Shown: positions 1 to 43,866 of the stretch, in pieces
Layout of the letters: each line of letters opens with the position of its first letter
How positions within the stretch are numbered: position 1 is the stretch's first letter
From: Rhodospirillaceae bacterium
GTDB lineage: Bacteria > Pseudomonadota > Alphaproteobacteria > MPNO01 > UBA2964
Direction: 5' to 3'
Length of the DNA stretch: 43,866 nt
NCBI GenBank assembly: GCA_018660305.1
Contig: JABJKO010000098.1
Coordinates: forward strand, 1-43,866
Program-made: the position numbers and the translations under genes
Notes under the pieces: generated by a model
Databases searched by the model: none
Seen by the model: the letters and a program-made list of their open reading frames with translations, nothing else
What the model was told of the DNA's origin: nothing

Positions 1-1727
1 CCAATGTTGCGCCAGTGATCCGCTTGCGGTGCGCAGTTGCTCGCGGCCTCATCAATGTCTTCGGCTAGATCTGACAACTCCTTTAAACGTGCATCCGTAA
101 TTCTTGTACAGGGCGGCCATTCATGCCGCTGTAATTCAACAGGCCATTTTTCGAGTGTCTCCCGGCAGGCGATTTGGCGGCCCAACACGTCATAAACACG
201 CAATCCTGTTTCGCCGTGTTGCGCGCCGACAGAAGTTACGTATTGGGCAATCTCCGCTCGATCAGCCCGGTATCTCTCGATTTTTTCGTTGAGCTCACTT
301 GTACGACGTGATCGCGATAATTCCATTCTGCCCCGGATGGACCGAATAATTTGTTCTCTACCACTTCGATTAGCCAACAGAGGAAGGACGAATTCGCCGA
401 CGCCCGCTGCCTCCAACCTTGACCGAACAACGTCGAGAGCCGCCATCTTTTCCGCCACAAAAAGAACCTTCTTTCCGCTCACAATTGCAGATGCAATTGT
501 GTTCACAATGGTCTGTGACTTTCCCGTTCCGGGCGGTCCTTCAACCGCAAGATTCTTTCCATCGAGCGCATCGACCATCGCACTGAACTGAGATGAATCG
601 GCATCCATTACTAAGAGAGGGACCTTTATCTCCACCTCTGGCTCGTCAACTGGATAATCATCAGCAAATGGGCTGCTGCCTGCCGAACTCGGATTACCAC
701 CAAACAAATCAAGCGCGACTTGGTTGTCGCCGAACGGCCATTTTTTTGTATCCAGGTCGTGATACATAGCCATCCGTGCGGACGGAAACACGCCAATAGC
801 GACCTGTCTCCTTACCCGCCATTTGCGCCCCTTTGGAGCAGCATCTGCAACCAGCTGAAAATATGCTTCGATAGGTGTCCCTGGCTCGTATTGCGGGAGA
901 TCGAGCGCAAAGTCGATACGCAACTTTTCTCCCAGAACTACGTTATTCTCGACATTTTCGTCACCGGTAACTTTGTACTCCGGACCAGCCGCCGTTCGTT
1001 TTTTCTCTAGTAACGCCGGCATAAGGAGCAACGGTGCAAACGAGGAACGGGCTGTATCGGTTTCAGCCCATTCCAAAAATCCAAATGCTACGTGGAGTAC
1101 CGAAATACCTGTCTCTTGGAGCCACGTGCGACACTTGGTTCCAATCGTATTTAGACGACGTTCGAATAAATCCGGGAGCAGCAACGTCTGGATATCATCA
1201 TCGAGGTGTCGGTTATCCTCGTCTTCAGCAATTTCGGTTGGCAAATCATAGGACGGACGGATGTGATTATTCTTTGCATGTTGTACCAGTGATAAATCGC
1301 CTCGAGTCTGCCTAGGCGAATATTCCAAAGCTTCCCTAATCCGATCTTTCAGATCACGTTCTATTTTGATCAATCGCTCCGCTGCGTCTTCTGCATCATC
1401 ATCAATTTCATCCAATGATGTCAGATAATGTTCGTCAGTAAGCCTGGCGTCGATCAGGGTGTTTTGAAATTCGCGGGACAGTTCGTCTAACGGGTCCTCC
1501 TCCAAGGGGGGAAGAGGTTTGAAGCACATACCGCCCGACACCAATTTCTCAAATAGTACTGTTGGAACTTCGTCGACCACCCGAACGAGAGCATGTGATC
1601 GATTTGAAATTGGTGCCGACAGCAGTGGGTTGCGCCGACTTAAATCAAGCAATCTAGGGCGCAGCTTCTCGATTTGGTCCGCTACGAATTCTCCCAAGCT
1701 GCCTGCTTCTGCCTGATCGGGTGGCAT
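1..1727 (-). CDS. DUF4011-type superfamily 1 helicase/ATPase, N-terminal part (cut by window edge)
   Basis: At least 575 codons run from an ATG at 1727 off the left edge without a stop. The start follows a good Shine-Dalgarno (AGGGAGA). The N-terminus has the DUF4011 hallmark LLDLSRRNPLL (about residues 26-36), then the family segments IQTLLLPDLFERRL and SFAPLLLMPALLEKK. A Walker A motif EGPPGTGKSQTIVNTIA begins near residue 396 and is followed by KVLFVAEKMAALDVVRSRL, as in SF1 AAA helicases. Family members are usually 1200-2000 residues, with the remaining helicase motifs and sometimes a nuclease domain downstream, so more than half is probably outside the window. The family is often found in defence or mobile islands, so an anti-phage role is possible but only inferred. 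GC content is near 47 percent in sampled lines, against 60 percent or more nearby, which suggests transfer. Confidence 0.88.
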   Translation of the reverse strand, partial: MPPDQAEAGSLGEFVADQIEKLRPRLLDLSRRNPLLSAPISNRSHALVRVVDEVPTVLFEKLVSGGMCFKPLPPLEEDPLDELSREFQNTLIDARLTDEHYLTSLDEIDDDAEDAAERLIKIERDLKDRIREALEYSPRQTRGDLSLVQHAKNNHIRPSYDLPTEIAEDEDNRHLDDDIQTLLLPDLFERRLNTIGTKCRTWLQETGISVLHVAFGFLEWAETDTARSSFAPLLLMPALLEKKRTAAGPEYKVTGDENVENNVVLGEKLRIDFALDLPQYEPGTPIEAYFQLVADAAPKGRKWRVRRQVAIGVFPSARMAMYHDLDTKKWPFGDNQVALDLFGGNPSSAGSSPFADDYPVDEPEVEIKVPLLVMDADSSQFSAMVDALDGKNLAVEGPPGTGKSQTIVNTIASAIVSGKKVLFVAEKMAALDVVRSRLEAAGVGEFVLPLLANRSGREQIIRSIRGRMELSRSRRTSELNEKIERYRADRAEIAQYVTSVGAQHGETGLRVYDVLGRQIACRETLEKWPVELQRHEWPPCTRITDARLKELSDLAEDIDEAASNCAPQADHWRNI

Positions 1728-1760
1728 GGCGTCTCCCTGATCATTCTCATGTTTATGAAA

Positions 1761-1788
1761 TGGTTACCCAAACGGGCAGAGCGGTCAA
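1761..1788 (-). promoter_or_regulatory. possible sigma-70 promoter of the DUF4011 gene
   Basis: On the minus strand TTGACC (1788-1783) and TAACCA (1766-1761) are separated by 16 bp, about 35 bases upstream of the 1727 start. The -10 match is modest. The -10 overlaps one of three TTACCC direct repeats (GGGTAA on the gene strand), which would suit a repressor site. This is a pattern match only. Confidence 0.35.
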
Positions 1789-1958
1789 ATTATTCTCGCA
1801 TATGATTACCCGTATCCACTACCAATTACCCGAGACCAGAAGCGTTGCGAAATCCCAAATGTTTGCAAATCCGTTTGCAAAATGGCTGTTGGCCGTCCCG
1901 TTCGCCCAATGTTCCAAACCGGGCGTCACGCTAAACATCTGATCTAAAATGAAAAGCC

Positions 1959-2047
1959 TGGCGGAGGGGGTGGGATTCGAACCCACGGTACCCATAAGGC
2001 ACAACGGTTTTCGAGACCGCCCCGTTCGACCACTCCGGCACCCCTCC
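1959..2047 (-). tRNA. tRNA-Ser (anticodon CGA)
   Basis: Read on the minus strand, the acceptor arm GGAGGGG (2047-2041) pairs with CCCCTCC (1969-1963). The discriminator is G (1962) and CCA is encoded (1961-1959). The T arm is GTGGG-TTCGAAT-CCCAC. The anticodon stem GCGGT/ACCGT carries the loop CTCGAAA, giving anticodon CGA, which reads UCG. The 89-nt length and the long variable arm (around TTGTGCCTTATGGGTACC) are typical of class II serine tRNAs. The 3' end points toward the low-GC helicase gene, the usual side for tRNA-targeted island integration. Confidence 0.96.
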
Positions 2048-2247
2048 GCGGCGCGCGGACAGTAGCGCACAAATTGTCGCCGCTGCAACAAAATGGGGCC
2101 TGCCTGGGGTCAATTCCTGATTTGGCCCGATCCTGCGGCCATTCTGGAAGACCGTTGGACCGGCCCTGGCGGTGCCGAGGCACCATTTGCGGCCTGCATA
2201 GGGCAAAATTCGCAGCCTTTTAAGGGCAAAGAAGGCGCCCACAATGC
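2048..2247. other. intergenic region between tRNA-Ser and the rplU promoter
   Basis: No convincing gene is seen. A minus-strand pair TTGCAG and TACTGT, 18 bp apart and ending about 11 bp before the tRNA 5' end, could be the tRNA promoter, but the match is weak. Reading frames that cross this stretch also cross the tRNA or run antisense to rplU, and are not believed. Confidence 0.4.
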
Positions 2248-2275
2248 TTGACAGATCGGGGCGTACGACTATATT
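2248..2275 (+). promoter_or_regulatory. sigma-70 promoter of rplU-rpmA
   Basis: A consensus -35 TTGACA (2248-2253) and a near-consensus -10 TATATT (2270-2275) are separated by 16 bp. Transcription would start near 2282, leaving a leader of about 85 nt before rplU. It is one of the best housekeeping promoters in the window, as expected for a ribosomal protein operon. Confidence 0.75.
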
Positions 2276-2368
2276 GCCGCCACCTTGGACCGGACCATGG
2301 CGTTTCAGGATGGAATGCCTGTGGGATCGGTCTGCTTTATTTAGCGTTTTATTCAACGTTGGTGCACC

Positions 2369-2932
2369 ATGTACGCAGTCGTTAAGACCGGCGGAAAGCA
2401 ATACCGCGTCTCCAAGGATGATGTGATCCTGGTGGAGAAACTGGCAGCCGATAAGGGCTCGGCGGTAGAGCTTGACCAGGTCCTCATGCTCGATGACGGC
2501 AAGGAAGCCCAGGTCGGAACACCGCTGGTCGATGGCGCCCGTGTGGCCGCGACCGTGCTCGATCAGACCCGGGGCGACAAAGTCATCATTTTCAAGAAAA
2601 AGCGCCGCAAGGATTACAAGCGGACAAAGGGCCACCGCCAGCATCTGACAGTGCTGCGGATCACCGATATTCTGGCCAAGGGTCAGAAGGCGAGCGCCAA
2701 ACCGGCGGCCGAAGCGAAGCCTGCCGTCGAAGCGGCGCCTGCCGCGGCCCCGGCGGAGACCGCGCCCGCGCCGGAAACCGCAACCGAGGCCGCTGCCCCC
2801 GCCAAGAAAGCGGCTGTAAAGAAGGCACCTGCCAAGAAGGCGGCGGCGAAGAAAACCGCAAAGAAGGCTGCTGCGAAGAAGGCCCCGGCAAAGAAAGCCG
2901 CCGCCAAGAAAGCGCCAGCCAAGAAAGATTGA
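2369..2932 (+). CDS. rplU: 50S ribosomal protein L21 with long Ala/Lys C-terminal tail
   Basis: Residues 1-103 are a full L21 (start [15 protein letters not shown], then [16 protein letters not shown], the basic 23S rRNA-binding stretch, and LTVLRITDI). L21 is normally about 103 residues; this protein has 187. The extra tail has two parts: a Pro/Ala/Glu-rich linker (about 110-145) and a Lys/Ala repeat region (about 146-187) built on units like [10 protein letters not shown], which resembles the tails of histone H1-like proteins. Lys-rich L21 extensions occur in other alphaproteobacteria. The tail could bind rRNA or nucleic acid generally, but this is inferred. It is followed 13 bases later by rpmA, the conserved L21-L27 pair. 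Confidence 0.97.
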
Positions 2933-2945
2933 GGAGTAAAGACTC

Positions 2946-3203
2946 ATGGCTCATAAGAAGGCAGGCGGCAGTTCACGCAACGGCCGCGATTCAATCGGGC
3001 GCCGGCTCGGCGTAAAGAAATATGGTGGCGAGGCCGTGCTTTCCGGTAACATCATCATTCGTCAGCGCGGCACCAAGTTCCATCCGGGCGAAAATGTCGG
3101 TATCGGCAAGGACCACACCATTTTCGCAACCAGCCCCGGGAAGGTCAGCTTTGCCCATAAGGCGAAGGGGCGTGTTTACGTGTCGGTGGAGCCGGCGGAG
3201 TAA
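2946..3203 (+). CDS. rpmA: 50S ribosomal protein L27
   Basis: The 85-residue protein begins [16 protein letters not shown] and continues [29 protein letters not shown] sequence, the diagnostic L27 N-terminus that reaches the peptidyl transferase centre. Length is standard. The start has a strong ribosome binding site (GAGGAG, 2932-2937). No N-terminal extension needing proteolysis, such as that of Firmicutes, is present. It is co-transcribed with rplU and followed by two tandem terminators, so obgE is probably transcribed separately. Confidence 0.98.
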
Positions 3204-3239
3204 TTCCCGACGACACGCTACACGGTCAGCGAGGCACAC

Positions 3240-3267
3240 GGGGGAATGACATCATTCCCCCTTTTTT
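3240..3267 (+). terminator. intrinsic terminator 1 after rpmA
   Basis: A perfect 10-bp stem GGGGGAATGA / TCATTCCCCC (3240-3249, 3252-3261) is followed by six T (3262-3267). It is well placed to end the rplU-rpmA transcript. Confidence 0.9.
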
Positions 3268-3271
3268 GTTT

Positions 3272-3302
3272 GGGATGGAATGACAGCATTCCCCCTTTTT
3301 TT
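3272..3302 (+). terminator. intrinsic terminator 2 after rpmA (tandem copy)
   Basis: The stem GGAATG (3277-3282), loop ACAG and CATTCC (3287-3292) can be extended by GGG (3272-3274) with CCC (3293-3295) across an AT bulge, followed by seven T. The sequence closely repeats terminator 1, suggesting local duplication. Confidence 0.8.
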
Positions 3303-3348
3303 GTTTTAGGAATGAAAGATCTGCCACGGTAGGGCGGGTCACGATTAG

Positions 3349-5540
<2,192 letters not shown>

Positions 5541-5551
5541 GACTTAGGAAG

Positions 5552-6826
5552 ATGGACACCGCGAACACCACCGACCTGCATGATGAGATGATCCGCCTCG
5601 GCAAGGCGGCGCGCAGTGCCATGCAGGAGCTGGGATCCGTGCCGACGGAGGCCAAGGACCGGGCACTGCGCGGTGCGGCGGCCTCCATTCGTGCGTCCAA
5701 AGACGTGCTGAAAGCAGCCAATCAGAAAGACATGGACGCCGCGGAAGCCAAGGGCACTACTGGCGCCATGCTCGACCGGCTGCTGCTGACCGACGACCGC
5801 ATCGAGGCCATGGCAAGCGGGCTCGAGGCCATTGCCGAGCTGACCGATCCGGTGGGCGAAGTACTGGCGGAAATGCCACGCCCCAACGGACTTCATATTC
5901 AGCGCGTCCGGGTGCCGCTGGGCGTTATCGGAATCATCTATGAATCGCGCCCCAACGTGACCGCCGATGCAGGTGCGCTGTGTCTCAAATCCGGCAATGC
6001 CGCCCTCCTGCGCGGCGGCTCGGAGAGTTTTCATTCCTCCTCCGCCATCATGGACTGCCTTCAGGAAGGTCTTCGCGGCGCCAATCTGCCATCGGGCGCC
6101 ATTCAGCTCGTGCCGACCATCGACCGCGCCGCCGTCGGCGAGATGCTGACCATGGTCGATTACATCGACATCATCGTGCCGCGCGGCGGCAAGTCGCTGA
6201 TCGAACGGGTTCAGAAGGAAAGCCGGATCCCGGTAATCGCGCATCTCGACGGCAATTGTCACGTCTTTGTGGATCGCAACGCCGACCCCGATATGGCGGT
6301 GTCCGTCATCCACAACGCGAAGATGCGCCGGACCGGCATCTGCGGCGCGGCGGAAAGCCTGCTGATAGACAGTAAAATCGCGCCGGACGTTCTGCCGAAA
6401 ATCATCGAGGATCTGGCGCAAGCGGGTTGTGAAATTCGCGGCGATGCGGCGACACAGGCGCTCGATTCACGAGTCATGATTGCAAGCGAGGCCGATTGGG
6501 ACACCGAATATCTCGACGCCATCATTTCGGTAAAACAGGTGGACGGCCTGGACGCGGCCATCGATCACATCAACCGCCACGGCTCGCACCATACGGATTC
6601 CATCGTCACCGGCGATGCCGCGGCCGCCGAAAGCTTCCTGCAAAAGGTGGATTCGGCCATCGTGCTCCATAACGCCTCGACCCAGTTCGCCGATGGCGGT
6701 GAATTCGGCATGGGGGCCGAAATCGGCATTTCCACCGGCCGGCTGCATGCCCGCGGACCCGTGGGGGTGGAGCAACTCACCACCTTCAAATATGTGGTGC
6801 GCGGCGACGGGCAGGTCCGGCCCTGA
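5552..6826 (+). CDS. proA: gamma-glutamyl phosphate reductase
   Basis: This 424-residue member of the aldehyde dehydrogenase superfamily carries [17 protein letters not shown] and the nucleophile region [13 protein letters not shown], with the catalytic cysteine at residue 264. [22 protein letters not shown] near the C-terminus is the typical ProA signature. It reduces ProB's product with NADPH to glutamate semialdehyde, which cyclises toward proline. The ATG at 5552 closely follows AGGAAG. Co-transcription with proB is very likely. Confidence 0.98.
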
Positions 6827-6840
6827 CCACACAATCGATC

Positions 6841-7467
6841 ATGACCCGCACCAATATCCGCCGCGGCCTGGCCGCGGGAGGAAGGCGTATCGGTCTGCTG
6901 GGCGGGTCTTTCAACCCGGCGCATCAGGGTCATCTTCATATCAGCCGATATGCCATCAAGGCGCTCGCGCTTGATGCCGTCTGGTGGCTGGTCTCGCCGC
7001 AAAACCCGCTTAAATCCAGCGCGGACATGGCGCCGTTGGGCGACCGGATGGCAGCCGCCGACGCCATCGTAAACGACCGGCGGATTATTGTGACGGATGT
7101 GGAGCAGCGGCTCGGCACGCGCTATACGGCCGATACCATTGCCGCCCTGAATGATTGTTTTCCGGACAAGCAATTCGTCTGGATCATGGGCGCCGACAAT
7201 CTGGTTCAGTTTCCCCGTTGGAAGAGCTGGCGGACGTTGTTTTCCTCCGTCCCCATTGCGATTTTCGACCGCGCGCCTTATTCTACAACGGCGTTGGCTG
7301 GACAGGCCGCCAACGTTTTTGCGTCGAGCCGATACGCAAACAGGAATGCGCAAAGATTGGCTGATTGTACGCCACCCGCGTGGGCTTTCTTCCATACACC
7401 GCTGCATCCGGCTTCGGCATCCGACATACGTGCCAATCAGCCGCGTTCCGACAGGAGCGCGACGTAA
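6841..7467 (+). CDS. nadD: nicotinate-nucleotide adenylyltransferase
   Basis: The nucleotidyltransferase signature GGSFNPAHQGH lies at residues 21-31, and the C-terminal SASDIRANQ corresponds to the ISSTxIR-type motif. The middle has the NadD-typical WLVSPQNPLK and WIMGADNLVQFPRW. At 208 residues it is a normal length. It adenylates nicotinate mononucleotide with ATP to give deamido-NAD. The annotated start has little Shine-Dalgarno; the N-terminal 15 residues are not conserved in the family, so a shorter form is possible. It is followed by rsfS, its usual neighbour. Confidence 0.95.
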   Translation: MTRTNIRRGLAAGGRRIGLLGGSFNPAHQGHLHISRYAIKALALDAVWWLVSPQNPLKSSADMAPLGDRMAAADAIVNDRRIIVTDVEQRLGTRYTADTIAALNDCFPDKQFVWIMGADNLVQFPRWKSWRTLFSSVPIAIFDRAPYSTTALAGQAANVFASSRYANRNAQRLADCTPPAWAFFHTPLHPASASDIRANQPRSDRSAT

Positions 7468-7485
7468 CACACTCATGGTGATCTG

Positions 7486-7875
7486 TTGACCCAGAATAAC
7501 GGTCCGAAAACCGACCGACCCACACCCGTAGATCCCGATGCGCTGAAAGCGTTCATCGAGAAAATTCTAGACGACCACCAGGCCGAAGAGGTGGTCTCCA
7601 TCGGCCTCAAGGGCAAATCCAGCATTGCGGACTATATGATGATCGCGAGCGGGCGCTCCACGCGCCAGGTCATCGCGCTCGCCGAGACCCTTGTTCAGGC
7701 CCTCAAGGAGAAAGGGGTGATCGGCGTCCGGCCCGAAGGTATCCGGCAGGGTGACTGGGTGTTGATCGATGCCGGCGATATCATCATCCATCTGTTTCGG
7801 CCCGAAGTCAGGGAGTTCTACAATCTGGAAAAAATGTGGGAACCTGATTTCGAGGACGCCAACCAGACACCCTGA
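7486..7875 (+). CDS. rsfS: ribosomal silencing factor RsfS
   Basis: The 129-residue Iojap/RsfS domain includes VVSIGLKGKSSIADYMMIASGRSTRQV, GIRQGDWVLIDAGDIIIHLFRPEVREFYNLEKMW-type segments. It binds L14 on the 50S subunit and blocks subunit joining when nutrients are scarce. The likely start is a TTG at 7486: no in-frame ATG or GTG lies between the nadD stop and the conserved domain. It sits between nadD and rlmH, a widely conserved order. Confidence 0.95.
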   Translation: MTQNNGPKTDRPTPVDPDALKAFIEKILDDHQAEEVVSIGLKGKSSIADYMMIASGRSTRQVIALAETLVQALKEKGVIGVRPEGIRQGDWVLIDAGDIIIHLFRPEVREFYNLEKMWEPDFEDANQTP

Positions 7876-7884
7876 CCGGAACAA

Positions 7885-8343
7885 ATGCGGATTACCGTCA
7901 TCGCCGTGGGCCGAATAAAGGCCGGGCCGGAACGGACCCTTGCCGAGCATTTTCAGTCGCGCATCAACTGGCCTGTCGAGTTACGGGAAGTCGAGGAAAA
8001 GAAGAAGCTGCCGTCTTCGGCGTTACGGGAACGCGAGGGGGCACTGTTGCTGGCCGCCTGCCCGCCCGGCGCGACCGTTGTTGCCCTGGACGAACATGGT
8101 AAGGCACTGGCCAGCCGCGATTTCGCGCGGCGTCTCGGATCCTGGCGGGATGACGGGCTTGCCGAGCTGGCCTTTGTCATCGGCGGCGCCGACGGGCTGG
8201 CGAAGAGCGTCCTGGACCGGGCGGCGCAAACCATTTCGTTCGGATCCATGACCTGGCCGCATTTACTGGTGCGGGGCATGTTGTTCGAACAGATCTACCG
8301 GGCGCAGCAAATCCTGGCCGGGCACCCCTATCATCGCGATTGA
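7885..8343 (+). CDS. rlmH: 23S rRNA (pseudouridine-1915-N3)-methyltransferase
   Basis: This 152-residue SPOUT methyltransferase shows the family features: LDEHGKALASRDFA, the knot segment FVIGGADGLAKSV and the C-terminal LVRGMLFEQIYRAQQILAGHPYHRD. It methylates pseudouridine 1915 in helix 69 of 23S rRNA on assembled ribosomes. It starts 9 bp after rsfS, so the two ribosome-related genes are likely co-transcribed. Confidence 0.97.
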   Translation: MRITVIAVGRIKAGPERTLAEHFQSRINWPVELREVEEKKKLPSSALREREGALLLAACPPGATVVALDEHGKALASRDFARRLGSWRDDGLAELAFVIGGADGLAKSVLDRAAQTISFGSMTWPHLLVRGMLFEQIYRAQQILAGHPYHRD

Positions 8344-8509
8344 CCGGGTCTTCCTAGAAAGAACCCACAAATTTTCGCCCCTGTGATAGGAAAATCGTAA
8401 GATTTGACCCACAAAGCTGCGAATTGCCTTATATTCCTGTCTATCGGGGTGCAGCTGAAATTCCGACGCCGCGTCCCAACAGGAAAAACAAGACCATTTG
8501 GTGACGATT

Positions 8510-10102
8510 ATGGCCTTTCAACCCGCCCGACGCCCCGTCGTGCTATGCGTCCTCGACGGTTGGGGGTGGAGCGACAATAAAACCGATAATGCCATCGCCC
8601 TGGCGGAAACCCCGGTCTATGACCGTCTCCTGGCACAATATCCCAACAGCCGGCTCAAGACATCGGGGATCGATGTGGGACTCCCTGCCGGCCAGATGGG
8701 CAATTCCGAAGTGGGTCACCTCAATCTCGGGGCGGGCCGGGTCGTCGACCAGGATATTCGCCGGGTCGACGCGGCCATGGAAGACGGCACGCTGGGCGCC
8801 AATCCGGCATTGGTGGGCCTGATAGATACCCTGAAGGGCAGCGGCGGTACCTGCCATCTGATGGCGCTGATTTCGCCGGGTGGCGTTCATTCGCACCAGG
8901 GTCAGGTAGCGGCACTGGCGAAGGCGCTGGACGAGGCCGGAATACCGGTTGCCATCCATGCGTTTCTCGATGGGCGCGACACCCCGCCCCGCAGCGCCGA
9001 CGGCTTCATGAAAGAATTCCAGGCCGCGCTGGCCACGACAAAGAACACCCGCATCGCCACCGTCACCGGGCGCTTCTATGCCATGGACAGGGACCAAAGA
9101 TGGGACCGGGTGGGGCAGGCCTACAACGCACTGGTTTCCGCCCAGGGCGAACCGGCCGACGACGCCATGAGCGCCATCACGGCAAGCTATGAAAACGACA
9201 CTGGCGATGAATTCGTGCTGCCCACCATCATTGGTGATTATGCCGGCATGAAGGACGGCGATGGACTCCTGATGGGCAATTTCCGCGCCGACCGGGCGCG
9301 GGAGATTCTTACGGCGCTGCTGAGCGACGACTTTGACGGGTTCCCCCGGGACGAACCGGTCGCTTTCGCCTGCGCCACCGGTCTGGTGGAATATTCGGAA
9401 ACGCTGGGCGCCCTGATGTCGACGCTATTTCCCCCCATACCTTTGGCGGCGATTATGGGTGATTTAGTGGCCGAGGCCGGGCTCAAGCAGTTGCGCATCG
9501 CGGAGACCGAGAAATACGCTCATGTCACGTTCTTCTTCAATGGCGGGGTAGAGACGCCATTTCCCGGCGAAGACCGCATCCTGGTCCCCTCGCCGAAAGT
9601 CACCACCTACGATCTGCAACCGGAGATGTCGGCAGCCGAAGTGACCGACAAGCTGGTCGCCGCCATCGTTTCCGGCGCCTACGATTTTATCTTCGTCAAC
9701 TATGCCAATCCGGACATGGTGGGCCATACAGGCATGCTCGACGCCGCCATGAAAGCCATCGCCACCGTCGATCAATGTCTCGGGCGGCTGGAGGAGGCCG
9801 TGGTAAAGGCCGGCGGCTCGCTGCTGATCACCGCCGATCATGGCAATGCCGAGACAATGACCGACCCGGACACCGGCGCGCCCTTTACGTCTCACACGGT
9901 GAACGTGGTGCCGGCGATTCTCGTCAATGGACCGGCTGGCATGGACACACTCGAAAACGGCCGGCTATCAGACGTCGCGCCCACGCTGCTCCAGTTGATA
10001 GGATTGCCGAAATCCTCTCACATGACCGGAAACTCGCTTCTAGCCTCTCCCACGAACGCTAACGACGGTACATCGCGTGACTCTGTCCCGGCCTCCGCTT
10101 AA
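8510..10102 (+). CDS. gpmI: 2,3-bisphosphoglycerate-independent phosphoglycerate mutase
   Basis: This 530-residue alkaline-phosphatase-superfamily enzyme interconverts 3- and 2-phosphoglycerate. Metal ligands and the nucleophile are visible: CVLDGWGWSDN (Asp16) and MGNSEVGHLNLGAGR (Ser66), followed by HSHQGQV, DGRDTPP and, near the C-terminus, ITADHGNAETM and TSHTVNVVPAI. The ATG at 8510 is preferred over the TTG/GTG at 8498/8501 because GGTGA lies 5 bp before it and the family starts close to the metal motif. The last 20 or so residues extend past the usual end and overlap the next gene by 26 bp. Confidence 0.97.
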   Translation: MAFQPARRPVVLCVLDGWGWSDNKTDNAIALAETPVYDRLLAQYPNSRLKTSGIDVGLPAGQMGNSEVGHLNLGAGRVVDQDIRRVDAAMEDGTLGANPALVGLIDTLKGSGGTCHLMALISPGGVHSHQGQVAALAKALDEAGIPVAIHAFLDGRDTPPRSADGFMKEFQAALATTKNTRIATVTGRFYAMDRDQRWDRVGQAYNALVSAQGEPADDAMSAITASYENDTGDEFVLPTIIGDYAGMKDGDGLLMGNFRADRAREILTALLSDDFDGFPRDEPVAFACATGLVEYSETLGALMSTLFPPIPLAAIMGDLVAEAGLKQLRIAETEKYAHVTFFFNGGVETPFPGEDRILVPSPKVTTYDLQPEMSAAEVTDKLVAAIVSGAYDFIFVNYANPDMVGHTGMLDAAMKAIATVDQCLGRLEEAVVKAGGSLLITADHGNAETMTDPDTGAPFTSHTVNVVPAILVNGPAGMDTLENGRLSDVAPTLLQLIGLPKSSHMTGNSLLASPTNANDGTSRDSVPASA

Positions 10103-11303
10103 ACGACTCTTTTATATGACCGTTATCGCCGCTTCGGCGGTCGCGGCAAATCCGGCCGCGTTTGCCGCCGATCCCGGCCGATCACTTGAAAACGTCGAAC
10201 AAAGCCTGGACCAGGTGAGACAACAGGAACGCGATCTCACCCGCCGGGCCATCGAGGCGGAAACGGATCTCAAAAAACTCCAGCGCCGCTCCATCGCCAT
10301 CGCGGCACGGACACAGGAACACGAACTCACTATCCTCAAACTCGAAGATCGTCTGCTTGTCCTGGAAGCCGACCGGAAAAAGGCCGTAGCCACCTTAAAA
10401 TCGCGCCGTAAACAGCTATCAGGCATGTTGGCCGCGCTGCAGCGTATCGCGATGCACCCGCCGGTCGCTCTCATCGCCTTGCCCATGGAACCGGTGGACA
10501 CGGTCCGCAGCGCGTTGCTGTTGCGCCGGACGGTACCGGCGGTCGATGCCGCGGGAAAGGCCCTGCGCGACGACCTCAAGGGTCTGGCGGAGCTCACCGG
10601 CGCGGTGACGGCGGCACGGGATAAGATCAGCACCGAATTTACCGCGCTCACGGGGCAGCAGGAGGATTTGCGCTTCCTGGTCACCCGCAAGGCGGCGTTG
10701 GCACAAAAGGTCCGAACAGAGCAGTCCAAGGCCCGGATTCGGGCCGCCCAACTGGGCCGCGAGGCACGCGATCTGAAGGATCTGGTGGCCCGTCTGGCGA
10801 AGCAATCGAAGCGTCGAAAACAGGCGGCGAAGCGCCCGGCACCCGCCGATAAGGCGAATGACATGCGAATTTCGCCCTCGGCCACCGAATTAATTGTCCG
10901 CCCGGCCCTGGTCTCGGGCGGCATGCCGGTTCTTGGCCGAGTTTTCCGGAGATTCGGTGAACCCAGCAAAACTGGGAAAAATACCAGGGGAATCTCCATT
11001 CGGACCCGTCCCGGCAGCACCGTTGTTGCGCCTCGGAACGGCCGAATCGTTTTTGCCGGCCCTTTTCGGGGATTAGGCAACCTCTTGATAATAGAATATC
11101 AAGCCAAATATCATTTGCTTCTTGCCGGGTTGGCGCGTATCGACACCGACGTTGGCGAGACTGTTCTGGCAGGTGAGCCGGTTGGCATGATGACGGCGTC
11201 TCAAGGCGCCAAATCCGATCTTTACGTCGAGCTGCGCCGGAATGGCCAGCCCATCAACCCTTTGCCGTGGCTTGCGGCGGGAAAACCTAAGGTGAATGGA
11301 TAA
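10077..11303 (+). CDS. envC: EnvC-like murein hydrolase activator (degenerate M23 peptidase)
   Basis: The GTG start gives a clear signal peptide (basic RPPLKR, then a hydrophobic stretch ending near NPAAFAADPG). Residues 35-270 are long coiled coil (LENVEQSLDQVRQQERDLTRR and onward). The C-terminal 120 residues have the LytM/M23 fold pattern (VVAPRNGRIVFAGPFRGLGN, LLIIEYQAKYHLL). The M23 zinc ligands appear absent: the segment usually containing HxxxD reads KNTRGISIRT, and the usual HxH reads SDLYVEL. This is expected of EnvC, which activates amidases at the septum rather than cutting peptidoglycan. Periplasmic. It overlaps gpmI (26 bp) and ctpA (1 bp), so an envelope operon is likely. Confidence 0.88.
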   Translation: MTLSRPPLKRLFYMTVIAASAVAANPAAFAADPGRSLENVEQSLDQVRQQERDLTRRAIEAETDLKKLQRRSIAIAARTQEHELTILKLEDRLLVLEADRKKAVATLKSRRKQLSGMLAALQRIAMHPPVALIALPMEPVDTVRSALLLRRTVPAVDAAGKALRDDLKGLAELTGAVTAARDKISTEFTALTGQQEDLRFLVTRKAALAQKVRTEQSKARIRAAQLGREARDLKDLVARLAKQSKRRKQAAKRPAPADKANDMRISPSATELIVRPALVSGGMPVLGRVFRRFGEPSKTGKNTRGISIRTRPGSTVVAPRNGRIVFAGPFRGLGNLLIIEYQAKYHLLLAGLARIDTDVGETVLAGEPVGMMTASQGAKSDLYVELRRNGQPINPLPWLAAGKPKVNG

Positions 11304-12613
11304 TGTCGAGACGTCTTTTTGCGGCAGCCGCCGCCCTTGTTCTCATGACGATCCCTGCGACGGGTCAGGCTCAATCGAATACATCCGAAACATACCGGCA
11401 GCTCGATCTGTTCGGTGATGTGTTCGAGCGGGTGCGTGCCGACTATGTCAAAAAAGTCGGCGATGAGAAACTCATCGAAGCGGCGATCAACGGCATGCTG
11501 ACCTCGCTGGATCCTCACTCCAGCTATATGAGCCCCAAGAGCTTCAAGGACATGCAGGTACAGACTCGGGGCGAATTCGGTGGGCTCGGCATCGAAGTCA
11601 CCATGGAAAACGGTTATGTCAAAGTGGTGTCGCCCATCGACGACACGCCGGCCTTCCGCGCCGGTCTGAAGCCGGGTGACTACATCACTCACCTCGACGC
11701 CGAATCAGTCCAGGGCCTGACGCTCGCCGAAGCCGTCGAAAAAATGCGCGGCAAGATCAATTCGGAAATCAAGATCTCCATCCGCCGCGAAGGCCGCGAG
11801 CCCTTCGACGTCACCATCACCCGCGCGGTCATCAAGATCCGCTCGGTACGGTGGCGCACCGAAGGCAAAATCGGTTACGTGCGAATCACATCGTTCAGCG
11901 AGCAGTCCGATGACGGTCTGGAACGGGCCATGAAGAAGATAAAGGAAAAGCTGGGCAGCGAGCTCAAGGGCGTGGTCCTCGACCTCCGCAATAATCCGGG
12001 CGGGCTTCTGGACCAGGCAATCAAGATTTCCGACGCGTTTCTCGATCAGGGCGAAATCGTCTCCACCCGGTCGCGCCGGGCCGGCGACGCCCAGCGTTTC
12101 AATGCGAAAAAAGGCGACCTCGCCGCCAAACTGCCGGTCGTCGTCCTGATCAATGGCGGGTCCGCCTCGGCCTCGGAAATTGTCGCCGGTGCGCTGCAGG
12201 ATCATCGACGAGCCGTGATTCTGGGAACGCGGTCGTTCGGCAAGGGCTCGGTCCAGACGATCATTCCCCTGTCGGGTCATGGCGCCATCCGCCTCACCAC
12301 GGCGCGCTATTACACGCCGTCGGGGCGATCCATCCAGGCCAAGGGAATTGATCCGGATATCGAGGTAAAGCAGGCGAAGCTTCAGACAGTGGAGCCAGGT
12401 GTGCGCCGCCGCGAAGCGGATCTCCGCGGCGCGCTTCGCAATCCCGGCGAGGAGAAAAATAAGAAAGGCGCGAAGCCGGAGGACAAGGACAAGCCTTCCG
12501 CCAAAACGTCGAAGAAATCCGCTACACCGGAGAAGCCGTTCGATTACCAGCTTGCAAGGGCGCTGGATATGATCCGCGGCATTTCTCTCTATAACGTCCG
12601 TGTGAGCCACTAG
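11303..12613 (+). CDS. ctpA: C-terminal processing peptidase, S41 family
   Basis: The 436-residue protein has a signal peptide (LFAAAAALVLMTIPATGQAQS), the DPHSSYM motif, a PDZ domain with GLGIEVTMENGYVKVVSPI (about 90-180) and an S41 catalytic core. The dyad is visible: Ser289 in NGGSASASEIVAGAL and Lys314 in GTRSFGKGSVQ, the standard 25-residue spacing. The C-terminal tail (about 375-415) is Lys-rich and low in complexity. Such periplasmic proteases trim envelope proteins and peptidoglycan enzymes. Next to an EnvC homologue, as in many alphaproteobacteria, a role in cell-wall remodelling or division is likely. Confidence 0.95.
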   Translation: MSRRLFAAAAALVLMTIPATGQAQSNTSETYRQLDLFGDVFERVRADYVKKVGDEKLIEAAINGMLTSLDPHSSYMSPKSFKDMQVQTRGEFGGLGIEVTMENGYVKVVSPIDDTPAFRAGLKPGDYITHLDAESVQGLTLAEAVEKMRGKINSEIKISIRREGREPFDVTITRAVIKIRSVRWRTEGKIGYVRITSFSEQSDDGLERAMKKIKEKLGSELKGVVLDLRNNPGGLLDQAIKISDAFLDQGEIVSTRSRRAGDAQRFNAKKGDLAAKLPVVVLINGGSASASEIVAGALQDHRRAVILGTRSFGKGSVQTIIPLSGHGAIRLTTARYYTPSGRSIQAKGIDPDIEVKQAKLQTVEPGVRRREADLRGALRNPGEEKNKKGAKPEDKDKPSAKTSKKSATPEKPFDYQLARALDMIRGISLYNVRVSH

Positions 12614-12637
12614 AGGTCCGGAGGCGCCCCGTGTTCC

Positions 12638-14047
12638 TTGCAGACAGACGGGGCGGTTGACAGGGTGGCAAACGACAATCCGCGCGGCTCGATCCTACGT
12701 TCGGCGCGGTTGCCGGCCCTGCTTCTGGTCGGTCTCCTCGCGGCAATTTCGGGGTCGGTCCTGTGGCTGACCCTGATGGCGCCACCGCCGGAAATAGCTG
12801 CCGCGCCCAGCGCAAAATTAGAGTTCGGCCCCACCGAAACTCCGAAAATGGCGGCGCCGGCTTCGATGCCGAAGGCTGGCGACACAGACGGCAAGGATCT
12901 GCCCAAACCCGGCCCGGCCCCGGCTGAACCGGCCCCCGCCCAACCGCCGCAAAGCGCCGAGCATAAGCCACTGCCCGCCCCTGCCCTTCCGGTACAAAAT
13001 CCCACCGAGACCCATAAGCCGGCCGCGCAGCCGCAACAACCGGCTGCGGCCCCAGCCCCGCCGGAAACGCCCATGCCGAAGGATCCGGTAGCAAAGGAGG
13101 CGATACAAAAGGCCCCGATGCCGAAGGCGGCGGTAGCAAAGGACCCGGTCGCGGAGAAGAAACCTTCTGCGGTTGTGCGGGATGACCCGGCTATGGCATC
13201 TCCCCTGGCGCCGTTGATGCCCAAATTGCCGCGCCCGCCGCCAAGCGCCCCATTACCTCGGGCCCCGGATCCAGCGCTTATCGAAGACACAAAGACAGGC
13301 CCCCTGCCCATCGTCGGACGGGACGGACGGGAAGCCTGGCGTGTCTATGGCCGTCCATTTACTGGCGATGGCAAGCGCCCCAAGATCGCTGTTGTCCTGT
13401 ACGGGCTGGGCAGCAGCGCCGCGGCCACCAAAACCGCCATTCAGGCCTTGCCGGGCGCGATCAGCCTCGCCTTCTCACCTTATGCGGACGGACTTCACAA
13501 CTGGATCGCGGACGCCCGGGCCGCCGGACACGAAGCCCTGCTAATGGTGCCCATGGAGCCGGACAATTTTCCCCAGAACGACCCAGGACCCCAGGCTCTT
13601 CTGACCTCGCTCACCAACACTCAAAACACCCAACGGCTGGAATGGATTTTGGGCCGCGCCGTTGGCTATGTGGGTATTACCGATTTCATGGGATCGCGTT
13701 TTACAAATTCCACACCGCACATGCGGTCATTTTTCCGCAATCTCAAGCTGCGCGGCCTGATGTATCTCGAAAGCAATGTGCTGTCGCGCGCCCTCGCCGG
13801 TGAAATTGCCAGCGCCAATCGCGTACCGTTTGTGCCCAATGGGCTTTACATAGACAGACGGGCGTCGCGAACCGCCATCGACGCCCAATTGGTAGAGGCG
13901 GAAAGGCTGGCCACCAGGCTGGGCGAGATCACAGTCATGGGATTTGTCTATCCGGTAACGCTGGAGCGCGTTGCCAACTGGGCAAAAACACTTAACAAGC
14001 GCGGGCTGGTGCTGGCACCGGTGTCCGCACTGGCAAAAAGGCGGTAA
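12638..14047 (+). CDS. divergent polysaccharide deacetylase family protein (YibQ/DUF610-like)
   Basis: An N-terminal membrane anchor (LPALLLVGLLAAISGSVLWL) is followed by a Pro/Ala/Lys-rich linker (about residues 60-205) and a C-terminal catalytic-like domain. The domain shows the family pattern: IAVVLYGLGSSAAATKTAI, ISLAFSPYADGLHNWI, LLMVPMEPDNFPQNDPGP and GRAVGYVGITDFMGSRFT. The biochemical reaction of this family is not settled; it sits next to EnvC and CtpA genes in many proteobacteria and is presumed to act in the periplasm. Two starts are possible: TTG 12638, 13 bp after GGAGG, or GTG 12665 (reading VANDNPRGS). Neither is decisive. Confidence 0.88.
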   Translation: MQTDGAVDRVANDNPRGSILRSARLPALLLVGLLAAISGSVLWLTLMAPPPEIAAAPSAKLEFGPTETPKMAAPASMPKAGDTDGKDLPKPGPAPAEPAPAQPPQSAEHKPLPAPALPVQNPTETHKPAAQPQQPAAAPAPPETPMPKDPVAKEAIQKAPMPKAAVAKDPVAEKKPSAVVRDDPAMASPLAPLMPKLPRPPPSAPLPRAPDPALIEDTKTGPLPIVGRDGREAWRVYGRPFTGDGKRPKIAVVLYGLGSSAAATKTAIQALPGAISLAFSPYADGLHNWIADARAAGHEALLMVPMEPDNFPQNDPGPQALLTSLTNTQNTQRLEWILGRAVGYVGITDFMGSRFTNSTPHMRSFFRNLKLRGLMYLESNVLSRALAGEIASANRVPFVPNGLYIDRRASRTAIDAQLVEAERLATRLGEITVMGFVYPVTLERVANWAKTLNKRGLVLAPVSALAKRR

Positions 14048-14054
14048 GCACTCC

Positions 14055-14543
14055 GTGTCGAAGAGCGGCGATCAATACCGGCCCTGCGTCGCCATCGCGC
14101 TCTTTGACCCTAAAGGCCGTGTGCTGGTCGCTGAGCGAAACGATATGTCGGAAGCCGCCTGGCAACTTCCCCAGGGTGGAATCGACGACGGCGAAACCGC
14201 CCCCATAGCCGCCCTGCGGGAACTCACGGAAGAAATTGGAACATCAGCCGCAACCCCGATGGCCGAGGTCGGCGATTGGATAAACTATGACTTCCCCGGG
14301 CAGGCAGCGAACAAGATCTGGCGCGGACGCTATCGGGGACAGCGTGTAAAAATGCTCGCCTTCCGGTTTACGGGGAGTGATGCCGACATCAATCTGGATA
14401 CGGACTCTCCTGAATTCCGCTCCTGGCGCTGGGCTGAGCTGGAAGAATTACCGGGTCTCATCGTACCATTCAAACGGGTGCTCTACGAAGCGGCAGTCTC
14501 CGAGTTTACGCCTTTGCGCGACGCGCTGCGCGACCACCCGTAA
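14055..14543 (+). CDS. rppH: RNA pyrophosphohydrolase (Nudix)
   Basis: The 162-residue protein begins at a GTG (14055, reading SKSGDQYRPCVAIALF), 7 bp after the previous stop. The Nudix box spans residues 41-63: GGIDDGE with Glu47, then RELTEEIG with Glu56, Glu59 and Glu60. QYRPCV, the WQLPQGGI lead-in and the C-terminal FRSWRWAELEELPGLIVPFKR-type segment mark the RppH/NudH branch, which removes pyrophosphate from triphosphorylated 5' ends and starts mRNA decay. Its last 61 bp overlap the tail of the convergent ferritin-like gene. Confidence 0.94.
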   Translation: MSKSGDQYRPCVAIALFDPKGRVLVAERNDMSEAAWQLPQGGIDDGETAPIAALRELTEEIGTSAATPMAEVGDWINYDFPGQAANKIWRGRYRGQRVKMLAFRFTGSDADINLDTDSPEFRSWRWAELEELPGLIVPFKRVLYEAAVSEFTPLRDALRDHP

Positions 14544-15358
14544 ATCGAAACCGTCACGGCAAGCCGCTGCCGGTGGATCACCATCAGCACATAGCTGACA
14601 AAAGCGGCACAATTGCCCAGCACACCGTCCGCTCGAATGTTTAGGGTCGATAGCAGCATGCGCACCGCACCGCCAACGATCGCCGGCGTGTAAGGGGCAA
14701 GTGCCGCCCGGTGATACAAGCTGCCGTGCAGGCGGCGATGGTAGGGTTCACCGGCACCATTCGCCGCGTAGTAGGCATAGGATAATTCGTCGTCATCGGT
14801 CTCGGCAATGCGCCCAAAAGCTATTCTGAGCCGCGCAAACATACCCAGGGGCTCGATCTCGAGATAGCGGTTCATATGGCGGTGGAACAGATTGAAATGC
14901 GCCAGCTCGTCATCGGCGATATGACGGCAGATGCTGGCCAGGACAGGTTCCCTGGTCGCCTGCGCAAGGGCGGAATAGAAAGAGTTCGTGCCGGTTTCGA
15001 CCATGCACCGGGCAATCAATTCACCACATCGAGACCCGCGGACGGAAGCTGTGGCGTCCACGGGAATACGATATCCGTCGAGAAAATTTCTGAATGATTT
15101 GTCGAAATCAAAGGCGGGATCAACCAGTGACGCCCAGCGTGCAAGCGCCGCGCCATGCTGTTCCTCCTCCACGGCCCATCCTTCGATAGCCCGGCAGACC
15201 CGCGGATCGTCGGCGAAGACGTTGCAAAGATAGTCCCGGTAATCCGCTGCGTTGGCCTCGACCATGCTTGCCGCCTTGACCAGCGACACCATGTCGGGCG
15301 TTACCGCCGACCGGTCGATCTCCTGCCAGGGAATGTCGTCAAGCGTCCAGCCTGCCAT
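14483..15358 (-). CDS. ferritin-like di-iron protein, distantly acyl-ACP-desaturase-like
   Basis: The 291-residue protein shows paired di-iron helices: Glu34 in MVEANAADY; WAVEEEQHG with Glu64/65 and His68; Glu121 in VETGTNSFY; and DDELAHF with Glu151 and His154. WxxEExxHG followed by DExxH is the pattern of plant-type acyl-ACP desaturases, but the overall sequence is divergent and the substrate is unknown. No signal peptide; a moderately hydrophobic stretch near the C-terminus (CAAFVSYVLMVIH) may be a helix or membrane contact. The start at 15358 is chosen because GGGAGG lies 6 bp upstream. It is monocistronic and overlaps rppH tail to tail. A rubrerythrin-like oxidase is an alternative. Confidence 0.75.
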   Translation of the reverse strand: MAGWTLDDIPWQEIDRSAVTPDMVSLVKAASMVEANAADYRDYLCNVFADDPRVCRAIEGWAVEEEQHGAALARWASLVDPAFDFDKSFRNFLDGYRIPVDATASVRGSRCGELIARCMVETGTNSFYSALAQATREPVLASICRHIADDELAHFNLFHRHMNRYLEIEPLGMFARLRIAFGRIAETDDDELSYAYYAANGAGEPYHRRLHGSLYHRAALAPYTPAIVGGAVRMLLSTLNIRADGVLGNCAAFVSYVLMVIHRQRLAVTVSIYGWSRSASRKGVNSETAAS

Positions 15359-15447
15359 GGGGAGCCTCCCGGAGGTCACAGGACCCACATCATTTGAGGT
15401 ATGGATAGGCCCTGTCAACATGCCCGGCATCGGAGCCCGGGCAGACG

Positions 15448-15786
15448 CTAAAGGGCATCCCCATCGGTCTCTCCGGTTCGGATACGGATCGCCTGGCTGA
15501 TATCGAAAACGAAAATCTTGCCGTCGCCGATCTTGTCGGTGTTGGCATTTTCGCGGATCGCACCGATCGCTCTTTCCGCGATGTCATCGGTGACGGCGAC
15601 CTCGATCTTGATTTTGGGAACAAAGTGAATCTCGTATTCCGCGCCGCGATAGATTTCGGTATGACCGCCCTGACGGCCGAACCCCTTTACCTCGCTTACG
15701 GTCATGCCCGTGACACCGAGCGATGACAGGGATTCACGTACTTCGTCCAGCTTGGAAGGCTTGATGACTGCCATAATGAGCTTCAT
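15448..15786 (-). CDS. glnK: nitrogen regulatory P-II protein
   Basis: The 112-residue protein starting MKLIMAVIKPSKLDEVRESL is a standard P-II. Tyr51 in the T-loop (IYRGAEYEI) is the uridylylation site, and DGKIFVFDI with RIRTGE forms the nucleotide-binding B and C loops. P-II proteins read 2-oxoglutarate and ATP/ADP and control glutamine synthetase, NtrB and AmtB. The start is placed at the conserved MKLI; an upstream in-frame start would add seven unconserved residues. It follows amtB by 29 bp on the same strand, which is why glnK is preferred over glnB. Confidence 0.93.
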   Translation of the reverse strand: MKLIMAVIKPSKLDEVRESLSSLGVTGMTVSEVKGFGRQGGHTEIYRGAEYEIHFVPKIKIEVAVTDDIAERAIGAIRENANTDKIGDGKIFVFDISQAIRIRTGETDGDAL

Positions 15787-15815
15787 CGTCGTCTCTCCTT
15801 GCGCCAATAGCGCGA

Positions 15816-17123
15816 TCAGAAATTATAGCCCCGTTCGCCATGGGTGGTGATGTCGAGCCCTTCGGTCTCATCGTCCTCGCTCACCCGTATGGGAGTCATG
15901 GCGCGCACACCCCAGATGATGATGACACTGACAATGGCTGCCCAGGCAGCGACGGCGAGCGACCCGAGCGCCTGTATGCCGAGCTGATGGCCGGCGCCGA
16001 CACCCTCGGCCAATCCCAGACCTCCCAGGCCCGGCAGGGCGAGAAGGGCGACAAGCAGCGTACCGGTCAGACCGCCCACCCCGTGAACCGCGAAGACATC
16101 AAGGGAATCATCGATCTTGAAACGCTGTTTGATAATTTGAACCATCACATAACAGATGAAGCCCGCGACCACACCGAGGATCAGCGCGCCGATGGGCCCG
16201 ACAAAACCCGATGCCGGCGTGATGGTCGCCAGCCCGGCAATGGTGCCGGTAACGAAACCAACCAGGCTGGGTTTTCCGTGCTGTTTCCACTCGATCGCCA
16301 TCCAGGTGAGCGACGCGGTGGCGGCGCAAATATGGGTAACCGCGATGGCCATACCGGCGGAGCCATCGGCGGCCAGGGCGCTACCGCCATTGAACCCGAA
16401 CCAGCCGACCCACAACATGCAGGCGCCGATCAAAACCATGCCGGGATTGTGCGGCGGTACGATCTCACGCGGGAACCCGCGCCGGCCGCCGAGCATAATG
16501 GCGATCACCAGCGCCGACACTCCAGCGGTCAGATGAACGACAAGCCCGCCAGCAAAATCCATGATGCCAAGTTCGGCGAGCCAGCCGCCGCCCCAGATCC
16601 AGTGGCACACCGGCGCATAGACCAAAAGCAGCCAGAACGAGCTGAACAGGACCATCCCGGGGAAGGTAATGCGCTCGGGATAGGCGCCGACAATCAGCGC
16701 CGGCGTGATAATGGCGAAAGTCATCTGAAACATGAAAAAGACAATTTCAGGAATGGTGCCGCTCATCGTGTCGGTGCCAATACCGGCCAGGAACGCCTTG
16801 TCCAAACCGCCGATATAGGCGTTCAAACTGCCGCCATCGCCGAACGCCAGGCTGTAGCCAATGACCAGCCAGAGGATCGAGGCCACACAACAAATCACCG
16901 CGCAATGCATCAGAACCGACAGAACATTCCGCGCCCGCACCAGCCCCCCATAAAACAGCGCGAGACCCGGCATGGTCATGAACAGAACCAGCGCCGTCGC
17001 CACAATAATCCAGGCCGTGTCGCCACCGCTTAAGGCCGGTTTGGCCTGTGCGAAGGCATCAACCGGCAGCGCGACCAAAAAAAGTCCCAAATAAACGGCA
17101 AATCCGATCCCGTGCCGAACCAT
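15816..17123 (-). CDS. amtB: ammonium transporter
   Basis: Starting at the ATG at 17123 the 435-residue protein has a signal peptide (MVRHGIGFAVYLGLFLVALP, cut after AFAQA), as expected for Amt proteins with eleven mature membrane helices. Signatures include WIIVATALVLFMTMPGLALFYGGLVR near the N-terminus, DFAGGLVVHLTAGVSALV carrying the first pore histidine, and DDSLDVFAVHGVGGLTGTLL carrying the second. It conducts ammonium across the inner membrane and is gated by GlnK, encoded immediately downstream. Earlier in-frame starts exist but would precede the signal peptide. No convincing sigma-54 or NtrC site is visible upstream. Confidence 0.95.
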   Translation of the reverse strand: MVRHGIGFAVYLGLFLVALPVDAFAQAKPALSGGDTAWIIVATALVLFMTMPGLALFYGGLVRARNVLSVLMHCAVICCVASILWLVIGYSLAFGDGGSLNAYIGGLDKAFLAGIGTDTMSGTIPEIVFFMFQMTFAIITPALIVGAYPERITFPGMVLFSSFWLLLVYAPVCHWIWGGGWLAELGIMDFAGGLVVHLTAGVSALVIAIMLGGRRGFPREIVPPHNPGMVLIGACMLWVGWFGFNGGSALAADGSAGMAIAVTHICAATASLTWMAIEWKQHGKPSLVGFVTGTIAGLATITPASGFVGPIGALILGVVAGFICYVMVQIIKQRFKIDDSLDVFAVHGVGGLTGTLLVALLALPGLGGLGLAEGVGAGHQLGIQALGSLAVAAWAAIVSVIIIWGVRAMTPIRVSEDDETEGLDITTHGERGYNF

Positions 17124-17468
17124 CCCAATACCCACCCTTTCTTCTTCACCGAAAATCTTTTCGGGAACCGGCCCGGCCCCCATCCTGCAATTAATGGCAG
17201 ATGATGCGCGAATCACCGCCTGAATGCCAACTTCCAGATCGATTTATCGACCAATTGCCATGGATCCACCATCGGCAGCGGTGAATTAGGGGAACGGCGA
17301 ATAAAGGGAGCGGGACAGACGGAGGACGGACCAGGATGCAGGACGACTCAACCATTAGGATCGCCGATATTATCGAAATTTATACCATTGGTGTACGCAT
17401 TATGTAGAAGTTCTCGCGAATTGAAATTCTCCGCACGCCACACGGTATTGCACGGTAAGACCCCGAAA
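17124..17468. other. divergent control region between amtB and the CBS-kinase gene
   Basis: This 345-bp gap must hold both promoters. I searched both strands for the sigma-54 pattern (GG-N10-GC within TGGCAC/TTGC) expected for amtB and found only poor matches, such as TTGCA without the upstream GG. AT-richer stretches near 17367-17400 (GATATTATCGAAATTTATACC) could include a sigma-70 -10 for the kinase. Nothing firmer can be claimed. Confidence 0.4.
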
Positions 17469-18674
17469 ATGCAGGTTCAGCAGATACTCGATAAAAAGGG
17501 CGATCGTATTATTACGATGTCCTGCCATTTGCCCGTCCTTACCGTCTCCAAGGTCATGGCCAAGGAGCGCATCGGCACGGTGATGATGGTCGACGATGCT
17601 GGCGCATTGGCCGGCATACTGTCGGAGCGGGACATCATCCGTCTGGTCTCACAGGACAGCGGCGCCAGCATAGACCAACCGGCTAGCGCCCTGATGACCA
17701 CGTCCCTGGTGACCTGTACGCCTGAGACCGATCTCGAAGACGTTCTCAGCCTCATGAGCGAGCATACCATTCGCCATCTACCGGTAATGCGCGATGGCGA
17801 ACTGGCCGGTCTGATCAGTGTCCGGGATGTGCTCGATGCGCAGCGCGACATGTTTGTTGCGGATCTACAAAGGCAGACGCAAGCCGCGGAAGCGATGAAG
17901 CTGGCCAAGGAAAAAGCCGAAATCGCCAACCGGACGAAAACCGAATTTCTGGCCAATATGAGCCACGAATTGAAGACCCCACTCAACGCGATTGTCGGGT
18001 TTTCGGAATCCCTGGTAACCGATACGTTCGGCCCCATAGGATCGCCGAAGGTCAAGGAATATATTGAGGAAATCCACAGCAGCGGCCTGCATCTTCTTGG
18101 TATCATCAACGATATTCTCGATCTGTCCCGTATCGAAACGGGAGAGCGTCTCCCAGCCGAAAGCGATGTCGATCTTCGCCAAACCATCGAGAATTGTCTG
18201 CGGCTGATGTCGAAGAGAGCCGTCACCGCGAAAATCGCTCTTACCACGGATATCTCTCCGGGCCTTTTCGGTATCAGAGCAGATGCGCGGATGGTCAAAC
18301 AGATGCTGATGAACCTGCTCAGCAACGCCGTTAAATTTACGCCGGCGGGTGGTTCCGTGACCTTGAAGGCCTCTCTCGGCGATGACAGGGGTCTCGAAAT
18401 TGCCATTAGCGACACCGGCATCGGTATCGCCGAGGATCAGTTTGAGACCATGCTGGAGCCGTTCAGCCAGGCCGACGGATCATTGACCCGTCAAGAAGAA
18501 GGTCTTGGGCTTGGGCTCGCTCTGGTTGCCAGTATGATGCTGCTCCATGATGGCAGGTTGGAAATAGCCAGTGAGTTGGGAAGAGGAACAACGGCGACCT
18601 TGCATTTCGATTCGAGCCGCGTTCTTTCCGACAACGCGCCTGCCCAGACTGCCTCGGGCCGGTTATCGGCCTAG
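17469..18674 (+). CDS. soluble CBS-pair sensor histidine kinase
   Basis: The 401-residue protein has no membrane segment or signal peptide. Residues about 5-125 are a tandem CBS pair (GTVMMVDDAGALAGILSERD, then HTIRHLPVMRDGELAGLISVRD). A helical linker (about 130-160, QRQTQAAEAMKLAKEKAEIA) leads to HisKA with phosphoacceptor His166 in NMSHELKTPLNAIVGF and an HATPase domain with Asn286 (N box), DTGIGI (G1) and GLGLGLAL (G2). CBS pairs usually bind adenine nucleotides or related ligands, so this kinase may sense cytoplasmic energy or metabolite state. No response regulator is adjacent. It is divergent from amtB-glnK, so a nitrogen or energy link is possible but unproved. Confidence 0.9.
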   Translation: MQVQQILDKKGDRIITMSCHLPVLTVSKVMAKERIGTVMMVDDAGALAGILSERDIIRLVSQDSGASIDQPASALMTTSLVTCTPETDLEDVLSLMSEHTIRHLPVMRDGELAGLISVRDVLDAQRDMFVADLQRQTQAAEAMKLAKEKAEIANRTKTEFLANMSHELKTPLNAIVGFSESLVTDTFGPIGSPKVKEYIEEIHSSGLHLLGIINDILDLSRIETGERLPAESDVDLRQTIENCLRLMSKRAVTAKIALTTDISPGLFGIRADARMVKQMLMNLLSNAVKFTPAGGSVTLKASLGDDRGLEIAISDTGIGIAEDQFETMLEPFSQADGSLTRQEEGLGLGLALVASMMLLHDGRLEIASELGRGTTATLHFDSSRVLSDNAPAQTASGRLSA

Positions 18675-18714
18675 AGCCCTAATTTTAGAAGTATAGGGCT
18701 CTAGAGCCCTAATT
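18672..18714. terminator. inverted repeat between convergent kinase and atpC genes
   Basis: TAGAGCCCTA (18672-18681, including the kinase stop codon) and TAGGGCTCTA (18694-18703) form a perfect 10-bp stem with a 12-nt loop. The first arm is repeated directly (TAGAGCCCTAATT at 18672 and 18702). There is no strong T tract, so it may be a weak bidirectional terminator or a small repeat. Confidence 0.55.
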
Positions 18715-18719
18715 CAGGG

Positions 18720-19136
18720 TCAGCTATTGGCGTCGATGGCCGCCAAAAGCGCTTCGGCAACGGCAATCTCCGCTTCCGCGGCACCCCGGTCCTCTTCACT
18801 ATCGGCGCCCTGCAGCACCTCCTGCGCGTCCTTAAGCCTGTCGCCGGCGGATGATCTGTCGGCCCCTTCCAGAGCGACAGCCTCGTCAGCCAGAACCGTG
18901 CAGCGCTCTGGGGTGACTTCGGCAAATCCGCCGGACACGAAAATACGCCGGCCGATATTGTCCGGTGAGTCTTCATAGACGTCGATGACCCCCGTCCGAA
19001 CCGGGGAAATAAACGGCGCATGCCCCGGCAGGACACCAAAATCGCCCTCGGCTCCGGGAACCACCACCATGGCGACGGGTGCGGAAACCAGCAGCCGTTC
19101 CGGCGCGACCAACTCAAACTCGACAGTATCGGCCAT
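18720..19136 (-). CDS. atpC: ATP synthase F1 subunit epsilon
   Basis: The 138-residue protein starts MADTVEFELVAPERLL and has VVPGAEGDFGVLPGHAPFIS, the epsilon beta-sandwich signature. The C-terminal helical region is Ala/Glu-rich. Epsilon couples the central stalk to rotation and can inhibit ATP hydrolysis. It is the last gene of the atpHAGDC operon and lies 37 bp after atpD. Confidence 0.96.
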   Translation of the reverse strand: MADTVEFELVAPERLLVSAPVAMVVVPGAEGDFGVLPGHAPFISPVRTGVIDVYEDSPDNIGRRIFVSGGFAEVTPERCTVLADEAVALEGADRSSAGDRLKDAQEVLQGADSEEDRGAAEAEIAVAEALLAAIDANS

Positions 19137-19173
19137 GGCTCAAATCCTTGGGATCGATGAGGCGAAAACCGGC

Positions 19174-20610
<1,437 letters not shown>

Positions 20611-20631
20611 TCACTTCTTCCTGTCGCGCCG

Positions 20632-21534
20632 TTACAGTGCTTCGGCGCCGGAAATAATCTCAATAAGTTCCTTGGTGATGAACGCCTGACGCGTCCGGTT
20701 ATAGGTCATCGTCAAATCGTCGATCATATCGCCCGCATTGCGGGTCGCGCTATCCATCGCCGTCATCCGCGCGCCATGCTCGGACGCCGCGTTTTCCAGC
20801 AGGGAATGAAATATCTGCACCGCGAGATTCCGCGGTAACAGGACTTCGAGAATTTCCTGCTCGTCCGGTTCAAATTCATAAACCGCACGCTGATCCCCAG
20901 TGTCGGCCTCGGCGCTTTGGTCATTGCCATCACCGACGTCGGCAGAGAATGGAATGAGCTGTTGGGTGGTCACGATCTGACTGATCACAGACCGGAAATG
21001 ATTATAAACCACCGTGCAAACATCGAATTCACCGGCGCCGAACATCTCGATGATGCGGGCAGAAATCTGTTCTGCATCGGCAAAACCAAGGGAGCGACGG
21101 CCAATATCCACGAAGGACTCAACGATCAGGCTTGCATGGTCGCGGCGCAGATTGTCCCGGCCCTTACGGCCGACGCACAGGATCTTGACGGTCTTGCCGT
21201 CGTTCTGAAGCTTTTTGATGACAGAACGCGCTTCACGTACAATCGTGGTGTTGAAACCGCCGCACAGTCCGCGGTCAGAGGTCATTACCACCAGCAGATG
21301 GACATCGTCCTTACCTGTCCCCGCGAGCAGCGCAGGCCCGCCTGCTCCCGACGGAAGGCCCTCGGCGAGCGACTTCAGCATCCGTTCCATGCGCTCGGAA
21401 TAGGGCCGGGCGGCCTCAGCCTGCTCCTGAGCACGACGCAGCTTGGCCGCCGCCACCATTTTCATGGCGGAGGTGATCTTTTGTGTCGACTTGACACTAT
21501 TGATGCGGATCCTCAGGTCCTTGAGGTTAGGCAT
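20632..21534 (-). CDS. atpG: ATP synthase F1 subunit gamma
   Basis: The 300-residue protein has the characteristic termini: [28 protein letters not shown] N-terminal helix and the C-terminal [28 protein letters not shown] helix that form the rotor coiled coil. [10 protein letters not shown] is also typical. Around residues 195-220 ([17 protein letters not shown]) there is an acidic insertion compared with E. coli gamma, a known variable position. Confidence 0.98.
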
Positions 21535-21577
21535 CGCACGTCCCTGCCCTTTTTATGGATGCGTTGGTCATCATCAC

Positions 21578-23112
<1,535 letters not shown>

Positions 23113-23113
<1 letters not shown>

Positions 23114-23673
23114 CACGCAGCCCCTTTCATAACGAGTTGTAATCTTTGTAATTTGGTTCGCAGCGACGAATCGACCATGCGCGAGCCGACCTTGACGATC
23201 ATGCCGCCAATCAGATCGGGATCGACCTCGGCATTCACCATAACGTCGGTGCCGACAGCCTGCTTGAGCGCGTTCTCCACGGCGATGCGCTGTGAGTCGC
23301 TCAACGGTGTCGCGGAAACGACGTCGGCCGTCACCTCGCCCCGGTGTTTCGCGACGAGTTCGCGGTAACCGGAGATCATGCCCTCAAGGGCAAACAGGCG
23401 GCGGTTTCCCGCCACCACGCCGGCAAAATTGCGGACGATCTGAGAGATCTCGGCGCCGGCCAGTACCGCATCCATGGCCGCGCTTTGCTGAGCGCGCGAG
23501 AAAAGCGGACTACGGATCAGGCGCCGCAGATCGGCGGATTCGTCGATCATGGATTGGGTTTTCGCAAGGTCAGCGGCGACGGAATCGACCGCGTCGCGCT
23601 CTAGAGCGAGTTCAAACAAGGCGGTGGCATAACGCCCCGCCATTCCGGACGTTTCTGATTGCGCTGCAGACAC
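23113..23673 (-). CDS. atpH: ATP synthase F1 subunit delta (OSCP)
   Basis: The 186-residue protein contains [17 protein letters not shown] at the N-terminus and [28 protein letters not shown] at the C-terminus (the OSCP signature). It ties the F1 head to the peripheral stalk. The start is GTG at 23673. It is the first gene of the F1 operon; F0 genes are not nearby, the separated F1/F0 arrangement seen in alphaproteobacteria. Confidence 0.97.
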
Positions 23674-23897
23674 TGATTTAGCCTTCGAAACCCCTTCGGA
23701 GAATCAGTCTTAACCTGTTGATTTTTTGGGTGAATAACGAGAACGCGTTAGGTTGGTATTTACCCGGTTCACCCGCAGCCCCGGAAGGGCGCCGTTAGCT
23801 AACATACTCAGTGGCTCCTTGCAACCCGACGCCGATCAATAGAGCCATGCGCTGATCGTAGGGCTGACACCGTCAAATGGCGCAGAACGAGCAGACG

Positions 23898-24818
23898 CTA
23901 AAAAATGGAAATGGCGGTTTTCTGGGTAAAGAGCTCCAGCGCGCGGGTACCAGCGTAGGAATTACCGCCTTCGTCCAGCCCCGGTGAATAGACACAGACC
24001 GCCAATTTGCCGGGAATCACCGCCGCAATGCCGCCGCCCACACCGCTTTTCGCCGGAATGCCGACGCGATAGGCGAAATCGCCCACCGAATCGTAGAGAC
24101 CGCACGTCAACATCAGCGAATTGACCCGCTTGGTATGCTGGGCGGTGGTAACCTCCCGCCCCACCCGCCGCGACACGCCACCATCGGCGAGATGTTCGAA
24201 GGCAAAGGCAAGCTCGCGACACGACATGGCGAGCGCGCAATGATGAAAATACGTGTCGAGTACGGTATCCACGTCGTGATGCAGATTGCCGAAGCTCTTT
24301 ACGAAATTCGCCAAAGCCCTGTTGCGGTAGCCCCAATCGGCTTCGGATTTGGCGACTTCGGCGTCGAATACGATGTCATTGGCGCCGGTGATCTCCCGCA
24401 CGAAATCGAGAATGGCCGATTTGGGATCGGCATAATGATCCAGCAGACAATCCACCACCACAAGCGCTCCGGCATTGATATAGGGATTGCGCGGAATGCC
24501 ATGCTCATGTTCGAGCTGAACAAGCGAATTGAACGGATCGCCCGACGGTTCCCGCCCCAGCCTGTCCCACAGCTTTCGCCCCATGGCCTGGAGGGCAAGC
24601 GTCAGGGTAAAGACTTTTGAGATGCTCTGGACGGAGAAACGGACATCGGCATCGCCGACGCCGCAATCATCGCCATCGACAGTGGAAACCGCCATGGCAA
24701 AGCGGTCGGCCGGCACCGCGGCCAGCGCCGGAATATAATCGGCGACCTTTCCCTCGGTGAGGTGCGGCCGGATTTCCCGGGCGATCTCATCGAGGAATAT
24801 CTGGTATTGCGAGGCCAT
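23898..24818 (-). CDS. glsA: glutaminase
   Basis: The 306-residue protein of the serine-dependent beta-lactamase-like glutaminase family carries the catalytic SxxK motif (Ser65-Ile-Ser-Lys68 within FSVQSISKVF), NPYINAGALVVVD, and the conserved MLTCGLYDSVGDFAYRVGIPAKSGVGGGI-type region. It hydrolyses glutamine to glutamate and ammonia in the cytoplasm. It lies between priA and atpH on the same strand with a 224-bp gap before atpH. Confidence 0.96.
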   Translation of the reverse strand: MASQYQIFLDEIAREIRPHLTEGKVADYIPALAAVPADRFAMAVSTVDGDDCGVGDADVRFSVQSISKVFTLTLALQAMGRKLWDRLGREPSGDPFNSLVQLEHEHGIPRNPYINAGALVVVDCLLDHYADPKSAILDFVREITGANDIVFDAEVAKSEADWGYRNRALANFVKSFGNLHHDVDTVLDTYFHHCALAMSCRELAFAFEHLADGGVSRRVGREVTTAQHTKRVNSLMLTCGLYDSVGDFAYRVGIPAKSGVGGGIAAVIPGKLAVCVYSPGLDEGGNSYAGTRALELFTQKTAISIF

Positions 24819-24867
24819 ATGGGTCCCCTGCTTTGATCAGACTGTCTCCCGCTATGAAGGAGAAACC

Positions 24868-27105
24868 CTAAAGAAAGCTATACGGATCGATATCGACCTG
24901 AACACGGACACCGCCGGGCACCCGAACATGGGCGAGCCAATGGCGCAGGACGGCCTGCATATTGATATCGCGGGTTCCTTTTACCAGGAGCCGGCGGCGA
25001 TGCCGGCCGCGCAGGATGGCAAGCGGCGCCGGCGCCGGCCCCAGCACATGGAGACCGGTCTGGGTCGGGCGCGACCGGGCCAGCGCCCTGGCGGTACCAT
25101 CGACGGCACCCATATCGGGGCCGGAAACGATCAGCGCGGCGAGACGGCCAAAGGGCGGCATGTGGTGGCGTTCCCGTTCCGCCGCCTCGGCGGTCATGAA
25201 CCGGTCGCGGTCGCCCGAGACCAGCGCTTCCATCACCGCATGGTCGGGCCGGTAGCTCTGCAGCAGGACCCGCCCGGGCCGGTCTTCGCGGCCGGCCCGG
25301 CCAGCCACCTGGTGCAGGATCTGATAGGTGCGTTCGGCGGCGCGCAGATCGCCACCGGCCAGCCCGAGATCGGCATCGATGACACCCACCAGGGTCAGAT
25401 AGGGAAAATGATGACCCTTGGCCATGATCTGGGTGCCGATCAGAATATCGATGGCGCGGTCCTGCATGCGCTGCACCAGCGCCGCCGCCGCCGCCGGACT
25501 TTGGATAGTGTCGCTCGCCATGATGTCGCACCGCGCATTGGGAAACCGCAGGGCGACTTCCTCGGCCAGACGTTCCACGCCGGGACCGCAGGCGGCGAAC
25601 GATTCCACCGCGCCGCATTCCGGGCAGGTTTCCGGCGGTGAAATGGACAGGCCGCAATGATGGCACTCGAGCCGTCCCTCCAGCCGGTGCTCCACCAGCC
25701 ACGCTGTACAGTTGGGACATTCAAGGCGATGGCCGCAGGTCCGGCACAGGGTCAACGGCGCATATCCGCGCCGATTGAGAAACAGCATCACCTGCTCATT
25801 GTCGGCCAGGGTCTCGGTAACCGCCTGCTGCAAAGTGGGCGACACCCAGCTTTGCCGGTCGAGGGCCTCGCTGCGCATATCGACAATGCCGATGGCGGGC
25901 AGAGCAGCCCCGGCATGGCGTTCGGGCAGTTGCAGACGATCGTAACGGCCGGTCTCCGTATTGATCACGGTCTCCAGCGACGGGGTCGCCGATGACAGAA
26001 TGACCGGGAACTCGCCCATCCGGGCGCGCACCACGGCCATATCGCGGGCATTGTAGATCACGCCTTCTTCCTGCTTGAAGGACGAATCATGTTCCTCGTC
26101 GACGATGATCAGGCCAAGCGCGGGAAACGGCAGGAACAAAGCCGACCGCGCGCCGACGACGACCTTTGCCTCACCGGCGGCGATGGCCCGCCATCCGTAG
26201 CGCCGTTCAGCGCCGGTCAGATCCGAGTGCCATTCGAAAGGCGGCGCGCCAAATCGGGCGGAAAACCGCTTGAGCCACTGCGCGGTGAGCGCGATCTCGG
26301 GCAGCAGCACCAGCACCTGGCGATCCGCCGCCAGCGCCGCCACGACGGCCTCGAAATAGACCTCGGTTTTACCGGAACCCGTAACGCCATCGAGCAGCTT
26401 CACCGCAAAGCCGTCTTCGGGCTTGGCGGCGGAACGCTCCACCGAATCGACCAGCGCCGCCGCCGCATCCGCCTGGGCGGGCGATAGGCGCGGGCCTGGC
26501 GACCGCCAATCCGGCTCCGGCAGATCGGCGCGCTGGATCAGCGAAACCGGCGACAGCAAACCGGCATCGGCCATGGACCGGACCACGGACGGGCTGACCC
26601 CGGCATCCTTGGCGATCTTCGCCGCCGGATGGGGCGGCTTATCGGTGAGGATGTCCAGCACGCGCCGCCGGGCCGCCGTCATCCTGATTCGCGAATCGGT
26701 CTGGTCGGTGAGGGCACCGGGCGCCACCCGATAGGCCGTGATGGTGCGCGGCGCATCAAGAGCCGACGGCACACTCATGGTCATGCGCAGAACCTGCCCC
26801 GGCAGGGTCAGCGTATAGGACGCAACCCAGTCGACAAAACGGCGCAACGCGTCAGGCATGTGGGGAACGTCCAGCAGGCCGGTGATATCCTTGATTTTTT
26901 TGGAATCCACATCATCCTTTGATGCCCCCCAGACGACGCCGTTTACCTGACGATTGCCCAGCGGAACGATGACATAGTCCCCTACCGCGACTGTCATGCC
27001 GGAGGGCACGCCATAGTCAAACGCCCCCGATAGCGGCAGCGGCAGCAGGACGCTGACGCGGTTCACCAATTCAGGCTGGCTCGTGGTAGCGCGGCTGGTT
27101 GCCAT
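24868..27105 (-). CDS. priA: primosomal replication protein N' (PriA helicase)
   Basis: The 745-residue 3'-to-5' SF2 helicase restarts stalled forks. The N-terminal 3'BD domain begins around [18 protein letters not shown]. Helicase motif I is [18 protein letters not shown], motif II is [16 protein letters not shown], and [19 protein letters not shown] is a late motif. Eight zinc-binding cysteines are visible in CRTCGH, CPNC, CHHC and CPEC. It is divergent from the transaldolase gene with 75 bp between the starts, a compact shared promoter region. Confidence 0.97.
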
Positions 27106-27180
27106 GGACTAGACTTTACCCTGCGATCGTGGGATAGGCCCATCCTGCGATGACGGGGGTACGGGGAGCAACATGACGCC

Positions 27181-27843
27181 ATGAAATTTTTTGTCGATAC
27201 CGCCGATACGGACGACATCAGGGATCTCGCCGCCACCGGTCTGGTGGACGGGGTGACGACCAACCCATCGCTGGTCGCAAAGTCCGGGCGCAGCTTTATC
27301 GAAGTCGTGCTTGAGATCTGCGATCTGGTCGATGGCCCGGTCAGCGCCGAGGTCACGGCCACGGATCATGAGACCATGCTGGCTGAAGGCAAGAAACTCG
27401 CCGCACTGGCGCCGAATATCGCCGTGAAAGTACCGTTGACGCCGGATGGTCTGAAGACCTGCAAGGCACTTGCCGATAACGGCACCATGGTCAATGTCAC
27501 CCTGTGCTTCTCGGCCGGTCAGGCGATCCTCGCCGCCAAGGCAGGGGCGGCTTTTATCTCGCCCTTTGTCGGCCGGCTGGACGATATCAGCCACGACGGC
27601 ATGCAGCTGATCAGCGACATCTGCCAGATCTACAGCCAGTACAATAATTTCACCACCGAGGTCCTGGTGGCCTCGATCCGCCACCCCATCCATCTGGTGA
27701 CGGCGGCGAAAATGGGCGCCCATGTCGCCACCATGCCGCCCGGCGTGCTGCGCCAGCTTTACAAACATCCGCTCACCGATGCCGGCCTCGCCGCCTTCCT
27801 GGCGGATTGGGAAAAAACCGGTCAATCCATATTGGACGCGTAA
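27181..27843 (+). CDS. fsa: transaldolase / fructose-6-phosphate aldolase-like (TalC/FSA subfamily)
   Basis: The 220-residue TIM-barrel protein starts [17 protein letters not shown] and has [13 protein letters not shown], the Schiff-base lysine Lys83 in IAVKVPLT and [17 protein letters not shown]. At 220 residues it belongs to the short decameric group; sequence alone does not separate transaldolase from FSA activity. It is followed 3 bp later by the DUF484 gene, so coupled expression is likely. Confidence 0.93.
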
Positions 27844-27846
27844 ATC

Positions 27847-28566
27847 ATGAGTAGCTCTTCCGACGACGCCAAGGCCCTGACCACCGACATCATCGCTCCC
27901 GACGCGGTGGAAGCCTACCTTGAGCGCAACCCGGCCTTTCTCAACGACCGGCCGGACCTGCTTCGCACGCTGGTGCCGCCCGAATTCGATCATGGCAGCG
28001 GCGTGGTGGACATGCAGATGTTCATGCTGGACCGGTTTCGCGATCAGCTTACCAAATCCAAGCGCCGCGAACAGGCGCTCATCGACGCGGTCGAAGCCAA
28101 TGCCCGCGTGCAACGTCGGGTTCACCGGGCCATCGAAGCGCTGCTGAAAGTCCGGTCATTCGAGGAATTGATCCGCGCCGTGGTCGACGATCTGCCCGAG
28201 CTGTTCGATGTCGCCGCGGCCTCGCTATGCATCGAAACCGACCAGCCCCTGCCCAATGGCGCCGCCGCAACCGGCCTGATCGTGCTGGAGCCGGGCTCCA
28301 TCGATTGTCTGGTCGAGGCCGATCATGCGGTTGTGCTGCGGTCGGACATCGCTGGCGAAAAAGCCATATTCGGCAAGCGCGCCGGCAAGATCCGGTCGAC
28401 CGCTCAGATGCAGCTGGATTTTGGCCGCAAAGCGCCGCGCGGCCTGCTTGTGCTTGGCGCCGAGGAAGCGGACACGTTCAATGATTCCCAGAGCACGGAT
28501 TTCCTGGCCTTCTTCGCCTTTGTCCTTCAGCGCTGCGTCCGGCGATGGCTGAACGACGGCCCCTGA
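27847..28566 (+). CDS. DUF484 family protein (GAF-like)
   Basis: The 239-residue protein shows the DUF484 start: VEAYLERNPAFLNDRPDLLRTLVPPEF, then GSGVVDMQMFMLDRFRDQLTK, a helical segment, and a C-terminal GAF-like domain. The molecular role is not established. In many proteobacteria it lies directly before xerC, as here, where the two genes overlap by 22 bp. This supports co-expression with the recombinase but not a known function. Confidence 0.92.
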   Translation: MSSSSDDAKALTTDIIAPDAVEAYLERNPAFLNDRPDLLRTLVPPEFDHGSGVVDMQMFMLDRFRDQLTKSKRREQALIDAVEANARVQRRVHRAIEALLKVRSFEELIRAVVDDLPELFDVAAASLCIETDQPLPNGAAATGLIVLEPGSIDCLVEADHAVVLRSDIAGEKAIFGKRAGKIRSTAQMQLDFGRKAPRGLLVLGAEEADTFNDSQSTDFLAFFAFVLQRCVRRWLNDGP

Positions 28567-29504
28567 TTGAGTTCATCGCCGCGGACGATACCTGTCGAGC
28601 CATCGAAAACTGGCAGCGCTGGATTGCTGACGAGAAACGGTCGTCGGAAAACACGCTGGCCGCCTATTCCCGCGATATAGCCGCCTTTCTCCGTTTTTTA
28701 AGCGACCATCTCGGCGCTCCCGCGACCCTGACCCATCTCAACGATCTCACGACCGCCGATTTCCGCAGCTTTCTGGCGCACCGGGTGGCGGACGGCATTT
28801 CGCACAGCTCAAACGCACGATCCATGTCGACCCTACGTGGCTTTTTCCGGTTTCTCGATCGCGCCGGGCTGGTCTCAAACGCCACATTGAGTGCCGTTCG
28901 CTCGCCGCGCCCGAAAAAGCCCATCCCCAAACCGATTGCCGCCGCGGAAGCGTTGGACCTGATCGAAGCCGCCGGATCGCTGTCGGAGAAGCCCTGGATC
29001 GCCAGGCGCGACGTGGCGCTGTTTACACTGCTCTATGGCTGCGGGCTCCGGATCGACGAGGCGTTGAGCCTGAACCGCGCGCAGGCGCCGGACAGCGACA
29101 CCATGCGGGTGACCGGCAAGGGCAACAAGGAACGGGTCGTACCGGTGCTGCCTATCATTTGCGCCGCCATCGCCGATTATCTGGACACCTGTCCGTTTTC
29201 GCCGCCGCCGGACGGTCCGCTGTTTCTCGGGGCACGGGGCGGGCGCCTCAATGCCGGCGTGGTCCAGCGTCAGATGCGAAAATTGCGCGCCCTGCTGGGC
29301 CTGCCGTCCACCGCGACTCCCCATGCGCTGCGTCACAGCTTTGCAACCCATCTGCTGGGTGCCGGTGGCGATTTACGGACCATCCAGGAATTGCTGGGCC
29401 ACGCGTCGCTTTCCACTACCCAGCGCTACACCGAAGTCGATGCCGAAAAACTCATCGCGGTCTATGAGGACGCCCACCCGCGCGCGAAATCAGGCCGGGC
29501 ATGA
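28545..29504 (+). CDS. xerC: tyrosine recombinase XerC
   Basis: The 319-residue protein has an N-terminal core-binding domain (ENTLAAYSRDIAAFLRFL) and a C-terminal catalytic domain. All expected catalytic residues are visible: Arg169 (YGCGLRIDEAL), Lys192 (GKGNKER), His260 and Arg263 (HALRHSFATHLL), His286 (LLGHASLST) and nucleophile Tyr295 (TQRYTEV). It resolves chromosome dimers at dif with XerD. XerC is favoured over XerD by its DUF484 neighbour; no phage or island signature accompanies it. Its end overlaps the next gene by 4 bp. Confidence 0.93.
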   Translation: MAERRPLIEFIAADDTCRAIENWQRWIADEKRSSENTLAAYSRDIAAFLRFLSDHLGAPATLTHLNDLTTADFRSFLAHRVADGISHSSNARSMSTLRGFFRFLDRAGLVSNATLSAVRSPRPKKPIPKPIAAAEALDLIEAAGSLSEKPWIARRDVALFTLLYGCGLRIDEALSLNRAQAPDSDTMRVTGKGNKERVVPVLPIICAAIADYLDTCPFSPPPDGPLFLGARGGRLNAGVVQRQMRKLRALLGLPSTATPHALRHSFATHLLGAGGDLRTIQELLGHASLSTTQRYTEVDAEKLIAVYEDAHPRAKSGRA

Positions 29505-30406
29505 ATTTTCCCGATAGCTGGAACCGGGATGCCGTCCGGGGTGCGCTGTGGATGACCGGCGCGTCCATGATGATCGCCTTATCGGCGGCGTGCGTACGGC
29601 ATCTGTCGGGTTCGTTCACCGCCTTCGAGCTTGTCTTCATCCGTTGTACGCTCGGCGCGCTGTTTCTGCTGCCATGGATCACGAAGATGGCAATGCGCGG
29701 AACATTGCGAACGACCCGCATGCCCCTTTACATCCTGCGCACCGCGCTCAGCTATACCGGCATGGTGTGTGTGTTTTTTGGTCTCGCCAACATGCCCATC
29801 GGCGAGGTCTATTCGCTTTTGTTTCTGGTGCCGCTGATCACCATTGTGCTCGCCGTCCTTCTCCTCAAGGAACAGGCTGGATCACAGGCCTGGATCGCCT
29901 GCGGCGTGGGCTTTATCGGCGCACTGGTCATCCTGCGTCCAGGGATCATCGATGTCAGCCTGGCGGCCAGCGCGGTGCTGATCACCGCGGTTACCTATGC
30001 CGCCACCAATACCTGTATTAAATCGCTGAGCCGGACCGATACGCCGGTGCAAATCACCATCTATGGCAATCTTCTGGCGATACCCATCGCCTTTATTCCG
30101 GCGCTGTTCTTCTGGCATACACCAAGCTGGGAAGACGTCCCGTGGCTCATCGCCATGGCATTATTTCAGACCTGTGCCGGCTTGTTTCATGCCCGCTCGG
30201 TGCAGGCCGCCGATGCCCGTGTGGTCCAGCCGTTCAATTTCCTGCGCCTGCCGGCCAGCGTCCTCCTCGCCTGGTATCTGTTCGCCGAGCTGCCGAGTCA
30301 CTGGACCTGGCTCGGCGCCACCCTGATATTCGCGAGTTCATATTACGTGCTCTATCGGGAAGGCGCCTCGCGACACAAAAACAAAAAAACCGGCCCGAGT
30401 AACTGA
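29501..30406 (+). CDS. DMT superfamily (EamA-type) transporter
   Basis: The 301-residue protein has about ten hydrophobic helices in two EamA halves (first half near residues 10-140, for example YTGMVCVFFGLANMPIGEVYSLLF; second half near 150-290, ending LPSHWTWLGATLIFASSYYVLY). Such proteins usually export small metabolites or amino acids; the substrate cannot be told. It overlaps xerC by 4 bp (ATGA). The downstream oxygenase frame is in the same phase after its TGA stop at 30404. Confidence 0.88.
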   Translation: MNFPDSWNRDAVRGALWMTGASMMIALSAACVRHLSGSFTAFELVFIRCTLGALFLLPWITKMAMRGTLRTTRMPLYILRTALSYTGMVCVFFGLANMPIGEVYSLLFLVPLITIVLAVLLLKEQAGSQAWIACGVGFIGALVILRPGIIDVSLAASAVLITAVTYAATNTCIKSLSRTDTPVQITIYGNLLAIPIAFIPALFFWHTPSWEDVPWLIAMALFQTCAGLFHARSVQAADARVVQPFNFLRLPASVLLAWYLFAELPSHWTWLGATLIFASSYYVLYREGASRHKNKKTGPSN

Positions 30407-30475
30407 TCTAGCCTATGGCCGCCGGTACCTGTAAAATCGACGCTCAATGATCCACTGATCCGAAGGAGAAGAATC

Positions 30476-31321
30476 ATCGAGGTCATACAATTATCCGACG
30501 CCCTGGGCGCCGAGATCAAAGGCGTCGATCTGACGCAACCGTTGGAAGCGGCCACCGTCACCGCCATCAACGATGCCTGGCTAGAGCATCTGGTGATCGT
30601 CTTTCGCGGACAGGATCTCAGCGACGATGATCAGGTCCGGTTTGGCGAATATTTTGGCCCGGTGGGCGATTATCTGCGGCCGGACACGATGCGCTCGGAG
30701 GTGATGAAGGAACGCCATCGCTCGGTGATGTTCGTCAGTAACATCGTCGAGAACGGCGAACCCATCGGCACCCTGCCCGAGGGCGAGATGATGTTTCATA
30801 CCGACACGGGCTATGCCCAGAACCCGCATAAGGCGACCACGCTTTTTGCCGTGGAACTGCCGGATACGGGCGGCCATACGATCTTTTCCAACCAGTATGC
30901 CGTCTACGACGCGCTGCCCGATGAGCTTCGCAGGAAGCTGGAAGGGCGCGAGGCTTATAACGCCTATGAATTCGGCACCATGCTCAAGACCAAAGAGCGC
31001 TATGACGCACCGGAAACCCGGACCGCCGTGCATCCCGTCTTCAAGCCACACACGGAGACCGGGCGCCCGTCCCTTTATGTGAACGAGCTGATGACCGAAT
31101 CAATCATCGGCCTGCCGGAGGAGGAAAGCCGCGCCGTGCTCGACGAACTGTTCGCCCTGCAGCGCGAGGAGCGTTTTCTCTACGAGCATGTCTGGCAGCT
31201 TGGTGACCTGGTGATGTGGGACAATCGCTGCACGCTGCACGCCCGTACCGATTTTCCACGCGGCCAGCGGCGCCTGCTTCGCCGCATCACAGTCGAGGAC
31301 GCGGCGAGCACGGCACAGTGA
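30476..31321 (+). CDS. TauD/TfdA-family Fe(II)/2-oxoglutarate dioxygenase with non-standard start
   Basis: About 281 residues. The Fe facial triad is visible: His108 and Asp110 (MMFHTDTGY) and distal His255 (TLHARTDF), followed by QRRLLRR with the 2-oxoglutarate-binding arginine. The family N-terminus IQLSDALGAEIKGVDL begins well upstream of the first TTG (30542), yet no in-frame ATG, GTG or TTG lies between the DMT stop (30404) and 30542. A strong AAGGAG (30463-30468) precedes two ATC codons at 30473 and 30476; 30476 is chosen for its 7-bp spacing. It is paralogous to the oxygenase at 34472. The substrate is unknown. The next gene overlaps by 4 bp (GTGA). Confidence 0.85.
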   Translation: MEVIQLSDALGAEIKGVDLTQPLEAATVTAINDAWLEHLVIVFRGQDLSDDDQVRFGEYFGPVGDYLRPDTMRSEVMKERHRSVMFVSNIVENGEPIGTLPEGEMMFHTDTGYAQNPHKATTLFAVELPDTGGHTIFSNQYAVYDALPDELRRKLEGREAYNAYEFGTMLKTKERYDAPETRTAVHPVFKPHTETGRPSLYVNELMTESIIGLPEEESRAVLDELFALQREERFLYEHVWQLGDLVMWDNRCTLHARTDFPRGQRRLLRRITVEDAASTAQ

Positions 31322-32604
31322 GCCTAGACGCCGAAGACCTCGTTGTCCTGGCGGATGACAACCAGATAATACCGGCTGATATACTGGCGGCCATCCAGGC
31401 GGGCGACGCCTATCCGGAAACCACCGGCTTCAGCACGACTGTCGAGTTCATCGATTTCGAGAGCCATGGCAAGCCCTTTACGCAGGTATTGACGATCCTG
31501 CGACCCCATACGCCCCGCCTCCACAAGGGCAAGGAAATCCTCGTGGTCGCCGGCGAAGGCGGCAAGGATAACGGCAACGGCTTCATCGAAACCTACGAGA
31601 AAATATCCGGCATGGCGCCGTTTCTGGCGGCGCGCGGGGTCACGGTCGCCATCGTGCCCCGGCTCGGGCGTTGGAACTTCTTCGATGAAGGGGGCAGCTG
31701 GAAGGACATTCCGCTGGGCGAACGCATGCCGGTCTTTACCCGGCATCAGGCGGCCTACTGGTCACCGGGCGATTACACCAGCCATGCCTCCAAGGGTCAG
31801 GCGAGCGACACCGGGAGCGACACCTACCGTCTGCCGGTGGCGGGCACGGCGCTATACGACCACATGCTCGCCGCCACCCCGGACACCCTCGTCGAAGGCT
31901 ACCGGCAGGGGGCTCAGCGCGCGCTGGAGATCATCGGCAAACCGCGTGACGACATCATGATGCTCTATTGGGGGTTTTCCACCGGTGGGCCGTTTCTGTG
32001 GGCGCTCAACCGTTACCTGACCGCCGACGGCATGCTGGGCTGGGGCACGTCCAACAATCCCATGGCCTATCTTTACAGCCGGGCGGCGACCGGCCATCAC
32101 GACTGGCCTTATGAGGACTCATGCCTGCGGGTGCGTGAACGGGGCCGGCCGGATTTCCACTTCTATACCAGGCACATCTCCGACGAATTGCGCGAGGAGT
32201 GGTTCCAGGAATCCCTGCATGCCCCGAATTTCAAATCCATCGAAGACGCTTTCATGCATTACAACGTGGCGGCGCTGACCGAGCATTCCACACGGCTCTG
32301 GGAGTCCGGTTTTCTGCCCGAGGAAGACCGCAAAGGCGGGTTTGCCAAATTCATCGCCAAGATTCTCGAACCCTGTTTTCCCGCCGATGAACTCCGCCAT
32401 GTCGCGGTGTGGGAAATGAACGGCACGCTGGACCAGGTGATCCAGCCGGCCAAGGTCGACGCCGCCCGCCTTGTGACCGAACCCTATTGCAAACGATACC
32501 GCGTTACCCGCCTCGACGGTTATTATCACGATGTCCTGCATGATACCTGCAAGACCGTCGCCCGTATCTGGTTCAAGGCGATCGACAGCGGGCATTTCGA
32601 TTAA
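31318..32604 (+). CDS. putative alpha/beta hydrolase of unknown substrate
   Basis: I do not recognise a named family. The 428-residue protein starts at a GTG that overlaps the oxygenase stop. It has a nucleophile-elbow-like motif WGFSTGGPFLW (Ser221), a preceding strand (DDIMMLYWG), an early EILVVAGEGGKDNGNG loop that could form an oxyanion site, and a late histidine in DGYYHDVLHDT. There is no signal peptide or membrane segment. The GxSxGG elbow suggests an esterase or peptidase-like hydrolase. Tight coupling to the upstream dioxygenase suggests that the two act on the same compound or its product. Confidence 0.72.
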   Translation: MSLDAEDLVVLADDNQIIPADILAAIQAGDAYPETTGFSTTVEFIDFESHGKPFTQVLTILRPHTPRLHKGKEILVVAGEGGKDNGNGFIETYEKISGMAPFLAARGVTVAIVPRLGRWNFFDEGGSWKDIPLGERMPVFTRHQAAYWSPGDYTSHASKGQASDTGSDTYRLPVAGTALYDHMLAATPDTLVEGYRQGAQRALEIIGKPRDDIMMLYWGFSTGGPFLWALNRYLTADGMLGWGTSNNPMAYLYSRAATGHHDWPYEDSCLRVRERGRPDFHFYTRHISDELREEWFQESLHAPNFKSIEDAFMHYNVAALTEHSTRLWESGFLPEEDRKGGFAKFIAKILEPCFPADELRHVAVWEMNGTLDQVIQPAKVDAARLVTEPYCKRYRVTRLDGYYHDVLHDTCKTVARIWFKAIDSGHFD

Positions 32605-32609
32605 GCGCT

Positions 32610-32691
32610 CCAGCCCTCTCCCGCTCCCGGCCACCCACAGGATACTCGCCCATAAACAATTGGGGGGTGGCCGGGAGGGGGAGAGGGCTGG
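32610..32691. repeat. long palindromic repeat, copy A
   Basis: Left arm 32610-32636 and right arm 32665-32691 are inverted copies of 27 bp with a single mismatch, around a 28-nt loop. The arm sequence includes CCCTCTCCC and CGGCCACCC. The loop side holds CCACCCACAGGATACT, which reappears inverted in copy B. It is palindromic-repeat-like and non-coding, and might also help terminate the hydrolase transcript. Confidence 0.9.
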
Positions 32692-32726
32692 CACCGCCGA
32701 AAATACGTACTAACTGTCGGAATATT

Positions 32727-32750
32727 TTACACCTTTGGGATTACACCTTT
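32727..32750 (+). promoter_or_regulatory. direct repeats upstream of sigma-54 promoter (possible enhancer site)
   Basis: The exact 10-mer TTACACCTTT occurs at 32727-32736 and 32741-32750, 14 bp start to start. This is about 70-95 bp upstream of the predicted sigma-54 start point, the usual distance for an activator binding site. The cognate activator is unknown and the sequence is not an NtrC consensus. Confidence 0.5.
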
Positions 32751-32793
32751 TCTCCCACTCTCTAAGTCATTGATATTTAACAAAACCGATAGG

Positions 32794-32810
32794 TTGGCAC
32801 GGTTCTTGCA
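32794..32810 (+). promoter_or_regulatory. sigma-54 (RpoN) promoter
   Basis: TTGGCACGGTTCTTGCA matches the consensus TGGCACG-N4-TTGCW at every defined position. The -24 GG (32796-32797) and -12 GC (32808-32809) are exactly 10 bp apart. Transcription would start near 32820 and run rightward into the small ORF at 32856. It is the only full sigma-54 match I noticed in the window. Confidence 0.85.
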
Positions 32811-32811
32811 T

Positions 32812-32831
32812 ACGTTAATAATTGTTAACGT
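32812..32831. promoter_or_regulatory. inverted repeat at the predicted start site
   Basis: ACGTTAA (32812-32818) and TTAACGT (32825-32831) form a perfect 7-bp dyad with a 6-nt spacer, centred on the predicted sigma-54 start point. It could be a repressor operator; as RNA only part of it would be transcribed. Confidence 0.55.
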
Positions 32832-32855
32832 CGGGCCGGAAGTAGGAGTGGAAGC

Positions 32856-32945
32856 ATGCGAATTACCTGTACCTTTGCGGTCGTTGCGATGGCCACCTTT
32901 ATTCTGGTGGCCTCTGCGCCAACCGGCATGATGGTGCTGGGCTAG
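32856..32945 (+). CDS. 29-residue hydrophobic small protein under sigma-54 control
   Basis: The 29-codon frame begins MRITCTFAVVAMATF, continues ILVASAPTGMMVLG and ends at TAG. AGGAG lies 7 bp upstream of the ATG, one of the best ribosome binding sites in the window. The peptide has one arginine then a hydrophobic run ending ASA, so it could be a single-helix membrane peptide or a signal-peptide-like leader. No family is recognised. Support comes from the complete unit around it: sigma-54 promoter, ribosome binding site, stop and terminator. Alternatively the transcript acts as a small RNA and the frame is secondary. Confidence 0.6.
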   Translation: MRITCTFAVVAMATFILVASAPTGMMVLG

Positions 32946-32963
32946 GAAATTCGCGGGACAGAA

Positions 32964-32998
32964 ACGGACCGCCGAAAAAGCGCCCCCAGGCGGTCTGT
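32964..32998 (+). other. RNA hairpin downstream of the small ORF
   Basis: ACGGACCGCC (32964-32973) pairs with GGCGGTCTGT (32989-32998), ten pairs including one G-U, with a 15-nt purine- and C-rich loop. There is no T tract, so it is not a terminator itself. It lies between the small ORF and the terminator and could be part of a structured 3' UTR or small RNA. Confidence 0.6.
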
Positions 32999-33005
32999 AC
33001 AGGAG

Positions 33006-33041
33006 CGGCGACCCTTCCCCAAGGGTCGCCGTTTTCCTTTT
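33006..33041 (+). terminator. intrinsic terminator of the sigma-54 unit
   Basis: A perfect stem CGGCGACCCTT / AAGGGTCGCCG (33006-33016, 33021-33031) with a CCCC loop is followed by TTTTCCTTTT. It would end a transcript of roughly 220 nt starting at the sigma-54 promoter. Confidence 0.9.
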
Positions 33042-33053
33042 CTAGCCTCGGTG

Positions 33054-33123
33054 CCGGCCCTCTCCCCCACCCGACCACCCAGCGCCAGTATCCTGTGGGT
33101 GGTCGGGTGGGGGAGAGGACCGG
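33054..33123. repeat. long palindromic repeat, copy B (inverted relative to copy A)
   Basis: Arms 33054-33081 and 33096-33123 are 28-bp inverted copies with one mismatch and a 14-nt loop. Read on the minus strand it shares CCACCCACAGGATACT with copy A. The two copies differ at several arm positions, but the changes are matched on both arms (for example GGCC/GGCC against GACC/GGTC), so hairpin structure seems to be maintained. Confidence 0.9.
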
Positions 33124-33139
33124 TGCGCTTCTACAACAC

Positions 33140-34324
33140 CTATATCGGTTTACCGTCGCTGGTGGCCCAGGCTTCCTGCATGAAAATGTTCGACGGATCG
33201 TTCTCGTCGAGCACCTTGCGCGCCGCCTCCGGCCCGGCGATGGGCAGATTGCCGGCGTCCAGCACGCCGATCTGTTTGAGGGCCGATCCCTGATCCCAGT
33301 AGAGATGTTCGTGGCACACCTTGTCGCCGCGAAACTTCACGATGATCACGGTGGCGATCTCGACCTGTTTGCCGGTGGGCTCAATATTGGGGAAATAGCG
33401 GTCGATCACCGAATCATGGCTAAACTTGGTATAGCTTTCGACCACAAGACGGTCCGGCCCCAGAGTAAAGGAAATCCGCTCACGGCTCCGTCCCGCGCCG
33501 TTCTGATCGACAAAATGATATTTGTAGAAGCGCTTGAGCATGTCGTGCCCAACCCCGCCGGTGAGCGTCGGCGTATGGTTCACATAGGGTTCCTCGATCA
33601 TGGTCGCCATGGTGGCGTCCACATCGCGGGTGGTGAATTCATGGTAAGTATGCTCGGCGAACAGGGCCTCATAATCATAGTAGGGCCCGAGCACGCGGCG
33701 GATAAGCTCCAGCGTGCGGGTATGGGCCAGGCTGTCGGCGCGCTTATGGAAACCATCGCGCCCGGGGATCGAAAATCCCGGACCGCCTTCTTCCCAGCCG
33801 AATACCCGCGAGCCGTCCTTTCGCGTAAGGCTGTTTTGCAGGGCCTCGACGGCCGCTTGTGCGTCGGCGGCGCCTTTGGTACCGAACTGAGCGACAAACG
33901 GACAGGGCACGGCGTCCAGGATGGCCGGGTCCGCCGCCAGCTCCAGAGCGTCGAACACGATTACCGCCTGAAAACCGGCTGGCTCGGCGGCGCGGCAGGC
34001 GAGCACGCCCCCCGCCCCATGGCCCACCGCCGCGATGCCGCCCTCGGTCTCGGGAAACCCATCAAGGATCTCAGCAGCGGCGGCGATATCGGAAACGGAG
34101 AGATCGCCGGCCAGAGCAAGAACCGAATAGCCTTCCTCGCCGAACAGCCCGGCGCGGGATTTCATACCGGCATTGAGCCCTTCCTCGTCGGTCAGCAGCA
34201 GGATGCCCGGTCCCGACCCGCTGTGATGCAGGGCGCGAAAGCCCGCTACCGAGCCCCCCGGCAAATTAATATTTATCTCGGACCCCTTTGGCGCCCGGTA
34301 CCGTTCTGCCTTGGTTTCAGCCAT
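33140..34324 (-). CDS. degenerate dienelactone hydrolase fused to an NTF2/SnoaL-like domain
   Basis: The 394-residue protein has two parts. Residues about 10-215 follow the dienelactone hydrolase fold (GILLLTDEEGLNAG, AAVGHGAGGVLACRAA). The nucleophile motif GxCxGG reads GHGAGG with Gly103 in place of cysteine, and the segment usually containing the catalytic histidine (A-x-H-G-F) reads GGPGFSIPG, so DLH chemistry is unlikely. Residues about 230-375 resemble SnoaL/ester-cyclase NTF2 folds (ATMIEEPYVNHTP, VIIVKFRGDKVCHEHLYWDQ). The second domain may carry the activity. A good GGGGAG precedes the start. It is divergent from the oxygenase at 34472 with a 147-bp shared promoter region. Confidence 0.78.
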   Translation of the reverse strand: MAETKAERYRAPKGSEININLPGGSVAGFRALHHSGSGPGILLLTDEEGLNAGMKSRAGLFGEEGYSVLALAGDLSVSDIAAAAEILDGFPETEGGIAAVGHGAGGVLACRAAEPAGFQAVIVFDALELAADPAILDAVPCPFVAQFGTKGAADAQAAVEALQNSLTRKDGSRVFGWEEGGPGFSIPGRDGFHKRADSLAHTRTLELIRRVLGPYYDYEALFAEHTYHEFTTRDVDATMATMIEEPYVNHTPTLTGGVGHDMLKRFYKYHFVDQNGAGRSRERISFTLGPDRLVVESYTKFSHDSVIDRYFPNIEPTGKQVEIATVIIVKFRGDKVCHEHLYWDQGSALKQIGVLDAGNLPIAGPEAARKVLDENDPSNIFMQEAWATSDGKPI

Positions 34325-34471
34325 ATCCTGTCGCTCCCCTACCTGCCGTTAATAGAATTTCTTAACGCAGCCTACCCCCCAACGGTGATAGACTGAAGCC
34401 TCAAATACTTGTCCCAAAGGGCTGTTTCTGGTTTGATACGGCCATAGGAATCTGGTCTAGGAGAGTAAGGC

Positions 34472-35323
34472 ATGGTTGTCACCGTCACAAAACTTGGAGA
34501 GGCCTGCGGCGCGGAGATTTCCGGTGTCGATATGCGGGACGATCTATCGTCGGAAGACATCGCGACCATCTACCAGGCGTGGCTGGATCATCAGGTCATT
34601 GTGCTGCGTAACCAGCTGGATATCACGCCCGACCACCAGAAGAAATTCTGCAGCAATTTCGGCAAGATCGGTGAATACAACCGGCCCAAGGAACGCCAGC
34701 ATCCCAAATATGCCAGCGGCGAGATCATGCTGGTCTCAAATGTGCGGGTCGACGGCCAGGTAATCGGCGCCCATCCCGATGGCGAGATGATGTGGCACAC
34801 CGACACACCGTACTTACGGACCCCGCACAAGGCGACCACGCTCTATGGCGTCGAGGTTCCCAATATCGGCGGCGACACGCGGTTCTCCAACCAGTACATG
34901 GTCTATGACGCGCTCTCCGACGAGATCAAGACCAAGCTCGCCGGTCGACAGGCGATGAATTGCTACGAATTCGGCACCACGGTGAAAACATTCGAGAAAT
35001 ACGACCGCGACGCGGTGCCGCATCACCCGCACCCGATCTTCCGCAAACATCCCGAGACCGGCCGCACTGCCGTCTATGTCTGCCCGCTGATGACTGAGGA
35101 AATCATCGGCATGGACGAGGCCGAGGGCAAGGCGATCCTCGATGAGATTTATGCTCTGCAGCGTGAGGACCGGTTCGTCTATGCCCATAAATGGCAGGTG
35201 GGTGATTTCGTCATGTGGGACAATCGTTGCCTGCTCCACGCCCGCACCGATTTCCCGCCCGAACAGCGCCGCCTGCTGCGCCGGGTCACCATCGGTGACG
35301 AAGCGGAAGTGCTGGCGGCTTAA
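34472..35323 (+). CDS. TauD/TfdA-family Fe(II)/2-oxoglutarate dioxygenase
   Basis: The 283-residue protein has iron ligands His109 and Asp111 (MMWHTDTPY) and His256 (LLHARTDF), with EQRRLLRR near the C-terminus. It is clearly paralogous to the protein at 30476 along its whole length, especially in GDFVMWDNRCLLHARTDF. The start is a normal ATG after GGAGAGTAAGG. TauD-type enzymes hydroxylate sulfonates, phenoxyacetates, carnitine precursors and similar acids; this substrate is unknown. The stop overlaps the convergent MFS gene by 4 bp. Confidence 0.9.
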   Translation: MVVTVTKLGEACGAEISGVDMRDDLSSEDIATIYQAWLDHQVIVLRNQLDITPDHQKKFCSNFGKIGEYNRPKERQHPKYASGEIMLVSNVRVDGQVIGAHPDGEMMWHTDTPYLRTPHKATTLYGVEVPNIGGDTRFSNQYMVYDALSDEIKTKLAGRQAMNCYEFGTTVKTFEKYDRDAVPHHPHPIFRKHPETGRTAVYVCPLMTEEIIGMDEAEGKAILDEIYALQREDRFVYAHKWQVGDFVMWDNRCLLHARTDFPPEQRRLLRRVTIGDEAEVLAA

Positions 35324-36516
35324 TTTTTTCGCCCACCAACGAAAAGGATAGCAGCCAGCGCGGCCACGCTACCGGCGCCCATGGCGGCAATGGCGAGCGC
35401 CCAGCCCAACACGGTCCCGCCGCCCGCCGCATCCAGAACAATACCCACGCAAAGCGGGCCCACGACGCCGCCCATGAAGCCGATGGTCGCATGCATAGCC
35501 AGCGTCGCGCCCCGTGCGCCCGCTGCCGCGGACGCGACCGCACCAGCGGTAATAGCGCCTGAATCACCGGTCAGCAGCAATCCATAGATCAGGCTCAACG
35601 CCACCGCCAGACCGTAGGACAGGCCGGCCGAGGCGCCGATCACCAGGCTGAGGGCGATGGACGCGATCATCACCGCGACGATTAGCCGCCGCCGGCCAAA
35701 CCGCACCGCCATCTCATTGCCGATGATACTGGAGGGTACTCCCAGCAACGTCACCAGGGCGGCGATGAGAGTCGCATCGATACCGAACCCGCTGCCGGGA
35801 TGCAGCGCCAGGGCAAAGACCAAAAACGGCACGGCCCAGGTCCGAAACCCGAACAGCTCCCAGTTATGACCGCAATAGGCAAGGATATAGCTCATGGCCG
35901 GCCGGTTGCGCAGCACCGGGCGAAAATCGAGCAAATGGCGGTCCTCCACCGTCTCCCGGGCGGAGGACCAGGGCAGGATGACGAGGATCACCATGGCCGC
36001 CAGCGCCGCGCCCAGGGCGTTCACCCCGAACGCCCACCCCCAGCCAAAATCCGGCGTGATGGCCCCGGCGAATACATAGGATAAGGCGGCGCCTATCCCG
36101 AAGCTCGCCGTATAGAACGACACATAGCGGGACTGGCTCGGACCCTCGATGCGGTCGGACAGGGCCTTCAGCCCGGGCATATAGGTTCCGGCGAGGCCCA
36201 CACCCTGCAGCGCCCGAAACAGCAACGCCGTCCAGAAACCCTCCGCAAAAAAGGCATAGGCCAGCGATGCGCCGCCGCCAATCGCCAGCGACACCAGTAT
36301 GATCTTCTTGGGGTCGATCCGGTCGGTCAGGCTGGAGAGCACCGGCACCGCACCCACATAGCCGGCAAAATAAATCCCGCCGATCCAGCCTGCTTCGGTG
36401 TTGCTGAGATTCCAATCAGCGGCAAAGGTTGGAATCAGCGCCTGAAATGTGGAGAAGCTGAGCATGCCGAAAACCTCGGCAAGACACATGGCTATCACAA
36501 AGGGGAATATCGCCAT
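35320..36516 (-). CDS. MFS transporter
   Basis: About 398 residues with 12 predicted helices. The A-motif-like loop is YFAGYVGAVPVLSSLTDRIDPKKI near residue 50. ALFRALQGVGLAGTYMPGLKALSD-type sequence follows, and the second half repeats with RFGRRRLIVAVMIASIALS. The substrate cannot be assigned; its place beside the oxygenase suggests uptake or efflux of a related compound. The ATG at 36516 lies 1 bp after the upstream stop; an in-frame GTG at 36528 is an alternative start. Probably co-transcribed with the small membrane proteins upstream. Confidence 0.88.
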   Translation of the reverse strand: MAIFPFVIAMCLAEVFGMLSFSTFQALIPTFAADWNLSNTEAGWIGGIYFAGYVGAVPVLSSLTDRIDPKKIILVSLAIGGGASLAYAFFAEGFWTALLFRALQGVGLAGTYMPGLKALSDRIEGPSQSRYVSFYTASFGIGAALSYVFAGAITPDFGWGWAFGVNALGAALAAMVILVILPWSSARETVEDRHLLDFRPVLRNRPAMSYILAYCGHNWELFGFRTWAVPFLVFALALHPGSGFGIDATLIAALVTLLGVPSSIIGNEMAVRFGRRRLIVAVMIASIALSLVIGASAGLSYGLAVALSLIYGLLLTGDSGAITAGAVASAAAGARGATLAMHATIGFMGGVVGPLCVGIVLDAAGGGTVLGWALAIAAMGAGSVAALAAILFVGGRKN

Positions 36517-36517
36517 G

Positions 36518-36802
36518 CTAGTGCCCACCGGACTGAGGGGGGTGCCGCCCCAACCTGAGCCGCGCTCGCCATTCCCGTGCCTTTCCCTTGGTCGCGGTCA
36601 GGGCAGCGCGGAATTTCGGATAACGGCGACCCAACTTCATGATCAGCAGGCGCACGCGCGCCGACTCGCTCGCCAGCAGCAGGGAACCGATACACAGAAA
36701 CAGAATGCCCTGGAGAACGGGCAAAAACAGCCCGAGAATGCCGAAAAATATGAAGAGCCAACCCAACGTAAGAGTGACATAACGACGAATGGCGCGGCGC
36801 AT
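36518..36802 (-). CDS. small two-helix membrane protein, copy 1
   Basis: The 94-residue protein has a basic start (MRRAIRRY), two close hydrophobic helices (LGWLFIFFGILGLFLP and ILFLCIGSLLLAS) and a basic C-terminal tail containing LIMKLGRRYPKFRAAL. The G(W/L)-GLFLP pattern is common in small uncharacterised inner membrane proteins; I do not assign a named family. It is closely similar to the gene at 36915 and lies 1 bp from the MFS start. Confidence 0.75.
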   Translation of the reverse strand: MRRAIRRYVTLTLGWLFIFFGILGLFLPVLQGILFLCIGSLLLASESARVRLLIMKLGRRYPKFRAALTATKGKAREWRARLRLGRHPPQSGGH

Positions 36803-36914
36803 ATGGAAGCGTTATCCCGGTGCAAATGACGCACCGTAGGCTTAGACGCCGAATTGAACTGCGTAAAGCTCCAACAGCATATCCAGGCAGTACCAAAAAA
36901 GAAATTCGACAATC

Positions 36915-37190
36915 TTAGGATCGTAATGCGCCGAATGCACGGCGCAGGCGCTCCCGCCAGTCACACATTTTTGTTTTTGCCGCAATCAATGCTGTACGGA
37001 ACTTAGGGTACCGTCGGCCGAGCTTCATAATCAGCCACCGCATTCGGGCGGATTTTTTAGAGACTAGGAGAAACCCGACGCACAGAACCAGAATCGCGGG
37101 AAATGGGGGCAGAAACAAGCCCACTACACCGATAAGGATAAAACCCCAACCAAATATGAAAGTCAGGGAATGAAAGATTTTACGACGCAT
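36915..37190 (-). CDS. small two-helix membrane protein, copy 2
   Basis: The 91-residue paralogue of the neighbouring gene begins MRRKIFHSLTFIFGWGFILIG and contains the near-identical block LIMKLGRRYPKFRTALIAAKTK. The bases just upstream of each copy also match partly (GAAGCG then GTGCRAAT), so the duplication probably included the promoter region. Function unknown. Confidence 0.75.
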   Translation of the reverse strand: MRRKIFHSLTFIFGWGFILIGVVGLFLPPFPAILVLCVGFLLVSKKSARMRWLIMKLGRRYPKFRTALIAAKTKMCDWRERLRRAFGALRS

Positions 37191-37279
37191 GAAGCGGCAT
37201 CATCCTCGTGCGAAATTTAAACCGCACGCTTATCGAATCTCCCCGAGGAGATAAATATCATCGTCGCAGCGCGCGAAAT

Positions 37280-38692
37280 TCACACGTGGATTGGTTTGTT
37301 CCAGGCGGCCAGCGCGGCTTCCTTAACGGCCTCGTTGAGGGTGGGGTGGGCATGGCAGGTGCGCCCGATATCCTCGGCCGAGGCGGCGAACTCCATGGCG
37401 AGCGCCAGTTCGGCGATCATGGTGCCGGCATCGGGCCCGATAATATGGGCGCCCAGCATCTTGTCTGTTTTGGCGTCGGTGAGGATTTTGACAAAACCCG
37501 TACTGTCGACACCCGCGGCGCGGGCCCGTGAATTGGCAATGAACGGAAATTTGCCGGCACGATACTCGGTTCCGTCGTCTTTGAGCTGTTCTTCGGTCTT
37601 GCCAACCGACGCCGCCTCGGGCGCCGTATAGACCACTGCCGGGATGGCGTTGTAATCCATGTGCCCGGACTGTCCGGCCATCATTTCCACCGCGATCACC
37701 CCCTCATCCTCGGCCTTATGGGCCAGCATGGGTCCGGGGATGACATCGCCAATGGCATAGACCCCCGGCACGCTGGTCTGGAACTGCCCATCGATCTGGA
37801 TAAAGCCGCGATTATCCATGGCAACGCCCAGATCCTCGAGGCCCAGCCCCTGCGTATAGGGAAGCCGGCCAATGGCCACCAGCATGACATCACATTTGAG
37901 GTCTTCGGCCTCGCCACCCGCGGCCGCCTCCACCGTCAGAGAAACGCCGGCCTTGACCGCCTTGGCTTCGGTCACTTTGGTGCCGAGCCGGAATTTCATT
38001 CCCTGCTTCTGCAAGGTCTTGAACATTTCGTCGGCGACTTCGTTGTCCATGGTGGGCACGATACGGTCGAGAAACTCGATCACCGTCACCTCGGACCCCA
38101 GCCGGCGCCACACCGACGCCATTTCAAGCCCGATATAGCCACCGCCCACCACCACCAGATGGCGCGGTACTTTTCCGAGCGACAGGGCGCCGGTCGACGT
38201 CACGATGTTCTTTTCATCGATCTCGACCCCCGGCAGCGGTGTGGAATCGGAGCCAGTGGCGATCAGAATATTTTTCGTTTCGAGAGTTTGGCTGCCGCCA
38301 TCGGTTAAATCGACGGTGACTTCGCCAGCCGCGGTAATGCGCGCCGTACCGTGTATTTCCGCCACCTTGTTTTTCTTGAACAGGAAGGAGATGCCCTTGG
38401 TCAGACCGTCGACCACCTTGTCCTTGCGGCCCAGCATGGTCTTGAGATCGAGCTTCACGCCGCCGACGGTAACGCCGTGCTCGGCCAGGTGGTTCTTGGC
38501 CTCTTCGTATTTTTCCGAGGATTGCAGCAGGGCCTTCGACGGTATGCAGCCCACATTGAGACAGGTCCCGCCCAGCGTGCCGCGTTTATCGACGCAGGCG
38601 ACTTTCATGCCAAGCTGTGCGGCCCGGATGGCGGCCACATAACCACCCGGCCCGGCGCCGATGATGACAAGATCGAATTTTGTATCGGCCAT
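37280..38692 (-). CDS. lpdA: dihydrolipoyl dehydrogenase (E3)
   Basis: The 470-residue flavoprotein has the FAD-binding start FDLVIIGAGPGGYVAAIRAAQLG, the redox disulfide GGTCLNVGCIPSK, a second dinucleotide-binding GGGYIGLEMASVW and the C-terminal CHAHPTLNEAVKEAAL with the catalytic His-Glu pair. It reoxidises lipoamide on E2. The position after sucB makes it the dedicated E3 of 2-oxoglutarate dehydrogenase, though it may serve other complexes. Confidence 0.97.
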   Translation of the reverse strand: MADTKFDLVIIGAGPGGYVAAIRAAQLGMKVACVDKRGTLGGTCLNVGCIPSKALLQSSEKYEEAKNHLAEHGVTVGGVKLDLKTMLGRKDKVVDGLTKGISFLFKKNKVAEIHGTARITAAGEVTVDLTDGGSQTLETKNILIATGSDSTPLPGVEIDEKNIVTSTGALSLGKVPRHLVVVGGGYIGLEMASVWRRLGSEVTVIEFLDRIVPTMDNEVADEMFKTLQKQGMKFRLGTKVTEAKAVKAGVSLTVEAAAGGEAEDLKCDVMLVAIGRLPYTQGLGLEDLGVAMDNRGFIQIDGQFQTSVPGVYAIGDVIPGPMLAHKAEDEGVIAVEMMAGQSGHMDYNAIPAVVYTAPEAASVGKTEEQLKDDGTEYRAGKFPFIANSRARAAGVDSTGFVKILTDAKTDKMLGAHIIGPDAGTMIAELALAMEFAASAEDIGRTCHAHPTLNEAVKEAALAAWNKPIHV

Positions 38693-38725
38693 GGCAATGG
38701 CGTCCTTCTGTCTTAAACGGTCAGA

Positions 38726-39949
38726 TCAGATATCGAGCAGGATGCGCTCGGGGTCTTCGATGCATTCCTTGACCCGCACCAGGAACGTCACCGCCTCGGA
38801 CCCGTCGATGATGCGATGGTCATAAGACAAAGCGAGATACATCATGGGGCGCACTTCCACCGAATTGCCGATGGCCATGGGGCGCGGCTGGATCTTGTGC
38901 ATACCCAGAATGCCCGATTGCGGCGGGTTGAGGATGGGCGTCGACATGAGCGAACCGTAAACCCCACCATTGGTGATGGTGAAACTGCCGCCGGTCAGCT
39001 CATCGATGCTGAGTTCGCCGTTGCGGGCGCGGCGGCCGAGATCGCCGATCTGCTTTTCGATGTCGGCAAAGGATTTTCCATCGGCATTGCGTAGAACCGG
39101 GACGACGAGCCCCTGATCGGTGCCCACCGCGACGCCGAGATCCACATAGTTGCGATAGACCATATCGTCGCCATCGATCATGGCGTTGACCGCCGGGATC
39201 TCGTTGAGGGCTACGATACAGGCCTTGGCGAAGAACGACATGAAGCCGAGTTTCACCGCATGCTTTTTTTCGAACCGGTCGCGGTATTTTTCGCGGCAGG
39301 CCATCACATTGGTCATATCCACCTCGTTAAAGGTGGTCAGCATGGCAGCCGTGTTCTGCGCTTCCTTGAGACGCTCGGCGATGCGCTTGCGCAGCCGCGT
39401 CATGCGCACCCGCTCTTCGCCACGCTCGTCCGCAGCTGCCGTTGGCGCGGCGGGTGCCTTGGCTTCGGCGGGTGCGGCGGGTGCCGCACCACCCTCCATA
39501 AAGGCTATGACGTCACCCTTGGTCAGGCGACCGTCTTTGCCGGTGCCGCTGATCTGCGCCGGATCGAGATTGTTCTCATCCACCAGCTTGCGGACCGCCG
39601 GCGACAGGGAAACGCCTTCATTTCCCTGGGGCTCTGCGGCCGGTGGCGGTGCAGGAGCGGCTTTTTCCGGCTCGGGTGCCTTGGTCTCAGGGGTTTTGGG
39701 CGTAGCAACCACCGTGCCACCGTCGCCGATGATGCCGAGAAGCGCGCCGACTTCGACCTCGGATCCCTCCGCGGCGACAATTTCGGACAGGGTCCCCGCT
39801 TCCGATGCGGGCACTTCCAGCGTCACCTTATCGGTCTCAAGCTCGACCAGCGGTTCATCCCGCGCGACCGCATCGCCGACCGATTTGAACCATTTGGCGA
39901 CCGTCGCTTCGGTCACCGATTCGCCAAGCTGTGGCACCGTAATTTCCAT
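38726..39949 (-). CDS. sucB: 2-oxoglutarate dehydrogenase E2 (dihydrolipoyl succinyltransferase)
   Basis: The 407-residue protein has one lipoyl domain ([15 protein letters not shown]; lipoyl lysine Lys41 in [11 protein letters not shown]), a Pro/Ala/Glu-rich hinge, a peripheral subunit-binding domain ([19 protein letters not shown], about 108-145), a second hinge and the catalytic domain ending with [11 protein letters not shown] carrying the active histidine. The start at 39949 fits the family; an ATG at 39961 would add four residues. Confidence 0.96.
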
Positions 39950-40000
39950 AATCCTCACCATCTCCCGGTGTGCATTGTTCCAAACCCGCCGTGGCAGGCA

Positions 40001-42898
40001 TCACGCAATCATCAACGCGTCCTGAACCAACTGTTCCTGTTCCCTGGCATGGCGCTTCGCCAGACCGGTGGCCGGCGACGCCGCTTCGGCCCGGCCGCAA
40101 TAGAGGGGCCGCCGCGCCGTACCGCCGATTTCGGTGAGCAACGCTTCAATGCGGCGGTCCACGAAACTCCAGGCGCCCATATTAGCGGGCTCCTCCTGAC
40201 ACCAGACCACATCGGCATTGGTGTAACGCTCCAGTTCCTTGGTCAACGACATCCTCGGGAACGGATAAATCTGCTCCAGCCGCACCAGCGCGATATCGTC
40301 GATGCCCTGCTCGGCGCGCGCCGCGTAGAGATCGTAATAAACCTTGCCGGAACACAGCACGACACGGCGGATCTTCTTGTCATCCACCAGTGTGTCGGTC
40401 TCGCTCAGCACGCGGCGGTAATAGCTGCCGGCCGCCATGTCCTTGAGCGACGAGGTACACAGCTTGTGCCGTAGCAGCGATTTCGGCGTCATGACGACAA
40501 GCGGCTTGCGGAATTTTCGATGAATCTGGCGCCGCAGCATGTGATAGTAATTGGCGGGCGTCGACGGCACCGCGACCTGCATATTATCCTCGCCGCAGAG
40601 CTGCAGATAACGCTCCAGCCGGGCCGAGGAATGCTCGGGCCCCTGGCCTTCGAAACCGTGGGGCAACAACAGGACGATGCCCGACATGCGGAGCCACTTG
40701 CTCTCCGCCGATGAAATAAACTGATCGATGATCACCTGAGCGCCGTTGGCGAAATCGCCGAACTGCGCTTCCCACATGACCAGCGCATCGGGCTCCACCA
40801 GGCTGTAACCATATTCGAACCCGAGGATGGCGGCTTCCGAGAGCGGGCTGTTATGGGCGACGAACCGGGCCTGATCGTCGCTCACATTGGCAAGCGGCAC
40901 CCAGTGTTTCTCGGTTTCCTGATCGATGAGATGGGCGTGCCGCTGCGAGAAGGTACCGCGCTGGACATCCTGGCCGGCGAGCCGGACCAGATAGCCCTCC
41001 GAAACCAGCGTGCCAAAGGCCATCGCCTCGGCAGTGGACCAGTCAAATCCCTCGCCGGTCTCCACCATCTTGCGGCGGGCACCCATGACACGCTTGAGCC
41101 GGGGATGGAGGTTAAAATCATCGGGCACATGGGTGACGGCCAGACCCACCTGCTTGAGCTTTTCCTCCGCAAGATCGGTCTTGCCCCGGCGATCCTCGAC
41201 TGTCGGCGCGACGTTGATATGGGACCATTTGCCATCCAGCCAGTCCGCCTTATTGGGTTTGTAGGCATTGGCGGCTTCGAAATCCCGGTCGAGCTGCTCC
41301 CGGTCTTCACGGGTTATCTCGTCGACCCGTTCCGGGGTAATGGTGCCTTCACGGACAAGTTTTTCGGCATAAATCGCACGCGTACTCGGGTGTTTCGCGA
41401 TCTTCTTGTACATGAGCGGCTGGGTGAAAGCCGGCTCGTCGCCTTCATTGTGACCGAAGCGGCGATAACACCACATGTCGATCACCACATCCTTGCGGAA
41501 TTCCTGACGGAATTCGGTGGCGATACGGGCGACGTGAAGCACCGCTTCCACGTCATCGCCATTCACGTGAAGAATTGGCGCCTGCACGATCTTGGCGACG
41601 TCGGACGGGTAGGGCGAGGACCGCGAATCCATGGGGTTGGTGGTAAAGCCGATCTGGTTGTTGACCACCACATGGATGGTGCCGCCAGTGCGGTAACCTT
41701 TCACATCGGACAAATCGAAACATTCGGCGACCAGCCCCTGACCGGCAAAGGCGGCATCGCCATGCATCAGGATACCGAGCACCCGGCGGCGCTCGCGATC
41801 ACGGATCTGGCGCTGTTTCGCCCGCACCCTGCCCACCACCACCGGATCCACCGCTTCCAGATGCGACGGGTTGGGCGACAGGGACAAATGGACGGTCTTG
41901 CCGTCGAATTCGCGGTCGGCCGAGGTCCCGAGATGGTATTTCACATCGCCGGAGCCCTGGACTTCCTCGGGGCTGGCGCTTTGCCCCTGGAACTCGGACA
42001 GGATCGCCGCATAGGGCTTGTTCATGACATGGGCCAGCACAGACAAACGCCCCCGGTGGGGCATGCCGATGACCACTTCCTCGATACCGAGCTGGCTGCC
42101 CCGTTTGAGGATCTGCTCAAGAGCCGGCATGAGGGCTTCACCGCCATCGAGGCCGAACCGCTTGGTACCGGGATATTTGGTGTTGATGAAGGATTCGAAC
42201 CCTTCCGCCTCGGTCAGGCGCTCGAGGATGGTTTCTTTGCCAAGCGGCGTGAATTCGGGCCGGTTATGGTGGCCTTCGACGCGTTCCTGGATCCACTGCT
42301 TCTGATCGGGCTCCTGGATATGCATAAACTCGACACCGATGGTGCGGCAATAAGTCCCCTGCACTATCTCGACGATCTCACGCAGGGTCGGGTTATCGAG
42401 TCCCAGTACATTGTCGATGAAGATGTGCCGGTCGAGATCGGCATCGGTGAATCCGTAGGAATGGTAATCGAGCTCAGCATGCTCTTCCGGCTGATGGATG
42501 CCCAGCGGGTCCAGCGTCGCGGCGAGATGGCCGCGCACCCGGTAGGAGCGAATCAGCATCAGCGCGTGGAGCGAATCCTTGATCGCCGCATGAACGTCCT
42601 CGGTGGAAGCCGTCGCCGCCCCGTTGGGGGACGCCGCGACAGCATCGGTCTCGGCGATGGCCTCGGCGACGCCATTGCCGGCTCTGGTGCCAACCACACG
42701 CGGCTTGCGGGGCGACCAGCTTGCCCCTTCGAGCGCCTTCAGGACGCCCGGCGCATCCTCGGCAAGCTCGCCGAAGAATTGCTGCCAGCTGGCATCCACA
42801 GAGCTGGGGTTTTCTGCATAACGGGCATATAGCTCCTCGATGAAGGCGCTGTTGGCGCCCGCGAGAAACGACATGTGTTCCGATGGCCCTATCGACAT
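40001..42898 (-). CDS. sucA: 2-oxoglutarate dehydrogenase E1
   Basis: The 965-residue thiamine-diphosphate enzyme decarboxylates 2-oxoglutarate. Visible are the N-terminal FLAGANSAFIEELYARY (E2-binding end), RSYRVRGHLAATLDPL, IGMPHRGRLSVLAHV, LMHGDAAFAGQGLVAE and NNQIGFTTNP (ThDP and metal binding), and AQFGDFANGAQVIIDQF. The start MSIGPSEHMSFLAGANS is preferred over one 16 codons earlier. It lies 51 bp before sucB. Confidence 0.97.
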   Translation of the reverse strand: MSIGPSEHMSFLAGANSAFIEELYARYAENPSSVDASWQQFFGELAEDAPGVLKALEGASWSPRKPRVVGTRAGNGVAEAIAETDAVAASPNGAATASTEDVHAAIKDSLHALMLIRSYRVRGHLAATLDPLGIHQPEEHAELDYHSYGFTDADLDRHIFIDNVLGLDNPTLREIVEIVQGTYCRTIGVEFMHIQEPDQKQWIQERVEGHHNRPEFTPLGKETILERLTEAEGFESFINTKYPGTKRFGLDGGEALMPALEQILKRGSQLGIEEVVIGMPHRGRLSVLAHVMNKPYAAILSEFQGQSASPEEVQGSGDVKYHLGTSADREFDGKTVHLSLSPNPSHLEAVDPVVVGRVRAKQRQIRDRERRRVLGILMHGDAAFAGQGLVAECFDLSDVKGYRTGGTIHVVVNNQIGFTTNPMDSRSSPYPSDVAKIVQAPILHVNGDDVEAVLHVARIATEFRQEFRKDVVIDMWCYRRFGHNEGDEPAFTQPLMYKKIAKHPSTRAIYAEKLVREGTITPERVDEITREDREQLDRDFEAANAYKPNKADWLDGKWSHINVAPTVEDRRGKTDLAEEKLKQVGLAVTHVPDDFNLHPRLKRVMGARRKMVETGEGFDWSTAEAMAFGTLVSEGYLVRLAGQDVQRGTFSQRHAHLIDQETEKHWVPLANVSDDQARFVAHNSPLSEAAILGFEYGYSLVEPDALVMWEAQFGDFANGAQVIIDQFISSAESKWLRMSGIVLLLPHGFEGQGPEHSSARLERYLQLCGEDNMQVAVPSTPANYYHMLRRQIHRKFRKPLVVMTPKSLLRHKLCTSSLKDMAAGSYYRRVLSETDTLVDDKKIRRVVLCSGKVYYDLYAARAEQGIDDIALVRLEQIYPFPRMSLTKELERYTNADVVWCQEEPANMGAWSFVDRRIEALLTEIGGTARRPLYCGRAEAASPATGLAKRHAREQEQLVQDALMIA

Positions 42899-43001
42899 GG
42901 TCCTGTGCCTGTCCAACCCCGCTGTAAACAGCGAAACACTTGGCATACGCCCCGAAGGTTAACGGGATATGACCGATATATCGGTATTCAAAGGAGGAAT
43001 T

Positions 43002-43866
43002 TCAGCCCTTCATGATTTCGGCCATGGTGGCGCCCAGCGCCGCCGGTGAATCAGCCACCGCGATGCCCGCGCCTTTCATGGCCTCGATCTTGTCGCCGGC
43101 GCCGCCCTTACCGCCGGAAATGATCGCCCCGGCATGGCCCATGCGGCGTCCCGGCGGGGCGGTAACCCCCGCGATAAACCCGACGACGGGCTTCTTGGTC
43201 TTGGATTGTCTGAGGAATTCAGCCGCATCCTCTTCCGCCGACCCGCCGATTTCGCCAATCATCACAATGCCTTCGGTTTCCTTATCACCGAGGAACAATT
43301 CGAGACAATCGATAAAGTTGGTGCCGTTCACCGGATCGCCGCCGATCCCGATACAGGTCGTCTGACCCAATCCGGCAGCTGTCGTCTGGGCCACCGCCTC
43401 ATAGGTCAGGGTTCCCGACCGCGACACGATCCCGATCCTGCCGCGCTGATGAATATGACCCGGCATGATGCCGATCTTGCACTCATCGGGCGTGATGACA
43501 CCGGGGCAGTTGGGGCCGACCAGCCGGGTCGAAGACCCATCGAGGGCCCGCTTGACCCGCACCATATCGAGTACCGGGATGCCTTCGGTGATGCAGATCA
43601 CCAGCGGAATTTCCGCATCGATGGCTTCCGCGATGGCGTCTCCGGCGAAGGGCGGCGGCACATAGATGACGCTCGCATTGCAGCCGGTTTTCTCCACCGC
43701 GTCGGCAACCGTATCAAAGACCGGCAGATCTAGATGCTCCGTCCCGCCCTTGCCGGGCGTCACCCCGCCCACCATCTGGGTGCCGTAGGCGATGGCCTGT
43801 TCGGAATGAAAGGTGCCCTGGGCGCCGGTAAAGCCCTGGCAGATGACCTTGGTGTTCTTATCGACG
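43002..43866 (-). CDS. sucD: succinyl-CoA synthetase subunit alpha (N-terminus cut by window edge)
   Basis: The visible 287 residues begin [17 protein letters not shown], so only about the first four codons lie beyond the right edge. CoA-binding features ([31 protein letters not shown]), [28 protein letters not shown] and the phosphohistidine motif [18 protein letters not shown] are intact. With the beta subunit it makes ATP or GTP from succinyl-CoA. The order sucD-sucA-sucB-lpdA on one strand is the alphaproteobacterial TCA operon. Confidence 0.97.

Follow-up and report, generated by a model that had tools for sequence, protein, structure and literature searches.

The question raised by this locus is what a sigma-54 promoter is doing ahead of a transcript with 29 codons and a terminator of its own. 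A sequence-only reading had proposed a self-contained sigma-54 transcription unit whose product is a small hydrophobic peptide or a small RNA. The analysis supported a unit of this kind, about 215 nt long, that comprises a micro-ORF of membrane type, a regulatory RNA, or both. On balance, the likely reading is that it forms a PrsR/RpoN-controlled mini-transcript that encodes a conserved micropeptide and has a 3' end like that of an sRNA. The window, meaning the whole stretch of 43,866 nucleotides that was analysed, is chromosomal alphaproteobacterial DNA encoding PriA, the alpha, gamma and beta subunits of ATP synthase and 2-oxoglutarate dehydrogenase E1 (NCBIfam equivalog matches), together with a tyrosine recombinase, TauD dioxygenases and transporters (Pfam matches). 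The unit lies between gene ends at 32604 and 33140, and its promoter is thus outside coding regions. Its left neighbour is an ORF on the plus strand (31318-32604) with no Pfam match, and its right neighbour is a DLH/SnoaL-type gene on the minus strand (33140-34324).

All of the parts named in the sequence-only reading were confirmed, namely an exact direct repeat, a full-consensus sigma-54 promoter, an inverted repeat over the predicted start, an AGGAG-led ORF, and a 10-bp hairpin and intrinsic terminator 3' of that ORF (Table 1). It had not mentioned the 17-nt box upstream, the IHF-like site in the spacer or the two palindromic repeats that bracket the unit. The box and the sigma-54 motif are separated by 62 nt, and a further 45 nt separate the 17-nt sigma-54 motif from the start codon. 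Two mismatch-free matches to TGGCACN5TTGCW were present in the window; the second (39704-39719, minus strand) has no box and lies within the 2-oxoacid dehydrogenase acyltransferase gene at 38726-39961. For the direct repeat, three window matches with at most one mismatch were counted, two of them exact, against 0.57 expected.

Table 1. Features of the unit and its immediate flanks (window coordinates)
Feature	Position	Strand	Remarks
Palindromic repeat (I4)	32610-32691	.	Upstream, outside the unit; 27-nt arms, 96% complementary
PEP-CTERM box TGTCGGAATATTTTACA (predicted PrsR enhancer site)	32715-32731	+	17 nt ending TTTACA
Direct repeat TTACACCTTT, two copies	32727-32750	+	Copies at 32727-32736 (overlapping the box) and 32741-32750
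IHF-like site, reverse complement of TAAGTCATTGATA fits WATCAANNNNTTR	32763-32775	-	Full 13-mer match
Sigma-54 (-24/-12) promoter TTGGCACGGTTCTTGCA	32794-32810	+	Mismatch-free TGGCACN5TTGCW
Palindrome ACGTTAA-N6-TTAACGT	32812-32831	+	Spans the predicted +1 (~32821)
Shine-Dalgarno AGGAG	32844-32848	+	Spacing to the ATG (32856) is 7 nt
29-codon ORF MRITCTFAVVAMATFILVASAPTGMMVLG	32856-32945	+	29 aa and stop
10-bp hairpin, C-rich 15-nt loop GAAAAAGCGCCCCCA	32964-32973/32989-32998	+	Aligned to R1 helix 1
Intrinsic terminator	33002-33042	+	Stem 33006-33016/33021-33031, T-rich tail to 33042; aligned to R1 helix 2
Palindromic repeat, second copy (I3)	33054-33123	.	Downstream, outside the unit; 28-nt arms, 96% complementary

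Proteobacterial PEP-CTERM promoters have been described as a 17-nt motif 1 ending in TTTACA and a 17-nt sigma-54 motif, with a spacer of 62.8 ± 10.6 nt and a start codon on average 71 ± 38.5 nt further on, and PrsR has been proposed as their activator (Haft et al. 2006, PMC1569441). By the accessible description, the promoter in the window has the features of this class: a 17-mer ending in TTTACA, a spacer that falls within 32-92 nt, a sigma-54 motif, an intergenic position and a monocistronic layout. Unlike the promoters described there, what it drives is not a PEP-CTERM gene but an ORF of 29 residues that has a terminator to itself. Judged by its sequence, the unit very probably belongs to the PrsR/RpoN (PEP-CTERM) promoter class. 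The earlier proposal that the direct repeat is the activator site did not hold. The conserved element is instead the box, which overlaps the first copy of the repeat, and a second T[T/G]ACA within 40 nt 3' of the box was found in just 5 of 93 box promoters, the one in the window included.

The recurrence of this promoter was assessed with a strict pattern (TGTCGGN5TTTACA-N48-78-TGGCAN6TTGC), and with the same pattern reversed as a control, in 143 genomes around G001, the genome with the best PriA match (70%, locus L001) among the 80 matches listed. The strict pattern gave 60 matches in 11 of the 143 genomes and the reversed pattern gave none in all 143, so the composite of box and sigma-54 site is not explained by chance. 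In an order-level sample of 27 genomes, the strict pattern was present in 10 and a relaxed pattern in 12 (77 matches; reversed, 0); in a class-level sample the pattern occurred in 11 of 385 genomes. PrsR (TIGR02915) scored over the cut-off in five of the 27 order genomes (G001, G002, G006, G007 and G008), the G006 copy carrying an internal stop. Strict boxes were found in all five of these genomes, compared with 5 of the 22 others; the boxes in the five genomes lacking a PrsR match are possibly due to incomplete genomes. A DNA search of G001 with the unit returned short stretches only, several of them on the sigma-54 site and on the upstream TGTCGGAATATTTTACA.

The spacer between box and sigma-54 site holds a further shared element. 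Of 61 box promoters (the 60 strict matches and the window), 28 carry the motif YAANNNNTTGA there, while shuffled spacers gave a mean of 0.86 and a maximum of 5 in 200 rounds, and in 27 of the 28 it started 31-32 nt before TGGCA. The full IHF-like 13-mer was present in 5 of the 61, the window promoter among them. We take this spacer element, placed between enhancer and sigma-54 site, to fit the IHF consensus. An IHF-like site at a fixed distance adds a definite component to the PEP-CTERM promoter model; in the accessible part of the 2006 promoter description, no mention was found of a near-fixed IHF-like core before the -24 element. Sigma-70-like hexamers (TTGGCA-17-AATAAT, 10/12 positions, 32794-32822) overlap the sigma-54 site, with 0.3 such matches expected in shuffles of the region.

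In order to place the unit among other box promoters, the 92 distinct box sites besides that of the window, collected over the fetched loci, were classed by script. At 44 of the 92 sites the box was followed by an ORF of 100 aa or more that ends in a PEP-CTERM-like tail; three of these (L110, L146 and L152) were rejected by eye, so that 41 remain. Ten sites lacked such an ORF but showed a terminator within 420 nt, 31 were classed as 'other', and 7 were cut off by contig ends. The figure of 41/92 is a lower bound, because 'other' holds likely frame-broken PEP-CTERM genes as well as further micro-ORFs. Tiny transcripts thus amount to 10 of the 85 sites not cut off by contig ends, and the window unit is one of this minority. 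The earlier remark that a lone tiny product is unusual for a sigma-54 promoter was corrected in this respect: the unit is no isolated case but part of a published PrsR/RpoN promoter class, in which tiny products recur as a minority.

Membrane-type micro-ORFs of 33-54 aa were also seen behind boxes at L118, L145, L108, L210, L214, L124 and L140. Those directly 3' of a box include L118 (47 and 40 aa), L145 (41 aa), L108 (53 aa), L210 (54 aa) and L214 (43 aa). By eye, the L145 and L118 micro-ORFs have an AIS[AT]G[VI]LS-like stretch in common, and a single relative of the 41-aa L145 peptide, P0002, was found in the protein database (88% identity, E 5.6e-15).

The 29-codon ORF of the window looks coding. 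Against a reference of twelve window genes, the codon log-odds of its frame was +14.5, compared with -39.1 and -4.3 for the two other frames and -0.7 for the reverse complement. The predicted peptide is hydrophobic (15-residue maximum Kyte-Doolittle mean 2.45), lacks a PEP-hydrophobic-basic C-terminal tail and matched no NCBIfam or Pfam family at E up to 1. Around the other 92 box sites, 688 ORF starts (minimum 18 aa) lie no further than 250 nt away, and the peptide was compared with each of them, anchored at the start. The highest score, 44, went to L135 of G002 (MRISVAFALIAMTTCFLSWALLAYAG), an ORF of 26 residues that also follows a box; the next was 34. Nine of the first 17 residues are identical, and a score of 44 was reached by none of 5000 shuffles and by none of 253 pairs among 23 hand-chosen N-termini. 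By PriA, G002 (82%) stands closer to the window than the other nine genomes compared (70% or less), and the promoter spacer of this unit (L252/L135) is the second closest of the 92 to that of the window.

Other searches for the peptide gave a mixed picture. With a DNA pattern of the peptide, L135 was the sole mismatch-free match, and the list at 0-3 mismatches was otherwise background-like. Plain tblastn placed an unrelated ORF of G014 (L159, E 0.013) above L135 (E 0.71), and a protein search of the order with the 29-mer gave L159 as its single match (E 0.117) and did not recover L135. G014 has no box, and L159 was rejected as a relative and read as a chance match. The aligned DNA of the window and L135 differs at 20 places in 17 codons (7, 3 and 10 by codon position), too few differences, from two sequences, for a substitution test. 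In G002, the L135 ORF is followed, before the contig ends, by a second ORF with its own SD, so the peptide may open an operon there. From this one relative, the micro-ORF is probably translated and under selection.

The 3' part of the unit has a different character. The segment 32946-33042 folded better than all of 200 shuffles (z -4.34), and the folding of 32821-32945 was ordinary (z -0.49, 56 of 200 shuffles as good). Directly behind the box sigma-54 promoters of six loci (L101, L105, L142, L115, L116 and L251), an element was found with a covarying stem, an invariant loop TGACGCCWACCCC (UGACGCCWACCCC) and a GC-rich terminator; by alignment, these form a candidate new small RNA family. The six-sequence alignment, in which three sequences are near-identical, has two helices with changes on both sides in 9 of 26 pairs (shuffle mean 2.3), a level matched by none of 500 shuffles. 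The motif TGACGCCNACCC occurred at six places in the loci searched (G001, G002, G004, G006, G007 and G018), all of them 52-252 nt behind a box promoter, a count that is biased because the loci were mostly fetched for their boxes. L116 seems to carry three family hairpins in tandem.

When the window was searched with a model of this family (R1), positions 32959-33045 scored 26.6 bits (E 7.8e-5 over the window). Control maxima were 19.5 bits over 79 loci (1.49 Mb) and 21.7 bits over a set of 48 loci (176 kb), mostly of the same order; the latter is biased slightly upwards because the locus that gave it, L083, had been fetched for its likeness to the 3' end of the unit. Matches of 22-23 bits (L210, L188, L144 and L214) were set aside as inseparable from the same-order background of 21.7 bits. 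The window unit has the plan of the family, with a box and sigma-54 promoter followed by two tandem helices of which the second is the terminator. The invariant loop TGACGCCWACCCC is missing from its hairpin, where GAAAAAGCGCCCCCA stands instead, and TGACGCCNACCC was found nowhere in the window. No Rfam family scored over its gathering score in the unit; matches to Xoo2 (Rfam) in L142 and L105 were under the gathering score. It is somewhat doubtful, from this evidence, that the 3' end of the window transcript also acts as a regulatory RNA.

R1 also matched behind box-linked ORFs, at L134 (37.4 bits, after a 62-aa ORF) and at L127 (42.3 bits), and at the 3' ends of PEP-CTERM genes at L154 (72.6 bits) and L132 (26.8 bits). 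Several kinds of box transcript therefore share the tandem-hairpin 3' end. At L154 (2058-2143, minus strand) and L132 (1141-1224, plus strand), the hairpin and terminator lie over the PEP-CTERM stop codon, with the TGA in the loop, and the two elements are possible 3'-UTR-derived RNAs. A generic PEP-CTERM 3'-UTR element was rejected: TGA-GCC-ACC was absent within 60 nt of the stop in the genes flagged as PEP by pattern; L132 and L154, two PEP-CTERM genes that the pattern had missed, do carry it, so the motif is not general. The transcribed part was likewise rejected as a conserved DNA element, as blastn with 32812-33045 gave no copy of the unit in 143 genomes; short matches of 20-34 nt in 9 of the 143 (E up to 0.05) were read as chance.

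The syntenic place in G002 (contig C3, L251) carries PriA, XerC, EamA and TauD1 in the order of the window, followed by what is left of the upstream ORF. The upstream gene of the window (31318-32604) is reduced there to residues 343-428 behind TauD1 (L251 6236-7361), a lineage-specific deletion beside the box unit. Past the synteny block, a palindromic repeat and a 182-codon reverse ORF are followed by a box unit consisting of a box TGTCGGAAAACTTGACA, an IHF-like site TAACCCATTGACG, then TTGGCACGATTCTTGCA, and a short RNA that has a hairpin with loop TGACGCCAACCCC and a terminator. The peptide of the window is absent from this unit, and the likeness of its promoter spacer to that of the window ranks 22nd of 92. 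The contig ends at the box unit, so synteny is visible on one side only. The DLH/SnoaL neighbour had homologues in 23 of 27 genomes (E up to 0.001) when taken as a locus marker, and the other neighbours were found in none of 10 fetched loci. Conservation in close relatives, by which the sequence-only reading had asked to be judged, therefore gave a divided answer: G002 does have both promoter and peptide, though at a different site, and at the syntenic place the promoter is kept but heads a small RNA without the peptide. Neither of the aligned G002 units, L135 and L251, shows the palindrome that the window unit has over its start site.

Other explanations were weighed against the favoured one. 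The unit may act as a regulatory RNA alone, with a C-rich loop pairing with mRNAs and a 29-codon frame that is incidental or a relic. The syntenic G002 box, which drives a short RNA of the six-genome family with covarying stems and loop TGACGCCWACCCC, argues for this, as do the fit of the window 3' end to R1 and the location of the strongest fold signal 3' of the ORF. However, the SD stands at a good distance from the ORF, whose codon use is coding-like and whose best match, L135, lies behind a like promoter; the window hairpin lacks the invariant loop; and the window spacer is nearer to that of L252/L135, the micro-ORF unit (second of 92), than to that of L251, the RNA unit (22nd). An RNA without a peptide is thus considered unlikely, though deserving of attention. 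It is less probable still that the unit is the relic of a PEP-CTERM gene from which an internal deletion took the body and the sorting tail and left the promoter, signal peptide and terminator. The resemblance of the peptide to a signal peptide, the normal use of box promoters for PEP-CTERM genes and the R1-like 3' ends just behind two such genes (L154 and L132) would suit a relic, but G002 holds a similar peptide that stops at nearly the same point (26 aa), no PEP-CTERM N-terminus among the 688 starts comes close, and other short units recur at the untruncated box sites.

Small membrane toxins have a range of size and hydrophobicity into which the 29-aa peptide fits. A type I toxin-like peptide, or a leader peptide for a downstream gene, would agree with its length, its Kyte-Doolittle value and the second ORF with its own SD after L135 in G002, but is very improbable: no opposite-strand sigma-70-like promoter was found in 32600-33140 in a scan for that promoter type alone, and there is nothing for the window unit to lead because the terminator is strong and the next gene lies on the other strand. 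Least credible, and hardly to be expected, is a sigma-54 unit of another regulator that binds the TTACACCTTT repeat. An exact 10-nt direct repeat at enhancer distance would be suitable for such a regulator, but the repeat is not class-wide, whereas the 17-nt box at fixed spacing is.

The sequence itself shows the architecture of the unit, the recurrence of its promoter, a similar peptide in G002 and the RNA family. Points that speak against the favoured reading are the palindromic repeats on both flanks, the sigma-70-like hexamers over the sigma-54 site, the short peptide match, the syntenic G002 unit without the peptide and the hairpin without the invariant loop. For the favoured mini-transcript of the PEP-CTERM (PrsK/PrsR, RpoN) regulon, we infer a mechanism in which phosphorylated PrsR would bind TGTCGGAATATTTTACA, IHF would bend the DNA at its site in the spacer, and PrsR would drive open-complex formation by RpoN-RNA polymerase at the sigma-54 promoter. 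The predicted transcript would run for about 215 nt from ~32821 to the terminator at ~33040, and AGGAG would lead translation of the 29-residue hydrophobic peptide, presumably as a single membrane span or a signal-peptide-like segment. The 3' end, with its C-rich-loop hairpin and terminator, resembles that of the box-driven RNA family, which stands alone at the same place in G002. The product is most likely a small mRNA whose peptide would act in or at the inner membrane during an exopolysaccharide/PEP-CTERM programme, and the 3' end of this mRNA might double as a regulatory RNA.

The CcsR or 'cuckoo' RNAs of Alphaproteobacteria consist of a small ORF followed by a C-rich-loop hairpin and a terminator, which is the same general plan as that of the window unit. 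The unit is not a member of that family, scoring 19.7 bits against RF02791 (gathering score 65.3) and lacking a CCUCCUCCC loop. MgrB is a small inner-membrane regulator peptide. The peptide of the window is similar to MgrB-type peptides in being short, hydrophobic and, by prediction, from a membrane-kinase regulon, and by analogy could feed back on its kinase; the likeness is one of general features, and no sequence relation is claimed. Among PEP-CTERM genes, pepA of Aquincola tertiaricarbonis has been shown to be RpoN-dependent, but it encodes a PEP-CTERM protein, unlike the window unit (PMC9850573). In Desulfovibrio vulgaris, the PrsR-type response regulator DVUA0057 binds predicted PEP-CTERM promoters by DAP-chip (PMC3333781), and other sigma-54 regulators of that species do control sRNAs, one of them being a target of DVU0679; its sigma-54 regulome includes 4 non-coding RNAs (PMC3333781, PMC4641369). 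As far as the accessible text of these two papers describes them, the targets of DVUA0057 are protein operons, with no sRNA or micropeptide, unlike the window unit. The literature searched, which was mostly outside the subscription journals, contained no account of an sRNA or a micropeptide driven from a PrsR box.

What is known of PEP-CTERM/exosortase systems comes mainly from predicted matrix proteins. A micropeptide unit behind a switch usually used for extracellular-matrix (PEP-CTERM) proteins suggests that tiny peptides and small RNAs are part of the regulon. This might indicate that the PrsR/RpoN regulon has a hidden mini-transcript arm, made up of the sRNA family and membrane micropeptides, with the window unit as a dual-function member, a suggestion that is tentative but worth considering. 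If box promoters also make sRNAs and micropeptides, the regulon would have post-transcriptional and membrane-level control parts, of a kind that gene callers skip.

A search of a plasmid collection with the unit gave the flanking palindrome as its sole match. The copy at 33054-33123 was 91.8% alike in the Novosphingobium resinovorum plasmid NZ_CP017076.1; for Sphingomonas sanguinis NZ_CP079204.1 the likeness of the repeat was 84.2%, and each record had 4 places. A protein segment of about 46 residues, of the type GEPD...W..YR..L..LP...ENVRVAIAVADARIARL, was observed behind boxes or near PEP-CTERM genes at L212, L205, L082, L120, L102, L104 and L103 (tblastn against the L212 protein, E 1e-7 to 1e-11). 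At L208 (G006) and L215 (G007), a box-like site with a 50-51 nt spacer was followed by very long ORFs starting ...TGRVLFARALEPRFMLDGAA, which are presumably large surface proteins.
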